A DNA stretch of 64,000 nt from an uncultured Pelagibacteraceae bacterium (GTDB lineage: Bacteria > Pseudomonadota > Alphaproteobacteria > Pelagibacterales > Pelagibacteraceae): positions 1 through 64,000 of the forward strand of contig CACIRD010000004.1 in the NCBI GenBank assembly GCA_902588965.1, in the 5' to 3' direction. The notes beneath the pieces are model-generated. The model had not been told where the DNA came from and ran no database searches. It saw only the letters and a list, made by a program, of their open reading frames with translations. The translations under genes and the position numbers were made by a program. Shown piece after piece: positions 1 to 64,000 of this stretch (position 1 is the first letter of the stretch; each line of letters opens with the position of its first letter).

Positions 1-16
1 TAAGTAAATCGTATTA

Positions 17-745
17 ATGAATAAAATTATTATTGAAAATGTTAAAACAATATTTTACGCACTAGTTATAGCAATAGTAATAAGATCATTAATCTTGCAA
101 CCATTTTACATACCCTCGTCTTCAATGGAGCCAAATTTATTAGTTGGGGACAGGCTATTTGTTACTAAATATTCTTATGGATATAGCAAACATTCCTTTC
201 CATTCAGCCCACCCATAATAAAAGGAAGAATTTTTTCTAGTCCACCAAAAAGGGGAGATATAATTGTATTTAAGACTCCCGCCGATAATCGTACTGATTA
301 TATTAAAAGACTAATAGGACTTCCTGGTGATGAAATTGAATTTATTGAAGGAGAACTTTACCTAAATGGTCTTCAAATTTTTAAAAACAAAGTCAAAAAC
401 TCTAGAGAAGTTTTCTGTGGAAACAAAAAAATTGATGTTAACTTTTTTGAGGAAAACTTAGATAATGGTGTAACTTTTGATACTGCATATTTAAAAAATT
501 ATACTTTTCAAAATTCTGATAAATTTATAGTACCCGATAAACATTATTTTTTTTTGGGAGACAACAGAGATTGTTCTAAAGATAGTAGGTTTTTATCAAG
601 CGTTGGTTATGTACATCAAAATAATTTAGTTGGTAAAGCACAATTTATTTTTTTTTCTACAGATGTTAAAAAAGGACGTTTATTTCAAGTTTGGAAGTGG
701 AGATATTTAATTAGATTTGAGAGAATGTTTAAAAAAATAATATAA
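17..745 (+). CDS. lepB: Signal peptidase I
   Basis: Type I signal peptidase, which removes signal peptides from exported proteins on the outer face of the inner membrane. Residues 8-28 form an N-terminal membrane anchor. The catalytic serine lies in PSSSMEP (S36, directly before Met), the general-base lysine in YIKRLIGLPGD (K97), and the late family box reads GDNRDCSKDSR (about 181-191). The 242-aa length is normal for a single-anchor alphaproteobacterial LepB. It is followed 3 bp later by rnc, the usual lepB-rnc order, so the two are probably co-transcribed. Bases 1-16 before it contain only the likely tail of an upstream gene. Identity is firm. Confidence 0.95.
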   Translation: MNKIIIENVKTIFYALVIAIVIRSLILQPFYIPSSSMEPNLLVGDRLFVTKYSYGYSKHSFPFSPPIIKGRIFSSPPKRGDIIVFKTPADNRTDYIKRLIGLPGDEIEFIEGELYLNGLQIFKNKVKNSREVFCGNKKIDVNFFEENLDNGVTFDTAYLKNYTFQNSDKFIVPDKHYFFLGDNRDCSKDSRFLSSVGYVHQNNLVGKAQFIFFSTDVKKGRLFQVWKWRYLIRFERMFKKII

Positions 746-748
746 CAC

Positions 749-1408
749 ATGAATTTAATTAATTTTGAAAAAAAGATTAAAATTTCGTTTAAGAATAAAA
801 AACTTTTACAAAGATCATTAACTCATAAAAGCTATGATAATAAATGTAATAACGAAAAATTAGAATTTTTAGGAGATAGAGTGCTAGGTTTTGTTATAGC
901 TAAAAAACTAATTGAATTATACCCTGACGATAATGAGGGTTTATTAGATAAAAAGTTAGCTCTACTTGTAAATAAAAATACATGTGCAGAAATTGGTTTT
1001 TTCATATGTTTAGAAAAAGTTGTAAAAATACATCCATCCAATTCACAAAAAAAGGTAGAAAATAAAATTATATCAGATGCCTGTGAAGCTCTTATTGGTG
1101 CAATTTTCTTAGACCAAGGCATTAAAATTGTAGAAAACTTTATTTTAAAACTTTGGAAAAACTATTTAATTAAAAATAAGGATGTTAAAAAAGATCCAAA
1201 GACCAGATTGCAAGAATATTCACTTGAAATGTTCAAACAGTTACCTATTTATAAATTAGTACAAAATACTGGACCAAGACACAAACCCTTATTCAAAATC
1301 TCTGTTAAAGTAAAAAATTCAAAAAATTATTTCGGAGAAGGTTTGTCCAAAAAAGATGCTGAACAAACTGCTGCTTTAAAGTTATTAGAAAATTTAAATA
1401 TTTTATGA
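749..1408 (+). CDS. rnc: Ribonuclease III
   Basis: Double-strand-specific endoribonuclease for rRNA and mRNA processing. The RNase III signature NEKLEFLGDRVLG sits at residues 35-47 and carries the catalytic acidic residues (E38, D43). A second acidic helix (ISDACEALIGAIFLD) follows near residue 110. A C-terminal double-stranded-RNA-binding domain occupies about 150-219, starting DPKTRLQEY. The 219-aa length matches the family. The stop codon overlaps the recO start (ATGA), implying translational coupling. The GTPase gene era, which commonly sits between rnc and recO, is not here. Confidence 0.96.
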   Translation: MNLINFEKKIKISFKNKKLLQRSLTHKSYDNKCNNEKLEFLGDRVLGFVIAKKLIELYPDDNEGLLDKKLALLVNKNTCAEIGFFICLEKVVKIHPSNSQKKVENKIISDACEALIGAIFLDQGIKIVENFILKLWKNYLIKNKDVKKDPKTRLQEYSLEMFKQLPIYKLVQNTGPRHKPLFKISVKVKNSKNYFGEGLSKKDAEQTAALKLLENLNIL

Positions 1409-2085
1409 ACTGGGATGACAAAGGTTTTTTATTATCTAAAATAAAATATAGTGAAAATTCTGTTATCGCCGAGTTTTTTACATATGGTCATGGAAAAAGT
1501 ACAGGTATAATCTTTGGAGCCTCTTCTAAAAAAATCAAAAACTATTTACAAATTGGTAATCTTTTTCATATTAACTCTAATTTGAAAAATGAAACAAAAA
1601 TTGGCGCTTTTAAAGTAGAAATAATAAATCCATATACACCATTTTTTTTTAATAATCGTAAAAAATTACATTGTATTATTTCAGCGATGAGTATGATTAA
1701 ACTATTTAGTGCTGAAAATCAAAAAAATGAAAAAGTTTATGAATTAATCATCAAGTTTTTTAATTTTATCAAAAATAGTGATTGGATTAAGAACTATATT
1801 TTGTGGGAACTTGAATTATTAAAATTACTCGGTTATGATTTGGATTTAGCTAAAATAGTAAATAAAGAAATTATAAATAATCAAACTAAATATTTTGTTA
1901 AAAACACCAAAGAAAAAAAAAATGTTCCAAGTTTTCTAATAGAAACAAATTTAGAAAATATTAATACCCAGGAACTATTAAATGGTCTAAATTTAGTAAG
2001 TAATTACATCGAAAAGAATATTTTAAATTCAAATAATATAAGTATCCCTATCTCAAGAATAGATTTTGTTAATCTTTTAAAATGA
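1405..2085 (+). CDS. recO: DNA repair protein RecO
   Basis: RecO family protein (226 aa) of the RecFOR pathway, which loads RecA on SSB-coated single-stranded DNA. It begins with the typical MNWDDKGFLLSKIKYSENS OB-fold start, followed by EFFTYGHGKSTGIIFGA, and has an alpha-helical second half with WELELLKLLGYDLDL. The zinc-binding cysteines found in many RecO proteins are absent from the C-terminal half. It overlaps rnc by 4 bp and runs convergently into hemB with a 9-bp overlap. Identification rests on the N-terminal pattern and the lepB-rnc-recO neighbourhood. Confidence 0.88.
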   Translation: MNWDDKGFLLSKIKYSENSVIAEFFTYGHGKSTGIIFGASSKKIKNYLQIGNLFHINSNLKNETKIGAFKVEIINPYTPFFFNNRKKLHCIISAMSMIKLFSAENQKNEKVYELIIKFFNFIKNSDWIKNYILWELELLKLLGYDLDLAKIVNKEIINNQTKYFVKNTKEKKNVPSFLIETNLENINTQELLNGLNLVSNYIEKNILNSNNISIPISRIDFVNLLK

Positions 2086-3087
2086 ATTTTTTTGGAGTTT
2101 TTTAGCTATTTTTTCAGCAAAGTAAGTTATTATCGCGTTTGAGCCAGCTCTTTTAAAGCTCATTAAAGATTCAAAGATAATCTTTTCGTCAACTAAACCT
2201 TTTTTTATTGAATTAGTTATTAAACTGTATTCACCAGAAACTTGATAGGCAATTACTGGAATTTTAAAGTTTTCTTTAACCGATTTAATGACATCTAAAT
2301 AGGGTAGGCCAGGTTTTACCATAACCATATCAGCTCCTTCTTTAATATCTAAAGCAACTTCTCGTAATGCTTCGTCATTGTTAGAATAATCCATTTGATA
2401 CGTTTTTTTATCTCCTACAAGTAGATTCTTTGAGCCAACTGCATCTCTAAATGGTCCATAAAAACTTGATGCAAATTTAACAGCATATGAAAGTAATTGC
2501 ACATTTTTAAAATTATTTTTATCTAGAGCATTTCTAATAAGTTTTATCCTTCCATCCATCATATCTGACGGTGCAATGATATCGCATCCTGCATTTGCCT
2601 GTGCCAATGATTGTTTAATCAAAATATCTATTGTTTCATCATTTAAAATTTCTCCATTTTTCATTATTCCATCATGACCATGTGACGTATATGGATCTAA
2701 TGCTACATCACACATTACTCCAATTTTGTTGCCATATTTCTTTTTAATGTATGATGTTGTTTTACAAATTAAATTATTTTTATTTAAAGCCTCACTTCCA
2801 TTATAATTTTTCAATTTTTGATTAATGTATGGGAAAAGTGCCACTAGTGGGATTTTTAAATTTACAGCTTTAGAGATAATTTTATCAACACGATCAATCG
2901 AGTATCTATAAATATCAGGCATTGACGCAATAGGTATTTTTTTATTTTTACCCTCAACAATAAAAATCGGTAATATTAAATCATTTGTTGATAAATTATT
3001 TTCTCTAACCAGTCTTCTAGACCACTCATATTTTCTAGTTCTTCTTAATCTCAGAGCAGGATATTTTCCAGTGATAATCATTCTCAA
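2077..3087 (-). CDS. hemB: Delta-aminolevulinic acid dehydratase (porphobilinogen synthase)
   Basis: Condenses two 5-aminolevulinate molecules to porphobilinogen in heme biosynthesis. The two active-site lysines are visible: K204 in YAVKFASSFYGPFR and the Schiff-base K258 in MVMVKPGLPYLD. The metal-site segment reads CDVALDPYTSHGHDG (about 126-140), with aspartates where zinc enzymes have cysteines, so this is the magnesium-type enzyme usual in alphaproteobacteria. Length is 336 aa. The start at 3087 gives MRMIITGKYP; the in-frame ATG two codons later (3081) is equally possible. It is convergent with recO and divergent from the next gene. Confidence 0.96.
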   Translation of the reverse strand: MRMIITGKYPALRLRRTRKYEWSRRLVRENNLSTNDLILPIFIVEGKNKKIPIASMPDIYRYSIDRVDKIISKAVNLKIPLVALFPYINQKLKNYNGSEALNKNNLICKTTSYIKKKYGNKIGVMCDVALDPYTSHGHDGIMKNGEILNDETIDILIKQSLAQANAGCDIIAPSDMMDGRIKLIRNALDKNNFKNVQLLSYAVKFASSFYGPFRDAVGSKNLLVGDKKTYQMDYSNNDEALREVALDIKEGADMVMVKPGLPYLDVIKSVKENFKIPVIAYQVSGEYSLITNSIKKGLVDEKIIFESLMSFKRAGSNAIITYFAEKIAKKLQKNSF

Positions 3088-3156
3088 GTATTTTTATATA
3101 TGCGACAATAGTAATATATAATATAATAGTCTATATGTTAATTAATATGGAATATT

Positions 3157-3747
3157 ATGTCTCTATCAAGTAGCGATTTTCAAAAACAAGACTTAAGATT
3201 TGATATCAAAAAGCTTAAGGAAGCTTGTGATCAAGTTTTAAAAATTAAAGGCTTTGATACGAGTTTGGGTATACCTCATTTTGCGGGTATATCACTGAAC
3301 CAAATTCCTGGTGATCCAGATTCTACCAAGGGAAATAAAGTAAGAGGTGTTTACTGGACTAAGCCTGACTCGTCAGGAAAGGAAGTTTCAAGAGATGTAC
3401 CAATTGACGAAAATAAATATACTGAATTCGTTGAGGATTTTAAACAAACTTATTTTAAGGAAGTTTACGAAGAACTTTCAAAAAGATATAAATTAGGAAG
3501 AGTTAGACTTTTACTTAAAGAACCTAGATCAACTCTAAGTTGGCATAGGGATCCTGAGCCAAGATTGCATATTCCAATCTATACAAATCCAGGAGCAATT
3601 ATGGTAATAGATAAAGCGGCCCAACACATGCCAGCAGATGGATCGGTTTGGGTTACAAATAATTTAAAATATCATAATGCTTTCAACGGCGGTGAGGAAA
3701 ATAGAGTTCATTTAGTTGCGTGTGTTTTAGACTATAAATTCAATTAA
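3157..3747 (+). CDS. Aspartyl/asparaginyl beta-hydroxylase-like oxygenase
   Basis: Predicted double-stranded beta-helix iron/2-oxoglutarate oxygenase of the aspartyl/asparaginyl beta-hydroxylase-like group, 196 aa. The metal triad is consistent with H130 and D132 in TLSWHRDPEPRLHIP and H173 in KYHNAFNGG, and the 2-oxoglutarate-binding arginine with R183 in ENRVHLV. No signal peptide is seen, so it is cytoplasmic. Its substrate cannot be told from sequence. It stands alone between hemB (divergent) and rpiB; a TATAAT hexamer at 3122-3127 could be its -10 element. The fold assignment is fairly safe; a precise function is not. Confidence 0.75.
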   Translation: MSLSSSDFQKQDLRFDIKKLKEACDQVLKIKGFDTSLGIPHFAGISLNQIPGDPDSTKGNKVRGVYWTKPDSSGKEVSRDVPIDENKYTEFVEDFKQTYFKEVYEELSKRYKLGRVRLLLKEPRSTLSWHRDPEPRLHIPIYTNPGAIMVIDKAAQHMPADGSVWVTNNLKYHNAFNGGEENRVHLVACVLDYKFN

Positions 3748-3770
3748 ATATCGTTTATAATAATTTTAAT

Positions 3771-4193
3771 TTGAAAAAAATTTATATTGCCTCTGATCAC
3801 GCAGGATTTAAGTTGAAAGAAAGCATTATTTCTAATTTCTCAAAATCTAAAAAGATAAAAGATCTCGGCCCCACTACTAACACCTCAGTGGATTACCCTG
3901 ATTTCGCAAAAAAACTTGCAAAAAAAGTCGCATCTAACAAAGGTGCTTTCGGCATCTTAGTGTGTGGTTCAGGTATGGGAATGGCAATTGCAGCAAATAA
4001 GACTAAAAATGCTAGAGCAGCATTATGTTACAGCTCAAAAAATACTAAATTATCTAGATTGCATAATAATGCAAATATTATTACATTAGGTGAAAGATTG
4101 ATTAATAAAAAAAAGGCTTTTAATCTTATAAAAATTTTTTTAAGTACAAAATTTGAAAAAGGAAGACATTTAAGAAGGGTTAAAAAAATTTAG
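3771..4193 (+). CDS. rpiB: Ribose-5-phosphate isomerase B
   Basis: RpiB/LacAB-type sugar isomerase (140 aa) interconverting ribose 5-phosphate and ribulose 5-phosphate. It shows the family start [13 protein letters not shown], the active-site loop [14 protein letters not shown] and a C-terminal phosphate-binding RHLRRVKKI tail. The start codon is TTG, chosen because it directly precedes the [11 protein letters not shown] core and no upstream ATG is in frame. Two bases separate it from glyA, the common rpiB-glyA arrangement in alphaproteobacteria. Confidence 0.93.
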
Positions 4194-4195
4194 TT

Positions 4196-5506
4196 ATGTC
4201 AAGTGAGAATAAATATTTAAACGATCAATACAAAGGTTTTTTTGAAGATAGTTTATCAAAAACCGACCCAGATCTTTATAAGGCTATTAGTGACGAGTTA
4301 AAAAGACAACAACAACATATAGAGTTAATTGCTTCTGAAAATATAGTTTCCCAGGCAGTTCTTGAAGCACAGGGTTCAGTTTTAACAAACAAATACGCCG
4401 AGGGCTATCCTGGCAAAAGATACTATAACGGATGTGACCATGTTGATGTTGCAGAAAATCTTGCCATCGAAAGATTAAAAAAATTGTTTAATTGCAAATA
4501 TGCAAATGCCCAACCTCATTCAGGAGCACAGGCCAATGGTGCAGTTTTTTTAGCTTTACTTAAACCAGGAGATACTTTTATGGGCATGAGTTTGAATTCT
4601 GGTGGTCACATTACACATGGATTAAAAATTTCTATGTCAGGTAAGTGGTTCAATGCAATCGGATACGATGTTGATAAAAAATCTGAGCTTATTGATTATG
4701 ACAATGTTGAAAATCTAGCATTGGAAAATAAACCAAAATTGATAATTGCTGGTGGAAGTGCATATTCAAGAAAAATAGATTTTAAAAGATTTAGAAACAT
4801 TGCTGATAAAGTAGGTGCATATTTAATGGTTGACATGGCTCATTTTTCTGGTTTGGTTGCTGGAAAAGGTTATCCAAATCCATGCGACCATGCACATGTA
4901 GTTACTTCTACTACTCATAAAGTATTTAGAAGTGCTAGAGGGGGAATAATTTTAACTAATCATGAGGATTTAGCAAAAAAATTTAATACTGCAGTTTTTC
5001 CTGGTTACCAAGGAGGCCCATTAATGCACATTATTGCCGCAAAAGCTGCTGGGTTTTTAGAAGCGCTAAGACCTGAGTTTAAACAATATATAAGCGATGT
5101 TATAGCTAATGCAAAAATTTTGTCTGAAACTTTAAAAAATAATGGATTTAAAATTTATTCTGGTGGTACGGATACACACTTAATGCTAGTTGATTTAAGA
5201 CCATTTAATGTAAAAGGGAATCTTGCGGCAGAAAGTTTATGTAGAGCAAATATTACATGTAATAAAAATGGTATTCCATTTGATACCGAAAGCCCAATGA
5301 TAACCTCAGGAATTAGATTAGGATCTCAAGCAGCGACTACTCGTGGTTTCGGATTAACTGAATTTAAGATGGTTGGCGAACTAATTACTAAAACAATTAA
5401 AGGATTATCTGAAAATCAAAACGATAATAGCAAAATTGAAGATGAAGTAAGAAAAGAAGTAGTGGAATTATGTTCAAAATTTCCAATTTATAAACATTTA
5501 AATTAG
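4196..5506 (+). CDS. glyA: Serine hydroxymethyltransferase
   Basis: PLP enzyme converting serine and tetrahydrofolate to glycine and 5,10-methylene-THF, the main one-carbon source. Visible landmarks are [10 protein letters not shown] near the N terminus, [14 protein letters not shown], the PLP-lysine motif [15 protein letters not shown], and [18 protein letters not shown] near the C terminus. At 436 aa it is full length. It is tightly linked to rpiB upstream and nrdR downstream (17-bp gap). No glycine riboswitch fits in the 2-bp gap before it. Confidence 0.97.
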
Positions 5507-5523
5507 GCAGTGTCAGCAATTAT

Positions 5524-5982
5524 ATGATTTGTCCATGTGAAAAAAAAGGTGAAACATCTGTTGTAGACTCACGACCAACTGAAGACGGTACAGCTATTAG
5601 AAGAAGAAGATTATGTTCATGTGGCGAAAGGTTTACTACATTTGAGAGGATACAATTTAGAGAATTATCTGTTGTTAAAAAAAATGGTAGAAAGTCACCA
5701 TTTGATAGAGATAAACTATCTAAATCAATATATATAGCTTTAAAAAAAAGACCAATAGATACCGAGACTGTTGAAAAGTTTATTACAAAAATATCACGAT
5801 CTCTTGAAGAACTAGGGCAAAGTGATATTTCCTCGTCAACGATTGGAACAATGGTTATGGAGGGTTTAAAAGAATTAGATCCAGTTGCGTATGTTAGATT
5901 TGCTTCTGTGTACAGAAACTTTAGAGAAGAAAAAGATTTCGTTCAATTTGTTGATAAAATTGATGTCTTTAAAAAAAGGTAA
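5524..5982 (+). CDS. nrdR: Transcriptional repressor NrdR
   Basis: ATP-cone and zinc-ribbon repressor of ribonucleotide reductase genes, 152 aa. It has the diagnostic [14 protein letters not shown] and [11 protein letters not shown] segments of the zinc ribbon and an ATP-cone ([20 protein letters not shown] onward). The zinc knuckles are unusual: C3-P-C5 and C31-S-C33, both CxC, where the family usually has CxxC at both. Glycine-serine one-carbon gene glyA lies upstream and ribD downstream, the conserved glyA-nrdR-ribD order. Identity is secure; metal binding would need testing. Confidence 0.95.
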
Positions 5983-7060
5983 ATTCACAATATCAGATGT
6001 AAAGTTCATGAAATTTGCTATTAATTTAGCAAAAGATAACAAGGGTTTAACAGGAACAAACCCTTCAGTTGGATGTGTAGTAACTAAAAATAATAATATA
6101 ATTAGTTATGGATCTACAGATATTAAGGGCAGACCACACGCAGAGGTTATCGCATTAAGAAAAAAAGGATTGAACACAAAAGGAGCAACTGTTTATTTAA
6201 CGTTAGAACCATGTACTCATTTTGGCAAAACACCACCATGTACAAATCAACTTATAAAATCTAATATAAAAAAAGTTATTTACTCAATTGAAGATATTGA
6301 TGAGAGAACTTTTAATAAGGCGAAAAAAATACTTAAAAAAAAAAAAATTACTATAAATTCTGGTCTTTTAAAAAATGAGGTTAAAAAATTATATAGAAGT
6401 TATAATTTTGTAAAAAAAAAAGAAATGCCATATATAATAGGTAAATTAGCCTGTTCTTCAAATTTTTTCATCTTTAACAATAGCAATTTTATTACAAATG
6501 AGGAATCAAGAAAAGTTTCACACCTACTGAGATATCAAAATCAGGGAATATTAACAACATATAAGACTATTAATAAAGATAATTCAAAACTTACATGTAG
6601 ATTAAATGGTCTTGAAAAATTTTCACCCAAAAGACTAATTTTAGATAAAAACCTAAAGATTAAAATAAATTCTTTTGTTGTAAAAAATTCTTTAAAAAAC
6701 AAAACTATAATTTTCCACAAATCAAATAATAAAAAAAAAATTAAATTACTTAAGAAAAGTGGTTTAAAATTGATTTATTTTAATAAAACATTAAATAACA
6801 ACTTAAATTTGAGTGAAATCTTAAAAAAAATATATTCCATGGGTATACATACACTACTTGTAGAGGCTGGAAGAACTTTGATTTATGATATGCTTTTGAA
6901 AAATTTATTTAATGAATTTTATCTTTTTCAAGGGCAAATAATTATAAAAAGTAAAAAAAGGGTTAACGTTATAGATATCGTAAGAAAATTAAATAAAAAT
7001 TTTAACAAAAGTCTGGTAGAAACATATCTGGATAAAGATAAATTAATACACTATTACTAA
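5963..7060 (+). CDS. ribD: Riboflavin deaminase/reductase RibD
   Basis: Bifunctional diaminohydroxyphosphoribosylaminopyrimidine deaminase and 5-amino-6-(5-phosphoribosylamino)uracil reductase. The N-terminal deaminase zinc site is H59-A-E61 in [10 protein letters not shown] with C84 and C93 in [13 protein letters not shown]. The C-terminal half is a poorly conserved DHFR-like reductase domain ending in [14 protein letters not shown]. The frame is open from 5885, but the start is placed at 5963 ([10 protein letters not shown]), giving 365 aa and a 20-bp overlap with nrdR; an ATG at 6008 is a shorter alternative. First gene of the riboflavin operon here. Confidence 0.93.
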
Positions 7061-7062
7061 AA

Positions 7063-7653
7063 ATGTTTAACGGAATAATATTCAACAAGGGTAAAGTTTT
7101 TAAACTTAAAAAACGTTTAAATGGAATAAATTTGTTTATCAAATCTTCAATTAAACTAACAAAAAAAAATCTGGGCATCTCTGTATCATGTGATGGTGTT
7201 TGTTTAACTCTTATATCTGTTAACAAAAATATTTTTGAATTTTATCTATCAAACGAAACATTAAAAAAGTCTAAATTTAATAAAATAAAAATAAACGATA
7301 CTATAAATTTAGAGTTACCTGTTGTATATGGTCAAAAAATTTCTGGTCATATATGCCAGGGTCATGTCGACACAGTTGGCAAACTACTTAAAATTAAAAA
7401 AGTAGATAAATCTCATATTTTAGAATTTAAAGTTGGCAAAAAATTTATTAATCAAATCGTAGAAAAAGCTTCTATTTTAATTAATGGAGTGTCTTTAACT
7501 ATTTCAAGAGTAAAAATTTCTAGCTTTGAAATATGGATAATACCTCATACTTTTAAGCTAACAAATTTATCTAAATTAAAAAAAAATGATTTAGTAAATA
7601 TAGAAATAGATATTTTATCTAAATACGTAAAAAAGTTTGTTTATGAATCATAA
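7063..7653 (+). CDS. ribE: Riboflavin synthase alpha subunit
   Basis: Dismutates two 6,7-dimethyl-8-ribityllumazine molecules to riboflavin. The protein (196 aa) has the expected two lumazine-binding repeats: MFNGIIFNKGKV with SCDGVCLTLI in the first, and GHICQGHVDTVG with LINGVSLTISRV in the second. The repeat structure and length match the family. It starts 2 bp after ribD and overlaps ribB by 17 bp, so expression is coupled. Confidence 0.95.
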   Translation: MFNGIIFNKGKVFKLKKRLNGINLFIKSSIKLTKKNLGISVSCDGVCLTLISVNKNIFEFYLSNETLKKSKFNKIKINDTINLELPVVYGQKISGHICQGHVDTVGKLLKIKKVDKSHILEFKVGKKFINQIVEKASILINGVSLTISRVKISSFEIWIIPHTFKLTNLSKLKKNDLVNIEIDILSKYVKKFVYES

Positions 7654-8746
7654 TAAATTTAGCACAATAGATACTATTATAAGAACAGCCAAAAAAGGTG
7701 ACATGTATATATTAGTTGATGACGAAAATAGAGAAAATGAAGGTGACATCGTTTTTTGTGCGTCTGATGTAAACTCAAACAAAATTAATTTTATGGCAAG
7801 ACATGCTAGAGGTTTAATTTGCTTAACATTAACTAGCAACCAGTCAAAAAGACTTGGTTTAAGTTATATGTCACCTAATAACCAATCAAGAAATCAAACC
7901 GCATTTACAGTTTCTATTGAAGCTAAAAAGGGAATTTCAACAGGTATATCTGCCAGAGATAGAGCGAAAACTATAAAAATAGCAACAAAAAAGAATGTTA
8001 AAAAAAAAGAAATAGTTACACCTGGTCATGTATTTCCAATTATTGCTAAAAAGGGAGGTGTACTTGTAAGAGCTGGTCACACGGAGGCATCAATTGATAT
8101 AGCAAAATTAGCTAAAAAAACACCAGCGGCAGTAATTTGTGAAATAATGAATGAAGATGGGACAATGGCTAAAGGTGAAGAACTTTTCAAGTTTGCGCAT
8201 AAGCATAAACTTAAAATTGCTAAAATTGAGGATCTAATTGCTTATAGATTAAAAAAAGAAAAATTAATAAAACTTAAAAAAACTTCTAGTATAAAAATTT
8301 CTAATAAAAATTATAAAATAAAAGTTTTTGAAAATCTTCTAGATGGTTCAGAACACTTTGCGTTAATTAAAGGATCTCTTAAAAAAGGTATCGTTCCAAG
8401 ATTAAGAGTTATATCGACTAATATAGTTGAAAATTATCTAATAAATCAAAAACTGCCTAATTCTTTTAATAAAACCTTAAACTACTTTAAAAAATTTAAT
8501 AATTGTGTTTTAGTCTTTATCAAAGATTCAAATTTAAAATCTGTATCTCAAACATTAAAGCAATATAAAACTAAAGTTTTTATTAAAAAAGGACAGGATC
8601 AGTTAATCAGAAACTACGGAATAGGTGCACAAATTATTAAATCGTTAAAAATTAAAAATATGATATTAGTTACTAGATCTAAAAAAAAAGTAATTGGATT
8701 AGATGGGTACGGAATTAAAATAATTAAGCAAGAAATTGTTAAATGA
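7637..8746 (+). CDS. ribB: DHBP synthase RibB with degenerate RibA-like C-terminal domain
   Basis: The N-terminal domain (about 1-205) is 3,4-dihydroxy-2-butanone 4-phosphate synthase, converting ribulose 5-phosphate to the four-carbon riboflavin precursor. It shows DDENRENEGDIVF, HARGLICLTLT, GISARDRAKTI and RAGHTEASIDIAKLA. The C-terminal part (about 210-369) resembles GTP cyclohydrolase II only in outline: the zinc cysteines and the GSRRCDCG-type motif are missing, so it should not open GTP. This is the known alphaproteobacterial RibB plus RibA-like arrangement, and true RibA must lie elsewhere. The start may be ATG 7637 or 7643. Confidence 0.92.
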   Translation: MFMNHNKFSTIDTIIRTAKKGDMYILVDDENRENEGDIVFCASDVNSNKINFMARHARGLICLTLTSNQSKRLGLSYMSPNNQSRNQTAFTVSIEAKKGISTGISARDRAKTIKIATKKNVKKKEIVTPGHVFPIIAKKGGVLVRAGHTEASIDIAKLAKKTPAAVICEIMNEDGTMAKGEELFKFAHKHKLKIAKIEDLIAYRLKKEKLIKLKKTSSIKISNKNYKIKVFENLLDGSEHFALIKGSLKKGIVPRLRVISTNIVENYLINQKLPNSFNKTLNYFKKFNNCVLVFIKDSNLKSVSQTLKQYKTKVFIKKGQDQLIRNYGIGAQIIKSLKIKNMILVTRSKKKVIGLDGYGIKIIKQEIVK

Positions 8747-9129
8747 AAAAGAAAAAAATATTAATTGTTAGCGCAAGATATTATGAAGATTTATCTAATA
8801 ATTTAGAATTAAATGCATCATCGTATTTAACTAAGATGAAAAAAAAAATTATTAACGTGCCAGGAATATTTGAAATACCAGTTGTAATATCTAAAAATAT
8901 AAAAAAGTATGATGCTTTTGTTGCATTAGGTGTCGTAATTAAAGGACAGACACCTCATTTTAAATTTATTTCAGAAGCAACAATAAATGCTCTTATGCAA
9001 CTATCAATCGATTATAAAAAACCAATAGGAAATGGAATTATTACATGTTTAAATAAAGAACAAGCTCTAATAAGATCTAAAAAAAAGGGACGAGAGGCTG
9101 TTAGAGCAGTTATCTCTGTCATGTCGTAG
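8743..9129 (+). CDS. ribH: 6,7-dimethyl-8-ribityllumazine synthase
   Basis: Lumazine synthase, condensing the products of the RibB and RibD branches to give the substrate of RibE. Recognised by NVPGIFEIPVVISKNIK, the AFVALGVVIKGQTPHFKFIS active-site stretch and the GNGIITCLNKEQALIRS segment. The 128-aa length is slightly short, with a reduced N terminus. It overlaps the ribB stop by 4 bp (ATGA) and is followed 4 bp later by nusB, the common alphaproteobacterial ribH-nusB pair. Confidence 0.94.
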   Translation: MKKKKILIVSARYYEDLSNNLELNASSYLTKMKKKIINVPGIFEIPVVISKNIKKYDAFVALGVVIKGQTPHFKFISEATINALMQLSIDYKKPIGNGIITCLNKEQALIRSKKKGREAVRAVISVMS

Positions 9130-9133
9130 AAAA

Positions 9134-9538
9134 ATGTCTTTAGAATATTCCCCCAAAAACAACCCAAGAGTTATAGTAATACAAAAACTTTATGGAAAAT
9201 ACTTTAATGAAGACGAAATTTTAACTTTTCCCAAACATAGATTTAAAAAATTTATTAAGGATGTTGTTAATGGTACAGTTGAAAGGAATGAAGTTATAAA
9301 CGAAGAAATAAAAAAGCACTTAGTTGATGATTTAAATATGAAAAATTTGGATAAAGTTTTTCAAGTTATAATCAAAAGCGCTATTTTTGAGTTCTTATAC
9401 AAACCTAAAACTTCATCAAAAATAATTATTAATGAGTATTTAAAAGCATCAAACTTTTTTATTGATGATGAAAAAACAAAGTATTTAAATGCTTTACTAG
9501 ATAAAATATCTAAAAAAATAAGAATTTCTAATGGATGA
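9134..9538 (+). CDS. nusB: Transcription antitermination factor NusB
   Basis: NusB (134 aa) binds BoxA RNA with NusE (S10) and supports rRNA antitermination. It is all-alpha and strongly diverged, but keeps RVIVIQKLYGKYFNED at the N terminus, IKSAIFEFLYKPKTSSKIIINEYLKASNFF in its helical core (shown only in outline here), and the short family length. Position between ribH and thiL is the standard alphaproteobacterial order. It overlaps thiL by 8 bp. Sequence alone would be moderate evidence; order makes it strong. Confidence 0.85.
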   Translation: MSLEYSPKNNPRVIVIQKLYGKYFNEDEILTFPKHRFKKFIKDVVNGTVERNEVINEEIKKHLVDDLNMKNLDKVFQVIIKSAIFEFLYKPKTSSKIIINEYLKASNFFIDDEKTKYLNALLDKISKKIRISNG

Positions 9539-10490
9539 AGCTGAATTAATTAAAAAGTATTTTCAAACAATATCAAGTAATAATCCTAGTGCAAATAAAT
9601 TAAATGATGATGTTTTTTTCGATAAAAAAAAAAAATTAGTTGTTTCTATTGACACTTATAATGAGGGTATTCATTTTCCAAATTTTAAATATCCTAATTT
9701 AGTAATTAAAAAAGTTTTAAGATCATCAATTTCTGACTTGATAGCAAAAGGTGTTAAACCTCTATATTATTTTATTTCTGGAAGTGGTAATAAAAAACAA
9801 TTTACAAAAAAAAATTTAAAAAAAATTTCTAAATCGTTATATCAGGAGCAAAAAAAATATAATCTTAAGTTATCTGGAGGTGATACAACAAATTCTAAAA
9901 AAATTTCTTTTTCAATAACAACTATAGGTTTTTCTAATAATATTATCGAGAGAAATAAAGCAAAATTAAATGACGATATATATGTTACAGGAAATATAGG
10001 TGATAGTTTTTTAGGTTTAAGAGTAATTAAAAATAATACTAAAATTAATTCTAAATTAAAAAAATATTTTATTAAAAAATATTATTGCCCTAATTTGCCC
10101 TATAAAATACATAATAAAATATATCAATTTGCAAATACATCTATGGATATTTCTGATGGTTTAGTTTCTGATATGACTAAACTTATTAACAAACAAAAAT
10201 TATCTTTTAGAATAGATGTTAATAAAATCCCTATATCTAAAAATTTAAAAATTTATTTGAAAAAAAATAAAAAAAAAAAAGAAAATTATTTATTCAATGG
10301 TGATGATTATCAGCTACTATTTACATCTTCAAAAAATAAAAGACCTTTGATAAGATTAATTGGAAAAAAAATGAATCAAAAATTTACAATAATTGGCAGA
10401 ATAACTAATAATAAAAAAAATAGTTTAGTAGAATCTGGTAATAATTGCTTAAATTTGAGCAATTTTAAAGGTTATTCACATAAGTTCTAA
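9531..10490 (+). CDS. thiL: Thiamine-monophosphate kinase
   Basis: Phosphorylates thiamine monophosphate to thiamine diphosphate. The protein (319 aa) has the PurM/ThiL fold marks: an acidic metal loop LNDDVFFDKKKKLVVSIDTY, the SISDLIAKGVKP helix, LSGGDTTNS, MDISDGLVSDM and NGDDYQLLFT. The last gene of the riboflavin-nusB-thiL run. After its stop, 82 bp separate it from hppA. Identity is firm. Confidence 0.92.
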   Translation: MDEAELIKKYFQTISSNNPSANKLNDDVFFDKKKKLVVSIDTYNEGIHFPNFKYPNLVIKKVLRSSISDLIAKGVKPLYYFISGSGNKKQFTKKNLKKISKSLYQEQKKYNLKLSGGDTTNSKKISFSITTIGFSNNIIERNKAKLNDDIYVTGNIGDSFLGLRVIKNNTKINSKLKKYFIKKYYCPNLPYKIHNKIYQFANTSMDISDGLVSDMTKLINKQKLSFRIDVNKIPISKNLKIYLKKNKKKKENYLFNGDDYQLLFTSSKNKRPLIRLIGKKMNQKFTIIGRITNNKKNSLVESGNNCLNLSNFKGYSHKF

Positions 10491-10572
10491 TAAGTTAAAT
10501 ATTGCCTTTTATCTTTTTTTTTGTATTGTCCGATTTTTAATATTTACTTAATAATTAATAACTAAGGAATTT

Positions 10573-12678
10573 ATGGAAACTTCAGTATCAAATATATTAC
10601 AACTAATTATTTTATCAGGTTTATTGTCTATAGTTTATGGTTATTTCACGGGCAAAAATATTTTATCATCTAGTGCTGGAAATAATAAAATGCAAGAAAT
10701 AGCATCCGCAATTCAAGTAGGTGCAAAAGCTTATTTAAATAGACAATATAAAACAATTGCAATCGTAGGTGTTGTTGTTCTTGTTATAATAAGTTTTGCA
10801 TTTAATATTTTAGTTGGTTTAGGATATCTGATAGGCGCAACATTGTCTGGAATAGCTGGATATGTTGGAATGCTTGTATCTGTTCAGGCAAATGTGCGAA
10901 CAGCGGAAGCTTCAAGAAAAGGTTTGTCACAAGGTTTATCTATAGCTTTTAAGTCTGGAGCAGTTACAGGTATGTTGGTAGCTGGATTAGCACTTTTGTC
11001 TATAGCAGTTTATTATTATTTATTATTGTCATTTGGGATAGATGAAAGAGAAATTGTTAATGCTCTAGTTGCGTTAGGTTTTGGTGCATCTTTAATCTCA
11101 ATTTTTGCAAGATTAGGTGGTGGAATTTTCACAAAGGGAGCTGATGTAGGTGCAGATTTAGTTGGAAAGGTTGAAGCTGGAATTCCAGAAGATGACCCAA
11201 GAAATCCTGCAGTAATAGCAGACAATGTTGGTGATAATGTTGGTGATTGTGCTGGAATGGCTGCTGATCTTTTTGAAACTTATGCAGTTACAATTGTAGC
11301 AACTATGGTTTTGTCGTCTATATTTTTTCATCAAGATCTTAATATGATGATATACCCTTTGTCTATAGGAGGCGCTTGTATTTTAACCTCAATTATAGGA
11401 ACTTTTTTTGTTAAACTAGGAAAATCAAAAAATATAATGGCAGCTTTATATAAAGGCTTTGTCGTTACTGCTATAACTTCTTTAATAATTTTATACCCTA
11501 TAACTGATTATGTTTTGGGTTTAGATAAAACTTATTCTATTTCTGATAAAACATTTACTGGAAAAAGTTTATATATTTGTGGCGTAATTGGCCTTGTAAT
11601 AACAGGATTAATAATTTGGGTTACTGAATATTATACGGGTACTAATTATAGACCTGTAAAAAGTGTTGCTTCTTCATCAACCACTGGCCATGGTACAAAC
11701 GTAATACAAGGTTTAGCTGTTTCTATGGAGGCTACTGCAGTGCCAGCATTAATAATAGTTGCTGGTATTTTGTTGACAAATTACATTGCAGGACTTTTTG
11801 GTATAGCAATCGCTGTAACCACAATGTTAGCTTTAGCTGGAATGGTAGTTGCTCTTGATGCATACGGACCTGTCACTGATAACGCTGGTGGAATAGCGGA
11901 AATGTCAAACCTCCCAAAAAATGTTAGAAAAACAACAGATGCTTTAGATGCTGTAGGAAATACAACTAAAGCTGTTACAAAAGGTTACGCTATTGGTTCA
12001 GCTGGTTTGGGTGCCTTGGTTTTATTTGCTGCTTACACGGAAGATATAAAACATTTTTCAAAAGTTGCTGGATCAAACTTAGAAGGAATAATTGTTACAT
12101 TTGACTTATCAAATCCATTTGTAGTCGTTGGCTTACTCGTTGGTGGTATGCTACCTTATCTCTTCGGATCTATGGGTATGCAAGCAGTTGGAAGAGCAGG
12201 TGGTGCCGTAGTAATTGAAGTAAGAAGACAATTTAAAAAAATACCTGGTATAATGAAAAGAAAAGCCAAACCAGATTATGGTAGATTAGTTGACTTGCTT
12301 ACCAAAGCGGCAATTAAAGAAATGATTATACCATCATTGCTACCAGTTTTGTCTCCTATAGTTTTATATTTGTTTATTTTGCCCATAGGTGGTCAAGTAG
12401 CAGCATTAGCTGCTGTAGGTGCAATGCTTTTAGGAGTTATAATTACTGGTCTATTTGTGGCAATATCCATGACCGCTGGAGGTGGTGCTTGGGATAATGC
12501 TAAAAAGTATATTGAAGACGGAAACTATGGTGGCAAAGGCTCAGAAGCTCACAAGGCAGCAGTAACAGGTGATACAGTTGGAGATCCCTATAAAGATACA
12601 GCGGGTCCAGCAGTTAATCCAATGATAAAAATTACAAATATAGTTGCACTATTGTTGTTGGCAGTTATTGCTTCTTAA
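10573..12678 (+). CDS. hppA: Membrane-bound proton-translocating pyrophosphatase
   Basis: Integral-membrane H+-pyrophosphatase (701 aa, about 15-16 helices) that uses PPi hydrolysis to pump protons across the inner membrane. The substrate motif [11 protein letters not shown] is at 191-201, followed by [20 protein letters not shown]; a second acidic PPi-binding cluster [18 protein letters not shown] is near the C terminus. In [14 protein letters not shown] the lysine and threonine are those of the potassium-independent subclass (AxxG in potassium-dependent enzymes). Start ATG at 10573 follows an AAGGAAT ribosome site. The stop overlaps the convergent bamE gene by 4 bp. Confidence 0.97.
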
Positions 12679-13139
12679 TCTTTGCTCACTTTTTTACCTA
12701 AAGGGTCGTTAATTTTTTGTCTCATACTAGATAAAAAATCATATACAAAAGATCTTTTTGAGTATGTTGATGCTGTGCTTTTTTCAATAAATTTAAGATC
12801 ATTCATTTTGTCTTTATTATAAAATTTTTTACTTGCTAATAAACCACTATCATCTATTTCTATTACCAAAACATTGTTTACTATGAGTTTTTCCTTGCCG
12901 AGTTTATATATAGAGTCTCTTGAAGTTTTTCTTTCTATATAAATCCATACATCGTTATCGAAACTACTTTTTGTCGAAGGTTCGCCTAAAAGTTTTAAGA
13001 TATCGTTTTTATTGGTTTGATTTATTACTATTTTATCGTGTTTTTTTTCTAAAAAATGCACTCCGTGATGTTTTACTACTTTATTTACGGAGCAACTTAA
13101 AATAAAAATAAATGAAAATATAAAAATAATTTTTTTCAT
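12675..13139 (-). CDS. bamE: BamE/SmpA/OmlA-family outer-membrane lipoprotein
   Basis: Small lipoprotein (154 aa) of the SmpA/OmlA/BamE family, an accessory of the BAM outer-membrane protein assembly machine. A signal peptide with lipobox FILSC (Cys16) is followed by the family motif [29 protein letters not shown] in outline (the LLGEPS turn and W-x-Y strand are typical). It stands opposite the CBP3-like gene, whose start lies 2 bp before its own start codon, matching the alphaproteobacterial bamE / cytochrome-chaperone divergent arrangement. No other BAM gene is in the window. Confidence 0.88.
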
Positions 13140-13611
13140 GAATAGTAATTATCTCAACATTTATAACAATTTAATAAAATTCTCTAGAAATAAAAGTATT
13201 ATTCAATCCTTTACTGATAAGGATACCTTTTCTGATAGATTAATAATATTTCTTTTTCACTTTGGTTTTTTTCTACAGGTGTACAAAAATGACGAAAATA
13301 AAGAAAAAATGCAAAAAATCTATGATTTTGTGTTTAGGCAACTAGAACTCAGTATTAGAGAAATAGGCTATGGCGATGCCTCGATTAATAAAAAAATGAA
13401 AACTTACGTAAATACCTTCCATTCCATCTTAGAAAAAATTAATAATTGGGAAAATTTAGATATTGATACTAAAAATAAAATATTAAATAATTTTTTCAAT
13501 ATTACTGAAGAAATGTCAATTTTACGTAATTATTTAGATAAATACAGATTATTCTTGTTAAAAAGTTCTTTAAATTCTTTTACAAAAGGTGTAATTAATT
13601 TGAAATTTTAG
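13138..13611 (+). CDS. Ubiquinol-cytochrome c chaperone (CBP3/UQCC1-like)
   Basis: Member of the CBP3/UQCC1 family needed for cytochrome bc1 complex assembly, 157 aa. The recognisable core is [20 protein letters not shown] followed by a [13 protein letters not shown] helix, the motif around which the family is defined. The N-terminal region is shorter than in many alphaproteobacteria. It sits back to back with bamE and 2 bp before rpmF. In many relatives a DUF177 (YceD-like) gene lies between this gene and rpmF; here it is absent. Confidence 0.82.
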
Positions 13612-13613
13612 TT

Positions 13614-13793
13614 ATGGCCGTACCAAAACGAAAAACATCGAAATCAAGAGCAGGAAAAAGACGTTCTCATATTAAATTCTCTGCAAAGAATATTATAGAG
13701 GACAAAAAAAGTGGTGAATATCGTCTTTCACATCATCTTGATCTTAAAACTGGTATGTATAAAGGAAGACAAGTCTTAGACCCAAAGGAATAA
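13614..13793 (+). CDS. rpmF: 50S ribosomal protein L32
   Basis: A 59-aa ribosomal protein. The translation starts [19 protein letters not shown], the invariant bacterial L32 N terminus, and ends with [10 protein letters not shown]. No zinc cysteines are present, as in alphaproteobacterial L32. It begins 2 bp after the CBP3-like gene and is followed by plsX 18 bp later, the classic rpmF-plsX link between ribosome and lipid synthesis. Confidence 0.97.
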
Positions 13794-13811
13794 ATAATTT
13801 ATAATCTTTTA

Positions 13812-14816
13812 ATGTCAAAAGTTATAACAATTGCTGTTGATGCAATGGGTGGTGACGGCTCACCTAAAAAAGTAATAGATGGGATAGTTCATCATTACTC
13901 CTCTACAAGTAATATAAAATATTTAATCTTTGGTGATAAAGACCGTATAAAAAATCTTATACCTAACAAAATCAATAAAAATAGTTTTGAAATAATCCAT
14001 ACCAGCAAAGCTGTAGATGGTAAAGATACTCCATTAGAGGCTGCAAAAAGAGGCAAGGATACAAGTATGTGGCTGGCAATACAAAGTGTTAAAGAAAAAA
14101 AAGCTGATATAGTTATTTCTGCAGGGAATACAGGAGCTTTATTAGTTATAGCTAAACTTAATTTAAAAATGATCGAAAATATAGATAAACCAGCTTTATC
14201 AGCTCTTTGGCCGAATAAAAAAGGAATGAGTGTAGTTTTAGATCTTGGTGCAAATATAGAATGTAATGACAAAAATTTAATTGATTTTGCAATAATGGGT
14301 TCATCATTATTTAAATCTCTTTATCCTGACGAAAAAGCAAAAGTAGCACTACTAAATATTGGTTCTGAGGAAATGAAAGGTAATGAGGTAATAAAAAATA
14401 CTTATCAAAAGTTAAATCAAATACAAAGTGAAGATTACGATTTCAAAGGCTTCATTGAAGGAAGTCATTTAATGAATGGAGATGTTAATGTAATTGTTTC
14501 TGATGGATTTACAGGAAACGTTGCACTGAAAACTGCTGAGGGAACTGCTAATTTCATAACCGGTGAATTAAGAAAAGCATTATCGACTTCAATAGTAGGT
14601 AAAATTTCTAGTTTAATTAACATAGTTAATTTAAATAAATTTAAAAAAAGACTAGATCCTAGACTTTACAATGGAGCAATTTTTATAGGCTTAGACTCGC
14701 CTGTTGTTAAAAGTCATGGTGCAACTGATTTTATAGGTTTTTCTAATTCACTAACAGTATGTGAAAAAATTATAAAAGCTGATTTAATTAGCAAAATTAA
14801 AAAAAATATTAATTAA
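13812..14816 (+). CDS. plsX: Phosphate acyltransferase PlsX
   Basis: Makes acyl-phosphate from acyl-ACP for phospholipid synthesis. The 334-aa protein has the typical start ITIAVDAMGGDGSPKKVIDG, ISAGNTGALLVIAKL, VVLDLGANIECN, VSDGFTGNVALKTAEG and a GLDSPVVKSHG C-terminal motif. Upstream is rpmF. Downstream, the fatty-acid initiation gene fabH that normally follows plsX is missing; the plsX stop overlaps the start of ihfA by one base. Confidence 0.97.
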   Translation: MSKVITIAVDAMGGDGSPKKVIDGIVHHYSSTSNIKYLIFGDKDRIKNLIPNKINKNSFEIIHTSKAVDGKDTPLEAAKRGKDTSMWLAIQSVKEKKADIVISAGNTGALLVIAKLNLKMIENIDKPALSALWPNKKGMSVVLDLGANIECNDKNLIDFAIMGSSLFKSLYPDEKAKVALLNIGSEEMKGNEVIKNTYQKLNQIQSEDYDFKGFIEGSHLMNGDVNVIVSDGFTGNVALKTAEGTANFITGELRKALSTSIVGKISSLINIVNLNKFKKRLDPRLYNGAIFIGLDSPVVKSHGATDFIGFSNSLTVCEKIIKADLISKIKKNIN

Positions 14817-15118
14817 TGAGAATAAATTTAACCAAAAAAGACATTATTAATTCCATCTATATGCAAATTGGTTTTTCTAAAAAAATATCTGAAAACTTAT
14901 TTGATGATATGTTTGACTCAATTTTAGATAATTTAATTACATATAAGAAAGTGAAAATCTCTAAATTTGGAACATTTACAATACGAAAAAAAAAAAGTAG
15001 ACCTGGTGTAAATTTTAAAACAAGAGAGCAAAAGATTATATCTGAAAGAAGTGTTTTATTATTTAAACCATCGAAAGAATTTAAAGAATTTATTAATAAT
15101 ATAGATGAAAAAACTTAA
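14816..15118 (+). CDS. ihfA: Integration host factor alpha / HU-family DNA-bending protein
   Basis: HU/IHF family protein of 100 aa. It starts with NLTKKDIINSIYMQIGFSKK, contains VKISKFGTFTIRKKKSRPG (the strand before the DNA-binding arm) and NFKTREQKIISERSVLLFKPS at the arm and return strand. The RPG tip proline for DNA intercalation is present. Position before a MerR regulator is the standard ihfA-merR pairing in alphaproteobacteria, which favours IHF alpha over HU. It overlaps the MerR gene by 14 bp. Confidence 0.88.
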   Translation: MRINLTKKDIINSIYMQIGFSKKISENLFDDMFDSILDNLITYKKVKISKFGTFTIRKKKSRPGVNFKTREQKIISERSVLLFKPSKEFKEFINNIDEKT

Positions 15119-15482
15119 TAAAGCATATAAATCAATAGGCGAAGTTGCAGAAATTCTTGATTTAAAAAATATCAAAAGTGGAAAATTGAATACTCACACG
15201 ATAAGATTTTGGGAAAAAAGTTTTAAATTAATAAAACCAAAGGTATTTAATTCTAATAGAAGGTATTATGATATGAAAACAATTGATATTCTCAAAAAGG
15301 TAAAATTTTTACTCAAAGATCAAGGCATGACTATAAATGGTGTTAAAAAAATCCTTGAAAACAAGAAGTCTTTAAGACTTGACGATTCATCAAATGAAAC
15401 TATAAACCTTACTGATAGTAATTTAAAAACAAAATTAAATAAGATTTCTAAAATTATTAAAGAACTTAAGGAATTTAAATAG
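15105..15482 (+). CDS. MerR-family transcriptional regulator
   Basis: A 125-aa regulator with an N-terminal MerR winged helix: SIGEVAEILDLK, THTIRFWEKSFKLIKPKVFN and RRYYDMKTIDILKKVKFLL, then a coiled dimerisation helix rich in Lys and Asn. No cysteine-based or other effector-binding domain follows, so the signal sensed cannot be inferred. It overlaps ihfA upstream and has no spacing before rpmG, so it is co-transcribed with housekeeping genes rather than with a detoxification target. The family call is secure, the regulon unknown. Confidence 0.86.
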   Translation: MKKLNKAYKSIGEVAEILDLKNIKSGKLNTHTIRFWEKSFKLIKPKVFNSNRRYYDMKTIDILKKVKFLLKDQGMTINGVKKILENKKSLRLDDSSNETINLTDSNLKTKLNKISKIIKELKEFK

Positions 15483-15674
15483 ATGGCAAAAAAAACACAT
15501 GTTAAAGTTAGACTAGTTCCTGAAGGAAAACCTGATAGCCCATTTTTTTATTATGTGAAAAAACCTTCAGGAGGTGAAAAGGCAAAAGTTAAGTTAAAAG
15601 CTAGAAAATATAATCCCAGTACTAGAAAACATGAAATTTTTGTTGAAAAAAAACTTCCACCACATAGCAAATAA
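15483..15674 (+). CDS. rpmG: 50S ribosomal protein L33
   Basis: A 63-aa ribosomal protein of the large subunit. It begins MAKKTHVKVRLVPEGK, continues FFYYVKKPSGGEKAKVKLKA and ends with the L33 signature KYNPSTRKHEIFVEKKL. Cysteines are absent, so it is the zinc-independent form. It is several residues longer than the usual 55 aa, through a small insertion near residues 14-20 and a few more at the C terminus. It follows the MerR gene directly and converges on the chorismate mutase gene 2 bp away. Confidence 0.9.
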   Translation: MAKKTHVKVRLVPEGKPDSPFFYYVKKPSGGEKAKVKLKARKYNPSTRKHEIFVEKKLPPHSK

Positions 15675-15676
15675 TT

Positions 15677-15967
15677 TTATTTTTTTTTAAATATTTTTTT
15701 TTCATATTCTATGTAAGACCAAATCATATTTTTCCATATTCTGTTCGTAATTTTTGGATCTATATTATTAGAAATTGATTTTTTTCGTATTTTATATAAA
15801 ATTTTTTTTATTCTTTGCTGGTCTACTATTTCTTTTTTGAATTCCTTAAGCATTACAACTTCTTTAACTAGACTTGTTCTTTTTTTTATCAATTTGATCA
15901 ATTTATTATCAAGATTATCGAGTTTTTTTCTAACTATCTTTAATTTTTTTTTATTTTTTGGCGACAT
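15677..15967 (-). CDS. Chorismate mutase (type II, AroQ)
   Basis: Small all-helical AroQ-class chorismate mutase (96 aa), converting chorismate to prephenate for Phe and Tyr synthesis. Features are VRKKLDNLDNKLIKLIKKRT in helix 1, VVDQQR-like EIVDQQRIKKILYKI in helix 2 and a C-terminal MIWSYIEYEKKIF helix. The protein is extremely lysine-rich. It lies convergent to rpmG and divergent from ctaA. The order of short helices and the key Arg/Lys/Gln positions fit; identity is good but short alpha-helical proteins carry some risk. Confidence 0.82.
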   Translation of the reverse strand: MSPKNKKKLKIVRKKLDNLDNKLIKLIKKRTSLVKEVVMLKEFKKEIVDQQRIKKILYKIRKKSISNNIDPKITNRIWKNMIWSYIEYEKKIFKKK

Positions 15968-16010
15968 TTATTCAATTGGTTTTATTAAAAAATAATATAT
16001 TTATTCCAAT

Positions 16011-17027
16011 ATGTACATACAAAATACACAACTAAAAAAATTCATTACATATTGGCTGGGCTTAATGTTTATAATCATATCCATAATGATTGTGGTGGGT
16101 GGCTTGACTAGATTGACTGATTCGGGTCTTTCTATAACTCAGTGGGAACTATTCACAGGTTTCTTACCACCTTTTACCGAAAGTAAGTGGGTTTATTATT
16201 TTGATTTATACAAACAAATTCCTGAATTTAAACTTCAGAACTATTCAATGACAATGAATGAATTTAAAGTAATTTTTTGGTGGGAGTGGGCTCATAGATT
16301 TTTAGGTAGATTAATAGGTTTATTTTTTTTAATCCCTTTAATTTACTTCACACTTAAAATCGGTTTTTTAAATTTAAAAAATCTGTATTTCATTTTTTTA
16401 CTCATTTGTTTTCAAGGATTTATTGGCTGGTATATGGTTTCTAGTGGTTTAATAGATAGGGTAGATGTTAGTCACTACAGACTGTCTATACATTTAGTTG
16501 TAGCATTTATTATTTTGTCCTTGATTTTATGGAACTTTTTGAAATTTAATAATTTTAAGACTACAGATTATAAAATTAAATTTTATCTTCCAGCGTTTTT
16601 TTTACTTTTGATTTTCTTACAAATTTCAATAGGGGCATTTGTTTCAGGAATGGACGCAGGTACGATTTATACTTCATGGCCGATGATGGGATCTTCTTAT
16701 TTTCCCGATGATAATGATTTTGTTAATCTGTTTAAGTTAGCAGCATTTAATGATCCGTCATTGGTGCAATTTATGCATAGAAACTTGGCTTATTTGATAA
16801 CTGCATTTTATTTTTTTATTACTTTTTATATATATAAAAATAAATTAAAAAAATTCTACTTTGCTATCAAGATAATAGGTTTTTTTTTACTCTTACAGGT
16901 AATATTGGGAATACTAACTTTGCTTAACGGTGCACAGATTTATTTATCATCTATGCACCAAATAAGTTCTATATTTTTAGTAAGTTCTTGTGTTTATCTT
17001 TTATTTTTAAACTCAAAATCTAACTAA
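16011..17027 (+). CDS. ctaA: Heme A synthase
   Basis: Membrane enzyme hydroxylating heme O to heme A for cytochrome c oxidase, 338 aa with about eight membrane segments. Alphaproteobacterial CtaA motifs are GGLTRLTDSGLSITQWE, WWEWAHRFLGRLIGL, GWYMVSSGL, HLVVAFIIL, GAFVSGMDAGTIYTSWP, FMHRNLAYL and SMHQISSIF, containing the conserved heme-binding histidines. It starts 43 bp after the divergent chorismate mutase gene and its end overlaps the convergent metY by 8 bp. Confidence 0.95.
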   Translation: MYIQNTQLKKFITYWLGLMFIIISIMIVVGGLTRLTDSGLSITQWELFTGFLPPFTESKWVYYFDLYKQIPEFKLQNYSMTMNEFKVIFWWEWAHRFLGRLIGLFFLIPLIYFTLKIGFLNLKNLYFIFLLICFQGFIGWYMVSSGLIDRVDVSHYRLSIHLVVAFIILSLILWNFLKFNNFKTTDYKIKFYLPAFFLLLIFLQISIGAFVSGMDAGTIYTSWPMMGSSYFPDDNDFVNLFKLAAFNDPSLVQFMHRNLAYLITAFYFFITFYIYKNKLKKFYFAIKIIGFFLLLQVILGILTLLNGAQIYLSSMHQISSIFLVSSCVYLLFLNSKSN

Positions 17028-18348
17028 CAGCTTTTAAACTTGGTTTGCCCGAGGCGTCTAAAGCTTGTTTAAGATCAGCTATAATATCATCTGGATGTTC
17101 AATGCCTATAGATAGTCTTACATAACCTGGTGTTACACCGGCAGCTAAAAGTTCTTCCTCTGACAATTGACTATGGGTTGTAGTAGCTGGGTGTATTGCT
17201 AAACTTCTTGCATCTCCTATATTGGCAACATGATAAAACATTTTAAGTGCTTCAATAAATTTTTTACCTGCTTCAACACCGCCTTTAACTTCAATTCCAA
17301 TTAAAGCACCATTACCACCAGAAAAATATTTTTTAGCACGATCACCTACAACACCTTTGTGCAATGTTGGATAAATTACTCTATCAACATTTTTGTGTTT
17401 CTGAAGGAAATCAACTACTTTTTGTGCGTTAGAGCAATGTTGTTTCATTCTTAAAGGAGCAGTTTCTAGTCCTTGTATAATTCCCCAAGCATTATCAGGC
17501 GCTAAAGGAGCACCTAAATCTCTTAGCAAACAAACTCTAGCACGAACTGCAAATGAAACATTTGCTCCTGTTAATTGTGGAACTACTTCACCCCATTTTG
17601 CTCCACCATAACTCATATCAGGTTCATTAAATAATGGTTGTCTTTTAGGGTCTGCTGTCCAGTCAAAATTACCACCATCAACTAAACATCCTCCTATTAC
17701 AGTACCATGTCCACCAATAAATTTTGTTAATGAATGAACTACTACAGCAGCTCCATGATCTAATGGTTTGCAAATTATAGGTGCAGCTGTATTATCCATA
17801 ATTAGTGGAATATTATGTTTTCTACCAATGTCCGAAACTTCCTTAATTGGAAAAACTCTTAAGTATGGGTTTGGCAAAGTTTCAGCGTAAAAACATCTAG
17901 TCTTCTCATCAATTGCCTTTTCAAAATTTTTAGGATCAGATGGATCAGCATATCTTACCTCGATACCAAGTTTTTTTAAAGTGTGAGTAAATAAATTTAC
18001 TGTACCACCATATAGATCAGTAGAACTTACAAAGTTATCTCCAGCTTGGCAGACATTTACAATAGCAAATGTTGATGCTGCTTGACCAGATCCTACTGTT
18101 ACGCAGGCCAAACCATTTTCTAGCGCTGCAACTCTTTTTTCTAAAACGTCATTTGTTGGATTCATAATTCTTGTATAAATGTTTCCAAACTCTTTTAACG
18201 CAAAAAGATTAGCAGCGTGACCTGTGTTATTAAATTGATATGATGTTGTTCTATATATTGGAACTGCTACAGCTGTAGTAGCAGGATCACTTCTGTAATC
18301 TCCGCCGTGCAAAGCTATAGTTTCCGGATTTTTTGATTGTTTTGACAT
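17020..18348 (-). CDS. metY: O-acetylhomoserine sulfhydrylase
   Basis: PLP-dependent Cys/Met metabolism enzyme, 442 aa, making homocysteine from O-acetylhomoserine and sulfide. It begins with ETIALHGGDYRSDPATTAVA and PIYRTTSYQF, and has YTRIMNPTNDVLEKRVAALE, the PLP-lysine motif VVHSLTKFIGGHGT (about 203-216) and a C-terminal VRLSIGIEHPDDIIADL. Length above 420 aa and the HGG start favour MetY over MetB/MetZ. A strong GGGAGG ribosome site precedes it, embedded in a probable SAM riboswitch, so methionine-cycle feedback is likely. Confidence 0.94.
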   Translation of the reverse strand: MSKQSKNPETIALHGGDYRSDPATTAVAVPIYRTTSYQFNNTGHAANLFALKEFGNIYTRIMNPTNDVLEKRVAALENGLACVTVGSGQAASTFAIVNVCQAGDNFVSSTDLYGGTVNLFTHTLKKLGIEVRYADPSDPKNFEKAIDEKTRCFYAETLPNPYLRVFPIKEVSDIGRKHNIPLIMDNTAAPIICKPLDHGAAVVVHSLTKFIGGHGTVIGGCLVDGGNFDWTADPKRQPLFNEPDMSYGGAKWGEVVPQLTGANVSFAVRARVCLLRDLGAPLAPDNAWGIIQGLETAPLRMKQHCSNAQKVVDFLQKHKNVDRVIYPTLHKGVVGDRAKKYFSGGNGALIGIEVKGGVEAGKKFIEALKMFYHVANIGDARSLAIHPATTTHSQLSEEELLAAGVTPGYVRLSIGIEHPDDIIADLKQALDASGKPSLKAVS

Positions 18349-18351
18349 TAA

Positions 18352-18425
18352 TTTCCTCCCTTTTTCAAAATTTATTCTATTACAATTAAGACGATCGTTT
18401 CAAGTTAATAAAAAACCTTTATACA
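18352..18425 (-). promoter_or_regulatory. Probable SAM-II/SAM-V-type riboswitch upstream of metY
   Basis: The metY leader (read on the minus strand) contains an ACUUGAAACGAUCGUCUUAA core and ends in AAAAAGGGAGG just before the start codon. A UUUAUU/AAUAAA stem can enclose the core, and a UCUU in its loop can pair with AAGG at the Shine-Dalgarno site, giving an H-type pseudoknot that hides the ribosome site. This topology and the CUUGnAACG-like core resemble SAM-V, known upstream of metY-type genes in marine alphaproteobacteria. The match is from memory of the class, and the stem is only six A-U pairs, so a covariance-model hit is needed. Confidence 0.58.
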
Positions 18426-18431
18426 CAAGGA

Positions 18432-18460
18432 TTTTTAGGCCAATTAATACAACCTATCAA
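18432..18460 (-). promoter_or_regulatory. Predicted sigma-70 promoter of metY
   Basis: On the minus strand, TTGATA (18455-18460) and TAAAAA (18432-18437) are separated by 17 bp, giving a transcript start near 18425 and a leader of about 75-80 nt that covers the riboswitch candidate. It lies back to back with the rplM promoter. Confidence 0.5.
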
Positions 18461-18489
18461 TTGACATATTAAATAATTAAAAGTATTAA
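18461..18489 (+). promoter_or_regulatory. Predicted sigma-70 promoter of rplM-rpsI
   Basis: A consensus TTGACA (18461-18466), a 17-bp spacer and TATTAA (18484-18489) stand just before rplM. The expected transcript start is only a few bases before the ATG at 18500, so the mRNA would be nearly leaderless from this promoter; no Shine-Dalgarno sequence is seen in the gap. Confidence 0.6.
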
Positions 18490-18499
18490 TCCCAGCACA

Positions 18500-18961
18500 A
18501 TGACTAAATTTCTTAAAAAATCTGAGATAGAGAACTCATGGTATGAAATTGATGCCAAGAATGCTGTTGTAGGACGATTAGCCACAGTAATATCAAAAAT
18601 AATAAGAGGAAAGAATAAAAATACTTATACACCACATATGGATCATGGAGACTTTGTTGTTGTAAAGAATATTGAAAAAATAAAGTTTACTGGCAATAAA
18701 TTCCAAAACAAAAAATACTACAAACACACAGGCTACCCAGGTGGTATTAAAGAAATCACTCCACAAAAGCTTAAAGAAAAGAATAAACCTTCTGAAATAC
18801 TAAAATTAGCAGTAAAAAGAATGTTACCAGGAGGACCATTAGCAAAAAAACAACTTACAAAATTAAAAATTTATAGTGGAGACAAACATCCCCATTCTTC
18901 ACAAAACCCTGTTATAATTGAAATAGAAAAACTTAATAAAAAAAATGTTATAAGAAACTAA
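18500..18961 (+). CDS. rplM: 50S ribosomal protein L13
   Basis: Large-subunit protein L13 (153 aa). The translation shows SWYEIDAKNAVVGRLATVIS, YTPHMDHGDFVVVKNIEKI, KYYKHTGYPGGIKE and AVKRMLPGGPLAKKQLTKLKI, all signature L13 segments. It is followed 1 bp later by rpsI, the universal rplM-rpsI pair. A near-consensus promoter ends 10 bp before the ATG. Confidence 0.98.
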   Translation: MTKFLKKSEIENSWYEIDAKNAVVGRLATVISKIIRGKNKNTYTPHMDHGDFVVVKNIEKIKFTGNKFQNKKYYKHTGYPGGIKEITPQKLKEKNKPSEILKLAVKRMLPGGPLAKKQLTKLKIYSGDKHPHSSQNPVIIEIEKLNKKNVIRN

Positions 18962-18962
18962 T

Positions 18963-19403
18963 ATGGAAAATGTAAATTCAACATCTCATAACAATGAAGA
19001 AAGTAAATTAGATTTTAAGGATAGCATGTATGCAACAGGTAGAAGAAAAAGATCTATTGCAAGAATTTGGCTTAAAAAAGGTACTGGAAAAATTTTTGTT
19101 AATGGAAAAAATTACCAAGATTATTTCAAGAGAGCTAATCATAAAATGGTTTTGTTGAGACCTTTTGAAATTCTAAATCAAGCCACTTCTTATGACGTAA
19201 AATGCAAAGTTAAAGGGGGAGGGCTCACAGGTCAAGTTGGTGCTATGGTTCATGGTATTTCAAAAGCTCTTGTTCAACTAGATCCTGATTCGAAAGCTAC
19301 GTTAAAAAAAGAAAAACTTACCACAAGAGACTCAAGAGCTGTTGAAAGAAAGAAATACGGCCATAGAAAAGCTAGAAGAAGCTTTCAGTTTTCTAAAAGA
19401 TAA
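18963..19403 (+). CDS. rpsI: 30S ribosomal protein S9
   Basis: Small-subunit protein S9 (146 aa). After a short acidic, Asn/Ser-rich N-terminal extension of about 24 residues come YATGRRKRSIARIWLKKG, GGGLTGQVGAMVHGISKAL and the C terminus GHRKARRSFQFSKR, whose final SKR reaches the P-site tRNA. Paired with rplM upstream. argC follows after 33 bp. Confidence 0.98.
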   Translation: MENVNSTSHNNEESKLDFKDSMYATGRRKRSIARIWLKKGTGKIFVNGKNYQDYFKRANHKMVLLRPFEILNQATSYDVKCKVKGGGLTGQVGAMVHGISKALVQLDPDSKATLKKEKLTTRDSRAVERKKYGHRKARRSFQFSKR

Positions 19404-19436
19404 TATTTTTTTCAATTTAAACTGTTATAATAAAAA

Positions 19437-20456
19437 ATGTCTAAACTTAATGTATTAGTAGCTGGATCAACTGGTTATATAGGTATTCAATTAATTAAAT
19501 TATTGTTAAAACATAATAAAGTGAATATTAAGTATTTATGTGGAAATTCATCTGTAGGTAAAAAAATATCTTTTTTTGATAAATCAATTAAAAAAAAACT
19601 TCCTTTAATAACAAAGCTTAGTCAGTCTAAAATAAATAATTCAGATGTCATATTTGCAGCATTACCTAATGGTGAAGCTCAACTTATATCAAAACTTATA
19701 AACAAAAAGAAAGTTCTTATAGATTTATCAGCAGATTTTAGACTTAATGACAGTAAGTCATATTTGAAATGGTACAAGCAAAAGCATAAAGCAATTAAAA
19801 ATATCAAAAATAGTATTTACTCTTTGCCGGAATTAAATTTAAAAAGTGTTAAAAAATACAATATAATTTCTTGCCCAGGATGTTATCCGACTTCCATTCT
19901 ATTACCTTTAATTCCTTTGATAAAAAAAAAATTAATTAAAACTAATAATATTATAGTTGACTCTAAATCTGGTTACTCTGGAGCTGGCAGAGGTGTTCAT
20001 AAAAAATATAAAAAAAAAAATTTATATGAGTCACTTAGTGTATATGGTGTAGGTTTTCATCGCCATAACTCTGAGATTGAACAAGAAATAAAAAAATATT
20101 GTCGTGAGGAATTTAAAATAACATTTACACCTCACTTAGTACCAATGTTTAGAGGTATATTAAGTACCATTTATATTGATTTAAAATCAAAAAAAAGCAA
20201 ATTAAATGTACTTAATCAACTAAAGAAATTTTACAAAAAAAGTAAGTTTGTTAAAGTAATGAAGAAAAATTCGTTTCTGAGTACAAATGACGTGATTAAT
20301 ACAAACAACTGTTACATTTCAGTTTGTGATACAAAATATATAAATAAAATTATTATAGTATCAGCTGTTGATAACCTTATCAAAGGGGGATCGGGTCAAG
20401 CTATTCAAAATATGAATTTAAAATTTAACTTTAAAGAGAGCGAAGGTTTAAAATGA
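19437..20456 (+). CDS. argC: N-acetyl-gamma-glutamyl-phosphate reductase
   Basis: Third step of arginine synthesis: NADPH reduction of N-acetylglutamyl phosphate. The 339-aa protein has the nucleotide loop VLVAGSTGYIGIQLIKLL, FAALPNGEAQ, the catalytic cysteine in ISCPGCYPTSILLPL, SGYSGAGRGVHKK and the histidine-containing FTPHLVPMFRGILSTIY. The last codons overlap the start of a tiny lipoprotein gene (ATGA), so the two are probably translated together. Confidence 0.95.
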   Translation: MSKLNVLVAGSTGYIGIQLIKLLLKHNKVNIKYLCGNSSVGKKISFFDKSIKKKLPLITKLSQSKINNSDVIFAALPNGEAQLISKLINKKKVLIDLSADFRLNDSKSYLKWYKQKHKAIKNIKNSIYSLPELNLKSVKKYNIISCPGCYPTSILLPLIPLIKKKLIKTNNIIVDSKSGYSGAGRGVHKKYKKKNLYESLSVYGVGFHRHNSEIEQEIKKYCREEFKITFTPHLVPMFRGILSTIYIDLKSKKSKLNVLNQLKKFYKKSKFVKVMKKNSFLSTNDVINTNNCYISVCDTKYINKIIIVSAVDNLIKGGSGQAIQNMNLKFNFKESEGLK

Positions 20457-20626
20457 GAATATTTTTTTTAATTTTGTTTTTATTGAATTCTTGCTCATCT
20501 AGCAAAACTATCTTGAATACTACTGATGTTAATTTTGATAATTTGTTTGATTTATCCATTAATCAGTATAATGAATTGTTAGAAAATTATAACGAAAATG
20601 AAGGTTATCCGAATATTGAAAAATAA
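20453..20626 (+). CDS. Small predicted lipoprotein, 57 aa
   Basis: Short open frame starting at the ATGA overlap with argC and stopping exactly before the hom ATG. It encodes MRIFFLILFLLNSCSSSK followed by an acidic, Asn-rich tail (NTTDVNFDNLFDLSINQY and onward). The hydrophobic segment ending LNSC is a lipobox with lipid-accepting Cys14. The perfect fit between two genes and the coherent signal peptide support a real gene. No homologue is recognised. The cargo after the cysteine is only 43 residues, so it may be a structural or accessory envelope peptide. Confidence 0.68.
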   Translation: MRIFFLILFLLNSCSSSKTILNTTDVNFDNLFDLSINQYNELLENYNENEGYPNIEK

Positions 20627-21916
20627 ATGAAAAAAAAAGTTAACATTGCAATTCTAGGTTTAGGACAAATAGGGAACTATCTCTATAACGAGCTTAATTA
20701 TAAAAAAAAAGAAATTGAATTAAAAACAGGAAAAAAAATAGATATTGTAGCTATATCCGCAAAAAATATTAATAAAAAAAGAAAATATAAAATTAGTAAA
20801 AAAATTTTTTATAGAAACCCTTTGCAAGTTATAAAAAATAAAAATATAGATATATTATTTGAATGTATAGGTTTGTCTGATGGTATATCAAAACAAATAG
20901 TCATTAATGCATTAAAAAATAAAATTCATGTAATAACACCAAATAAAGCCCTAATATCTAAACACGGTGATTACTTAAGTAAGCTTGCCGAAATGAATAA
21001 AGTAAATTTAGAGTTCGAAGCTTCAGTTGGTGGTGGTATACCAATACTAAGAACTATAAAGGAAAGTCTTGCTACAAATAAGATTTCAAAAGTTTATGGG
21101 ATTCTTAATGGTACTTGTAACTACATACTTTCAGAAATGGAAAAAACAAAGGATAGTTTTAACAATGTCTTAAAGAAGGCGCAAAATTTAGGCTACGCCG
21201 AACCTGGTAATCCTAAATTAGATTTAAATGGTTATGATGCGTTAGCAAAAGTTAAGATTTTATCAGCACTTTCCTTTAATAAAAAAATATCAAAAAATAA
21301 ATGTTTAATGGAAGGAATTGAAAATATCGAGTCAAAAGACTTTAACATTGCCGAACAACTAAACTTAAGAATTAAACTTTTAGGTATTACGGAAGTTATT
21401 GATAATAAACTATTCGAAAGAGTTCACCCATGCTTAGTTAAAAAGAACACTTATATTTCAAATGTTGGTGGAGCCATGAATGCTATAATTTTAGAAGGCA
21501 AACCGGTAGGGCAAAGCGTTTTACAGGGTGAAGGGGCTGGACCTGGGCCAACTTCTTCAGCTTTAATGTCGGATTTATTATCGATATTAAGAGGTAATAT
21601 TAAATCTCCATTTGGCATTCCATTAAAAAAAAGGAAAAAAATTAGTTCTTATGATCAAAAAAAATATGTAAATTCTCTGTATCTTAGATTTGAAGTCGTA
21701 GACAAACCAGGTGTTTTATCCCAAATAACAAAACAATTAGCAAAATATAAAATCTCAATTCAAAGACTTATTCAAATACCTGATAACAATAAAAAAAAGG
21801 CATCAATAATTATTATTACTCACGATGTTATGGAATCTAATTCAAGCAAATGTATGAATTCATTTATTTCTAATAAAAATATCTTAAAAAAACCTATATT
21901 AATTAGGTTATTTTAA
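20627..21916 (+). CDS. hom: Homoserine dehydrogenase
   Basis: NAD(P)-dependent homoserine dehydrogenase for threonine and methionine synthesis, 429 aa. The nucleotide loop is IAILGLGQIGNYLYNEL, followed by VITPNKALISKHG, the catalytic-region GGGIPILRTIKESLATNK with LNGTCNYILSEM, and LDLNGYDALAKVKILSAL. A C-terminal ACT domain (about 345-429, RFEVVDKPGVLSQI) suggests threonine feedback control. It follows the small lipoprotein with no gap and its stop overlaps the AEC transporter. In many relatives glpX follows hom; here glpX is about 10 kb away in the other orientation. Confidence 0.96.
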   Translation: MKKKVNIAILGLGQIGNYLYNELNYKKKEIELKTGKKIDIVAISAKNINKKRKYKISKKIFYRNPLQVIKNKNIDILFECIGLSDGISKQIVINALKNKIHVITPNKALISKHGDYLSKLAEMNKVNLEFEASVGGGIPILRTIKESLATNKISKVYGILNGTCNYILSEMEKTKDSFNNVLKKAQNLGYAEPGNPKLDLNGYDALAKVKILSALSFNKKISKNKCLMEGIENIESKDFNIAEQLNLRIKLLGITEVIDNKLFERVHPCLVKKNTYISNVGGAMNAIILEGKPVGQSVLQGEGAGPGPTSSALMSDLLSILRGNIKSPFGIPLKKRKKISSYDQKKYVNSLYLRFEVVDKPGVLSQITKQLAKYKISIQRLIQIPDNNKKKASIIIITHDVMESNSSKCMNSFISNKNILKKPILIRLF

Positions 21917-22818
21917 TGGATATTTATATCAAACTTTTTGAAGTAATTTTTCCTGTTTTTTTTGTAGTAGGCATTGGTTACTTTTTAGGTAAGAAAAATC
22001 CAAAAATTGATACTAAATTTATTACAAATTTTGCAGCAAATATTGGTACACCAGCAATGGTCATTTATGCGGTTACATCTACCGGTATTGATTTTGAGAT
22101 TTTTAAAGATTATTTTTGGTATTATCTAATAGCTATTCTTTGTTTTTCTGTTGTTGGTATAATTAATCTTTTTTTCATAAAAACCAAAGATATTATAAGA
22201 GAGTTGCCTCCTTTAATCTTTCCAAATACTGGCAACATGGGCCTTCCAATTTGTATGTTCGCATACGGTTCTCAGGGGCTAGGTGTTTCTGCATCTATTA
22301 CTTCATTAATAATTTTAATGCACTTTACTGTTGGGGTTTTTCTTGCTGATAGAAAATTTAATTTGGATGTTATATTAAAAAATCCACCTTTTTATGCTAT
22401 CATTTTTTCTGCCATTGTATTGTTTTATGAAGTCGAGATGCCTACTTTTGTAATTAATACTACAGAGTGGCTAATGTATACTACAATTTTTTTAATATTA
22501 ATGTCGTTAGGTATAGCCTTGACAAGGCTTAAAGTTTTTTCTTTAGGCAATGCATTAATTTCATCATTTACAAGAATGTTTATTGGACCATTAATTGGTA
22601 TAGGATTAATCTGGTTTTTTAATTTAAAAGGTTTTGCTGCTGGTGTACTATTAATACAATGTTCAATGCCTAGTGCAGTACTCAATTATCTTGTAGGATC
22701 TATATATTCTCCCAAAAAGGTTGTAGACAGTGTTGCCAGTACTATTGTTGTATCGACCATAATGTCATTTGTTACTATTCCTGTTGTAGTTTATTTTGCT
22801 TTAAGATATTTTTCTTAA
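21916..22818 (+). CDS. AEC-family permease
   Basis: Predicted ten-helix transporter of the auxin efflux carrier (AEC) family, 300 aa, inner membrane. Family features include VFFVVGIGYFLGKKNP at the N terminus, LIFPNTGNMGLPICMFAYG (the conserved NxGNxGLP motif), LMSLGIALTRLK and a C-terminal QCSMPSAVLNYLVG. Bacterial members move carboxylates such as malate, but the substrate cannot be predicted here. It overlaps hom by one base and is followed directly by another transporter. Confidence 0.85.
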   Translation: MDIYIKLFEVIFPVFFVVGIGYFLGKKNPKIDTKFITNFAANIGTPAMVIYAVTSTGIDFEIFKDYFWYYLIAILCFSVVGIINLFFIKTKDIIRELPPLIFPNTGNMGLPICMFAYGSQGLGVSASITSLIILMHFTVGVFLADRKFNLDVILKNPPFYAIIFSAIVLFYEVEMPTFVINTTEWLMYTTIFLILMSLGIALTRLKVFSLGNALISSFTRMFIGPLIGIGLIWFFNLKGFAAGVLLIQCSMPSAVLNYLVGSIYSPKKVVDSVASTIVVSTIMSFVTIPVVVYFALRYFS

Positions 22819-23667
22819 ATGAAAGCAATAGTTTTAAATTTGCTAGCATGGCCTATGCTCGCTATTATGGACGGATTTGCTAAATATTTAAGCTACTCAC
22901 TACCAATTTTACAAATTACATGGTCTAGATATTTTTTCACTGTTCTTATCGCCTTGCCAATAATGATTTTTTTTTTTAAAAAAAATTTTAAATGGCCAAA
23001 AGATCCAAAATTACAACTAATCAGAGGTCTTTTATTATTTTTTGCAAATATTTTATTTTTTTACTCTATATCAATTATACCATTAGCTAAGTCTCTTACA
23101 TTAGCGTTTATTGCACCATTGATTGTTACTTCGCTTTCCCCAATTTTATTAAAGGAAAAAGTGGGTATAAGAAGATGGGCCGCTGTAATAGTTGGGTTTA
23201 TTGGATCATTAGTAGTTTTACGGCCAGGTTTTATGGAAATTAATTTAGCAAGTTTAGCAGCATTAGGTACCGGAATTCTTTACGGTCTTTACTTAATAGC
23301 AACAAGAAAATTAAATAAATCCGAACACCCGCTTTTGACACTTTTGTTTACTGGCATAGTAGGGGGTATTATAGGCTCAATTTTAATTCCAAGTTATTGG
23401 GTCCAACCTACCATTTCAGAATGGTATATGATGTTTGCAATTGGTTTATTTGCAACTATTGGACATTTACTTTTAATATTATCGCTTGTTTACGCTGATG
23501 CATCAAAATTAGCTCCCTTTGGTTATTTTGAAATAATTCCAAATATGATTATTGGTTATATTTTCTTTAATAACTTTCCAGATCATTTCCATTTTTTGGG
23601 TCTTTTAATTATAATTTCTTCTGGTATTTATATTTTTAGAAGAGAATTATCTGGTCGACCAACATAA
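22819..23667 (+). CDS. EamA/DMT-superfamily transporter
   Basis: Ten-helix drug/metabolite transporter of the EamA type, 282 aa with two internal repeats. Marks are MLAIMDGFAKYLSYSLPILQ, RGLLLFFANILFFYSISIIPL, SLTLAFIAPLIVTSLSPILL with EKVGIRRWAAVIVGFIGSLV, and the second-repeat equivalent TIGHLLLILSLVYADASKL. Probably exports or imports a small organic solute; substrate unknown. Directly follows the AEC permease and is the last gene before the large spacer. Confidence 0.87.
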   Translation: MKAIVLNLLAWPMLAIMDGFAKYLSYSLPILQITWSRYFFTVLIALPIMIFFFKKNFKWPKDPKLQLIRGLLLFFANILFFYSISIIPLAKSLTLAFIAPLIVTSLSPILLKEKVGIRRWAAVIVGFIGSLVVLRPGFMEINLASLAALGTGILYGLYLIATRKLNKSEHPLLTLLFTGIVGGIIGSILIPSYWVQPTISEWYMMFAIGLFATIGHLLLILSLVYADASKLAPFGYFEIIPNMIIGYIFFNNFPDHFHFLGLLIIISSGIYIFRRELSGRPT

Positions 23668-24101
23668 CTTTATTAGTAAATAAATAGTACATATTTTTTA
23701 AAGTAACATATTAAGTATTGCACTTATATATATGTAATTATTAGTTTTTTTGAATATTAAATAAATTAAAATATATCAAAGAAAGAAAATTATAAATATG
23801 GAATTAAAAAATTATGGATAGTAAAAAAAGGTAACAATATCAGTAATAATATGCATCCATAGTTAATTATAAGTTAAAATATCAATATAAAACATTTTTA
23901 TAAATCATATTTATAACGAAAATTAATGAATAATGTTGCTTAAAAAAATGAGCAATGCATTAAAGGAATATAGCATTTAAAGGACCATAGAAGGGGTTTA
24001 TTTAAGTAAAGTTCGTTATTAAGTACAACCAATGGTCGAAATGATAAAACATGGTACTTTTATAGGGTAAATTGTAAAAAAATGTTTAAAATCAATGCTT
24101 T
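23668..24101. other. Gene-free spacer with interleaved inverted repeats
   Basis: No credible open frame on either strand of this 434-bp AT-rich spacer; the longest ATG frames are under 15 codons. Between 23983 and 24059 two six-base inverted repeats interleave: GACCAT (23983-23988) with ATGGTC (24032-24037), and AAGTAC (24021-24026) with GTACTT (24054-24059). That order would give a pseudoknot if transcribed. A spacer this long is unusual for so compact a genome and adjoins the accessory region. Confidence 0.5.
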
Positions 24102-24377
24102 TTAGAGATAAAAACCCTCTTTTTTTAAGAGTTTTTTCTTCGTTTTTACACCTCCTGGACCCGAATATCCGCCTATTGTACCATCTGACCTAACAACTCT
24201 GTGACAAGGTATTATTGGAGAGTAGGGGTTCTTACCGCATGCGTTTGCTACAGCTCGTGCAGATTTAGGACTATTTATGCCTATAGCAACATCTTTGTAA
24301 GTTATAATACTGCCTTTTCGTATAGTTTTAATATATTTCCAGACTTTAATTTGAAATTTTGTACCTTTTAAGATCAT
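24102..24377 (-). CDS. ogt: Methylated-DNA-protein cysteine methyltransferase (short form)
   Basis: Suicide repair protein removing alkyl groups from O6-alkylguanine. The 91-aa product is just the C-terminal alkyltransferase domain: FQIKVWKYIKTIRKG, ITYKDVA, SARAVANACGKNPYSPIIPC (C58 acceptor, in the motif PCHRVV) and GGYSGPGGVKTKK. The frame stays open to 24464, but the extra 29 residues (MAVAHTTTCQNNC...) would be encoded by the structured RNA and its terminator hairpin, so I start at ATG 24377. That leaves no obvious ribosome site, and the usual N-terminal domain is missing. Confidence 0.85.
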   Translation of the reverse strand: MILKGTKFQIKVWKYIKTIRKGSIITYKDVAIGINSPKSARAVANACGKNPYSPIIPCHRVVRSDGTIGGYSGPGGVKTKKKLLKKEGFYL

Positions 24378-24383
24378 CTGTAA

Positions 24384-24429
24384 AAGAAAAACCCCTGTTT
24401 CCTTGCACCTTTTCAGGTACAAAGAACAG
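24384..24429 (-). terminator. Rho-independent terminator of the candidate RNA
   Basis: On the minus strand CUGUUCUUUGUACCU pairs with AGGUGCAAGG-A-AACAG around a GAAA loop (24395-24429; 15 pairs, one bulged A), followed by GGGUUUUUCUUUU. It is the clearest intrinsic terminator in the window and lies just before the ogt start. Confidence 0.8.
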
Positions 24430-24566
24430 TTGTTTTGGCACGTCGTTGTATGCGCTACCGCCATGCCTTCCGCTCTACGATTTTAGCGCTACTCCGTAAA
24501 GCTTTCTGCCCCCTGGGCTTGGTCCTCTCGGCCTTTCCCCAGTCGGCCAGTTAAGGGTTGCCCCTT
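24384..24566 (-). ncRNA. Candidate structured non-coding RNA of unknown class
   Basis: A sharply GC-richer block in an AT-rich region. Read on the minus strand it begins near 24566 with a hairpin UUAAGGG-GCAA-CCCUUAA (24551-24568), then CUGGG/CCCAG enclosing GGCC-GAGA-GG(A)CC, then GC-rich segments with possible GCGCUA/UAGCGC and GGCAU/GUGCC pairings, and ends in a 15-bp hairpin with a GAAA loop plus a U-rich tail. Three GNRA tetraloops, a CATAAT -10 element and a terminator point to an independent RNA of about 180 nt. It lacks the hallmarks of tmRNA, RNase P, SRP and 6S RNA as I know them. The class is not recognised. Confidence 0.7.
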
Positions 24567-24571
24567 AATTC

Positions 24572-24577
24572 ATTATG
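24572..24577 (-). promoter_or_regulatory. Predicted -10 element of the candidate RNA
   Basis: CATAAT on the minus strand places a transcript start near 24565, at the foot of the first hairpin. No good -35 hexamer is seen 17 bp upstream, so the promoter is weakly supported by sequence alone. Confidence 0.4.
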
Positions 24578-24665
24578 ACATTAACAAAGTTAAATGGTTG
24601 TATGTATCACTTAATCGTTGAATTTTGAGATTTATTAACATGGTTGAATAATGGGGATAACTTTT

Positions 24666-24830
24666 TTAATTCATTAAAAGAAATAGCAGAACAAAAATGC
24701 TTATGAAGAATATACCAAAAATAAGCATTAAAATTCTATTTTTAATTTTTTCAGATATTTTTGACCAAATAAACATAAAAACAAATATTATTATTGGAAC
24801 CGCAAGTCCGAAGAGAATATATTTTGGCAT
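24666..24830 (-). CDS. Small two-helix membrane protein, 54 aa
   Basis: Short frame that starts MPKYILFGLAVPIIIFVF, has a short basic linker WSKISEKIKNR and a second hydrophobic segment ILMLIFGIFFISIFVLLFLL, ending in MN. The regular pattern of two membrane helices with a positively charged loop is unlikely to arise by chance in spacer DNA, but no clear Shine-Dalgarno site is present and no family is recognised. It lies between the structured RNA and the divergent recombinase gene. Confidence 0.55.
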   Translation of the reverse strand: MPKYILFGLAVPIIIFVFMFIWSKISEKIKNRILMLIFGIFFISIFVLLFLLMN

Positions 24831-24851
24831 AATTTAATTTATCTTTTTTTC

Positions 24852-24880
24852 TTGACTTTAAAAATGTGATATATTATAAC
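24852..24880 (+). promoter_or_regulatory. Predicted promoter of the tyrosine recombinase
   Basis: TTGACT (24852-24857), 17-bp spacer and TATAAC (24875-24880). Transcription would start about 24887, inside the 9-bp inverted repeat that begins at 24881. Confidence 0.6.
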
Positions 24881-24905
24881 TTCCGATAATTAATGGTTAT
24901 CGGAA
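24881..24905. repeat. Perfect 9-bp inverted repeat next to the recombinase promoter
   Basis: TTCCGATAA (24881-24889) and TTATCGGAA (24897-24905) flank the 7-bp spacer TTAATGG. The repeat starts one base after the -10 hexamer and ends six bases before the recombinase start codon. It could be an operator, a leader hairpin that limits translation, or a recombinase core site, since 9-11-bp arms around a 6-8-bp spacer are typical of tyrosine-recombinase targets. Confidence 0.7.
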
Positions 24906-24911
24906 ATATTT

Positions 24912-25862
24912 ATGAATGAGTTAATAACAGATCTGAAAAGTCTCGAAATAGAAACCTTAAAAAACTTAAGGAGTTCTAAAGCTGCTAATACTTTAAGAGC
25001 TTATCATGCAGATTTTAAAGACTTTTCAGCCTTTTGCTTAAGAAATGGTTTGAATTCATTACCAACAGAGCCAAAAATACTAGCTTTGTATTTAACTCAT
25101 TTATCATCAACGTCAAAATTTAGTACCCTTAAGCGTAGAATAGCATCAATAGGAGTTATCCATAAGAGTAAAGGGCATTATTTAGACACGAAACATCCTA
25201 TAATTATGGAAAATTTACATGGGATTAAAAGGGTAAAGGGAACAATTCAAAAAGCAAAAAAACCTATATTAATCAATGATTTAAAAAAAATAGTTAAAGT
25301 AATAGATGAGAATATAATTGGTTCAAGACCGACAGATAGGAAGAAATATAAGCAACATAAAAATAAAATAAGAGATAAAACATTGATTTTAATCGGATTT
25401 GCTGGAGGTTTTAGAAGATCAGAAATTGTAAATATTGATTATGAAGATGTAGAATACGTTTCAGAGGGAATAAAGATTTTTATTAGACGGTCAAAAACGG
25501 ATCAATCAGGGGAAGGAATGGTCAAGGCAATCCCCTACTTTGATAATAAAAATTATTGCCCGGTGAATTCATTAAAGCAATGGGTAGAATATTCACAAAT
25601 CAAATCTGGCAAATTATTTAAGATATCTGATAAAAGTGTATCATTAATTATCAAAAAATATGCAAATTTAGCAGGTTTAGATGCCAATAAATATGGAGGA
25701 CACAGTCTAAGATCAGGATTTGCAACATCAGCGGCTGAAGCTGGTGCTGAAGAACGAAATATAATGGCTATGACGGGTCATAAGACAACACAGATGGTAA
25801 GAAGATATATTCAAGAAGCAAACTTATTTAAAAATAATGCATTAAATAAAATTAAATTTTAA
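24912..25862 (+). CDS. Tyrosine recombinase/integrase
   Basis: Site-specific recombinase of the tyrosine (phage integrase) family, 316 aa. An N-terminal SAM-like DNA-binding domain (about 1-110: SSKAANTLRAYHADFKDFSA) is followed by the catalytic domain. The catalytic set is complete: R168 in GGFRRSE, K195 in RRSKTDQ, H264 and R267 in GGHSLRSGF, H290 in MTGHKT and nucleophile Y299 in VRRYIQ. It appears intact and has its own promoter. It overlaps the convergent GT11 gene by 11 bp. Mobility genes such as transposases or excisionases are not seen beside it, so it may be a remnant or a resident integrase of the variable region. Confidence 0.93.
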   Translation: MNELITDLKSLEIETLKNLRSSKAANTLRAYHADFKDFSAFCLRNGLNSLPTEPKILALYLTHLSSTSKFSTLKRRIASIGVIHKSKGHYLDTKHPIIMENLHGIKRVKGTIQKAKKPILINDLKKIVKVIDENIIGSRPTDRKKYKQHKNKIRDKTLILIGFAGGFRRSEIVNIDYEDVEYVSEGIKIFIRRSKTDQSGEGMVKAIPYFDNKNYCPVNSLKQWVEYSQIKSGKLFKISDKSVSLIIKKYANLAGLDANKYGGHSLRSGFATSAAEAGAEERNIMAMTGHKTTQMVRRYIQEANLFKNNALNKIKF

Positions 25863-26784
25863 TCCAGTTATTTGGCCAAAAATTTGCATTATTTGACGGA
25901 CTTAAATTTTTTGGACAAACACAAATTTTACTTTTATTTTGATTTAACCATGCTCCCCACCAATGAAACGAAGATGGACCGACTATAAAATTTTTTGAAT
26001 ATCTAAATAAATCAAAATCTGTAAGCAAATCATTATTGTTAACTAAAACATAATTTTTAAGGTTAATTTTACTTAGAATTTCATCAAAATCAGTAAAATC
26101 ATTAGACCATATAAAATATGATGGATTGGTTACATTGTTATTAATAAAGTCTAAAGACCGGTTTATATAATCAATAATCTGATTAGTAAAAATTAAAGAT
26201 TTTTTAACATCATTTTGTTTTGACAGACCATATTGATCTGAGAATCTATTTCTTCTTATATGTATAGATACAGAGTTGCTATTTTTTAATTTATTAATTA
26301 ATGGATTTTCTTGGCTTATATATTCATCTTTAACAGTAAAAAGGTTTACGAGGTCGTTTTTTAAGTGATTAAAATAAGCGTAATTTTCAAAATTTCCCTG
26401 AACATATAAATTTTTATCAAAATTTATGTTATTTGAATTAATAAATGTTTCAGCAACTTTGTTGTTTTGTAATTGAAAACTTTTTTCAATCAAAAAACTT
26501 TTTTTTGATTTAAAATTATCAAAGAAAATAAACAATTTTTTAAGATTTTGTTTTAAAAATGTGTCATATTTTAAATTTGAGGGAGCAATACTACAATTAA
26601 TATTAAATTTATCGAGTAGAAAATTTTGGTGTGGTCTAAGTTTATTTTTATTTTTAAAATAACCACCTGTGTTATCTAGCAATAATTTATAATTAATTTT
26701 TTTAGACAAAGCAAATGCATGAGAGTACATAAATAATTGATTTCCTAAACCTTCAGATATTTGAACTATTAAATTATTTTCCAT
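25852..26784 (-). CDS. GT11-family glycosyltransferase (alpha-1,2-fucosyltransferase-like)
   Basis: Predicted glycosyltransferase of family GT11, 310 aa. The N terminus has VQISEGLGNQLFMYSHAFAL, the GxGNQxFxYA-type family motif. The sugar-nucleotide region shows SVSIHIRRNRF, matching the HxRRxD-like signature (here RRNRF, so the final acidic residue is not present), and a late NFIVGPSSFHWWGAWLN motif is typical of GT11. It probably adds fucose or a related sugar to a surface polysaccharide. It is the 3'-most gene of a five-gene minus-strand cassette and overlaps the next gene upstream by 11 bp. Confidence 0.82.
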   Translation of the reverse strand: MENNLIVQISEGLGNQLFMYSHAFALSKKINYKLLLDNTGGYFKNKNKLRPHQNFLLDKFNINCSIAPSNLKYDTFLKQNLKKLFIFFDNFKSKKSFLIEKSFQLQNNKVAETFINSNNINFDKNLYVQGNFENYAYFNHLKNDLVNLFTVKDEYISQENPLINKLKNSNSVSIHIRRNRFSDQYGLSKQNDVKKSLIFTNQIIDYINRSLDFINNNVTNPSYFIWSNDFTDFDEILSKINLKNYVLVNNNDLLTDFDLFRYSKNFIVGPSSFHWWGAWLNQNKSKICVCPKNLSPSNNANFWPNNWIKI

Positions 26785-27646
26785 TTATAGTATTGATATA
26801 AAAAAGCTTAATTTTACTTAAAAAAAGATCAAAATAGTACAAAAAACTTTTATGAGGCTCTTTCAGAGGACCATTAAACTCACCTCCTCTTTTTAAATAA
26901 TGTTTAACAAAAAAATCTACTGTAAATCTCCATTTAATTAAAAATGTTTTTTTCCCGTTGTTCCTTTTAATTTTATAATTTTTTCGTGTTGTAACAGATC
27001 CAAAATGATAAACTCTTGATTTTGAAACCCCCTTAAAAATTCTAACTCCTTCATTCCATAATTTCATATTTAAATCTGGATCAGATGCAAAGCCGGGGTT
27101 AAATTCTTCACTAAAACCGCCAATTTTATTCCATAATGTCCTGTGTATTAAATGAGGTGCCCAGTGTGATCCCTGTAAATCTCTAAAATTAAATTTAGAA
27201 TAATTTTTAAGTAATTTTTCTTTATCGAACTCATTAAGTGTAGTTCCACAATCAAAATGTATATGTTGCAAATTACTTTTCACTCCTTTTGTGTGAGATA
27301 TTTGTGTCATGGATAAATAGAATCTATTATTTTTCAAAGATTCTACTTCTTTCATAAGAACATTATCCCAATTTGGAAGGAAATACATGTCGTCATGTGC
27401 ATACAAGAGGTAATCTTTAGTCGAAATTTTAGCTGCTTTGTTAACACCACTACACAAACCAATATTATCTGAACTTTTAGTATATTTGATGTTATTGCTT
27501 ATTAAATAATTTTCAGTGCGTTCATCTGTGCCATTTATATGAGCGATAATTTCGTGTTTTAGACTTGAATTTAAATTAATAGATTCAATAGTAAGTTTAA
27601 AATATTCAAAGTTTTGAAACGTAGGAATTAAAATAGAAAAAGACAT
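26774..27646 (-). CDS. GT2-family glycosyltransferase
   Basis: Glycosyltransferase with the GT-A fold, 290 aa. It starts SFSILIPTFQNFEYFKLTIES, contains SDNIGLCSGVNKAAKIS (nucleotide-sugar region), the metal-binding LLYAHDDMYFLPNWDN (DDM as DxD) and the acceptor-side NPGFASDPDLNMKLWNEG. No membrane helices are seen. Donor and acceptor are unknown; its place next to GT11, an oxidoreductase and a formyltransferase suggests assembly of a modified surface glycan. A 17-bp gap separates it from the oxidoreductase gene upstream. Confidence 0.83.
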   Translation of the reverse strand: MSFSILIPTFQNFEYFKLTIESINLNSSLKHEIIAHINGTDERTENYLISNNIKYTKSSDNIGLCSGVNKAAKISTKDYLLYAHDDMYFLPNWDNVLMKEVESLKNNRFYLSMTQISHTKGVKSNLQHIHFDCGTTLNEFDKEKLLKNYSKFNFRDLQGSHWAPHLIHRTLWNKIGGFSEEFNPGFASDPDLNMKLWNEGVRIFKGVSKSRVYHFGSVTTRKNYKIKRNNGKKTFLIKWRFTVDFFVKHYLKRGGEFNGPLKEPHKSFLYYFDLFLSKIKLFYINTINGK

Positions 27647-27663
27647 ATTTTAAAATTAATTAA

Positions 27664-28587
27664 TTAAATTTTTTCCAGAACTTTTGTAATTTTTAAATTA
27701 AAACTGTTATCAAAAATAATGTTTGTATTTTTTTTTAGAGATTTAGCAATATATTCAACAAGATTAAAAAGTGGTTCAGATAAATCTATATCCGGAATTT
27801 CGACATTATATAGCAAATTATTACCTTTTTTCTTTGTATAAATTTTAATTTTATAAATAGGTTCGTTTTCATCACATATAATTATTGCCTTTTGAAACTT
27901 TAATACGATTTTTCTAATTTTTATGGGTGATATCCAAGAATCTTTAATAAAAACATTTATGTTGTTGCTATATTTCATATTAATATAAGCAGTATCTATC
28001 AATTTATTTTTACTAGTTTTAAACTTTGTCGAAGTAATTTTTAAGGGTTTGCTATTAAATAAATATTGTAGAATAGAGACATCATGAACTCCAAGGTCCC
28101 AAACTACATCTGCATCATTCCTTACAGGAGCCTGTTCTCTAAAGCTTTCAAAATGAACCAACTTACCAAACTTTTTATTTTTAGTTATTTTTTTTAAGTA
28201 ATTAATTGATCCTGAAAAAATGAATGGATAATCAACAAAAATACTATTTTTATATCTCTTGGCAATTTTCTCTAACTTTTTAACTTGTTCTGAATTTAAA
28301 ACTAGAGGTTTTTCAATCAAAACATTTGTTTTCTTTAAAAAATATTCTGCAAGTTTAAAATGGGTAATTGTTGGTGTCGAAATTACAACTAAGTCGATAT
28401 TTTTGCATTTAATAATTTTGTAATTATTTGCTATTTTAGCAAAGGGATATTCAAGTTTAGCTTTATTAAGATTTTTCCTTTGATTGTCGATAATATAAGT
28501 AATTTCAAAATTTTTAGAATTGTGAAAATTTCTTGTTAACTTCGGCCCCCAATAACCAAAACCAATAATAGCTACCTTATAATTCAT
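27664..28587 (-). CDS. Gfo/Idh/MocA-family oxidoreductase
   Basis: NAD(P)-dependent sugar oxidoreductase, 307 aa. The Rossmann loop is VAIIGFGYWGPKLTRNF and the family EKP motif sits at 92-94 (LIEKPLVLN). The second domain has VVWDLGVHDVSILQYLF, with the aspartate-histidine pattern (DLGVHD) common in amino-sugar modifying members. Such enzymes oxidise or reduce nucleotide-sugar hydroxyls en route to amino sugars. Overlap of 4 bp with the formyltransferase gene implies a shared pathway. Exact substrate unknown. Confidence 0.86.
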   Translation of the reverse strand: MNYKVAIIGFGYWGPKLTRNFHNSKNFEITYIIDNQRKNLNKAKLEYPFAKIANNYKIIKCKNIDLVVISTPTITHFKLAEYFLKKTNVLIEKPLVLNSEQVKKLEKIAKRYKNSIFVDYPFIFSGSINYLKKITKNKKFGKLVHFESFREQAPVRNDADVVWDLGVHDVSILQYLFNSKPLKITSTKFKTSKNKLIDTAYINMKYSNNINVFIKDSWISPIKIRKIVLKFQKAIIICDENEPIYKIKIYTKKKGNNLLYNVEIPDIDLSEPLFNLVEYIAKSLKKNTNIIFDNSFNLKITKVLEKI

Positions 28588-29351
28588 TTGTAAATAAGTT
28601 TTATTTTTTTATTTCTAAATATAGATTTTTTTATTTTTTTTCCTTTGTATATTGGTAGTTGAAATGGTGGAAAAATTAAAGATCTTATTCTATTATGAGT
28701 TTTAATATTATGTTTAAAATCGTTAAGAAATACGAGTTTTTTATAGTTAACACTCTTCCTGGAGAAATATTTTCCTTTTTTTAAATTTTGTTTGTATTCT
28801 TTAAAATCGCCTTTTAAAACTTTATAAATATTTTTTTCAAAAATTATTTTAGCGTACTTTAATAACTTTAAATAATTTTCATATGATGAATGATTAATAT
28901 TAATTTTAAAAGGTATTTTTGAAATAACTTTGCCAGTATCAATTCCTTTTTCTATTCTATGAAGTGTGACACCAGAATTTTTTTCGCCATTATAAATTTG
29001 TAAAAAATTTGTATGACAACCTCTATATTTGGGTAAAAGGCTAAAATGTACATTAAAAAGATTTTTAGTTTTAAATTTATTTACTTTAAGAAGATCTCTA
29101 TATTCAAGAGAAAATAAATATAAATTATCTAGATTATAAAGTTCTTTTAAACTAGTTAATTTAATTTTCTTTGAAATTGCAAATTTTTTAAATGACGGTT
29201 GCCACTTATTTTTACCATCATCACTTCTATCAACTAAAGCTATTATATTAAAATCATTAAATTTTTTTTTTAGAAGGAATTTTAAAGCATCAACAGCACA
29301 TTTATTAGTGCCTGCTATACATATTGTTTTGAAATTATTTTTGCCATGCAT
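28584..29351 (-). CDS. Formyltransferase, probably acting on an amino sugar
   Basis: Member of the formyltransferase superfamily (255 aa), which uses N10-formyl-THF. The catalytic trio fits N100 and H102 in LFNVHFSLLPKYRG and D138 in KGIDTGKVI. It lacks the tRNA-binding C-terminal domain of methionyl-tRNA formyltransferase. Placement inside a glycosyltransferase cassette suggests N-formylation of a nucleotide amino sugar, as known for O-antigen formyltransferases; this is inference from context. It overlaps the two-domain glycosyltransferase gene by 17 bp. Confidence 0.8.
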   Translation of the reverse strand: MHGKNNFKTICIAGTNKCAVDALKFLLKKKFNDFNIIALVDRSDDGKNKWQPSFKKFAISKKIKLTSLKELYNLDNLYLFSLEYRDLLKVNKFKTKNLFNVHFSLLPKYRGCHTNFLQIYNGEKNSGVTLHRIEKGIDTGKVISKIPFKININHSSYENYLKLLKYAKIIFEKNIYKVLKGDFKEYKQNLKKGKYFSRKSVNYKKLVFLNDFKHNIKTHNRIRSLIFPPFQLPIYKGKKIKKSIFRNKKIKLIYK

Positions 29352-31434
29352 ATTTGAACTTTGGATCAGTGTGCAGTGAATGAGAAGTTATATAATCTGA
29401 TATTATGGAATTATTAAAAATTTCAAAATATCGATTTTTTCCATTTTTTGAAATTTTATTAATTTTTTGGATATTATCTTTTATATCTATAATTTGTTCT
29501 ATTAAATCATCTGCATTTTTATAAAATAACATTTGGGATGTATTAAAAAAATCCTGAAATTTTACTTTTTCATCGATGAAAGTGAGAATACCATTGCCCA
29601 TATAAGATGCAATTCTATTGCTAGAAGCATATTTTAAGGGTTTACCACGGCTTAAATTTAAAGACATTTTACAAATCATCATTTCCTTATAAAGATCGTA
29701 ATTCCATTTAGGAGGATCATTATTTATCCCTAATATATGAAATTTAATTTTATGCTCATACTTTAGAAGTTTTTCTAAAAAAACTTCTCGCTCATCTTTC
29801 GTTTTGTTTCTTAGACCACCAAAATTTACACCGTGACTAAGTGCAAAAAATAAATCTTTATATCTGAACTTGTGGTTATAAATATTTAAGTTTTCAATAT
29901 TTTCATCAACAGGTATAGGCAAAAAGTTTATTTTTTTTTTATTTATATTAGTCTTAATAACATCTGGGTGAGTTGTAATAAAATATTTATCTATTAAATC
30001 ATTATTTTTTTCTATTAATTTTAAATTTGATTCCCAACTTGGACCAAAATATGAAACATGATCTTCATACCATAAACTTGTTTTAATTTTTTTATCTTTA
30101 ATTTTTAATAAGGATTTTCTTTCAAGAATATTATTGTGACCTAAGATAACTAAATCAGGCCTATAATTTTTGACAACCTCCAAAATATTTTGATCAAGTT
30201 TAGGAAAAAATTTCTGAGATAAATAGTTTCTATAGCTGAAATTAATTACATCACATTTATTTCTAATTAGTCCATTTGAAATTTTTGATGCTATAGAAAT
30301 ATTAAAAAGCCTTTGGTTATTCTTTTCATTAAAGTTAGAAATATGTAAAATTTTTGGCCTTTTATTTCTTAAAATTTTAATTTCTTTTGATAATAAATTT
30401 TTTTTAATTGCATCTAGATATAGAACAAGATCTTCTATTTTATGCTTTAAATTTTTAAAGTTAATTTTCTGATTATGTTTAAGTAAATTTCGATTTTTGA
30501 TTAATTTATTTAAATAATCAAAAATTGCTTTAGAAGTTAAATTTTTTAGTACTAATTTATTATCAAAAGTTTCTAACAATCCGCCTCTTGCTGAAGTAAT
30601 AGTTGCGCATCCATATGCAGCTGACTCCATGGCTGTACGACCAAAAGGCTCTTCCCATCTTGATGGGACAACTGATATTGATGAATTGTTGTATAGTTTT
30701 AGAATTTCTTTGTGTTTGATCCAATTGTACACTTTTAGTCTATTATGTTTAAATAAAAATTTTTCTCTGGGTTCATTGCCAGCAACTACTGCCGACCATT
30801 TTTTGTATTTATTAAGTATTCTTATAATTGCTAAGCCAAATATATCAAAACCTTTAGACGAATTTAGTTTACCAGTGAAAATTATTTGTTTTTTTTTATT
30901 TTTATTAAATTTTTTGGGTCCTTTAATTGATGGGTATAAAACATCACAATTAGATTTTGATTTATATGGCAATCCTTCAAAGAATTTCTTCATTGTCCAA
31001 CGACTTACGAAAAAAACTTTTTCAGCATTCTCTATTATTTTAATTCTTTCCTCAACTTTTTTAGAACCTCTCATCTGTGTAGGGTTATTATGAAAAATAA
31101 AAATTAGCTTTGCATCAACATTTTTTGAAATTAAATAGTTAAAATATTCTGGTCTGTTGTGTATTTCTATTATTTCATACTTTTTAATTAAATAATCAGT
31201 AAAAAAGGATTCTATATATTCCTTATTTTTTGAAAAAATAGTTTTTTTAATTTTAATATCATAAAAATTTTTAGAAATCGGCTTAAGTTTATTGGGTAAA
31301 TTGCCATATATAATAGTTTCATCTTTAAGCTTAGAAAAATTACAATAGTCTTTTACCCATATTGAAGCTGCACCTGCATATTTTTCAGAATAAATTTCTT
31401 TGTATGGAAGAATTATTGCTATTTTTTTTTTCAT
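29335..31434 (-). CDS. Two-domain glycosyltransferase (GT4 plus CgeB-like domain)
   Basis: A 699-aa protein. The first half (about 1-350) is a GT4-type GT-B enzyme: IAIILPYKEIYSEKYAGAAS, FTGKLNSSKGFDIFGLAI and the E-x7-E-type motif in SRWEEPFGRTAMESAAYG. The second half (about 365-699) begins RPKILHISNFNEKNNQRL, contains LVILGHNNILE, SLWYEDHVSYFGP, SHGVNFGG and LNLSRGKPLKYASSNRIASY, resembling CgeB/spore-maturation-type glycosyltransferases. Having both suggests two successive sugar additions by one polypeptide. It is the first gene of the cassette; one base separates it from the GIY-YIG gene. Fold calls are good, sugar specificity unknown. Confidence 0.8.
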   Translation of the reverse strand: MKKKIAIILPYKEIYSEKYAGAASIWVKDYCNFSKLKDETIIYGNLPNKLKPISKNFYDIKIKKTIFSKNKEYIESFFTDYLIKKYEIIEIHNRPEYFNYLISKNVDAKLIFIFHNNPTQMRGSKKVEERIKIIENAEKVFFVSRWTMKKFFEGLPYKSKSNCDVLYPSIKGPKKFNKNKKKQIIFTGKLNSSKGFDIFGLAIIRILNKYKKWSAVVAGNEPREKFLFKHNRLKVYNWIKHKEILKLYNNSSISVVPSRWEEPFGRTAMESAAYGCATITSARGGLLETFDNKLVLKNLTSKAIFDYLNKLIKNRNLLKHNQKINFKNLKHKIEDLVLYLDAIKKNLLSKEIKILRNKRPKILHISNFNEKNNQRLFNISIASKISNGLIRNKCDVINFSYRNYLSQKFFPKLDQNILEVVKNYRPDLVILGHNNILERKSLLKIKDKKIKTSLWYEDHVSYFGPSWESNLKLIEKNNDLIDKYFITTHPDVIKTNINKKKINFLPIPVDENIENLNIYNHKFRYKDLFFALSHGVNFGGLRNKTKDEREVFLEKLLKYEHKIKFHILGINNDPPKWNYDLYKEMMICKMSLNLSRGKPLKYASSNRIASYMGNGILTFIDEKVKFQDFFNTSQMLFYKNADDLIEQIIDIKDNIQKINKISKNGKNRYFEIFNNSIISDYITSHSLHTDPKFKYAWQK

Positions 31435-31435
31435 C

Positions 31436-31684
31436 TTATATAGAATTGGAAATTTTTTTTCTTAAATACTTATTTTTTTTTAAAAAATATTCATATGACA
31501 TTGCTGATGATTTTGACATAAATTTTTTTTTAAATATTATTTTCCATTTGTGTCCTTTTGTAGATTTTGCACCCTTGTTATTATTGTGGTTATCAAGCCT
31601 TTTTTTTAGATTATTACTATATCCTACATAGGTTTTATTTGATTTTCCTGATATAGTTTTGATCATATAGACATAATATGTCAT
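31436..31684 (-). CDS. GIY-YIG nuclease superfamily protein
   Basis: Small single-domain GIY-YIG protein, 82 aa. MTYYVYMIKTISGKSNKTYV and YVGYSNNLKKRLDNHN give the two-strand core (YVY and YVG in place of GIY and YIG), the catalytic arginine lies in KKRLDNHNNNKG, and EYFLKKNKYLRKKI carries the C-terminal glutamate. Like UPF0213/YhbQ-type proteins it is short and has no recognisable DNA-target domain, so its role is uncertain. It sits between the glycan cassette and tRNA-Glu, 6 bp from the tRNA 3' end. Confidence 0.85.
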   Translation of the reverse strand: MTYYVYMIKTISGKSNKTYVGYSNNLKKRLDNHNNNKGAKSTKGHKWKIIFKKKFMSKSSAMSYEYFLKKNKYLRKKISNSI

Positions 31685-31690
31685 ATTTTT

Positions 31691-31765
31691 TGGCGGTCCC
31701 TAGGGGAATCGAACCCCTCTTTCATGGATGAAAACCATGTGTCCTAACCGATAGACGAAGGGACC
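31691..31765 (-). tRNA. tRNA-Glu (TTC)
   Basis: Full cloverleaf on the minus strand: acceptor GGTCCCT/AGGGACC, anticodon stem CATGG/CCATG with loop TTTTCAT (anticodon TTC), T arm GGGGTTCGATTCCCC and an encoded CCA (31691-31693). It borders the accessory cassette on one side and glpX on the other, so it is a possible integration landmark, although no duplicate of its 3' end was found near the recombinase. Confidence 0.96.
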
Positions 31766-31800
31766 AAAGAAAGTTTTTTTATTGTAATTATCAAGAATAA

Positions 31801-32745
31801 TCAAGTAATTGCTTCTTTTGATTTTACAATATCTATGATTGAGTTTTTGTGTGTAACCAATGTTTCGGTGGTATAAAAGCCATTTTTTAGAGTAACACCG
31901 CTAACTAAATCTCCATTAGTTATACCAGTAGCGCAAAAGATAGACTCTCCTTTGATTATTTCATTTAAATTATATTTTTTATCAAAATCTTTAATACCCA
32001 TATTTTTTGCTCTTGTTTTATCATCTTCACTTTTAAATATAAACCGTCCTTGAAACTTGCAATTAAAAGCATCCAAAGCTGATGCTGCAAGGACACCTTC
32101 TGGTCCACCTCCGATTCCCATAAACAAATCAACTTTATATTTTTTATTGGTAACTAGAAGTGCTCCTGATATATCGCCATCAGAAATCAATTTTATCTTT
32201 ACTTTCATTTGTCTTAAAATATCAATTTTATCTTTGTGTCTTGGCCTGTCTAAAATACATACTGTTAACTGTTCAATTTTAACATTTTTAAAATCAGCAA
32301 TATTTTTTATATTTTTTTCTACCGAAAAATCTAAATCTGTTACTTCGCTAGGTATATCATGACCAACAGCCAATTTATCCATATATGTCTCAGGTGCGTT
32401 AAATAAGTTATTTTTTTCAGCAATTGCAATTACTGATAAGGCTCCTGGTAAATTATTTGCTGCAAAGTTTGTTCCTTCAAGAGGATCAACAGCTATGTCT
32501 ATATTTGGACCTACTCCAGTACCTAATTTTTCTCCAATGTATAGCATTGGAGCTTTATCTAATTCACCCTCCCCTATTACAACTTTTCCATTTATATTTA
32601 ATTTGTTTAAATTTTTTCTCATAGCGTCTGTTGCTGCTTTGTCTGCAATAATTTTGTTTTTTTTACCTATATGTTTATGACAAGCTATAGAAGCGCTAGA
32701 AGTTATTTTCACTAATTTATCAATAAAATTTTTATCTAGACTCAT
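31801..32745 (-). CDS. glpX: Class II fructose-1,6-bisphosphatase
   Basis: GlpX-type fructose 1,6-bisphosphatase (314 aa), the gluconeogenic phosphatase. Key segments are VIGEGELDKAPMLYIGE, the metal/phosphate motif DIAVDPLEGTNFAAN, GDISGALLVTNKKYKVDLFM, GIGGGPEGVLAASALDAF and CATGITNGDLVSGV. It ends before the tRNA-Glu and starts 2 bp after the SbmA-like gene. In many alphaproteobacteria glpX follows hom; here the two are separated by the accessory region. Confidence 0.95.
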   Translation of the reverse strand: MSLDKNFIDKLVKITSSASIACHKHIGKKNKIIADKAATDAMRKNLNKLNINGKVVIGEGELDKAPMLYIGEKLGTGVGPNIDIAVDPLEGTNFAANNLPGALSVIAIAEKNNLFNAPETYMDKLAVGHDIPSEVTDLDFSVEKNIKNIADFKNVKIEQLTVCILDRPRHKDKIDILRQMKVKIKLISDGDISGALLVTNKKYKVDLFMGIGGGPEGVLAASALDAFNCKFQGRFIFKSEDDKTRAKNMGIKDFDKKYNLNEIIKGESIFCATGITNGDLVSGVTLKNGFYTTETLVTHKNSIIDIVKSKEAIT

Positions 32746-32747
32746 TA

Positions 32748-33740
32748 CTAAATTTTTAGTGTATCATGTTCGGTTATGTGTAATTTTTCCTCAAATTCTC
32801 TCAATCTTTTCCAGACTGAAATTAGTTCAACAATTGTTGACCAACTTTTCACTAAATATTGCAAAGAACCCTCGACTCTACCGAATGCTCTTGTTATTTG
32901 TTGTACGAATCCAAGTGTAATTGCGCCAGTTACTATTGTTGGAGCTAAAGCGAGATATGGTACAATTACCATTCCTTGAAAATAACTCCACTTCACAGTA
33001 TTAAAATATAAATAATGAAAATATGATTTGTAATGAATACCTCTAACTCTATTATATAATTGACCTATGGTAGGAGGTGCTGCTCTTATTGGATCATCTT
33101 CACCATGTACAAGTTCTTTTCTATAACCAGCTTCTTCTTTTTGAATATCATATTCTATACCTGGGAGTTTAATTCCTACCGCTGCCAACAAAAGTGTACC
33201 TCCTAAAGCTGATAGAATAGCTACCCAAACTAAAGCATGATCTACCTCACCTATCCAAGGTAGAACATCAATTTGTTTTGATAAGCCCCATAAAATAGGA
33301 GTAAAAGCAATTAAAGTCATTAAACTGTCTAACAAACCAGTTCCCAAACCTTCCATTATTCTTGCAAATTTTAATGTATCTTCTTGAACACGTTGTGAAG
33401 CTCCTTCTGTAAGACGAGCTTTTAACCATTGTTCATGATAATAATTTGCCATAGAAGTACGCCATCTAAAAACCCAATGGCTAGTAAAAAAACCTGTAAA
33501 CACAGCAATAAGTATCCAAAGTGCTGCTATTTTTGCGAAAGTAAATAAATAACCTATAAATTCTTTTTCAGAAACAGAATTAGGAGTTGTTAGAGCCTTT
33601 TGAAGGGTATCATAAAATTCTCCAAACCATTCGTTTATTTTAACGTCAAGTTGAACTTGATACCACGTAGAAACTAAAATCAATAAAGAACCACAAATAC
33701 TCCATAAAAACCATTTTTTTTGAGTAAAGAATTTAAACAT
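32748..33740 (-). CDS. SbmA/BacA-family peptide transporter
   Basis: Inner-membrane transporter of the SbmA/BacA family (330 aa), resembling the membrane part of an ABC exporter with no ATPase domain. It has WYQVQLDVKINEWFGEFYDT near the N terminus, FRWRTSMANYYHEQWLK, GASQRVQEDTLKFARIMEGL, EEAGYRKELVHGEDD and GSLQYLVKSWSTIVELISVW. These match SbmA, which imports microcin- and bleomycin-like peptides in a proton-dependent way. It is shorter than the roughly 400 aa of E. coli SbmA, mostly at the N terminus. Base composition looks less AT-rich than its neighbours. Confidence 0.88.
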   Translation of the reverse strand: MFKFFTQKKWFLWSICGSLLILVSTWYQVQLDVKINEWFGEFYDTLQKALTTPNSVSEKEFIGYLFTFAKIAALWILIAVFTGFFTSHWVFRWRTSMANYYHEQWLKARLTEGASQRVQEDTLKFARIMEGLGTGLLDSLMTLIAFTPILWGLSKQIDVLPWIGEVDHALVWVAILSALGGTLLLAAVGIKLPGIEYDIQKEEAGYRKELVHGEDDPIRAAPPTIGQLYNRVRGIHYKSYFHYLYFNTVKWSYFQGMVIVPYLALAPTIVTGAITLGFVQQITRAFGRVEGSLQYLVKSWSTIVELISVWKRLREFEEKLHITEHDTLKI

Positions 33741-34021
33741 TATTTAATAAAGTTATCAGCGTAAGACTTTTTTATAACTTTTCTTTTTTTTGGTTCAATT
33801 ATTTCAAAATTAATTTTATTTTTTTTAGCATATTTTATTGCATTTTCTTTAGAAGAAAACTCTAGTTTTAACTCAGACATGGTATTTGTAGAACTTTCCC
33901 AACCCATTAAAGGATTAATACCTGTTTTTTCAACTACATATTCCATGACCCAATCTTTTGTTTTGCCGTAACCAGATTGCATAGAAGTTTTAGCAGGTTT
34001 GTAAATAATAGCTTTTTTCAT
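33740..34021 (-). CDS. NDUFS4-like complex I accessory subunit
   Basis: A 93-aa ETC complex I subunit of the NDUFS4 (18/21-kDa) family, an accessory protein of alphaproteobacterial and mitochondrial NADH:quinone oxidoreductase. Motifs are [38 protein letters not shown] and [20 protein letters not shown]. The frame extends to 34069, but those codons lie inside tRNA-Pro, so the ATG at 34021 is used. The tRNA 3' end is only 4 bp upstream, suggesting shared transcription and processing. Confidence 0.9.
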
Positions 34022-34025
34022 AAAA

Positions 34026-34102
<77 letters not shown>

Positions 34103-34196
34103 AATGGGATACTAATACAGTACATAATGTTATTTTCAAAGTATAAATAGATCAAAAATGAAAGAATTTTAACAAGAATCTGGTATAAAAGATCAC

Positions 34197-34661
34197 ATGA
34201 TAATTACGTGTCCCTGTGGTGATAAAAAATTCAATGTAGATGCATCATTAATTCCAAATGACGGAAGAACACTTCAATGTGGTTTTTGTGAGCGTAAATG
34301 GCATTACAAAATAGATAGATCAAAACTAAAAAACGAATATAAAAAAAAAGATGTTAAAATTAGAAAAATTGATCCATTCGAAAATATATCAAGTAAAGTT
34401 GATAAATTAATAACTGACGCGGAAAAATTTAGTAAAATTGAAAGAACAAGCTCAAATATTAAAACTACAAAATTTAGTAGCAGTCTTCCTTTTTTTAATT
34501 TATTACTTCTATGTGTAATAACCTTATCGTCGACTATACTTATTCTTGATACATTTAAGTCACAAATAAATTTAATTTACCCTAATTTCAATTTTATTCT
34601 AAACAACTTTTATGAAACTTTAAAAGATCTTTATTTTTTTTTTAAAGACTTAGTTAGATAA
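34197..34661 (+). CDS. MJ0042-type zinc-ribbon membrane protein
   Basis: A 154-aa protein with an N-terminal MJ0042-type zinc ribbon: MIITCPCGDKKFNVDASLIP and LQCGFCERKWHYKI. The first knuckle is CPC (one residue shorter than the usual CPxC), the second CGFC. A single membrane helix follows at about 98-118 (FNLLLLCVITLSSTILIL) between polar, Lys-rich segments. Its function is unknown, as for this alphaproteobacterial family. nhaA starts 3 bp after its stop. Base 34197 begins 95 bp after the divergent tRNA-Pro. Confidence 0.78.
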   Translation: MIITCPCGDKKFNVDASLIPNDGRTLQCGFCERKWHYKIDRSKLKNEYKKKDVKIRKIDPFENISSKVDKLITDAEKFSKIERTSSNIKTTKFSSSLPFFNLLLLCVITLSSTILILDTFKSQINLIYPNFNFILNNFYETLKDLYFFFKDLVR

Positions 34662-34664
34662 ATT

Positions 34665-35837
34665 ATGTTATATTACATATCTAAACCCTTTAAATGGTTT
34701 TTCAAACTAGAAGCAGCAAGTGGTTTGTTTTTATTATTTGCCGCTATAATTGCTCTCGCTATAAGTAACTCAAATTTATCAACCTTATATTTTTCTACCT
34801 TAAATAAATATATATTTTTAGGAATTAACAATTTTGGTTTAAAACTAACTGTTATACATTGGATTAATGATGCTTTAATGGCAATATTCTTTTTTTTTGT
34901 AACTTTAGAAATTAAAAGAGAATTTTTACAAGGTGAACTGTCAAATATTAAACAAGCAATGTTGCCAATAATAGCTGCTGTTGGTGGAATGTTAGTTCCT
35001 GCTTTAATTTATGTGTATATAAATTTTGGTGATAGTGAAACTTTAAATGGTTGGGCTATTCCTTCAGCAACAGATATTGCTTTTTCACTTGGTGTACTTT
35101 CGTTGTTAGGTAAAAGAGTTCCCCTATCATTAAAAGTTTTTTTAACAGCTTTAGCTATAATTGATGATTTAGGAGCGATTGTTATAATAGCTTTATTTTA
35201 TTCTGGAGATCTTAGCATTAAGTATCTATCACTAATGTTGTTGGCATTTATAATTTTACTTATAATAAATAAATTTAATATTAAAAAGTTTTTACCTTAT
35301 TTAATTGTAGGTATTTTTTTGTGGGACTTTACACATAACTCCGGCATACATGCAACAATAGCCGGGGTTTTGCTTGCTATGACGATACCTCATAGAAAAA
35401 AAGAAAAAGATTTTTCACTATTAATTAAAATTGAGCATGCAATAAGTCCTTACGTTGCATTTGGTATTATGCCATTATTTGCATTTGCAAATGCCGGTGT
35501 ATCATTAGATGGGTTATCAATAAATTCTTTATTCGATAAAGTGCCACTTGGAATTTTATTAGGACTATTTGTTGGTAAACAACTTGGCGTTTTTGTGTTC
35601 TCATACGTCTCAATAAAATTAAAAATGGCTGAAATGCCAAATAATTCTAACTGGTTTAACTTATATGGTGTTGGAATCCTTACTGGAATTGGATTCACGA
35701 TGAGTCTTTTTGTTGGGAATTTAGCATTTGTAGATAACGTACAGTACATGGATGGTGTTAAAATTGGTGTTTTGACTGGGTCATTATTATCCACTTTAAG
35801 TGGTTACTTCTTGATATTACTTACATCCAATAAATAA
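34665..35837 (+). CDS. nhaA: Na+/H+ antiporter NhaA
   Basis: Electrogenic sodium/proton antiporter, 390 aa, twelve predicted helices. The ion-binding aspartates are at D167 and D168 in ALAIIDDLGAIVIIALF, the equivalents of E. coli D163/D164, and D137 in ATDIAFSLGVLSLLG. The C-terminal half has GIGFTMSLFVGNLAF. A sodium antiporter fits a marine habitat. Just downstream is a peroxidase gene (7-bp gap), so they may share a transcript. Confidence 0.96.
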   Translation: MLYYISKPFKWFFKLEAASGLFLLFAAIIALAISNSNLSTLYFSTLNKYIFLGINNFGLKLTVIHWINDALMAIFFFFVTLEIKREFLQGELSNIKQAMLPIIAAVGGMLVPALIYVYINFGDSETLNGWAIPSATDIAFSLGVLSLLGKRVPLSLKVFLTALAIIDDLGAIVIIALFYSGDLSIKYLSLMLLAFIILLIINKFNIKKFLPYLIVGIFLWDFTHNSGIHATIAGVLLAMTIPHRKKEKDFSLLIKIEHAISPYVAFGIMPLFAFANAGVSLDGLSINSLFDKVPLGILLGLFVGKQLGVFVFSYVSIKLKMAEMPNNSNWFNLYGVGILTGIGFTMSLFVGNLAFVDNVQYMDGVKIGVLTGSLLSTLSGYFLILLTSNK

Positions 35838-35844
35838 TATATTT

Positions 35845-36396
35845 ATGAATAAGTTATTAATAATAGGAATTACTATATTTATGTTTTTTTTTAAAAATTC
35901 TGTATTAGCAAATTATGAAAAGACATTTTTTGATCATTCAATTGAAACAGTGGAAGGTAAAACTATGAGTTTAAATGAATATAAAAATAAAGTAATATTA
36001 CTTGTTAATGTTGCTAGTTACTGTGGTTTTACAAGTCAATATAATGATTTACAAGAATTATGGGAAAAATACGAAAATGAAGGTTTGATAGTTTTAGCTG
36101 TTCCATCAAAATCTTTTAATCAAGAAAAAAATACGAGTAAAGAAGTAAAAGAGTTTTGTGAAGTTAATTTTAATATAAATTTTCCAATGACCACTATATA
36201 TGATGTTAAAGGTGATACGGCACATAAAATATATAAATGGGCAAAAAAAAATTATGGTAAATCGGCTATACCAAAATGGAACTTTCATAAAATTCTAATA
36301 AATAGAGATGGTAAAATTGAAGATACCTTCGCCCCATTCACAAACCCGCAATCAAAAAAGATTATTAGTAAGATTGAAAAAGTACTAAAGCAATAA
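35845..36396 (+). CDS. Glutathione peroxidase-family protein, secreted
   Basis: Thioredoxin-fold peroxidase, 183 aa, with an N-terminal hydrophobic signal segment (about 1-20) suggesting periplasmic location. The peroxidatic cysteine is in NVASYCGFTSQYNDLQELWE and the catalytic Trp-Asn in IPKWNFHKILINRDG. The usual FPCNQFG loop reads VPSKSFNQE, so the resolving cysteine and the catalytic Gln at that place are absent. It probably reduces hydroperoxides by a thioredoxin-like route; activity is inferred. It overlaps the convergent MBL-fold gene by 12 bp. Confidence 0.83.
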   Translation: MNKLLIIGITIFMFFFKNSVLANYEKTFFDHSIETVEGKTMSLNEYKNKVILLVNVASYCGFTSQYNDLQELWEKYENEGLIVLAVPSKSFNQEKNTSKEVKEFCEVNFNINFPMTTIYDVKGDTAHKIYKWAKKNYGKSAIPKWNFHKILINRDGKIEDTFAPFTNPQSKKIISKIEKVLKQ

Positions 36397-37158
36397 ATTT
36401 AAGCCGTCGTAAGCAGGTATAATGTTCTTTGGCAACTTTTTTTTTAGAAAGTTATAATCCATTTCATTATTTAAGTTAGTTAATATTGTTTTATTTGGTT
36501 TAATAATTTTAACTAAATTAATAATATCTTCAAAATTAAAATGTGATGGATGGTATTTATAACGCAAACAATCAACTATTAGATACTTAAGATTTTTAAA
36601 TTTGTGTAAATCTTTTTTATATATTTTATTAATATCACTTGCATAAGCACATTTATTATTAACAATATAGCATGTACTATCGATCAAACCATGACCAACA
36701 TTAAAACTTTCTAAAGTTATTTTTTCATTTCCATAATCGAATGAATGTTTTTTTTTTAATTTTTTTAAATTTAAAGTAGCTGGGTAATCTAGTGTATTTT
36801 TAAAACAATATTTAAATGTTGATAAAAGATACTTGCTTGTTTCTTTATTTGCATAAACTGGAAGTTTAAATTTATTTTTTAAATAAAAAACTCTTAGTTC
36901 ATTTATTCCATGTGTCTGGTCGGCATGTGGATGTGTATAAAATACTTGATCTATATTTTTAATCTTATTATTCAATAATTGCGTTTTTATATCAGGTGAA
37001 GTGTCAATTAAAATGTTGATTTTTTTATTACTTATTACTGCACAACATCTTGTTCTGTAATTTTTTTTATTTTTAGGATCACATTTTCCAAAATAACCAT
37101 CTATTCTGGGAATGCCCAGGGAACTTCCACACCCTAGAATAGTAAATTTAATTGCCAT
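36385..37158 (-). CDS. MBL-fold phosphodiesterase (PhnP-like)
   Basis: Metallo-beta-lactamase-fold hydrolase of the PhnP-like group, 257 aa. It has FTILGCGSSLGIPRIDG, DTSPDIKTQLL, the metal motif FYTHPHADQTHGINELR and a late HPSHFNFEDI. The canonical HxHxDH reads HPHADQ, with Gln for the last His; the rest of the metal ligands (H, D and the distal DxxxHPSH) look present. It follows tatD in the alphaproteobacterial metG-tatD-MBL order and overlaps it by 11 bp. Exact substrate unknown. Confidence 0.83.
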   Translation of the reverse strand: MAIKFTILGCGSSLGIPRIDGYFGKCDPKNKKNYRTRCCAVISNKKINILIDTSPDIKTQLLNNKIKNIDQVFYTHPHADQTHGINELRVFYLKNKFKLPVYANKETSKYLLSTFKYCFKNTLDYPATLNLKKLKKKHSFDYGNEKITLESFNVGHGLIDSTCYIVNNKCAYASDINKIYKKDLHKFKNLKYLIVDCLRYKYHPSHFNFEDIINLVKIIKPNKTILTNLNNEMDYNFLKKKLPKNIIPAYDGLNLLL

Positions 37159-37918
37159 TTATAGAAAATAATTTATTAAAATTTTTAGTAGTAATATTGC
37201 TTAATTCATTATCCGTTACACCTTTAAGTTCTGCAAGTTTAGTTAAAGTATACTTAATAAAACTAGGCTCATTTTTTTTTCCTCTCATTGGTACCGGTGC
37301 TAAAAAAGGACTATCTGTTTCAATTAGTAAATTTTCAAGTGGGATTTGTTTAAAAGTATTTTGTAAATTAAGGCTATTTTTAAAAGTAATAATACCGCTT
37401 GCAGAGAACATTGCATTTAAAGACAGCATATTGTATGCAAGTTTTAAACTTCCAGTAAAACAATGCATTAATATTTTAAGTTTTCCATTATGGTTTTTTT
37501 TTAAAATATCATAAGTTTCACTTTCCGCATTTCGTGAATGAATAACTATTGGTATATTAAGTTCAATAGCAGCATGAATATGTTTTTCAAGACTTTCCGT
37601 TTGAGATTTTTTATCACTATTGTTGTAGTAAAAGTCTAAACCTGTTTCGCCGATGCCTATTACTTTATCATTAGTTAAAACATTTTTTATGATAGTTTCA
37701 ACATCAACTACGTTTGTAGAAGTTTCATGTGGGTGTATTCCAAAAGTTCCATATATCATCGGATCTTTATCAATAATTTTTAAAATATTTTTAAAACCTT
37801 TAATAGTAGTGCAAATTGTTAAAAGTTTTTTAATACCAGCTTTTTTAGATCTTAAAATAACCTGATCAAAGTTTGTTATTAAAGGCTCATGATCTAGATG
37901 ACAATGTGAATCAATCAT
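37148..37918 (-). CDS. tatD: TatD-family metal-dependent deoxyribonuclease
   Basis: TIM-barrel metal-dependent hydrolase, 256 aa. The N terminus MIDSHCHLDHEPL carries the first metal ligands, followed by GTFGIHPHET, GIGETGLDFYY, IPIVIHSRNAE, MHCFTGSLKLAYNML and LIETDSPFLAPVPMRGK. Members act as 3'-5' exonucleases in repair or quality control. The gene overlaps metG (stop) by 4 bp and the MBL-fold gene by 11 bp, part of the long minus-strand operon running from rarD down to this point. Confidence 0.93.
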   Translation of the reverse strand: MIDSHCHLDHEPLITNFDQVILRSKKAGIKKLLTICTTIKGFKNILKIIDKDPMIYGTFGIHPHETSTNVVDVETIIKNVLTNDKVIGIGETGLDFYYNNSDKKSQTESLEKHIHAAIELNIPIVIHSRNAESETYDILKKNHNGKLKILMHCFTGSLKLAYNMLSLNAMFSASGIITFKNSLNLQNTFKQIPLENLLIETDSPFLAPVPMRGKKNEPSFIKYTLTKLAELKGVTDNELSNITTKNFNKLFSINGN

Positions 37919-39450
37919 TTTTTTTCTATTTTTTTGAATAATATATCTATTTTTTTTAATTTAAAATTAATATTTAAAATTTCATTTTCTTTGACTGATT
38001 GAAAGCTAATATCATTTTCTTTTATATCAAAAATCTTAAGTACTCTAACTGCTGTACCAGGTATTATAGGGTAAAGTAATATAGTTATTTTTCTTATTAA
38101 ATCTAAAGAAACATAAACAATAGTATTAAGTCTTTTAATATCATTTTTTTTCTTCCAAGGTTCTTGATCGTTGAAATATTTATTTGCATCAAATAATGAA
38201 TTTACAACAAAGTTAACATACCCATTTATATTTTGTTCATCTATTGACTTTAATAAAAAATCATAATTTTTTTTAAATTTTGCAAGTATAATAAGATCTT
38301 CTTTGTTAAATTTTCCATATTTTGGAACTTCTGAATTTGTATTTTTCTCAGCAAAAGAAATAACTCTTTGGCATAAATTTCCATAGTTATTTGCTAGGTC
38401 ACTATTGATGCAACTTTCTAATTTATCTTTAGATATGCTTCCATCATTTCCGAAAGAAACTTCTTTAATTAAATAATATCTTAAAGGATCTAGACCATAT
38501 TTACTGATTATTTCAAGGGGATCTAAAATATTTCCTTTTGATTTTGACATTTTTTCTTCACCTGAGAGAATCCAGCCATGTCCATAAACTTTCTTTGGTG
38601 GTTTTAAATTTGCTGCTAGAAGAAAAGCAGGCCAATAAACTGCATGAAATCTAAGTATATCTTTTCCAATTAAGTGTACATCTGCAGGCCAAAAATTTTT
38701 AAACAAGTGATCTTCTTTATTGGGATAATTTAGTGCACTTAAATAGTTTGTTAATGCATCAAGCCAAACGTATATGACATGATCTGGATTAGAGGGCACT
38801 TTTATACCCCAGGATAAAGATTTTCTACTTACCGAAAGATCTTTTAGTCCACTTTTGACAAAACTTATTACCTCATTTTTTCTTGATTCAGGTAATATAA
38901 AATCAGGATTTTCTTCATAAAATTTTAATAATGGCTTTTCCCATTTTGATAAGCGAAAAAAATATGACTCTTCCTCCACCCATTCAACTATAGATCCTGA
39001 AATTTTTGAGAATTTCCTTCCATCTTTATTTTCAATTTCATCTTCGTTATAAAAAGCTTCATCCGAAACAGCATACCAACCAGAATACTTTGATAAATAA
39101 ATTTCACCTTTTTTTTCAAGAATTTTCCATAGATCAATAACAGATTTAGCATGTCTTGTTTCTGTGGTTCTTATGAAATCTGTATTTGTCAGGTTTAAAG
39201 TTTTTGATAAATTTTGAAATGTTTTGCTTATTTCATCACAAAATTTTAATGGATCCATGCCTTCTTTTTCAGCAGCACGTTGTATTTTTTGCCCATGTTC
39301 GTCTGTACCGGTTAAAAAAAAAACATTATAACCCTGGATCGTTTTTATTCTTGCAAAGAAATCAGCTAAAATACTAGTATAAGCATGACCCATGTGTGGC
39401 TTTGCAGAAGGGTAATAAATTGGTGTAGTAATATAAAAATTTTTATCCAT
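37915..39450 (-). CDS. metG: Methionyl-tRNA synthetase
   Basis: Class I aminoacyl-tRNA synthetase charging tRNA-Met, 511 aa. The HIGH-type motif is TTPIYYPSAKPHMGHAYTS and the KMSKS loop is KMSKSKGNILDPLEI. The C-terminal anticodon-binding helical domain starts near 370 (NNYGNLCQRVISFAEKN). There is no C-terminal tRNA-binding (EMAP-II-like) domain, which is usual for the alphaproteobacterial form. Position between holB and tatD matches the conserved operon. Confidence 0.97.
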   Translation of the reverse strand: MDKNFYITTPIYYPSAKPHMGHAYTSILADFFARIKTIQGYNVFFLTGTDEHGQKIQRAAEKEGMDPLKFCDEISKTFQNLSKTLNLTNTDFIRTTETRHAKSVIDLWKILEKKGEIYLSKYSGWYAVSDEAFYNEDEIENKDGRKFSKISGSIVEWVEEESYFFRLSKWEKPLLKFYEENPDFILPESRKNEVISFVKSGLKDLSVSRKSLSWGIKVPSNPDHVIYVWLDALTNYLSALNYPNKEDHLFKNFWPADVHLIGKDILRFHAVYWPAFLLAANLKPPKKVYGHGWILSGEEKMSKSKGNILDPLEIISKYGLDPLRYYLIKEVSFGNDGSISKDKLESCINSDLANNYGNLCQRVISFAEKNTNSEVPKYGKFNKEDLIILAKFKKNYDFLLKSIDEQNINGYVNFVVNSLFDANKYFNDQEPWKKKNDIKRLNTIVYVSLDLIRKITILLYPIIPGTAVRVLKIFDIKENDISFQSVKENEILNINFKLKKIDILFKKIEKK

Positions 39451-40369
39451 TTAAAATTTTTTTTCTAAATTCAATAAAAAATGAATCCATATCAAGATTA
39501 AATTTATTTATATTGTCCATTTTTTTCATAAAATATTTATTTAGAAAAAAAAGGTTTTCATTTTTACTATAAACAAAGGAACGATAAAAATAATATTGTA
39601 TAAGACTATTTAGTATATAGATAACATCAGGTTCTTTTTTCAAATTTTTATAATCTAATAAATATTCAATTAAACTTTTGAGTGTATATTTGCTTATATC
39701 TAAATCGTTTTTAACAAAAAAGTCATGTAGAAGTAATAAGTCACCAATGGTACTATAATTATTTATTATATCATTATTTAATAAAAAATTATCATCATTA
39801 ATTAAAATATTTGAGATTTTCAAAGTTTCTTCGAAAGAAAAATGTTTTTTAAAAATTATACATCTTGATTTTAATGTTTCCAAAATTTCTTTTCGATTAT
39901 TATGTATAAGTATAAAGTTTAATTTGTCATTGGGCTCTTCTAACAATTTTAGAAGAGCATTGGCTGAGTTTTTATTAAGAAATTCAATATTATCAATTAA
40001 AATAAACTTTGTATTGTTATCTAAAGATGTTTTTTGCGCATACTCAATAGCATTTCTAATCTGAGTAATATCAATAAATTTTTTATCTTCTAGCAGGTCA
40101 ATCAAATAAAAATTTGTATGACTTAAATTTTTTACTAAATTAAAAGATCTATTATTTTCGTTTATTTCAAACTTATCAATATTGTAACTATCTGTTTCCT
40201 TTTTAGATAAAATAAAATTTATAAAATGATAAGCAAAAGTTGATTTACCTATTCCCTTGGGACCAGATAAAATAATTTTATTAGGCATTTTATTAATATT
40301 ATCAAGTTTTTTAAATAAACAGAATAAATCTTCATAACCATATATTTTTTTTTGTGTTATAGGATTCAT
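39443..40369 (-). CDS. holB: DNA polymerase III delta-prime subunit
   Basis: Clamp-loader delta' protein, 308 aa. It contains a P-loop-like IILSGPKGIGKSTFAYHFIN, ILIDNIEFLNKNSANALLKL with the LLEEPN motif and a sensor-type TLKSRC segment. The C-terminal half is very diverged and Asn/Lys-rich. It sits between tmk and metG, the typical tmk-holB-metG-tatD order in alphaproteobacteria, and overlaps metG by 8 bp. Confidence 0.9.
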   Translation of the reverse strand: MNPITQKKIYGYEDLFCLFKKLDNINKMPNKIILSGPKGIGKSTFAYHFINFILSKKETDSYNIDKFEINENNRSFNLVKNLSHTNFYLIDLLEDKKFIDITQIRNAIEYAQKTSLDNNTKFILIDNIEFLNKNSANALLKLLEEPNDKLNFILIHNNRKEILETLKSRCIIFKKHFSFEETLKISNILINDDNFLLNNDIINNYSTIGDLLLLHDFFVKNDLDISKYTLKSLIEYLLDYKNLKKEPDVIYILNSLIQYYFYRSFVYSKNENLFFLNKYFMKKMDNINKFNLDMDSFFIEFRKKILNG

Positions 40370-40374
40370 AAATT

Positions 40375-40989
40375 TTAACTTAACAATTTTTTAACCTTGT
40401 TTAATATAATATTTCTATTTTTTTCCATTGGACGATTAGAGTCTACAATTAAAGATTTTTTATTTTTCTTAGCTAATATCAAAAAGCCTTTTTGTACTTT
40501 ATTATAAAAACTAAACTTAAACATATCATATCTATTAAGAGATTGTCTTTTTCTTAGTCTTTTTTTTAGATTTGAGCTATTTACGATGTTATAAAATGTA
40601 AAATCCACTTTAAAATTTTTGACAATTATCTTATTAATTTCTTGTATTAGCCTATAATCTATGCCCATCCCATAATATTGATAAGCCAAAGTTGAATCTG
40701 AAAATCTATCAATCAGTATAATTTTTTTTTTATAGTTTTTACTAAGTAGATTTTTTATATTTTCGTTTCTTGCACTTAAATAAAGCAATAAGTCAGTTAA
40801 TTTATCAAATCTATTCTTCTTGTTTAACAAAAGTTTTCTAATTTTTTCTGAATTTAGAGATCCTCCTGGTTCTCGTAATTTAACAAACTTTAATTTTTTT
40901 TTTTTTAAATCTTTAGAAATATAATTAATATGAGAAGTTTTACCGGAACCCTCTATTCCCTCAAAAACTATAACCGGTTTTTTATACAT
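40375..40989 (-). CDS. tmk: Thymidylate kinase
   Basis: dTMP to dTDP kinase, 204 aa. The P-loop is IVFEGIEGSGKTSHINYI; LREPGGSLNSEKIRKLLL gives the DRx/REPG motif and IDRFSDSTLAYQYYGMG the second signature. All three fit the tmk family. It overlaps the preceding dac gene by 8 bp and lies 5 bp before holB in the transcript. Confidence 0.96.
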   Translation of the reverse strand: MYKKPVIVFEGIEGSGKTSHINYISKDLKKKKLKFVKLREPGGSLNSEKIRKLLLNKKNRFDKLTDLLLYLSARNENIKNLLSKNYKKKIILIDRFSDSTLAYQYYGMGIDYRLIQEINKIIVKNFKVDFTFYNIVNSSNLKKRLRKRQSLNRYDMFKFSFYNKVQKGFLILAKKNKKSLIVDSNRPMEKNRNIILNKVKKLLS

Positions 40990-42139
40990 CGCCCCAAACT
41001 AAATAGTTTATAGACTTAAATAATCTAGAGAGTAAATTCACTTTTTTTACATTTGAGTAAGAAAAAATTTTATAATCATCTAATAGTTCATCTTTATAAT
41101 ATACTTTCAAAACACCTATTTGCTCATCTTTTAAAATTGGAGCCTCTATAGGACCATTATATTCAGCAACTACTTTAAGATCTTTTTTTCTTGCTTTTTT
41201 AATAGTTTCATAAATGTTTTGATCTACATAACCTTGAACTGTGTTCGCCTTACCTAACCATACATCTAAATCTACAATAGGTTCATTTTTTTTTGCTATT
41301 TCTATAGTGTCGAAATTCGTAAATCCCCATGTTAAAAGTTTAATAGATTCTCTCGATCTATCGTTTTTTGTTTTAAAACCACTTGCAACAGCAACCAATC
41401 TTCTTTGATTTCTAATTACTGATGACGCTAATGAATATCTTTCTACAGCCAAGTAACCAGTTTTAATACCATCTGCACCAATATTCTTATAAAGAAGTGG
41501 ATTTCTATTTCCCTGTGTTATTGGGTCACCACCTGTTCGATCCCAAGTAAATTCTGTTTCACTAAAATAAGTATATAAATCAGGAAAATTTTTAATTAAA
41601 TAATTAGACATGATTAATATATCTTTTAATGTTGAATAATTGTCAGGATCATTTATTCCTGAGGCATTAGAAAAATTTGTATTTGTCATTCCAATCTCAA
41701 TAGCCTTAGATGTCATTAGTAAAGAAAATTCTTCTTCCGAACCTGCTATACCTTCAGCTAATGTAATGCATGCATCATTACCAGATGCAACAATTATACC
41801 TTTTAGAAGATTTTCAACAGAAACTTGGTCACCAACCATTATGAACATTGAGGAATAACCAGACGTTGATAACTTCCAAGCTTTTTCAGAAACCAAAAAT
41901 TTTTCATCAAGAGACAAATCACCATTTTTAATTAATTCAAATGCAATAATTGATGTCATAATTTTTGTCATCGATGCTGGATAAATTTGTCTATCAGCAT
42001 CCTTTTCAAATAGGATTTTTCCAGAAAGATAATCTTGCAAAACAACCGATGGAGCTTTTATGTCAAAAGAAAAAGAATTAGAAAGAGTTAAGAAAAAAAA
42101 ACAGAAAGCAGTAAATATTTCTTTAATTGGTTTATTCAT
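40982..42139 (-). CDS. dacC: D-alanyl-D-alanine carboxypeptidase
   Basis: Low-molecular-weight penicillin-binding protein, 385 aa, trimming peptidoglycan pentapeptides in the periplasm. A signal peptide (about 1-25) is followed by the active-site SxxK in PASMTKIMTSIIAFELIK, SGN in IVASGNDACITLAEG and KTG in GADGIKTGYLAVE. A PBP5-type C-terminal beta domain follows from about 285. It is linked to an RlpA-like lipoprotein, so this is a cell-wall maintenance cluster. Exact paralogue naming (dacA or dacC) is uncertain. Confidence 0.92.
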   Translation of the reverse strand: MNKPIKEIFTAFCFFFLTLSNSFSFDIKAPSVVLQDYLSGKILFEKDADRQIYPASMTKIMTSIIAFELIKNGDLSLDEKFLVSEKAWKLSTSGYSSMFIMVGDQVSVENLLKGIIVASGNDACITLAEGIAGSEEEFSLLMTSKAIEIGMTNTNFSNASGINDPDNYSTLKDILIMSNYLIKNFPDLYTYFSETEFTWDRTGGDPITQGNRNPLLYKNIGADGIKTGYLAVERYSLASSVIRNQRRLVAVASGFKTKNDRSRESIKLLTWGFTNFDTIEIAKKNEPIVDLDVWLGKANTVQGYVDQNIYETIKKARKKDLKVVAEYNGPIEAPILKDEQIGVLKVYYKDELLDDYKIFSYSNVKKVNLLSRLFKSINYLVWGDV

Positions 42140-42896
42140 TTTTTAAAATTATAATATTTTCAAATCCTAAATTTTCTACAACATTATAAGCTTTTTGTAA
42201 TCCATTTAAATCTGAATAAGGGCCTAATATTACTCTATACTTGTTTTTTGAAATTTCCATTAACTTAACATTTTTAATAGGTGTTTCATTTTTTACTCTA
42301 TTGACCATAGATTCGGCTGTTTTTCTAAAATAAAAATCTGCAATTTTAATACTATACCTAAAACGATTACTTTTTATTTTTTTTTCTTTCTTTGGCTTTG
42401 ATTTATTTAAATCGTTTATACTAATACTATCAACTGGTGCCTTGCCAGCTACATTTTTTTCAATCTCGAAAGTTTTTGTTTTTTTTGCAACAAAGGTACT
42501 ATTTAAAACAATTTCATCAATAATAATATATGGTTCTGTAGCATCTAAATCTAACTCCATAGCAATCCTTATTGATATTACTGAATTATTAAAATTAGGA
42601 TATTTAGTGCTTTTACCGACTTTAGCAATGACAGTTTTTTTGTTTATCGGGTTAAAAATTTTAACAGATGTTCCTTTTTTTAAGTTTTTTTGGAATATTA
42701 TTAAATCTCTTTGATTCAGCTTACTGCTTATTATTTTTTCTTTAAATAGTTTTTCACTATAAACTAGTGTAAAACCACTATTAGAAAATTTGGTTAATAT
42801 TGGTTCATCATTGTTAATCTGACTAGTTCGAATTTCCGTGCAAGAAAACAAAGTTAGAGAAAGAAATATTAGAACTATTTTATAATTCATTTTCAA
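42132..42896 (-). CDS. rlpA: RlpA-like lipoprotein with SPOR domain
   Basis: Outer-membrane lipoprotein (254 aa): signal peptide with lipobox LFSC (Cys19), a central double-psi barrel remnant (LKKGTSVKIFNPINKKTVIA) and a C-terminal SPOR domain (about 176-254: IKIADFYFRKTAESMVNRV to the NKYRVILGPYSDLNGLQKAY strand pair). The usual RlpA motifs around AxWYG/HGRxTANGE and the acidic IIDLS catalytic site are not visible, so the enzymatic part looks degenerate. SPOR suggests binding to denuded septal glycan. It lies between mltB and dac. Confidence 0.78.
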   Translation of the reverse strand: MKMNYKIVLIFLSLTLFSCTEIRTSQINNDEPILTKFSNSGFTLVYSEKLFKEKIISSKLNQRDLIIFQKNLKKGTSVKIFNPINKKTVIAKVGKSTKYPNFNNSVISIRIAMELDLDATEPYIIIDEIVLNSTFVAKKTKTFEIEKNVAGKAPVDSISINDLNKSKPKKEKKIKSNRFRYSIKIADFYFRKTAESMVNRVKNETPIKNVKLMEISKNKYRVILGPYSDLNGLQKAYNVVENLGFENIIILKNE

Positions 42897-43875
42897 ATCT
42901 TTTTTTTAATGTGCATACTGCCAAACCAAATCTTAGTGACCTATTCCATTTAAGTATCAGTTCATAATTGTCAAAAATTAAATAAGCAGGATTGTAAATA
43001 TCTGCATTATCTACTATTTCAGCGTCAGGTGTTATTATTCCAACTGTTAGATTTTCATCTATAGAGTTATCGAAATCTTTTAAATATTTTTTGAAAAATT
43101 TTAATTTTTTTTTATTTTTAATCTTTTGAGCTGATGTATTCAAATATTTATCGGGAGTTTTTGAACTTAATTTAATCCTTGCAAAACATGGTGCATTCTG
43201 TTTCCAGCCCATTTTTTTTAGATAGTTAGCGGCAGAAGCAAATGAGTCTTGGTAGTTTTTTAGATCAATTTTATTATCGTTATCATAATCTATTGCGTAT
43301 TGATTTATTGTAGATGGCATAAATTGAAAAAAACCAAATGCCCCAGCCCAAGACCCATATAAACTTTTATGATCTATAATATTATTTTCAACTAGTTGAA
43401 GTATTGTAATTAATTCTTTAGTAAAAAAACTACTTCTTCTTTTATCAAAACTTAATGTTGACAAAGAAGATAGAATATCCATTTTGCCAACATAAGTACC
43501 AAAATTAGTTTCAATGCCCATCAGCGCTAAAAGTAACTCTTTTTCAATTTTAAATTTTGTATCTATTTCATCAATTATTTTTTTATTTTTATTATAAAAT
43601 ATCACACCTTTTTTAACTTTTTTTTTCGATGATCTTTTAGATATATATGTAAATGTATCTTCATAAAATTCTGGTTGGTATCTATCGTATTCAATTACTT
43701 TTGAAAGAAATTTGACATTACTCATTGTCAATTCAAATGTTCTTTCCGATATACCATTCTTTAAAGCTAATTTTTTAAAAGAATTTTTCCATTCATCAAA
43801 TGTTTCGGCATTCGCAGGAAATAAGGAGAATGAAAATAAAACAATAAAAGCTAAAAATGATCTAATTATTTTCAT
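42880..43875 (-). CDS. mltB: Lytic murein transglycosylase B
   Basis: Peptidoglycan lytic transglycosylase of the MltB family, 331 aa, with an N-terminal signal peptide (about 1-23). The catalytic glutamate is in LALMGIETNFGTYVG (ES/ET motif), followed by FTKELITILQLVENN and GSWAGAFGFFQFMPSTINQY, DYDNDNKIDL. No peptidoglycan-binding domain is attached. It sits in an envelope cluster with rlpA and dac, and overlaps rarD by 14 bp. Confidence 0.93.
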   Translation of the reverse strand: MKIIRSFLAFIVLFSFSLFPANAETFDEWKNSFKKLALKNGISERTFELTMSNVKFLSKVIEYDRYQPEFYEDTFTYISKRSSKKKVKKGVIFYNKNKKIIDEIDTKFKIEKELLLALMGIETNFGTYVGKMDILSSLSTLSFDKRRSSFFTKELITILQLVENNIIDHKSLYGSWAGAFGFFQFMPSTINQYAIDYDNDNKIDLKNYQDSFASAANYLKKMGWKQNAPCFARIKLSSKTPDKYLNTSAQKIKNKKKLKFFKKYLKDFDNSIDENLTVGIITPDAEIVDNADIYNPAYLIFDNYELILKWNRSLRFGLAVCTLKKRFENEL

Positions 43876-44740
43876 ATAAATCCTTTAAATAAATAAATAC
43901 AGCAATCCATATCAAAATGAAACTTATTAACTTATGATATGAAAAAAACTCATTAAAATAAAAGAATCCAAGCAAAAACTGTGCAGTGGGCGTAATAAAG
44001 AAAATCATTCCAGATGGTCCTAATCCTGATAATTCCACTCCTTTAACATATAGAAATAATGGAACAACTGTTAAGGGACCAGTTAAAAATATTATTGCCA
44101 TAAGTTTAGGATTGTTAAAAGAAAAATCATTATAGTTATTTTGTACTATCAGATAAAAAAAAAGGACCATAAAAGGTAATAAAAATAAACTCTCAACAAG
44201 TAGACCAACATCTGTATCTACTTGAATTTTTTTTCTTAGTAAATTGTATATACTCCAAAGAAATGCAACTGCAAAACCTACCCAAGGAAATGTCGAGAAA
44301 GTTATTAGTAAATATATTGTTGATAAAATTACAAAGATTATAGAAATTATTCTTTTTTTATTTAGTTTTTCCTTAAAAAATAAGAAACCAAAAAAAACAC
44401 TAATTATAGGAAAAATAAAATAACCAAAACTAGCATCAATTATTCTGTTTACCGATACTGCATAAATCCATACAGACCAATTGCCAAAAATCAAGATACT
44501 TGTTATTAGTAGAATAAATAATTTTTTTTTATCAAAAAAAATTTTTTTAAAAAGTCTCCATTTTTTAAAAAAAGTCGTTGTAAGTATAAGTATTAAGCAA
44601 GTCCAAAGTGAACGATGGACTACAATTTCAAAAACTCCGATAAATGTTATATATTGAAAATATATTGTACCAACAAAACCCCATAAAAAAGAACCTGCTG
44701 ATGCGGATAATACACCTTTGTTCAGTTTTGATATTTTCAT
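43862..44740 (-). CDS. rarD: RarD-type EamA permease
   Basis: Ten-helix DMT transporter of the RarD subfamily, 292 aa. The start reads GVLSASAGSFLWGFVGTIYF, with VHRSLWTCLILI, GNWSVWIYAVSVNRIIDASF, FPWVGFAVAFLWSIYNLLRK and LSGLGPSGMIFFITPTAQFLLGFFYFNE, matching RarD better than generic EamA. It is the first gene of a minus-strand run that continues through mltB, rlpA, dac, tmk, holB, metG and tatD. Substrate unknown. Confidence 0.87.
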   Translation of the reverse strand: MKISKLNKGVLSASAGSFLWGFVGTIYFQYITFIGVFEIVVHRSLWTCLILILTTTFFKKWRLFKKIFFDKKKLFILLITSILIFGNWSVWIYAVSVNRIIDASFGYFIFPIISVFFGFLFFKEKLNKKRIISIIFVILSTIYLLITFSTFPWVGFAVAFLWSIYNLLRKKIQVDTDVGLLVESLFLLPFMVLFFYLIVQNNYNDFSFNNPKLMAIIFLTGPLTVVPLFLYVKGVELSGLGPSGMIFFITPTAQFLLGFFYFNEFFSYHKLISFILIWIAVFIYLKDLYENN

Positions 44741-44812
44741 TTATTTTAAAATAAGTTATTAAATGTAGATTCTTTATATAAAGATTATATAGATTAATTT
44801 GCTATTAAACAT

Positions 44813-44944
44813 ATGAAAAAAAGAAATTTTATAAAAGTTTTATTTTCGATATTTATAATTCCAAATTTTCTTTTTGAAAAAAAGAAGGTTATTAAAAGAA
44901 AATATTCAAAAAATTACTGGTTATTGTCAAAAAATGATAAATGA
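44813..44944 (+). CDS. 43-aa Tat-like small protein coupled to the GMC oxidoreductase
   Basis: Tiny frame starting MKKRNFIKVLFSIFIIPNF and continuing to a basic tail ending SKNDK. The N terminus looks like a signal or anchor with a twin-basic KKRNFIK start reminiscent of Tat leaders (KR rather than RR). Its stop overlaps the GMC oxidoreductase start (ATGA), a hallmark of translational coupling. Related membrane GMC dehydrogenases often carry a small Tat-exported partner of about 150-200 aa; this may be a strongly reduced version. Family not recognised. Confidence 0.6.
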   Translation: MKKRNFIKVLFSIFIIPNFLFEKKKVIKRKYSKNYWLLSKNDK

Positions 44945-46383
44945 TAATTAAAGATTCATTTCTAGAAGAAAAGTATTATGACGTAATAATCGTAGGCGCT
45001 GGTCCAGCTGGTATAACTTTAGCGAATAAACTTGAAGAAAAAAAATTTAATGTTGCTTTAATTGAAGCTGGAAGTGAAGATTTTTCTGCAGATTCGCAAG
45101 AGTATTATATAGGAGAAAATGTTGGTGAATTTCCTCAAGAAACCGATGTGTCTAGATTGAGGATGTTTGGTGGAACGACAGGACATTGGGGTGGCTCATC
45201 AAGACCGCTGGATGCATATGATTTTAATAATTGGCCTATTAAAAAAAAAAATTTAGATCCTTATGTAGAGGAAGCATCAAAAATAATCGAAGTTAAAAAT
45301 GAATTTCGTGAGGTACCATTTCCTAATTCAAAAAATTTAAAAATAATAGAATTTCAAGTATCAAGAGTTCGTTTTGGAGAAAAATATTTTAATGATATGA
45401 AAAATTCAAAATATATTGATCTTTTCTTGAATACAAATTTACTCGAAATTAATGGTGAAAACGGCAAATTCAATAAAGCTAATTGTTTAATGAATGGGAA
45501 AAAAATAAATATTTCTGCAAAACTACTTGTTATTGCGACGGGCGGTATTGAAAACTCCAGAATTCTTCTTCTGAACGAAAGAAAAGAACAAAAACTTTTT
45601 GCTACTAAAATGCCAATAGGTGAATATTGGTACGAACATCCTTTTAGTGAGTTGGGAAAAGCAATTATAAATGAAAAGATTATTAATTCTTATCTAAGAA
45701 CAGATCTTAATCATTTTGTAAATATGTACCATACAGGTGATGCGTCTGTGACTTATAGTATAGCACCTACTGAAAATTTTATAAAAGATAATCAAATACT
45801 CAATTCTTGTATCTGGTTAGTCTTACATAAAAGAACAAACAAGGGATGGAAAAATTTATTAAAGGATTTATTTTGTATAGCGCCAGAACTTTCTAATAAC
45901 ATGTTAAAATTAATAGATAGAAAAGTATCTTGTGGAGCAACTTTATATTCATCATGGGAACAAGAAGGTCAAAAAAATAATAAAATTGTACTATCTGACA
46001 AAATAATTGATAAAAATGGTTATCCGGGACCAAAAATTATTTATAAAAAATCAAATCTAGTGAAAAGAACTGCAAAAGTTTGTGTTGAGGAAATTGGTAA
46101 ATATTTAATAGATTATAATATTGGCAGAATCCGTGCGAATTCTTTTTTGTTTGATGATGAAGAAAGTTTTATATCAGGCGCAGGCTGGCATCATATGGGA
46201 GGTACTATAATGGGCGATAATCCTAAAAATGCAGTTGTAGATAAAAATTTAAAATTATTTGGATCAAAAAATATTTATGTAGCTGGAAGTTCAGTTTTTC
46301 CTTCTGGTGGTCATGCAAATCCTACTATAACAATAATTCAATTATCTTTAAGATTGGCTGAACATTTGAGTAAAATAATTTAA
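44941..46383 (+). CDS. GMC-family FAD oxidoreductase
   Basis: Glucose-methanol-choline type flavoprotein, 480 aa. The N-terminal FAD-binding loop is VIIVGAGPAGITLANKLE (15-32), followed by FGGTTGHWGGSSRPL. The C-terminal active-site block reads ISGAGWHHMGGTIMGDNPKN, and VAGSSVFPSGGHANPTITI carries the second conserved histidine/asparagine pair. No export signal is in the protein itself; the preceding small Tat-like protein could supply it. Substrate is unknown (sugar or alcohol). The next feature is tRNA-Ser about 55 bp downstream. Confidence 0.9.
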   Translation: MIIKDSFLEEKYYDVIIVGAGPAGITLANKLEEKKFNVALIEAGSEDFSADSQEYYIGENVGEFPQETDVSRLRMFGGTTGHWGGSSRPLDAYDFNNWPIKKKNLDPYVEEASKIIEVKNEFREVPFPNSKNLKIIEFQVSRVRFGEKYFNDMKNSKYIDLFLNTNLLEINGENGKFNKANCLMNGKKINISAKLLVIATGGIENSRILLLNERKEQKLFATKMPIGEYWYEHPFSELGKAIINEKIINSYLRTDLNHFVNMYHTGDASVTYSIAPTENFIKDNQILNSCIWLVLHKRTNKGWKNLLKDLFCIAPELSNNMLKLIDRKVSCGATLYSSWEQEGQKNNKIVLSDKIIDKNGYPGPKIIYKKSNLVKRTAKVCVEEIGKYLIDYNIGRIRANSFLFDDEESFISGAGWHHMGGTIMGDNPKNAVVDKNLKLFGSKNIYVAGSSVFPSGGHANPTITIIQLSLRLAEHLSKII

Positions 46384-46438
46384 AGAAAAATTTTTTTTTA
46401 GTTGAATTTTAATATTATACTTATAAAAACTAACGAAT

Positions 46439-46528
46439 GGAGAGATGGCTGAGCGGTTGAAAGCACCGGTCTTGAAAACCGGCAAAGGGGCAACTCTTTC
46501 CTGGGTTCGAATCCCAGTCTCTCCGCCA
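46439..46528 (+). tRNA. tRNA-Ser (TGA)
   Basis: Complete class II tRNA: acceptor GGAGAGA/TCTCTCC, anticodon stem CCGGT/ACCGG with loop CTTGAAA (anticodon TGA), long variable arm AAAGGGGCAACTCTTT, T arm CTGGGTTCGAATCCCAG and encoded CCA. Decodes UCN codons. Confidence 0.97.
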
Positions 46529-46532
46529 CTTT

Positions 46533-46802
46533 TTATTTATATTTATACTTTTTAAAAAGAGCAGTAATATTGTTTTCTTTTATAGGAAGAGATTTCATTA
46601 ATCCTTGGTTATATTTGTACAAACTATCATCATCCAATCCTAATAAATTTAACAAATCTTCTAATTCTCTCATATTAAGGCTGTCTATTATAGAAACAAC
46701 AAATGAGGAGAGTAATTTATCCATTTCTCTTGTGCCTCTATAATTTGATCTGTAAATAATCTTTTTTTTTAAATTCTCTATTTTTAAGTCCATTAATACC
46801 AC
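46533..46802 (-). CDS. sdhE: Succinate dehydrogenase assembly factor 2 (SdhE)
   Basis: FAD-assembly factor of succinate dehydrogenase (SdhE/Sdh5), 89 aa; the start at 46802 or, more typically, M4 at 46793 (MDLKIENLKKK). The diagnostic RGxxE motif is in YRSNYRGTREMDKLLSSF, and the following LLNLLGLDDDSLYKYNQG helix matches the family. It is divergent from recG with a 15-bp gap, a conserved alphaproteobacterial pair. The sdh genes are not in the window. Confidence 0.9.
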   Translation of the reverse strand: MVLMDLKIENLKKKIIYRSNYRGTREMDKLLSSFVVSIIDSLNMRELEDLLNLLGLDDDSLYKYNQGLMKSLPIKENNITALFKKYKYK

Positions 46803-46817
46803 TATATAATATTTAAA

Positions 46818-48869
46818 ATGAATAAAATAAAAAATTATGAGGACTTGTTAAAAGGGTTAAATCATATTGAGGGTGTTGGAAAAAAAACTGCTGATATACT
46901 TAAAAAGAAAAATATTCATAGTATATTTGACATGATATTGAGACTGCCACATTCATATATTGATAGATCAATAATAACTAAGGTTAGCGATTTACAAATA
47001 GGAAAGATACAAACTATTAAAGTAAATGTTATTAAATATAACTTTCCTAGAATTAGAAACTTACCAAATAAAGTTTTATGTGAAGATCAAACGGGAAAAA
47101 TAGATTGTATTTTTTTTAATTCTTTTGAAGGATATATAAGAAAAATCTTACCAATAAACAAAGCTGTTTACATCAGTGGTAAAATTGGTTTTTTCAAAAA
47201 TAAGTATCAAATTACAAATCCTAAATATGTTTCGGAAAATAACGATATTGTTGAGCAAAAAAGTAATAAATATAAGCTTACAGAAGGCATCTCAGAAAAG
47301 GTTTATAATAAAATAGTTGAAAAAATTTTGAAGCTTCTTCCTGAACTAAATGAATGGCACACCGAAGAGATTGTCAAAAAATTTAATAACATGTCTTGGA
47401 AAAAATCAATAACAAAACTTCATGACTATGATAATATAGGAAAAACTCAAAGTGATTTTTATAAACGATTAGCTTTTGATGAAATTTTTGCATCTTTACT
47501 TATTTCCTCTGAAATAAGAAAAAAAATTAAAAAAATTAAAAAAGATAAAAAATTTTTTAATTTTGTACTTCAGAAAAAAATTTATGATAGATTAAATTTT
47601 GAATTAACTAACGATCAAAATATTGCATTAAATCAAATAAATAATGATTTAAAATTAAAACAAAAAATGTTCAGACTTCTTCAGGGTGATGTTGGTAGTG
47701 GAAAAACAATTGTAGCTCTTATTTCTGCATTAAATGTAATAGAGTCTGGATATCAAGTTGCTTTTATGGCACCGACTGAAATACTAGCTAAACAACATTA
47801 TAATTTAGCTAAAAATTTGTTTCCAAGAGAAGTAAGTATAGCAATTATTACAGGGAAAACATTATCTAAGGATAAAAATATTATTAATAAAAAATTAGAA
47901 AATGGTGAAACCAATATTGTATTTGGAACACATTCCTTGTTTCAAAAAAAAATCAAATTTAATAAACTTGGCTACATAATAATAGATGAGCAACATAAGT
48001 TTGGTGTTAATCAAAGAAAAAGATTATCTGATAAAGGAGGTAATAATTGCGATATACTGTTAATGTCAGCAACTCCAATACCAAGAACACTAATAATGTC
48101 AGTTTATGGTGACATGGATATATCTTTAATTAAGGAAAAACCAAAAAATAGAAAAGATATTATTACATACAGTAAATTAGAAACTAAAATAGACGAAATT
48201 CTAATATTTATTAAAAAAGAACTAAACTACGGTAATCAAGTTTTTTGGGTATGTCCATTAATTGAAGAGTCTTCAAAAGTTAATAATACATCCTCCATTG
48301 AAAGATATAAGTCTTTAAAAAAAATTTTTAAAAAAAAAATTGCACTCTTACATGGTAAAATTACTGCAGAGGAAAAAGATTTAATTCTTAATGATTTTTT
48401 AATCGGTAAATATCAAATATTAGTTTCTACAACAGTTATAGAAGTAGGTATTGATTTTCCAAAAGCAAATGTAATTGTAATTGAAAATGCAAATAAATTT
48501 GGATTATCTCAACTTCATCAGTTAAGAGGTCGTGTTGGAAGAGGCGAAAGACAATCTACATGTATACTTATGTTTAAATCAAATTTAAGTGAAAATGCTC
48601 GAAAACGAATAAAAATTTTAAAAAGTTCAAACGATGGATTTCAAATTTCAGAACAAGACATGAAATTGAGGGGATTTGGAGATGTTTTGGGATTTAAACA
48701 AAGTGGTTTAAAAAATTTTAAATTAGCAGATCCTATTCAAAATGAAGATCTCTTTAAACTTGGGGAAGAGGAAATAAAAAAAATTGAGAGAGAGAATATT
48801 AATATTTCTAGGTACAAACCGCTTATAAAGCTATACGATAGAGCCGATATTATTAATGATATAGTTTAA
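46818..48869 (+). CDS. recG: ATP-dependent DNA helicase RecG
   Basis: Branch-migrating helicase that regresses stalled forks, 683 aa. An N-terminal wedge domain with helix-hairpin-like IEGVGKKTADILKKKNIHS is followed by an OB fold, then SF2 motifs: RLLQGDVGSGKTIVALISAL (Walker A), MAPTEILAKQHY, IIDEQHKFGVNQR (DEQH), MSATPIPRTLIMSVYGDMD and the RecG-specific RGRVGRGERQSTC. Full length. It overlaps the convergent DUF502 gene by 4 bp. Confidence 0.97.
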   Translation: MNKIKNYEDLLKGLNHIEGVGKKTADILKKKNIHSIFDMILRLPHSYIDRSIITKVSDLQIGKIQTIKVNVIKYNFPRIRNLPNKVLCEDQTGKIDCIFFNSFEGYIRKILPINKAVYISGKIGFFKNKYQITNPKYVSENNDIVEQKSNKYKLTEGISEKVYNKIVEKILKLLPELNEWHTEEIVKKFNNMSWKKSITKLHDYDNIGKTQSDFYKRLAFDEIFASLLISSEIRKKIKKIKKDKKFFNFVLQKKIYDRLNFELTNDQNIALNQINNDLKLKQKMFRLLQGDVGSGKTIVALISALNVIESGYQVAFMAPTEILAKQHYNLAKNLFPREVSIAIITGKTLSKDKNIINKKLENGETNIVFGTHSLFQKKIKFNKLGYIIIDEQHKFGVNQRKRLSDKGGNNCDILLMSATPIPRTLIMSVYGDMDISLIKEKPKNRKDIITYSKLETKIDEILIFIKKELNYGNQVFWVCPLIEESSKVNNTSSIERYKSLKKIFKKKIALLHGKITAEEKDLILNDFLIGKYQILVSTTVIEVGIDFPKANVIVIENANKFGLSQLHQLRGRVGRGERQSTCILMFKSNLSENARKRIKILKSSNDGFQISEQDMKLRGFGDVLGFKQSGLKNFKLADPIQNEDLFKLGEEEIKKIERENINISRYKPLIKLYDRADIINDIV

Positions 48870-49486
48870 CTATTAGGATTTGAAGTCCCGGCAGAAACAA
48901 TAAACTTAGAAGCTTCTTCAAAAGTCATATCAAGATAAATCACTTCTTCTTCTGGAAACATCAATAAAAAACCACTAGTTGGATTTGGTGTTGTGGGGAC
49001 AAAAACATTTATTAAATTTTTTTCAGTTTTTTTTGAAATTTCACTTTTGTTTTTTTTTGTAGCAAATCCCACAGCCCATGATCCTTTTCTTGGATATTCA
49101 ATTAAAACAACGCTTTTCTTTGCATTATCCTTACCGGAAAAACTTTCTGTCATTTGAGTGATAGCTGAATATATGGTTCTCAAAAAAGGAATTTTTTTGA
49201 AGAGTTCATTTATAAACTGTAATACTTTTTTACCCAAAAAAGATAAAGATAAACCACCAACGATTGTAATTATAATAATCGATAAAATAATTTCTAAACC
49301 TGGTATAGAGAAAGGCAAGTAATTGTTTGGGTTTATTTCTTGAGGTATTAGTTTTTCAGAAACTTGAATAAAAAATTTTGTTAAATATAAAGTTATACCT
49401 ATAGGTATCAACACGATAATGCCTGTAAAAAAATAATTTCTTAACTTGTTTACTAGGGAAATTCTTTTTTTTTTTAAAAACGACAT
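48866..49486 (-). CDS. DUF502-family membrane protein
   Basis: Predicted inner-membrane protein of the DUF502 family, 206 aa, two N-terminal membrane segments (about 15-37 and 58-82). Motifs are NYFFTGIIVLIPIGITLYLT, KKIPFLRTIYSAITQMTESF, VVLIEYPRKGSWAVGFATK and VFVPTTPNPTSGFLLMFPEE, all conserved in the family. Function is unknown. It is convergent with recG, the normal recG-DUF502 neighbourhood. Confidence 0.88.
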   Translation of the reverse strand: MSFLKKKRISLVNKLRNYFFTGIIVLIPIGITLYLTKFFIQVSEKLIPQEINPNNYLPFSIPGLEIILSIIIITIVGGLSLSFLGKKVLQFINELFKKIPFLRTIYSAITQMTESFSGKDNAKKSVVLIEYPRKGSWAVGFATKKNKSEISKKTEKNLINVFVPTTPNPTSGFLLMFPEEEVIYLDMTFEEASKFIVSAGTSNPNS

Positions 49487-49608
49487 CCTCTATTACTAAC
49501 TTGAATAATAAACAAATTAAATAGGTAAAATTTGAACAAAAACACAAAATTTTGTTATTAAATTTTGATAAAATTCTATATTATAGACAAATAATATCAA
49601 AATTTATA

Positions 49609-50436
49609 ATGGATAGACGTAAATTTATAAAAATAGTTGGTTGTGGTTGTTGTGGATTCGTTTTGCACTCATGTGCTTCAGCACCTATAACGGACAGAAA
49701 ACAATTAAAACTAATACCTGAAGCTAGGCTTAATGCTCAGGCAGCACAAATTTACGAAAAAATAAAAGAAAAAGAAAAATTAAGTAAAGATATTAAAAAA
49801 CTTACAGAAATAAAGGATATAGGAAAAAAAATGCAAGATTCTATAAGTGAATATTTTTATCAATCAAATTTAAAAGATCCAACACTTAATTTTCAATGGG
49901 AATACATTTTAATTGATAATAAAAAAATTAAAAATGCCTGGTGTATGCCAGGTGGAAAAATTGCTGTTTACACCGGACTTCTCGATGTAACTAAAAATAC
50001 TAATGGCTTGGCAGCTGTGATGGGTCATGAAATTGCACATGCTGTAGCAAAACATTCTGTTGAAAGAGCAAGCAGAGGAGTTCTAATTAATACAACTTTT
50101 CAAATAACAGATATTCTTTCTGGTGGAAAATTGAGTCAAATTAATAGAACTACAGGTACAGATACAGTTGGACTACTAACACAATTAGGTATTATGAATC
50201 CTTTTAGTAGAAAACAGGAAAGTGAAGCTGATTACCTGGGATTGATTTTTTCTTCATTATCTGGTTTTGATATAAGAGAAACCAGTAAACTATGGGAAAG
50301 AATGAAAGAGGCAAACAAAGGCAAAGAACCACCGGAATTTTTGAGCACACATCCATCATCATCAAACAGAATTAAGCAGATCAATGAATGGATGAATCAA
50401 ATAATTTTAAAATATCCACCAATTAAAATAAGTTAA
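49609..50436 (+). CDS. M48-family metalloprotease lipoprotein with Tat signal
   Basis: Zinc metalloprotease of the M48 (Oma1/HtpX/LoiP-like) family, exported as a lipoprotein. From the ATG at 49609 the protein is 275 aa and starts MDRRKFIKIVGCGCCGFVLH, with a twin-arginine leader and lipobox (Cys22 in LHSC). The zinc site is HEIAH in AAVMGHEIAHAVAKHSVERA and the third ligand E in ESEADYLGL. The frame is open to 49552, but the upstream 19 codons break the Tat leader. Likely role: periplasmic quality control. It starts well clear of the divergent DUF502 gene. Confidence 0.9.
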   Translation: MDRRKFIKIVGCGCCGFVLHSCASAPITDRKQLKLIPEARLNAQAAQIYEKIKEKEKLSKDIKKLTEIKDIGKKMQDSISEYFYQSNLKDPTLNFQWEYILIDNKKIKNAWCMPGGKIAVYTGLLDVTKNTNGLAAVMGHEIAHAVAKHSVERASRGVLINTTFQITDILSGGKLSQINRTTGTDTVGLLTQLGIMNPFSRKQESEADYLGLIFSSLSGFDIRETSKLWERMKEANKGKEPPEFLSTHPSSSNRIKQINEWMNQIILKYPPIKIS

Positions 50437-50445
50437 TTTAATAAG

Positions 50446-50521
<76 letters not shown>

Positions 50522-50570
50522 GACGTGACTTTTTATAGTGTTATTTATAAAATAATCAATCTTAAAAGCA

Positions 50571-51683
50571 TTAAAGTTTATTAATATATTTATCATGAAA
50601 TTGGTCAAAAGTTCCACTATTGATATTGCGTCTAATTGACGACATTAATTCTTGATAAAAATTAATATTATGTAATGTCAGAATCATCGATGCTAAAATC
50701 TCATTAGTATTAAATAAATGATTTAAATAATTTTTAGAATACTTATTAAGATCTAAATTTGAACAATTTTCATCTAAAGGAGTATTATCGTTTTGATATT
50801 TAGAATTTCTTATATTAACTCTACCATTCCACGTAAAAGCTAAACCAGTTCTTCCTGATCTTGTTGGTAAAACACAATCAAACATATCTATACCTCTTTT
50901 TACAGAACCAATTATATCAGATGGTGTACCAACTCCCATCAAGTATCTAGGTTTATCCTCTGGCATTAGTAATTTAATATGATCTAGAACTTCAAACATT
51001 TCCTTTTGACTTTCGCCTACAGCTAGTCCACCAAGTGCATATCCATCAAATTGTATATTAACTAATTCTTTTAATGATTGCTCTCTCAAATCATTAAACA
51101 ATCCACCCTGAACAATTCCGAATAATGCTTTATGTTCGTTTAATCCAAAAGCTTCTTTTGATCTTTGGGCCCAATGAATTGATAATTCCATAGAATCGGC
51201 AATTTTTTTTTTATCTTTTGTTTTTTTTGGACACTCATCCATAACCATTACGATATCGGAATTTAAATTTTTTTGAATTCTTATACTTTCCTCTGGACTT
51301 AAAATAAATTTTTTACCATCAATATGAGAATTAAAAATAGCACCTTTTTCTTTATCTACTTTATTTAGCTTTGATAATGACATTACCTGAAAACCTCCAG
51401 AGTCAGTTAATATTGGTAATTTACAATTCATAAATTTATGAAGACCACCAGCTTTTAAAATTCTTTCGGAACCCGGTCTTAACATTAAATGATAAGTGTT
51501 AGATAGAATTATCTCTGCTCCAGTTTTAATAACATCATTAATAAATGCTGCCTTAACAGTTGCTTGGGTACCTACAGGCATAAATGCCGGTGTATTTATA
51601 TTACCTCTATGGGTTTCTATTAATCCTGTTCTTGCGTACTCATTTTTTTTTTTGACATTAAAAGTAAATTTTTTTAATGACAT
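50571..51683 (-). CDS. tgt: tRNA-guanine transglycosylase (queuine transferase) with altered zinc site
   Basis: Exchanges guanine 34 for preQ1 in GUN-decoding tRNAs, 370 aa. The active site is intact: D94 in LTDSGGFQVMSL, nucleophile D269 in RGIDMFDCVLPTRSGRTG. The structural zinc site is not. The segment collinear with E. coli C302, C304 and C307 reads C307, N309 and L312 here (PLDENCSNLDLNKYSK), although the downstream His is kept (H338). So two of the three zinc cysteines are lost. It lies 8 bp upstream of the preceding cyclophilin end in the same minus-strand run. Confidence 0.93.
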   Translation of the reverse strand: MSLKKFTFNVKKKNEYARTGLIETHRGNINTPAFMPVGTQATVKAAFINDVIKTGAEIILSNTYHLMLRPGSERILKAGGLHKFMNCKLPILTDSGGFQVMSLSKLNKVDKEKGAIFNSHIDGKKFILSPEESIRIQKNLNSDIVMVMDECPKKTKDKKKIADSMELSIHWAQRSKEAFGLNEHKALFGIVQGGLFNDLREQSLKELVNIQFDGYALGGLAVGESQKEMFEVLDHIKLLMPEDKPRYLMGVGTPSDIIGSVKRGIDMFDCVLPTRSGRTGLAFTWNGRVNIRNSKYQNDNTPLDENCSNLDLNKYSKNYLNHLFNTNEILASMILTLHNINFYQELMSSIRRNINSGTFDQFHDKYINKL

Positions 51684-51691
51684 TGATCATG

Positions 51692-52246
51692 CTATTTAGA
51701 TTTAAAACTAATTATTTTATCTGGTGCTGAAACAGATCCATTTTGCCCATCACCTTTTTTAATTTTATCAACAAATTCCATACCAGCTACAACTTTTCCA
51801 AACACTGTATAATTTCTATCCAAATGAGGAGCATCTTCAAAGCAAATAAAAAATTGGCTATTGGCACTATTTGGATCTGATGATCTAGCCATAGAAAGTG
51901 TGCCTCTCAAATGTGGAAGATCACTAAATTCTGATTTCAAATCTGGTAAATCAGACCCGCCCATGCCAGCTCGGTTTAAATCAAAACTTGAAGAAGATGA
52001 ATTTCCAAATTTAACATCACCAGTTTGTGCCATAAATCCATCAATCACTCTATGAAAAACAACATTGTCATAAGAACCTTCGTTAGCCAACTTTTTAATT
52101 CTCTCTACGTGTTTTGGTGCTTTATCTGAAAATAATTCTATTTCTACATCACCATCTTTTAATTTTAAAATCATAATATTCTCCTTTGCTGTTAAATTAT
52201 TGTTAATTAAAAAAAAAATTATTACTAAGATAAATAATTTATTCAT
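51692..52246 (-). CDS. ppiA: Cyclophilin-type peptidyl-prolyl isomerase, secreted
   Basis: Cyclophilin PPIase (184 aa) with an N-terminal signal segment (about 1-20), so probably periplasmic. Signature segments are VVFHRVIDGFMAQTGDVKFG (with the catalytic Arg), LRGTLSMARSSDPNSANSQF and FVCFED-like FFICFEDAPHLDRNYTVFG. The family match is strong, subfamily naming (ppiA or ppiB) is not certain. It overlaps coaD by 8 bp. Confidence 0.93.
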   Translation of the reverse strand: MNKLFILVIIFFLINNNLTAKENIMILKLKDGDVEIELFSDKAPKHVERIKKLANEGSYDNVVFHRVIDGFMAQTGDVKFGNSSSSSFDLNRAGMGGSDLPDLKSEFSDLPHLRGTLSMARSSDPNSANSQFFICFEDAPHLDRNYTVFGKVVAGMEFVDKIKKGDGQNGSVSAPDKIISFKSK

Positions 52247-52733
52247 ATTTATCTTTTAAGGCTTTAATAGTACTTTTGGTAGTGAATTTTTTTATATCCC
52301 CTCTTAGTTGGATTATTTCTTTGACGAAATTTGACGAAATAATTTGATTTTCAAGATCTGACATTAAGAACATTGTTTCTATACTACTATCTAATTTTCT
52401 ATTCATTCCAGCTAGTTGAAATTCATATTCAAAATCGGAAACTGCTCTTAGGCCTCGAAGTATAATTTTGGAATTCATTTTTTTACATAATTGAGTTGTT
52501 AATGAATTAAAGGATATAACTTTTACTTTTGTAGGTTTTATTTTTAAATCTTTATATAAAGCGTTTTTTACAATTGAAAGTCTCTCATCAATATCAAATA
52601 AATAATTTTTGTTTCTGGTTTCAGAAACTGCAACTATTACTGTGTCAACAATTTTTAATGCTTTTTTTATTAAATCTATATGACCAAAAGTAATGGGGTC
52701 AAAGGTACCCGGGTATAATACATTTTTTTTCAT
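52239..52733 (-). CDS. coaD: Phosphopantetheine adenylyltransferase
   Basis: Coenzyme A biosynthesis enzyme joining ATP and 4'-phosphopantetheine, 164 aa. It shows the nucleotidyltransferase motif YPGTFDPITFGHIDLIKKAL (TxGH-type), ILRGLRAVSDFEYEFQLAGMN and SSNFVKEIIQLRGDI, which are standard for CoaD. It lies between gyrA and the cyclophilin gene, a common alphaproteobacterial gyrA-coaD-ppi order, and starts at the base where gyrA ends. Confidence 0.97.
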   Translation of the reverse strand: MKKNVLYPGTFDPITFGHIDLIKKALKIVDTVIVAVSETRNKNYLFDIDERLSIVKNALYKDLKIKPTKVKVISFNSLTTQLCKKMNSKIILRGLRAVSDFEYEFQLAGMNRKLDSSIETMFLMSDLENQIISSNFVKEIIQLRGDIKKFTTKSTIKALKDKYE

Positions 52734-55315
52734 TATAATAAATTATCATCAATTTTAATAGCGGATACAACTTTTTCTTCTCCTGAAAGTTTGATTATTC
52801 TTACGCCTTGTGTATTTCTACCAGCTATTCTAATTTCTTTAACTGCGACACGAATAACTCTACCTGTGTTTGTTGATATTAATATTTCATCCCCCTCGTT
52901 AACAGGAAAAGAAGATGAAACGTTTCCATTCCTTTCTGAATTAACTATTCCAATTATGCCCTTCCCTCCTCTATTAGTAACTCTGAAATCATAGTGTGAA
53001 GTTCGTTTACCATAACCATTTTCTGTTATTGATAATATAAATTTTTGTTTAGCTTTAATTTCAGCCTTAACATCTTTGCTTACTTTGCCATTTTTGCTAT
53101 TTTTTGAATTATGTTCAATAATTGACAAAGATACAATTGAATCTTTATCGGATAAATTTATACCTCTTATTCCTTTTGAGGACCTTCCCTTGAAAATTCT
53201 TAATTTTTTAGATTCAAACCTTATACATTTGCCTAATTTTGTATTTAAAACTATATCTTGATCATCACTACAAATTTTAACTCCAATAATTTTATCATCA
53301 CTGTCTAATTTCATAGCTATTTTACCAGCTGAACTAATTGAGGAAAAATCATCAAGACTATTTTTTCTAATTTTTCCTTTACTTGTAGCAAATACAATAT
53401 GCATATTTTTCCACTCTGACTGGTCATCAGGGAATGGCATAATAGAACTAATAGATTGGTGATTTTTCAATGGTAAAATATTGAATAAAGACTTGCCTTT
53501 TGATGCTGCCGTACCTTCAGGTATTTTCCATGCCTTAAGCTTGTATACTAAGCCTTCTGTTGAAAAAAAGAGAACTGAAGTGTGTGTATTAACAGATAAA
53601 GTTTGAACAACTGAGTCCTCTTGTCTTGTTTTAATACCAGATTTTCCTTTTCCACCTCTTTTTTGTTGTTTAACATTACTTAATGAACTTCTTTTAATAT
53701 AGCCTTGTAAAGTTATGGTTATCAAAACTGATTCTTTTTGAATTGTTTCCTCTATATCGTAATTTAAGACTGCATCAATAATTTTAGTTCTTCTTGGTAC
53801 AGAATATTTTTCTTTAATATTTTTTAATTCTTCACTTATGACATTCATAAGTTCCTTTTTTGAGTTAATAACTTTTTTATATTGTGTTATTAAATCAGAA
53901 AGTTTTTTAATTTCAGACTCAATTTCATTGATACCAATAGCGGTTAATTTCTGTAATCTTAATTCTAGAATAGAGATAACTTGTGGTTCGGATAATGAAT
54001 AAATATTTTTTACATTTTTAGATTCTATCATTTTAATAAATTTTGTTGACTTGCTAATTTTCCATTTTGTGCTTAGCAGAATTTTTTTTGCATCTTCGGG
54101 TGTTTTTGATGATCTTATAATTTTTATTACTTTATCCAGATTTTCAACTGAAACGGACAATCCTATTAATATGTGAGCTCTATCTTCTGCTTTTTTTAAA
54201 TCAAATTTAGTTCTTTTTATAACAACATCTTCTCTAAATTCTAAAAAATTTTCTAAGAAATCTTTTAAATTACACGTCTTAGGTTTCTGATCTACAATTG
54301 CTAGCGTGTTAAATCCAAATGAACTTTCTATCGACGTATATTTATAAAGTTGTCTTTTAACAGTTTCTGGTTCAACTCCTCTTCTAAGGTCAATAGAAAC
54401 TCTTATTCCTTCTCTATTAGACTCGTCTCTTATATCACTAATACCTTCAATTTTTTTTTCTCTTACAAGTTCAACTATTCTTTCGTTTAATGATGATTTA
54501 TTTACTTGGTAGGGTATGGAATTTATAACAATTCTTTCTTTCCCATTTTTTCTTTGCTCGATATTTATATCGCCACGAATTTTAAAAGAGCCTCTTCCAC
54601 TTTTGTACCCTTCTTTGATAATATTTTTTCCTATTATAGTGCCACCTGTAGGGAAATCTGGTCCAGGTATGTGCTTCATTAGTTCGCCTAATTTTATCTC
54701 TCTATTATTAATTAAAGCCAATGTTCCATTAATTATTTCTCCAAGATTATGTGGTGGAATACTTGTTGCCATACCTACGGCAATACCTCCTGCGCCATTT
54801 ACCAAAAGATTTGGATATTGTGCCGGTAATACAACTGGTTCTTTTTCAGTCTCATCGTAATTGCTTTTGAAATCAACAGTGTCCTTTTCAATATCTTCAA
54901 TCATATATTTAGATATTTTTGACAATTTGGTTTCTGTATAACGCATTGCGGCAGCTGGATCTCCATCTATAGATCCAAAATTTCCTTGTCCATCTATCAA
55001 AGGCAAGCTCATCGAAAAATCTTGAACCATTCTGACTAGAGCGTCATAAACAGCTTGATCTCCATGAGGATGGTATTTACCTATAACATCTCCTACAATT
55101 CTTGCAGATTTTCTAAACTGCTTACTCCAATCAAAACCTCCTTTGTGCATTGCAAAAAGTATTCTTCTGTGAACAGGTTTTAATCCATCTCTTACATCGG
55201 GCAAAGCTCTGCTAACTATCACGCTCATAGCATAAGAAAGATAAGATGAACTCATCTCATCATACATTGCTATAGATTTAATATTTTGTTTTTTCGAATT
55301 TTCTATTTTTTCCAT
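52733..55315 (-). CDS. gyrA: DNA gyrase subunit A
   Basis: Type II topoisomerase subunit introducing negative supercoils, 860 aa. The N-terminal breakage-reunion domain has [20 protein letters not shown], the active-site tyrosine Y126 in [10 protein letters not shown] and the quinolone-region [15 protein letters not shown], in which Gln87 stands at the position of E. coli Ser83. The C-terminal pinwheel domain includes the GyrA-box [12 protein letters not shown]. Full length. Six bases separate it from the ssb gene upstream. Confidence 0.97.
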
Positions 55316-55320
55316 AAAAC

Positions 55321-55770
55321 CTAAAATGGAATATCGTCATCAAGATCACTAGGAGAATCTTGTGAAGTGCCTTCAATAGATTTTGAATTATCTTGATTTG
55401 ATAAATTATTACTAGAACCGCTACCGAGCATAGTTATTGAGGAGTTATAACCTTGAATAACTATTTCTGTAGAATATTTGTCTTGGCCTGATTGTTCGTC
55501 TTTCCATTTCCTAGTTGATATTTGACCCTCAACATATATTTGAGCACCTTTTTTTAGATATTGTTTTACTACGTTGACTAAACCTTCATTAAATACAACT
55601 ATACGGTGCCATTCGGTTTTTTCTTTTTTTTCGCCTGAATTCTTATCTTTCCAGCTTTGACTTGTTGCTAGGCTTAGTCTGGCCACACTCTTACCATTTA
55701 CCATTTGCTTGATTTCTGGGTCTGCGCCTAAACGGCCTATTAATAATACTTTATTTAAGCTTCCTGCCAT
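55321..55770 (-). CDS. ssb: Single-stranded DNA-binding protein
   Basis: SSB (149 aa) protects ssDNA and recruits repair and replication proteins. The OB-fold shows [40 protein letters not shown] and [20 protein letters not shown] flexible Ser/Asn-rich linker (about 112-140) leads to the acidic tip DLDDDIPF that binds partners. It stands back to back with uvrA (93-bp gap), the classical divergent ssb-uvrA arrangement. Confidence 0.97.
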
Positions 55771-55863
55771 AATATTTTAATGATGATATAAATTATTTTT
55801 ATATATTTATATCATAAATTTAGAACTGAGTATTAATTTTATTTAACTAAAGCAACAAAAAAT

Positions 55864-58740
55864 ATGCTTAAAAACATAGTTATTAAAGGTGCAAAAGAAC
55901 ATAATTTAAAGAATATTTCTTTAAGTGTTCCAAAAAACAAATTTGTTGTAATAACAGGTCTTTCAGGGTCAGGAAAATCTTCCTTAGCTTTTGATACCAT
56001 TTATGCCGAAGGCCAAAGAAGGTATGTGGAAAGTTTATCAGCTTATGCAAGACAGTTTTTAGATAAAATGAAGAAACCTAATGTTGATTTAATTGAGGGA
56101 TTAAGTCCAGCAATATCAATAGAACAAAAAAACACATCCAAAAATCCGAGATCAACAGTAGCTACTGTAACGGAAATTTATGATTATATGAGAGTTTTGT
56201 ATGCAAGAGTTGGCACGCCATACTCTCCATTTACAGGAAAGAAAATACAATCCCAAACAATTTCTCAAATGGTCGACAAAATAAAAGAGTTGCCAAAAAA
56301 ATCTACGATATACTTATATTCACCTGTGGTAAGAGGAAGAAAGGGTGAGTATAAAAAAGAAATAGCTATATACAAACGTAGAGGTTTTAGAAAAATAAAA
56401 ATTGACAGTAAACTTTACGATATAGAAAAGGCTCCCGATTTAAATAAGAAATTAAAACATGATATTTCAATTTTAGTTGACAGAATTGTATTAAACTCAG
56501 AGTTAGGAAACAGACTTGCTGAAAGTATAGAGGTAGCTCTAAATCTTTCAAATGGGCTTTTGTTTGTGGAGTACGAAAATGAAACATTGCCAATAAAATT
56601 TAGAAAAATAGAAAAATTAATCTTTTCATCAAAATTTGCCTGTCCTGAAAGTGGATTTACTATTGAAGAAATAGAACCTAGATTATTTTCATTTAATAGT
56701 CCTTACGGGGCTTGTCAGGAGTGTGAAGGTATAGGTATTAAGCTAAATGTTGATCCTTCTTTGGTAGTACCAAATGAAAAAAAATCTATTATCGATGGTG
56801 CTATTGAACCTTGGTCAAAATCTTCTACTTTGTATTATGCTCAAACATTAACATCGCTATCAAAACATTATAATTTTTCAATGGATGAAAAATGGCACAA
56901 ACTTTCAAAAAAAGTAAAAGATGTAATACTATATGGATCTGATGATGAGGAAATTAAATTTACATATGACGATGGTTACGAAAAGTATTCGCATAAAAAA
57001 ACTTTTGAAGGTGTTGTAAATAACTTAGAAAGAAGATATTTAGAAACAGATAGTGATTGGAAAAGAGAGGAAATATCTCAATATCAATCAGATACAAAAT
57101 GTGAAGTTTGTAATGGTTTTAGACTAAAAGACGAGGCTCTATGTGTTAAAATCAACCAATTGCACATAAGTGAAGTTACGGAAAAATCGATAATTGAAGC
57201 TCAAAAATGGTTTAAAGAACTTGAAACAAAACTTAACCATACAGAATTAAAAATTGCACAACACATACTTAAAGAAATAAATGAAAGATTAAACTTTTTG
57301 TTAAATGTCGGTTTAGATTATTTAACTTTGTCCAGAGAATCTGGCACTTTGTCTGGGGGTGAGTCTCAAAGGATAAGGCTAGCCTCACAAATTGGATCTG
57401 GATTAACTGGCGTTTTATATGTATTAGATGAGCCATCTATTGGTTTACATCAAAAAGATAATGTAAAATTAATTAATGCTCTAAAAAGACTCAGAGACCT
57501 TGGTAATACAGTTATAGTTGTAGAGCATGATACAGAAACGATGGAAAATGCAGATCATATAATAGATCTTGGTCCACAAGCAGGAAGCAATGGTGGTGAA
57601 ATAGTTGCACAAGGTGATTTTAATGAAATTTTAAAAAATGAAAAAAGTATAACTGGTAATTACCTTTCAAATAAAAAATTTATTCCTATACCAAAAAAAA
57701 GACGCTTTGCTAAAAATGGTCGATTTTTAGAAATTGGTGGAGCTACAGGTAATAATTTAAAAAATGTAAATTTAAAAATACCATTTGGTTGTTTTACATG
57801 CGTGACTGGTGTTTCTGGAAGTGGAAAATCAACTTTGATTCTTCAGACTTTATACAACTCTTTAAATATTTCTTTAAATAACAATAAATCAAGAAAAATT
57901 CCTATGCCTTTTAAAAAATTAAAAGGTGTTGAATTAATAGATAAAATTATAAATATTGATCAATCGCCAATTGGAAGAACACCAAGGTCAAACCCAGCGA
58001 CTTATACAGGGGCATTTGGTCCAATTAGAGATTGGTTTACAAATTTACCTGAATCTAAAACAAGAGGTTATAAACCAGGGCGTTTCTCTTTTAATGTTAA
58101 AGGTGGAAGGTGTGAGGCATGTGAAGGAGATGGTGTAATAACTTATGAAATGCATTTTTTACCAGATGTTTATATAACTTGTGATGAATGCAAAGGAAGT
58201 AGGTATAATAGAGAAACTCTAGAAATAAAATTTAAAGATAAAAGTATCGCCGAAGTGCTAAATATGACTGTTGATGAAGGTTGTGATTATTTTGAAAATA
58301 TACCAGCCGTCAGGTCAAAGCTTTTAACGCTAAAAAAAGTTGGTCTTGGTTATATAAAAATTGGGCAACAGGCCACTACTCTTTCTGGTGGTGAAGCTCA
58401 AAGAATAAAACTAGCAAAAGAACTATCCAGAAGATCCACTGGTAGAACATTATATATTTTAGATGAACCAACAACAGGTCTTCATCAACATGATATTAAA
58501 AAGTTGCTTGAAATACTCCATACATTTGTTGCTACAGGGAATACTGTTGTAGTTATTGAACACAATTTAGATGTAATTAAAACTGCTGATTATATAGTTG
58601 ATATGGGTCCCGATGGTGGTGTGAATGGTGGTAATATTATCGCAGAAGGTAAGCCCGAGGAAATAACTATCATTAAAGAAAGTTATACTGGTCAATTTTT
58701 GAAAGATTTATTTGAGAATAAAATAAAAAAAATAGCTTAA
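55864..58740 (+). CDS. uvrA: Excinuclease ABC subunit A
   Basis: Damage-recognition ATPase of nucleotide excision repair, 958 aa. Two ABC modules: Walker A in [20 protein letters not shown] and in [18 protein letters not shown], with signature [16 protein letters not shown] and [16 protein letters not shown]. The zinc modules are [16 protein letters not shown] with CQEC (one position Ser for Cys, as in other alphaproteobacteria) and CEACEGDG with CDECKG. Full length. Transcribed divergently from ssb. Confidence 0.98.
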
Positions 58741-58771
58741 TTTAAATGATAATTATGCTATATTAATTTAT

Positions 58772-59362
58772 ATGACAAATTTTTTAACATCCTTACCCAA
58801 AACAATACACGCGTCTTTAGCTATATCTATATTACTATTTTTGGGGTTATTTTTTAATAATGAAGGTTTTGAATTTGATGTTATATTTTGGAGTTGGTTA
58901 GTTAGATACATACATGTTGTTGTTGCAATCATGTGGATTGGTTTATTGTGGTATTTTAATTTTGTACAAATTCCTAATATGCCGAGAATACCAGATGAAC
59001 AAAAACCTGCAATAGGTAAAGTAATTGCGCCAGCTGCACTTTTTTATTTTCGGTGGGCAGCTTTAGCAACAATTATATCTGGGTTAATTTTAGCATGGCT
59101 TAATGGATATCTTCACGACGCAATGACATTGGGTGGTGGTAAATATACTGCAATTGGTATTGGAATGTGGCTAGGTTTAATTATGGGTATTAATGTGTGG
59201 TTTGTAATTTGGCCGAACCAAAAAAGAGCTCTAGGCATAGTTGAGGCAGATCCAGATCTAAAGGCAAAGTCAGCAAAAACAGCAATGCTATTTTCTAGAA
59301 CTAATACACTACTTTCACTTCCCATGCTGTTATCAATGGTTGCAGCGCAGAATTTATATTAA
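58772..59362 (+). CDS. PuuD-like membrane protein (urate-hydroxylase family, no cytochrome domain)
   Basis: Predicted membrane protein with about four helices (196 aa), matching the membrane domain of the PuuD-type urate hydroxylase/urate oxidase N-terminal family: RYIHVVVAIMWIGLLWYFNF, FYFRWAALATIISGLILAWL, IGMWLGLIMGINVWFVIWPN and KSAKTAMLFSRTNTLLSLPM. The C-terminal c-type heme domain of PuuD is absent: no CxxCH is present. Several conserved His and Trp could bind heme. Function in this organism is uncertain; urate catabolism genes are not nearby. It follows uvrA on the same strand. Confidence 0.75.
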   Translation: MTNFLTSLPKTIHASLAISILLFLGLFFNNEGFEFDVIFWSWLVRYIHVVVAIMWIGLLWYFNFVQIPNMPRIPDEQKPAIGKVIAPAALFYFRWAALATIISGLILAWLNGYLHDAMTLGGGKYTAIGIGMWLGLIMGINVWFVIWPNQKRALGIVEADPDLKAKSAKTAMLFSRTNTLLSLPMLLSMVAAQNLY

Positions 59363-59367
59363 TTATA

Positions 59368-60264
59368 CTAATCTTCTTTTTTGGCTACAGTTTTATATGA
59401 AACTCTAAGATATACTAATACAGGGTTAGCAATATAAATAGAGGAATAAGTTCCAAATACAACACCTAAAATCATTGCTAAGGAAAAACCCTTAAGGATC
59501 TCACCACCAAATATAAAAATAGAAACAAGAGCTAATAAAGTAGTGGATGAAGTTATAATTGTTCTTGAAAGAGTTTCGTTAATTGAAAGATTTGTTAATT
59601 CATTAATTTTAATGTCTAAATGTTTTTTTAAATTTTCTCTGACTCTGTCAAATATAACAACAGTATCATTCATTGAATATCCAACTATAGTTAAGATAGC
59701 AGCAACAATTGAGAGGTTAACTTCTAAATTTAATAATGAGAAACAGCCCATAGTAATTATAACGTCATGAAATAAAGCTAATATTGCACCAATACTAAAC
59801 TGCCATTCAAATCTAACCCAAATATAAAATAGCATAGCTCCTAGTGCTACACAGATAGCAATTAACCCATTTTTTAAAAGTTCAGCACTAACTTTGGGAC
59901 CTACGTTTTCAACTCTTCTAAACTCAAAATTACCAGTTAATGTCTCATTGAGATTTTGTTTGATATTTCGAATTAAATTTTTATCAGTTTGTTTTTTTTC
60001 AAATTTAATTAAATAATCTGTTTCTTTTCCGAACTTTTTAATGGCTACATCCCCTAGATCCATATTTGAAAAAGCATTTCTAAGTGACGAAATATTACTT
60101 TGTTTATCCAAAACTCTTAGTTCAATTAAAGTTCCTCCCTTAAAATCAACACCAAAATTTAATCCTTTAAAAAACAATAATAAAATTGAAATTACTATTA
60201 ATGATAAAGATAAAACATTAAAAAATTTATAATATTTATTAAATTGAATATTTTTGAATTTCAT
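59368..60264 (-). CDS. secF: Protein translocase subunit SecF
   Basis: Proton-driven accessory of SecYEG, 298 aa, six membrane helices. Typical stretches are GLNFGVDFKGGTLIELRVLD at the first periplasmic domain, RVENVGPKVSAELLKNGL, NDTVVIFDRVRENLKKH (DRVREN signature) and a C-terminal GGEILKGFSLAMILGVVFGTYSS. It lies just downstream of secD with no gap and is convergent with the PuuD-like gene. Confidence 0.96.
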   Translation of the reverse strand: MKFKNIQFNKYYKFFNVLSLSLIVISILLLFFKGLNFGVDFKGGTLIELRVLDKQSNISSLRNAFSNMDLGDVAIKKFGKETDYLIKFEKKQTDKNLIRNIKQNLNETLTGNFEFRRVENVGPKVSAELLKNGLIAICVALGAMLFYIWVRFEWQFSIGAILALFHDVIITMGCFSLLNLEVNLSIVAAILTIVGYSMNDTVVIFDRVRENLKKHLDIKINELTNLSINETLSRTIITSSTTLLALVSIFIFGGEILKGFSLAMILGVVFGTYSSIYIANPVLVYLRVSYKTVAKKED

Positions 60265-61820
60265 TATATTAAATTTTCCTTGTTTTTGTTTTTTAATAAA
60301 TAAAATGATGTTAGTAGTCTTGCTATAAAATATACTGAAAACAAAGTAGTAAAAATACCCACCCCTAAAGTGACAGAAAATCCTTTTATTGGTCCCGAAC
60401 CTAGAAAAAATAAAATCATTGCTGCTATAAGCGTTGTTATATTTGCGTCTAAAATTGCTGCTCTAGATTTGGTATACCCTGAGTCAAAAGCTATAACTTG
60501 GTTTTTTTCATACATTTTTTCCTCTTTTATTCTTTCAAAAATTAAAACGTTGGCATCAACAGCCATACCAACTGTAAGAATAATGCCTGCTATACCTGGT
60601 AGTGTTAATGTTGCTTCAAATAAAGTTAAAACACCTATTAAAAAAAATAAATTTAAAATTAAAGCTGTGTTAGCAATTAATCCAAAAATTCTATATTTTA
60701 TCAACATAAAGAGTATCACTAGAATAAAACCAATTAATAAGGCTATTAATCCTGCCTTTATAGAATCTTCTCCCAAGTCTGGGCCTACAGTTCTTTCTTC
60801 AATAATATTCATCGGTGCTGGTAAAGCACCTGACCTTAGCAATAAAGCAAGGTCAGTAGCGGATTGAAAGGTAAAACCACCAGTAATACGACCTGATCCA
60901 CTAATAATTGCGTCTCTTACGACTGGTGCACTTATAATTTTACCATCAAGAACAATAGCCAGTCTTTTACCAATTGAGTTTGTTGTTGATTTACCAAATC
61001 TTTTCGCACCTACTCTATCAAGTGTAAATGAAACTATAGGTTCATTGGTTTCTGTATCCATTCTTGGCTGTGCATCAATTAGGTTTTCACCGCTAATGAT
61101 AATTCTTTTATTAACATTTGCAATTTCTGAACCATCTTCGAATTCAAGCATCTCAGATCCAAAGGTTCCTTCTGATGATTTGGAAATATATCTAAAAGAT
61201 AAATTTGCGGTCTTTCCAAGCAAATTTTTAATACGCATAGGGTCATCTAGACCGGGTAATTCCACTAATATTCTATCATTTCCTCTTTTTAAAATATTGG
61301 GCTCGTTAGTACCTACTTCATCAACTCTTCTTCTTACTATTTCAATTGCTTGGTCAAGAGATGATGTTTTTAAACTTATTAAACCATATTTAGAAAGTTT
61401 TAAATTAAACAAATTTTTTTCCAAAGTTATTTCGTATTGAAAAGATTTAAATTTATCAATGTAAGGATTAATCGACTCTTCTTTATCATTTAAAAAATCA
61501 TTAACTTTTTCAATATCTGATGATTTAGTTTCGAATGATATGATCTCATTTTTTGAAATTTTTATATTTGAAATTGCAATTTTTTTTTCTTTAAAGAATT
61601 TTTTCAAAAATATAATTTTATTTTGTAATTCTTTCAGTATTACTGGCTCATTATCAATTTCTAAAAGCAAATAAGAACCACCTTGAAGATCTAGACCTAG
61701 ATTAATTTTTTTTTTATTAAAATTATTATCAAACTTAGCAAAATTAGATAAAGTAAATAAAATAAAAAAAACTGAAACAAGACCTATCAATATAATTTTT
61801 GTTTTAGAAAAATTAAGCAC
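60264..61820 (-). CDS. secD: Protein translocase subunit SecD
   Basis: Larger SecDF subunit, 518 aa. It begins with a membrane helix and KKINLGLDLQGGSYLLLEID, then the long periplasmic P1 domain (VRRRVDEVGTNEPNILKRG, ILVELPGLDDPMRIKNLLG, SFTLDRVGAKRFGKSTTNSI), and five C-terminal helices with LIALLIGFILVILFML, MAVDANVLIFERIKEE and GSGPIKGFSVTLGVGIFTT. Order in transcript is tatC, serS, yajC, secD, secF. Confidence 0.96.
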   Translation of the reverse strand: MLNFSKTKIILIGLVSVFFILFTLSNFAKFDNNFNKKKINLGLDLQGGSYLLLEIDNEPVILKELQNKIIFLKKFFKEKKIAISNIKISKNEIISFETKSSDIEKVNDFLNDKEESINPYIDKFKSFQYEITLEKNLFNLKLSKYGLISLKTSSLDQAIEIVRRRVDEVGTNEPNILKRGNDRILVELPGLDDPMRIKNLLGKTANLSFRYISKSSEGTFGSEMLEFEDGSEIANVNKRIIISGENLIDAQPRMDTETNEPIVSFTLDRVGAKRFGKSTTNSIGKRLAIVLDGKIISAPVVRDAIISGSGRITGGFTFQSATDLALLLRSGALPAPMNIIEERTVGPDLGEDSIKAGLIALLIGFILVILFMLIKYRIFGLIANTALILNLFFLIGVLTLFEATLTLPGIAGIILTVGMAVDANVLIFERIKEEKMYEKNQVIAFDSGYTKSRAAILDANITTLIAAMILFFLGSGPIKGFSVTLGVGIFTTLFSVYFIARLLTSFYLLKNKNKENLI

Positions 61821-61837
61821 TTTTAATTATTTGAAAT

Positions 61838-62125
61838 TTATTTTTTAGCTTCTTGATTACTTAATAATGATTGGACACCAGTTGTTTTAACTATTTCAAC
61901 CTTAATGCCATCTGCTATCTCAACTTCAATTTTGTCGTTGTCAATTATTCTTTCCACTCTACCAACAATACCCCCAGAAGTAACTACCTTGTCACCTCTT
62001 TTTAAATTTTCTACCATATTTTTATGGTCTTTTACTTTTTTTTGTTGTGGTCTTATTAAAAAAAAATAGAAAATTACGAAAATTAATATTAACGGTATAA
62101 ATTGACCTATTCCTGAATTTGACAT
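61838..62125 (-). CDS. yajC: Preprotein translocase subunit YajC
   Basis: Small SecDF-associated membrane protein, 95 aa. One N-terminal helix (about 7-24, FIPLILIFVIFYFFLI) ends in the invariant RPQQKKVKDHKNMVENLKRG, followed by DKVVTSGGIVGRVERI and a beta-rich C terminus. Directly upstream of secD in the transcript, the standard yajC-secD-secF order. Confidence 0.95.
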   Translation of the reverse strand: MSNSGIGQFIPLILIFVIFYFFLIRPQQKKVKDHKNMVENLKRGDKVVTSGGIVGRVERIIDNDKIEVEIADGIKVEIVKTTGVQSLLSNQEAKK

Positions 62126-62178
62126 TTTGCTTACCTGATTTTCTTGTGTTTTATACTATAAAAATTATTAACACAACT

Positions 62179-63438
62179 CTAATTGTTTGTAATTTTTTTT
62201 AAATTATTCATATAAGGCCTCAGAACCTCTGGTACAGTAATACTTCCGTCAGCTTCTTGATAATTTTCAAGTATTGCAATTAAAGTTCTTCCTACGGCTA
62301 GTCCACTTCCATTTAAAGTACCAACATGGTTTGTTTCATTTTTATCATTTTTATATCTCGCTTTCATGCGTCTTGACTGGAAAGTACCACAAGATGAACA
62401 GCTAGATATTTCTCGATACTTATTTTCAGATGGTAGCCAAACTTCAATATCATAAGTCTTTTCAGCACTGAAACCCATATCACCAGAACACAATATTACT
62501 TTTCTATATGGAATTTTTAAAGAGTCTAAAATTCCGGTTGCACAATTTGTCATTCTTTCCAATTCATCAGAACAATGATTAGGTTCAACTATGCTTACCA
62601 ATTCAACTTTGTAAAATTGATGTTGGCGTATCATTCCCTTAGTGTCCTTACCATAACTACCAGCCTCTTTTCTAAAGCACGGAGTAGCGGCTACCAATCG
62701 CATAGGTAAATCTTTTTTATTTATAATTTTATCTTTAACAATATTGGTTAATATGACTTCAGCAGTAGGTATAAGAAATTTTCTATCATTTTTATCATCA
62801 AGTTTTACCTCAAATTGGTCTGACTCAAATTTGGGTAGTTGACCAGTTCCGTACATAGTATTTTCTGATGCTAACAAAGGTGGTGAAATTTCTGTGTATC
62901 CATTTTCAAGAATGTGTTTGTCTAACATAAAATTTGATAAAGCTCTTTCTAGCAAAGCAATTTTATCTTTAATAAAAACAAAACGTGAACCAGTTGTTTT
63001 CGTAGCAAGATCAAAATCCATCATATTTAATTTTTCACCTATTTCATGATGTGATTTAGGTTGAAAATTAAACTTTTTAATATTTCCTTTTTTTTCTATT
63101 TCGATATTTGAACTTTCATCTTTTCCGTTAGGCACATCTTCAAGCGGAATATTTGGAATTGAGGACAGTATGTTCTCAAGCTCAATTTTAACTTCAGATT
63201 GTTTTTTGCTTATTGAGTCTATTTCTAAAGATATTTTTTTTGATTTTTCAAAAAGAGTTTTGTCTTTTGTTTTAGAGATATCTTTCTTTTCTTTTTCCAG
63301 TTTTTCCTTCTCTTGAATTAATGTTCTATTTTTTATATCAAGTTCAGTTATTTCATTTTTATCTAATTTAATATTTCGTTTTGAAATAGACTCGATAAAT
63401 TTATCTATATCTGATCTAATATCCTTAATATTATGCAT
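62179..63438 (-). CDS. serS: Seryl-tRNA synthetase
   Basis: Class II aminoacyl-tRNA synthetase, about 419 aa. An N-terminal coiled-coil arm (about 1-100, highly Lys/Glu-rich) binds the long variable arm of tRNA-Ser. Class II motif 1 lies in FMLDKHILENGYTEISPPLL, motif 2 in RLVAATPCFRKEAGSYGKDTKG (outline), motif 3 in GLAVGRTLIAILENYQEADG. The frame is open to 63465, but I place the start at ATG 63438 (MHNIKDIRSDIDKF), which overlaps the tatC stop by 8 bp and gives the normal N terminus. Confidence 0.96.
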   Translation of the reverse strand: MHNIKDIRSDIDKFIESISKRNIKLDKNEITELDIKNRTLIQEKEKLEKEKKDISKTKDKTLFEKSKKISLEIDSISKKQSEVKIELENILSSIPNIPLEDVPNGKDESSNIEIEKKGNIKKFNFQPKSHHEIGEKLNMMDFDLATKTTGSRFVFIKDKIALLERALSNFMLDKHILENGYTEISPPLLASENTMYGTGQLPKFESDQFEVKLDDKNDRKFLIPTAEVILTNIVKDKIINKKDLPMRLVAATPCFRKEAGSYGKDTKGMIRQHQFYKVELVSIVEPNHCSDELERMTNCATGILDSLKIPYRKVILCSGDMGFSAEKTYDIEVWLPSENKYREISSCSSCGTFQSRRMKARYKNDKNETNHVGTLNGSGLAVGRTLIAILENYQEADGSITVPEVLRPYMNNLKKITNN

Positions 63439-64000
63439 TCTCTTTTTCTTTAGCTTTTTTTTCAATTATACTTACAGAAAAAATCGATAATTCATATAAA
63501 ATTAAAAGTGGTATTGCGAGACCAATTTGTGTAACTGGATCAGGAGGTGTAAGGACAGCAGCAGCGGCAAATATTATTACAACTACATACTTTCTCCTTT
63601 CTTTTAAAAAAATCGAATCAATAAATCCAATTCTTGCTAGCAAGCTTAAAACTACAGGTAATTGAAAACTTAGACCAAAAGCAAAAATTAATTTCATAAT
63701 TAATGATAAATATTCATTAACTTTTGCTTCTAGTTGAATTGGTAAATTTGTAATTATTCCTGAACTTTCAAATGATAAGAAAAACTTAATAGCTAAAGGC
63801 ATTATTAAATAGTAGACAAGCATACCACCTAATAAAAATAAAATTGGCGTTATTATTAAATACGGCATTATTGCTAATTTTTCATTTTCGTACAAACCAG
63901 GGGCTATAAATTTCCAAATTTGGATTAAAATAAAAGGACTTGTTATAAAAAATGCAGCAAAAAATGAAACTTTTAGATAAGTAAGAAATGTTTCTTGTAA
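63431..64000 (-). CDS. tatC: Sec-independent protein translocase TatC (partial)
   Basis: Core of the twin-arginine translocase. The coding strand enters from the window end (64000) and runs in frame through LQETFLTYLKVSFFAAFFIT, SPFILIQIWKFIAPGLYENE (the conserved FxxPGL region with the essential Glu), ITPILFLLGGMLVYYLIMPL, FGLSFQLPVVLSLL and AAAAVLTPPDPVTQIGLAIP. About 190 codons are visible; the N terminus is outside the window. A TTG at 63895 is not the start. Tat cargo candidates here include the M48 lipoprotein. The stop overlaps the serS start. Confidence 0.95.
   Translation of the reverse strand, partial: LQETFLTYLKVSFFAAFFITSPFILIQIWKFIAPGLYENEKLAIMPYLIITPILFLLGGMLVYYLIMPLAIKFFLSFESSGIITNLPIQLEAKVNEYLSLIMKLIFAFGLSFQLPVVLSLLARIGFIDSIFLKERRKYVVVIIFAAAAVLTPPDPVTQIGLAIPLLILYELSIFSVSIIEKKAKEKENA

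Follow-up and report, generated by a model that had tools for sequence, protein, structure and literature searches.

An IMES-2 RNA gene in a Pelagibacteraceae genome, with co-varying hairpin loops and a recurring upstream layout

Introduction

IMES-2 is an RNA motif named from metagenomes (Rfam family RF02035) and was reportedly described by Weinberg et al. in 2009. It is reportedly abundant in metatranscriptomes, and the SAR11 bacteria in which it occurs rank among the most numerous marine cells. To our knowledge, no function has been assigned to IMES-2 so far; a literature search for one returned nothing that we recognised as bearing on that subject. IMES-1 (RF02034) is a marine metagenome RNA motif too. 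6S RNA (RF00013) is a small trans-acting RNA, in which IMES-2 may resemble it.

Here, an IMES-2 gene was characterised in a stretch of 64,000 nucleotides from an uncultured Pelagibacteraceae bacterium (the window). Three observations go beyond the Rfam family model: a pairing between hairpin loops, an upstream layout that accompanies the gene from locus to locus, and IMES-2-less relatives in which ogt and the recombinase are retained. The function becomes testable through the compensated changes in the loops, through the travelling layout and through close relatives that either carry or lack the cassette.

Results and discussion

Identity of the RNA gene

The RNA was identified by a cmscan match to RF02035, which scored 159.7 bits where the cut-off is 54.7. 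All 141 model positions were aligned, four of them (two pairs) being flagged as non-standard.

24435-24575, minus strand: IMES-2 RNA core (RF02035, model positions 1-141, full length)

This was the only IMES-2 match in the 1.14-Mb genome. A preliminary description had taken the RNA for an unclassified one, whose novelty an Rfam hit would remove; the full-length match rules out that reading and, by the same reasoning, the novelty of the class. The kinship with IMES motifs at which it had guessed was correct, and there is strong support for a structured RNA gene, as it proposed, that has a terminator of its own and is preceded by conserved sequence. The sharp rise in G+C that it reported was found as well: measured every 100 bases, the value climbs from 0.26 to 0.60. 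The locus resembles the described motif in its full-length match, its consensus helices and its SAR11 carriers. It differs in that the Rfam structure line does not join the last two loops to each other, and in that promoter and terminator lie outside the model. IMES-1 in place of IMES-2 was rejected: none of 147 genomes of the order exceeded the RF02034 cut-off, the one weak match reaching 27.4 bits, in a scan of uncertain sensitivity that matched no control genome either.

Fold and covariation

The minus strand of 24384-24577 folded at -77.5 kcal/mol, compared with -52.0 (sd 4.2) for shuffled sequences (z -6.1; 0 of 200 as low). Four elements made up the core, with covariation counted over 49 distinct sequences:

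24551-24568, minus strand: P1 hairpin with GCAA loop, in the consensus structure; 100% of cells paired, 3 of 7 pairs changed on both sides
24506-24550, minus strand: P2/P3 rod with GAGA loop, in the consensus structure; 9 of 15 pairs changed on both sides
24472-24502, minus strand: P4 hairpin; 95.9% of cells paired, 8 of 8 pairs changed on both sides
24437-24467, minus strand: P5 hairpin; 9 pairs, 88.7% of cells paired, 3 pairs changed on both sides

All three GNRA hairpins of the preliminary description were recovered, the GCAA and GAGA loops capping consensus hairpins of RF02035 and the GAAA loop capping the terminator stem. The 49 sequences were aligned with MAFFT, blind to structure, and two diverged sequences of genus g2 were left out. 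Over the 44 tested pairs (39 of the family structure and five of the loop-loop helix described below), 94.4% of cells paired and 26 pairs were changed on both sides. None of 500 shuffles reached the observed values, and slid versions of the structure paired in 32-41% of cells. Covariation, which had been proposed as a check on the RNA gene, was therefore strong. Two pairs ran against the drawn structure: pair 33-64 failed in 29 of the 49 sequences, and the P5 column pair 116-134 was never standard in any of them.

Loop-loop pairing

Model positions 87-91 in the P4 loop are complementary to positions 120-124 in the P5 loop.

24485-24489, minus strand: loop-loop strand in the P4 loop (GCGCU), co-varying with 24452-24456
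24452-24456, minus strand: loop-loop strand in the P5 loop (AGCGC), co-varying with 24485-24489

This helix was followed through 142 distinct sequences, obtained from 168 aligned rows by dropping three truncated or broken ones (L128, L116 and L088) and merging identical rows. The rows had been aligned to a family-like model of our own, R1, which contains no loop-loop pairs. The four core pairs were formed in 567 of 568 cells, with compensated changes. Pair 89-122 was paired in all 142 sequences (GC in 134, AU in 8), and pair 88-123 in all but one (CG in 136, UA in 5, and a single CU mismatch in L059); pairs 90-121 and 91-120 were invariant. The fifth pair, 87-124, was formed in 119 sequences. 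Jointly, the five pairs reached 686 of 710 cells, with all five present in 118 sequences, and 0 of 10,000 shuffles attained this score. Such shuffles ignore relatedness, for which counts of parsimony events correct in part: on a tree built without these columns, three events fell at 89-122, and two and three on the two sides of 88-123. Among the 35 sequences with loops other than the commonest ones, 34 kept the four core pairs and 11 kept all five.

When the helix was scored alone in the 49-sequence alignment, three pairs were changed on both sides, a count reached by 4 of 500 shuffles; its covariation score was reached by 0 of 500, whereas 78 of the 500 had at least as many further pair types. 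Slid by +1 column, the helix had nine double-change cells compared with seven in place, yet only 30% of its cells paired. Taken as sequence comparisons, these results are good evidence that the P4 and P5 loops of IMES-2 pair with each other. The pairing may be formed within one molecule or between two; both fit, and the sequences cannot tell them apart. Self-pairing of the first loop was rejected, as the variants GCACU and UCGCU are not self-complementary, while pairing of the first loop with the second fits.

Terminator and upstream region

The core is flanked by four further elements:

24382-24429, minus strand: intrinsic terminator, a hairpin of 15 pairs capped by a GAAA loop, with a U run after it; fold z -6.3, 0 of 200 shuffles as low
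24578-24586, minus strand: -10-like element TGTTAATGT; TG-n-T-nnnn-T conserved in 51 aligned loci from four genera, two T columns invariant
24606-24620, minus strand: CAACGATTAAGTGAT box, close to where a -35 element would be expected; C, G, G, A and T columns identical in all 51 loci
24643-24660, minus strand: DnaA-box-like tandem repeat TTATCCCCA-TTATTCAAC; 9-mer with at most one mismatch from TTATCCACA in 118 of 166 upstream regions

The 15-bp terminator hairpin with its U tail had been read correctly from the window. At L032, L036 and L049, this part folded into hairpins of other sequence (z -4.7 to -7.3). The IMES-2 terminator was not listed by a consensus terminator scan, nor did a consensus promoter scan list a promoter at the -10 region. 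The CATAAT that had been proposed as the -10 element found no support: its columns were poorly conserved (0.35-0.77), and the TG-n-T-nnnn-T element a few bases upstream was conserved instead, with values of 0.85 and 0.75 for the TG columns over the 51 loci.

The site of the CAACGATTAAGTGAT box was the sole exact match of CAACNANNAAGTGAT in the genome. An AGTGAT-like core was present in 165 of 166 upstream regions, the exception being a chimera-like viral contig (L088). A regulon defined by the AAGTGAT box was rejected, with six matches compared with 12 in the reversed control.

The DnaA box consensus is TTATNCACA, from which most boxes of genus g1 deviate. The TTATCCACA-like 9-mer was exact in 20 of the 166 upstream regions, had one mismatch in 98 and two or more in 48, much of this count being related sequence. 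Random chromosomal windows contained an exact TTATCCACA at a frequency of 0.0001 and a one-mismatch version at 0.008 (~0.8%); four exact boxes occurred in 800 kb of sampled chromosome. TTATCCnC stood 38-52 bases before the AGTGAT-like core or box in 114 of the 166 regions. Genome-wide, the tandem motif showed no excess (55 matches in 14 genomes, 54 in the reversed control). The search recovered the IMES-2 site in four of eight positive genomes, the misses being the window's own genome, G015, G001 and G007, and in two g6 genomes the only exact match was the IMES-2 site. The tandem motif is a feature of the IMES-2 gene, and its assignment to DnaA is weak.

Across genera with differing neighbours, the same order recurred, variants included: DnaA-box-like repeat, box ending in AAGTGAT, ~20 bases, TG-n-T-nnnn-T (order read by eye in 32 rows, column conservation taken from the 51 loci). 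A related upstream layout precedes IMES-2 at unrelated loci. By eye, none of 32 pattern matches in eight negative genomes placed the same promoter before another RNA; this is a weak negative, as the pattern found the IMES-2 site in only two of five positive genomes.

Genomic neighbourhood

In all 11 loci of genus g1, IMES-2 was flanked by ogt and a tyrosine recombinase, directly upstream of ogt and on the same strand. In g5/g6, an mnmA-like gene was upstream in all eight loci, and the next downstream gene was convergent in seven; the eighth, L033, had another gene on the same strand. Both g2 loci had other neighbour genes, with a convergent gene next downstream. Apart from ogt, the EamA transporter and the recombinase, genes were named by reading of the sequence.

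The g1 arrangement would suit a riboswitch or attenuator of ogt, the more so as only a few bases separate the end of the U run from the likely ogt start at the window locus. This cis-acting leader is nevertheless extremely unlikely, and we rejected it: the downstream gene differs between genera, down to the convergent genes of g5/g6 and g2, and ogt was retained where IMES-2 was absent. The latter was seen with a recombinase probe, which covered 16 genomes, namely 14 IMES-2-negative g1 genomes and two of g2. Recombinase and ogt were both present in all 14 negative g1 loci, and blastn with six IMES-2 sequences found nothing between them. The two gene starts were 265-301 bases apart in seven of these loci, with only a small frame between, and 720-1252 bases apart in the other seven, with further frames between. 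A recombinase tree of 129 loci implied, with weak support, ~10 changes between presence and absence of IMES-2. Because this tree is poorly supported, losses or exchange explain the pattern equally well.

The mechanically called ogt frame begins within IMES-2 (window 24377-24464). The true ogt start is likely the internal ATG at 24377, which would leave the RNA gene free.

Distribution among genomes

IMES-2 was detected in 139 of 297 genomes of the order Pelagibacterales, from four of 11 genera, with a single match in each. Two of these matches were diverged (68.7 and 62.1 bits) and one was partial, near a contig end. Since the other 158 genomes had no match, IMES-2 is not essential. Three of 385 genomes matched class-wide, the window's own and two of the same family, in a set that holds few genomes of the order. 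A degenerate IMES-2 pattern occurred in at least 120 stretches; the 80 titles among the matches listed were all Pelagibacter, Pelagibacteraceae or Pelagibacterales. With model R1, 197 genomes were scanned and no diverged IMES-2 was found in negative genomes; 79 genomes matched with an E-value limit of 1, including one whose match was no better than 0.65. The reach of R1 is limited, because its matches included no g2 genome although RF02035 finds two.

Could IMES-2 be a cassette, selfish or mobile, that is gained and lost over time? Its absence between recombinase and ogt in all 14 negative g1 genomes and the changes on the recombinase tree would agree with this. The single copy in each of the 139 positive genomes, the constant neighbours within each genus group and the viral data (0 matches in 50,697 phage records, one chimera-like match in viral contigs) argue against it, and we hold it to be very unlikely. 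Two further viral scans with narrower patterns also gave no IMES-2, and a phage-borne RNA was rejected.

The lone viral match lay at the end of a contig (L088:2042-2149), where an IMES-2 fragment is joined at a palindrome inside a methylase-like frame, so named by reading; the contig looks like an assembly chimera. Another copy, at L116:263-394, kept P1-P3 and had lost the P4/P5 pattern, and may be either a broken gene or an assembly join.

Possible mode of action

The differing neighbours, together with the gene's own upstream region and terminator, argue for action in trans. The single-copy gene would be transcribed alone from its own conserved promoter, starting near 24572 and ending at its own terminator, to give a predicted RNA of ~185-190 nt. 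This RNA would fold compactly into a GNRA hairpin, a rod and two neighbouring hairpins with paired loops. It would probably be recognised by shape, because nowhere do 6 or more consecutive nt combine full conservation with being unpaired. Our preferred reading, held tentatively, is that IMES-2 acts in trans by binding a protein or large complex, for example the ribosome or RNA polymerase, rather than by classical antisense pairing.

An antisense RNA, pairing in trans with mRNAs through loop or leader sequences and perhaps with Hfq, would likewise be a free-standing RNA with a U-rich terminator. The 5' leader of IMES-2 is unpaired, and the P5 loop has ~6 unpaired bases towards its 3' end. That leader is variable, however, the conserved loop bases are taken up by the loop-loop pairing, and a fully conserved free seed of at least 6 nt was not seen, so we consider an antisense role unlikely.

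The DnaA-box-like repeat hints that synthesis of IMES-2 may follow replication or growth, possibly under DnaA control. The fullest version of this, a trans-acting RNA coupled to replication or growth, driven by DnaA or a protein with a similar site, and capturing a core machine with its kissing-hairpin fold in cells with no detectable 6S RNA, strikes us as rather improbable.

A closer parallel to 6S RNA, with IMES-2 binding RNA polymerase and tuning transcription with growth, would be in keeping with its compactness and predicted own promoter. None of 97 genomes of the order, the window's own included, had an RF00013 match, compared with five of 14 control genomes (four over the cut-off). The architecture is another, however, as IMES-2 lacks the long rod with a central bubble, and IMES-2-negative genomes are likewise without a 6S match, which speaks against a simple replacement. 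We judge such a role improbable, and replacement of 6S RNA by IMES-2 was rejected, the two distributions not being complementary.

Recombinase, dif-like site and other features

A dif-like palindrome (24881-24905) lies directly before the Xer-like tyrosine recombinase (24912-25862). The recombinase had a single match in 16 of 16 genomes; its protein scored below all curated Xer cut-offs and passed that of Pfam Phage_integrase. A palindromic core, GATAA-n(6-8)-TTATC/A, was found at most 65 bases before the recombinase in each of the 142 loci that had sufficient sequence, although many of these loci are related or share a genome. With twenty 20-kb stretches sampled per genome, GC skew turned here in both G015 and G001, that of G015 also wavering around zero elsewhere, and cumulative GC skew in the window peaked at 24-28 kb and was noisy beyond. 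This suggests a single Xer-like recombinase with an adjoining dif-like site at a turning point of GC skew; a survey from 2009, by contrast, reported Pelagibacter ubique to be without a dif/Xer system (PMC2731167).

An AT-rich noncoding element follows ogt at ~23950-24038 of the window (minus strand sense); it is conserved and was present in both IMES-2-positive and -negative genomes. It had blastn matches in 111 of 215 sequences, the window's own place being counted three times. Its RNA fold was unconvincing (60 column shuffles gave z -2.2 and -1.0), and there was no Rfam match at gathering score. Elsewhere in the window's genome, at L213:294-376, a match to the rhtB sRNA family (RF01814) scored 76.6 bits, over a cut-off of 55.
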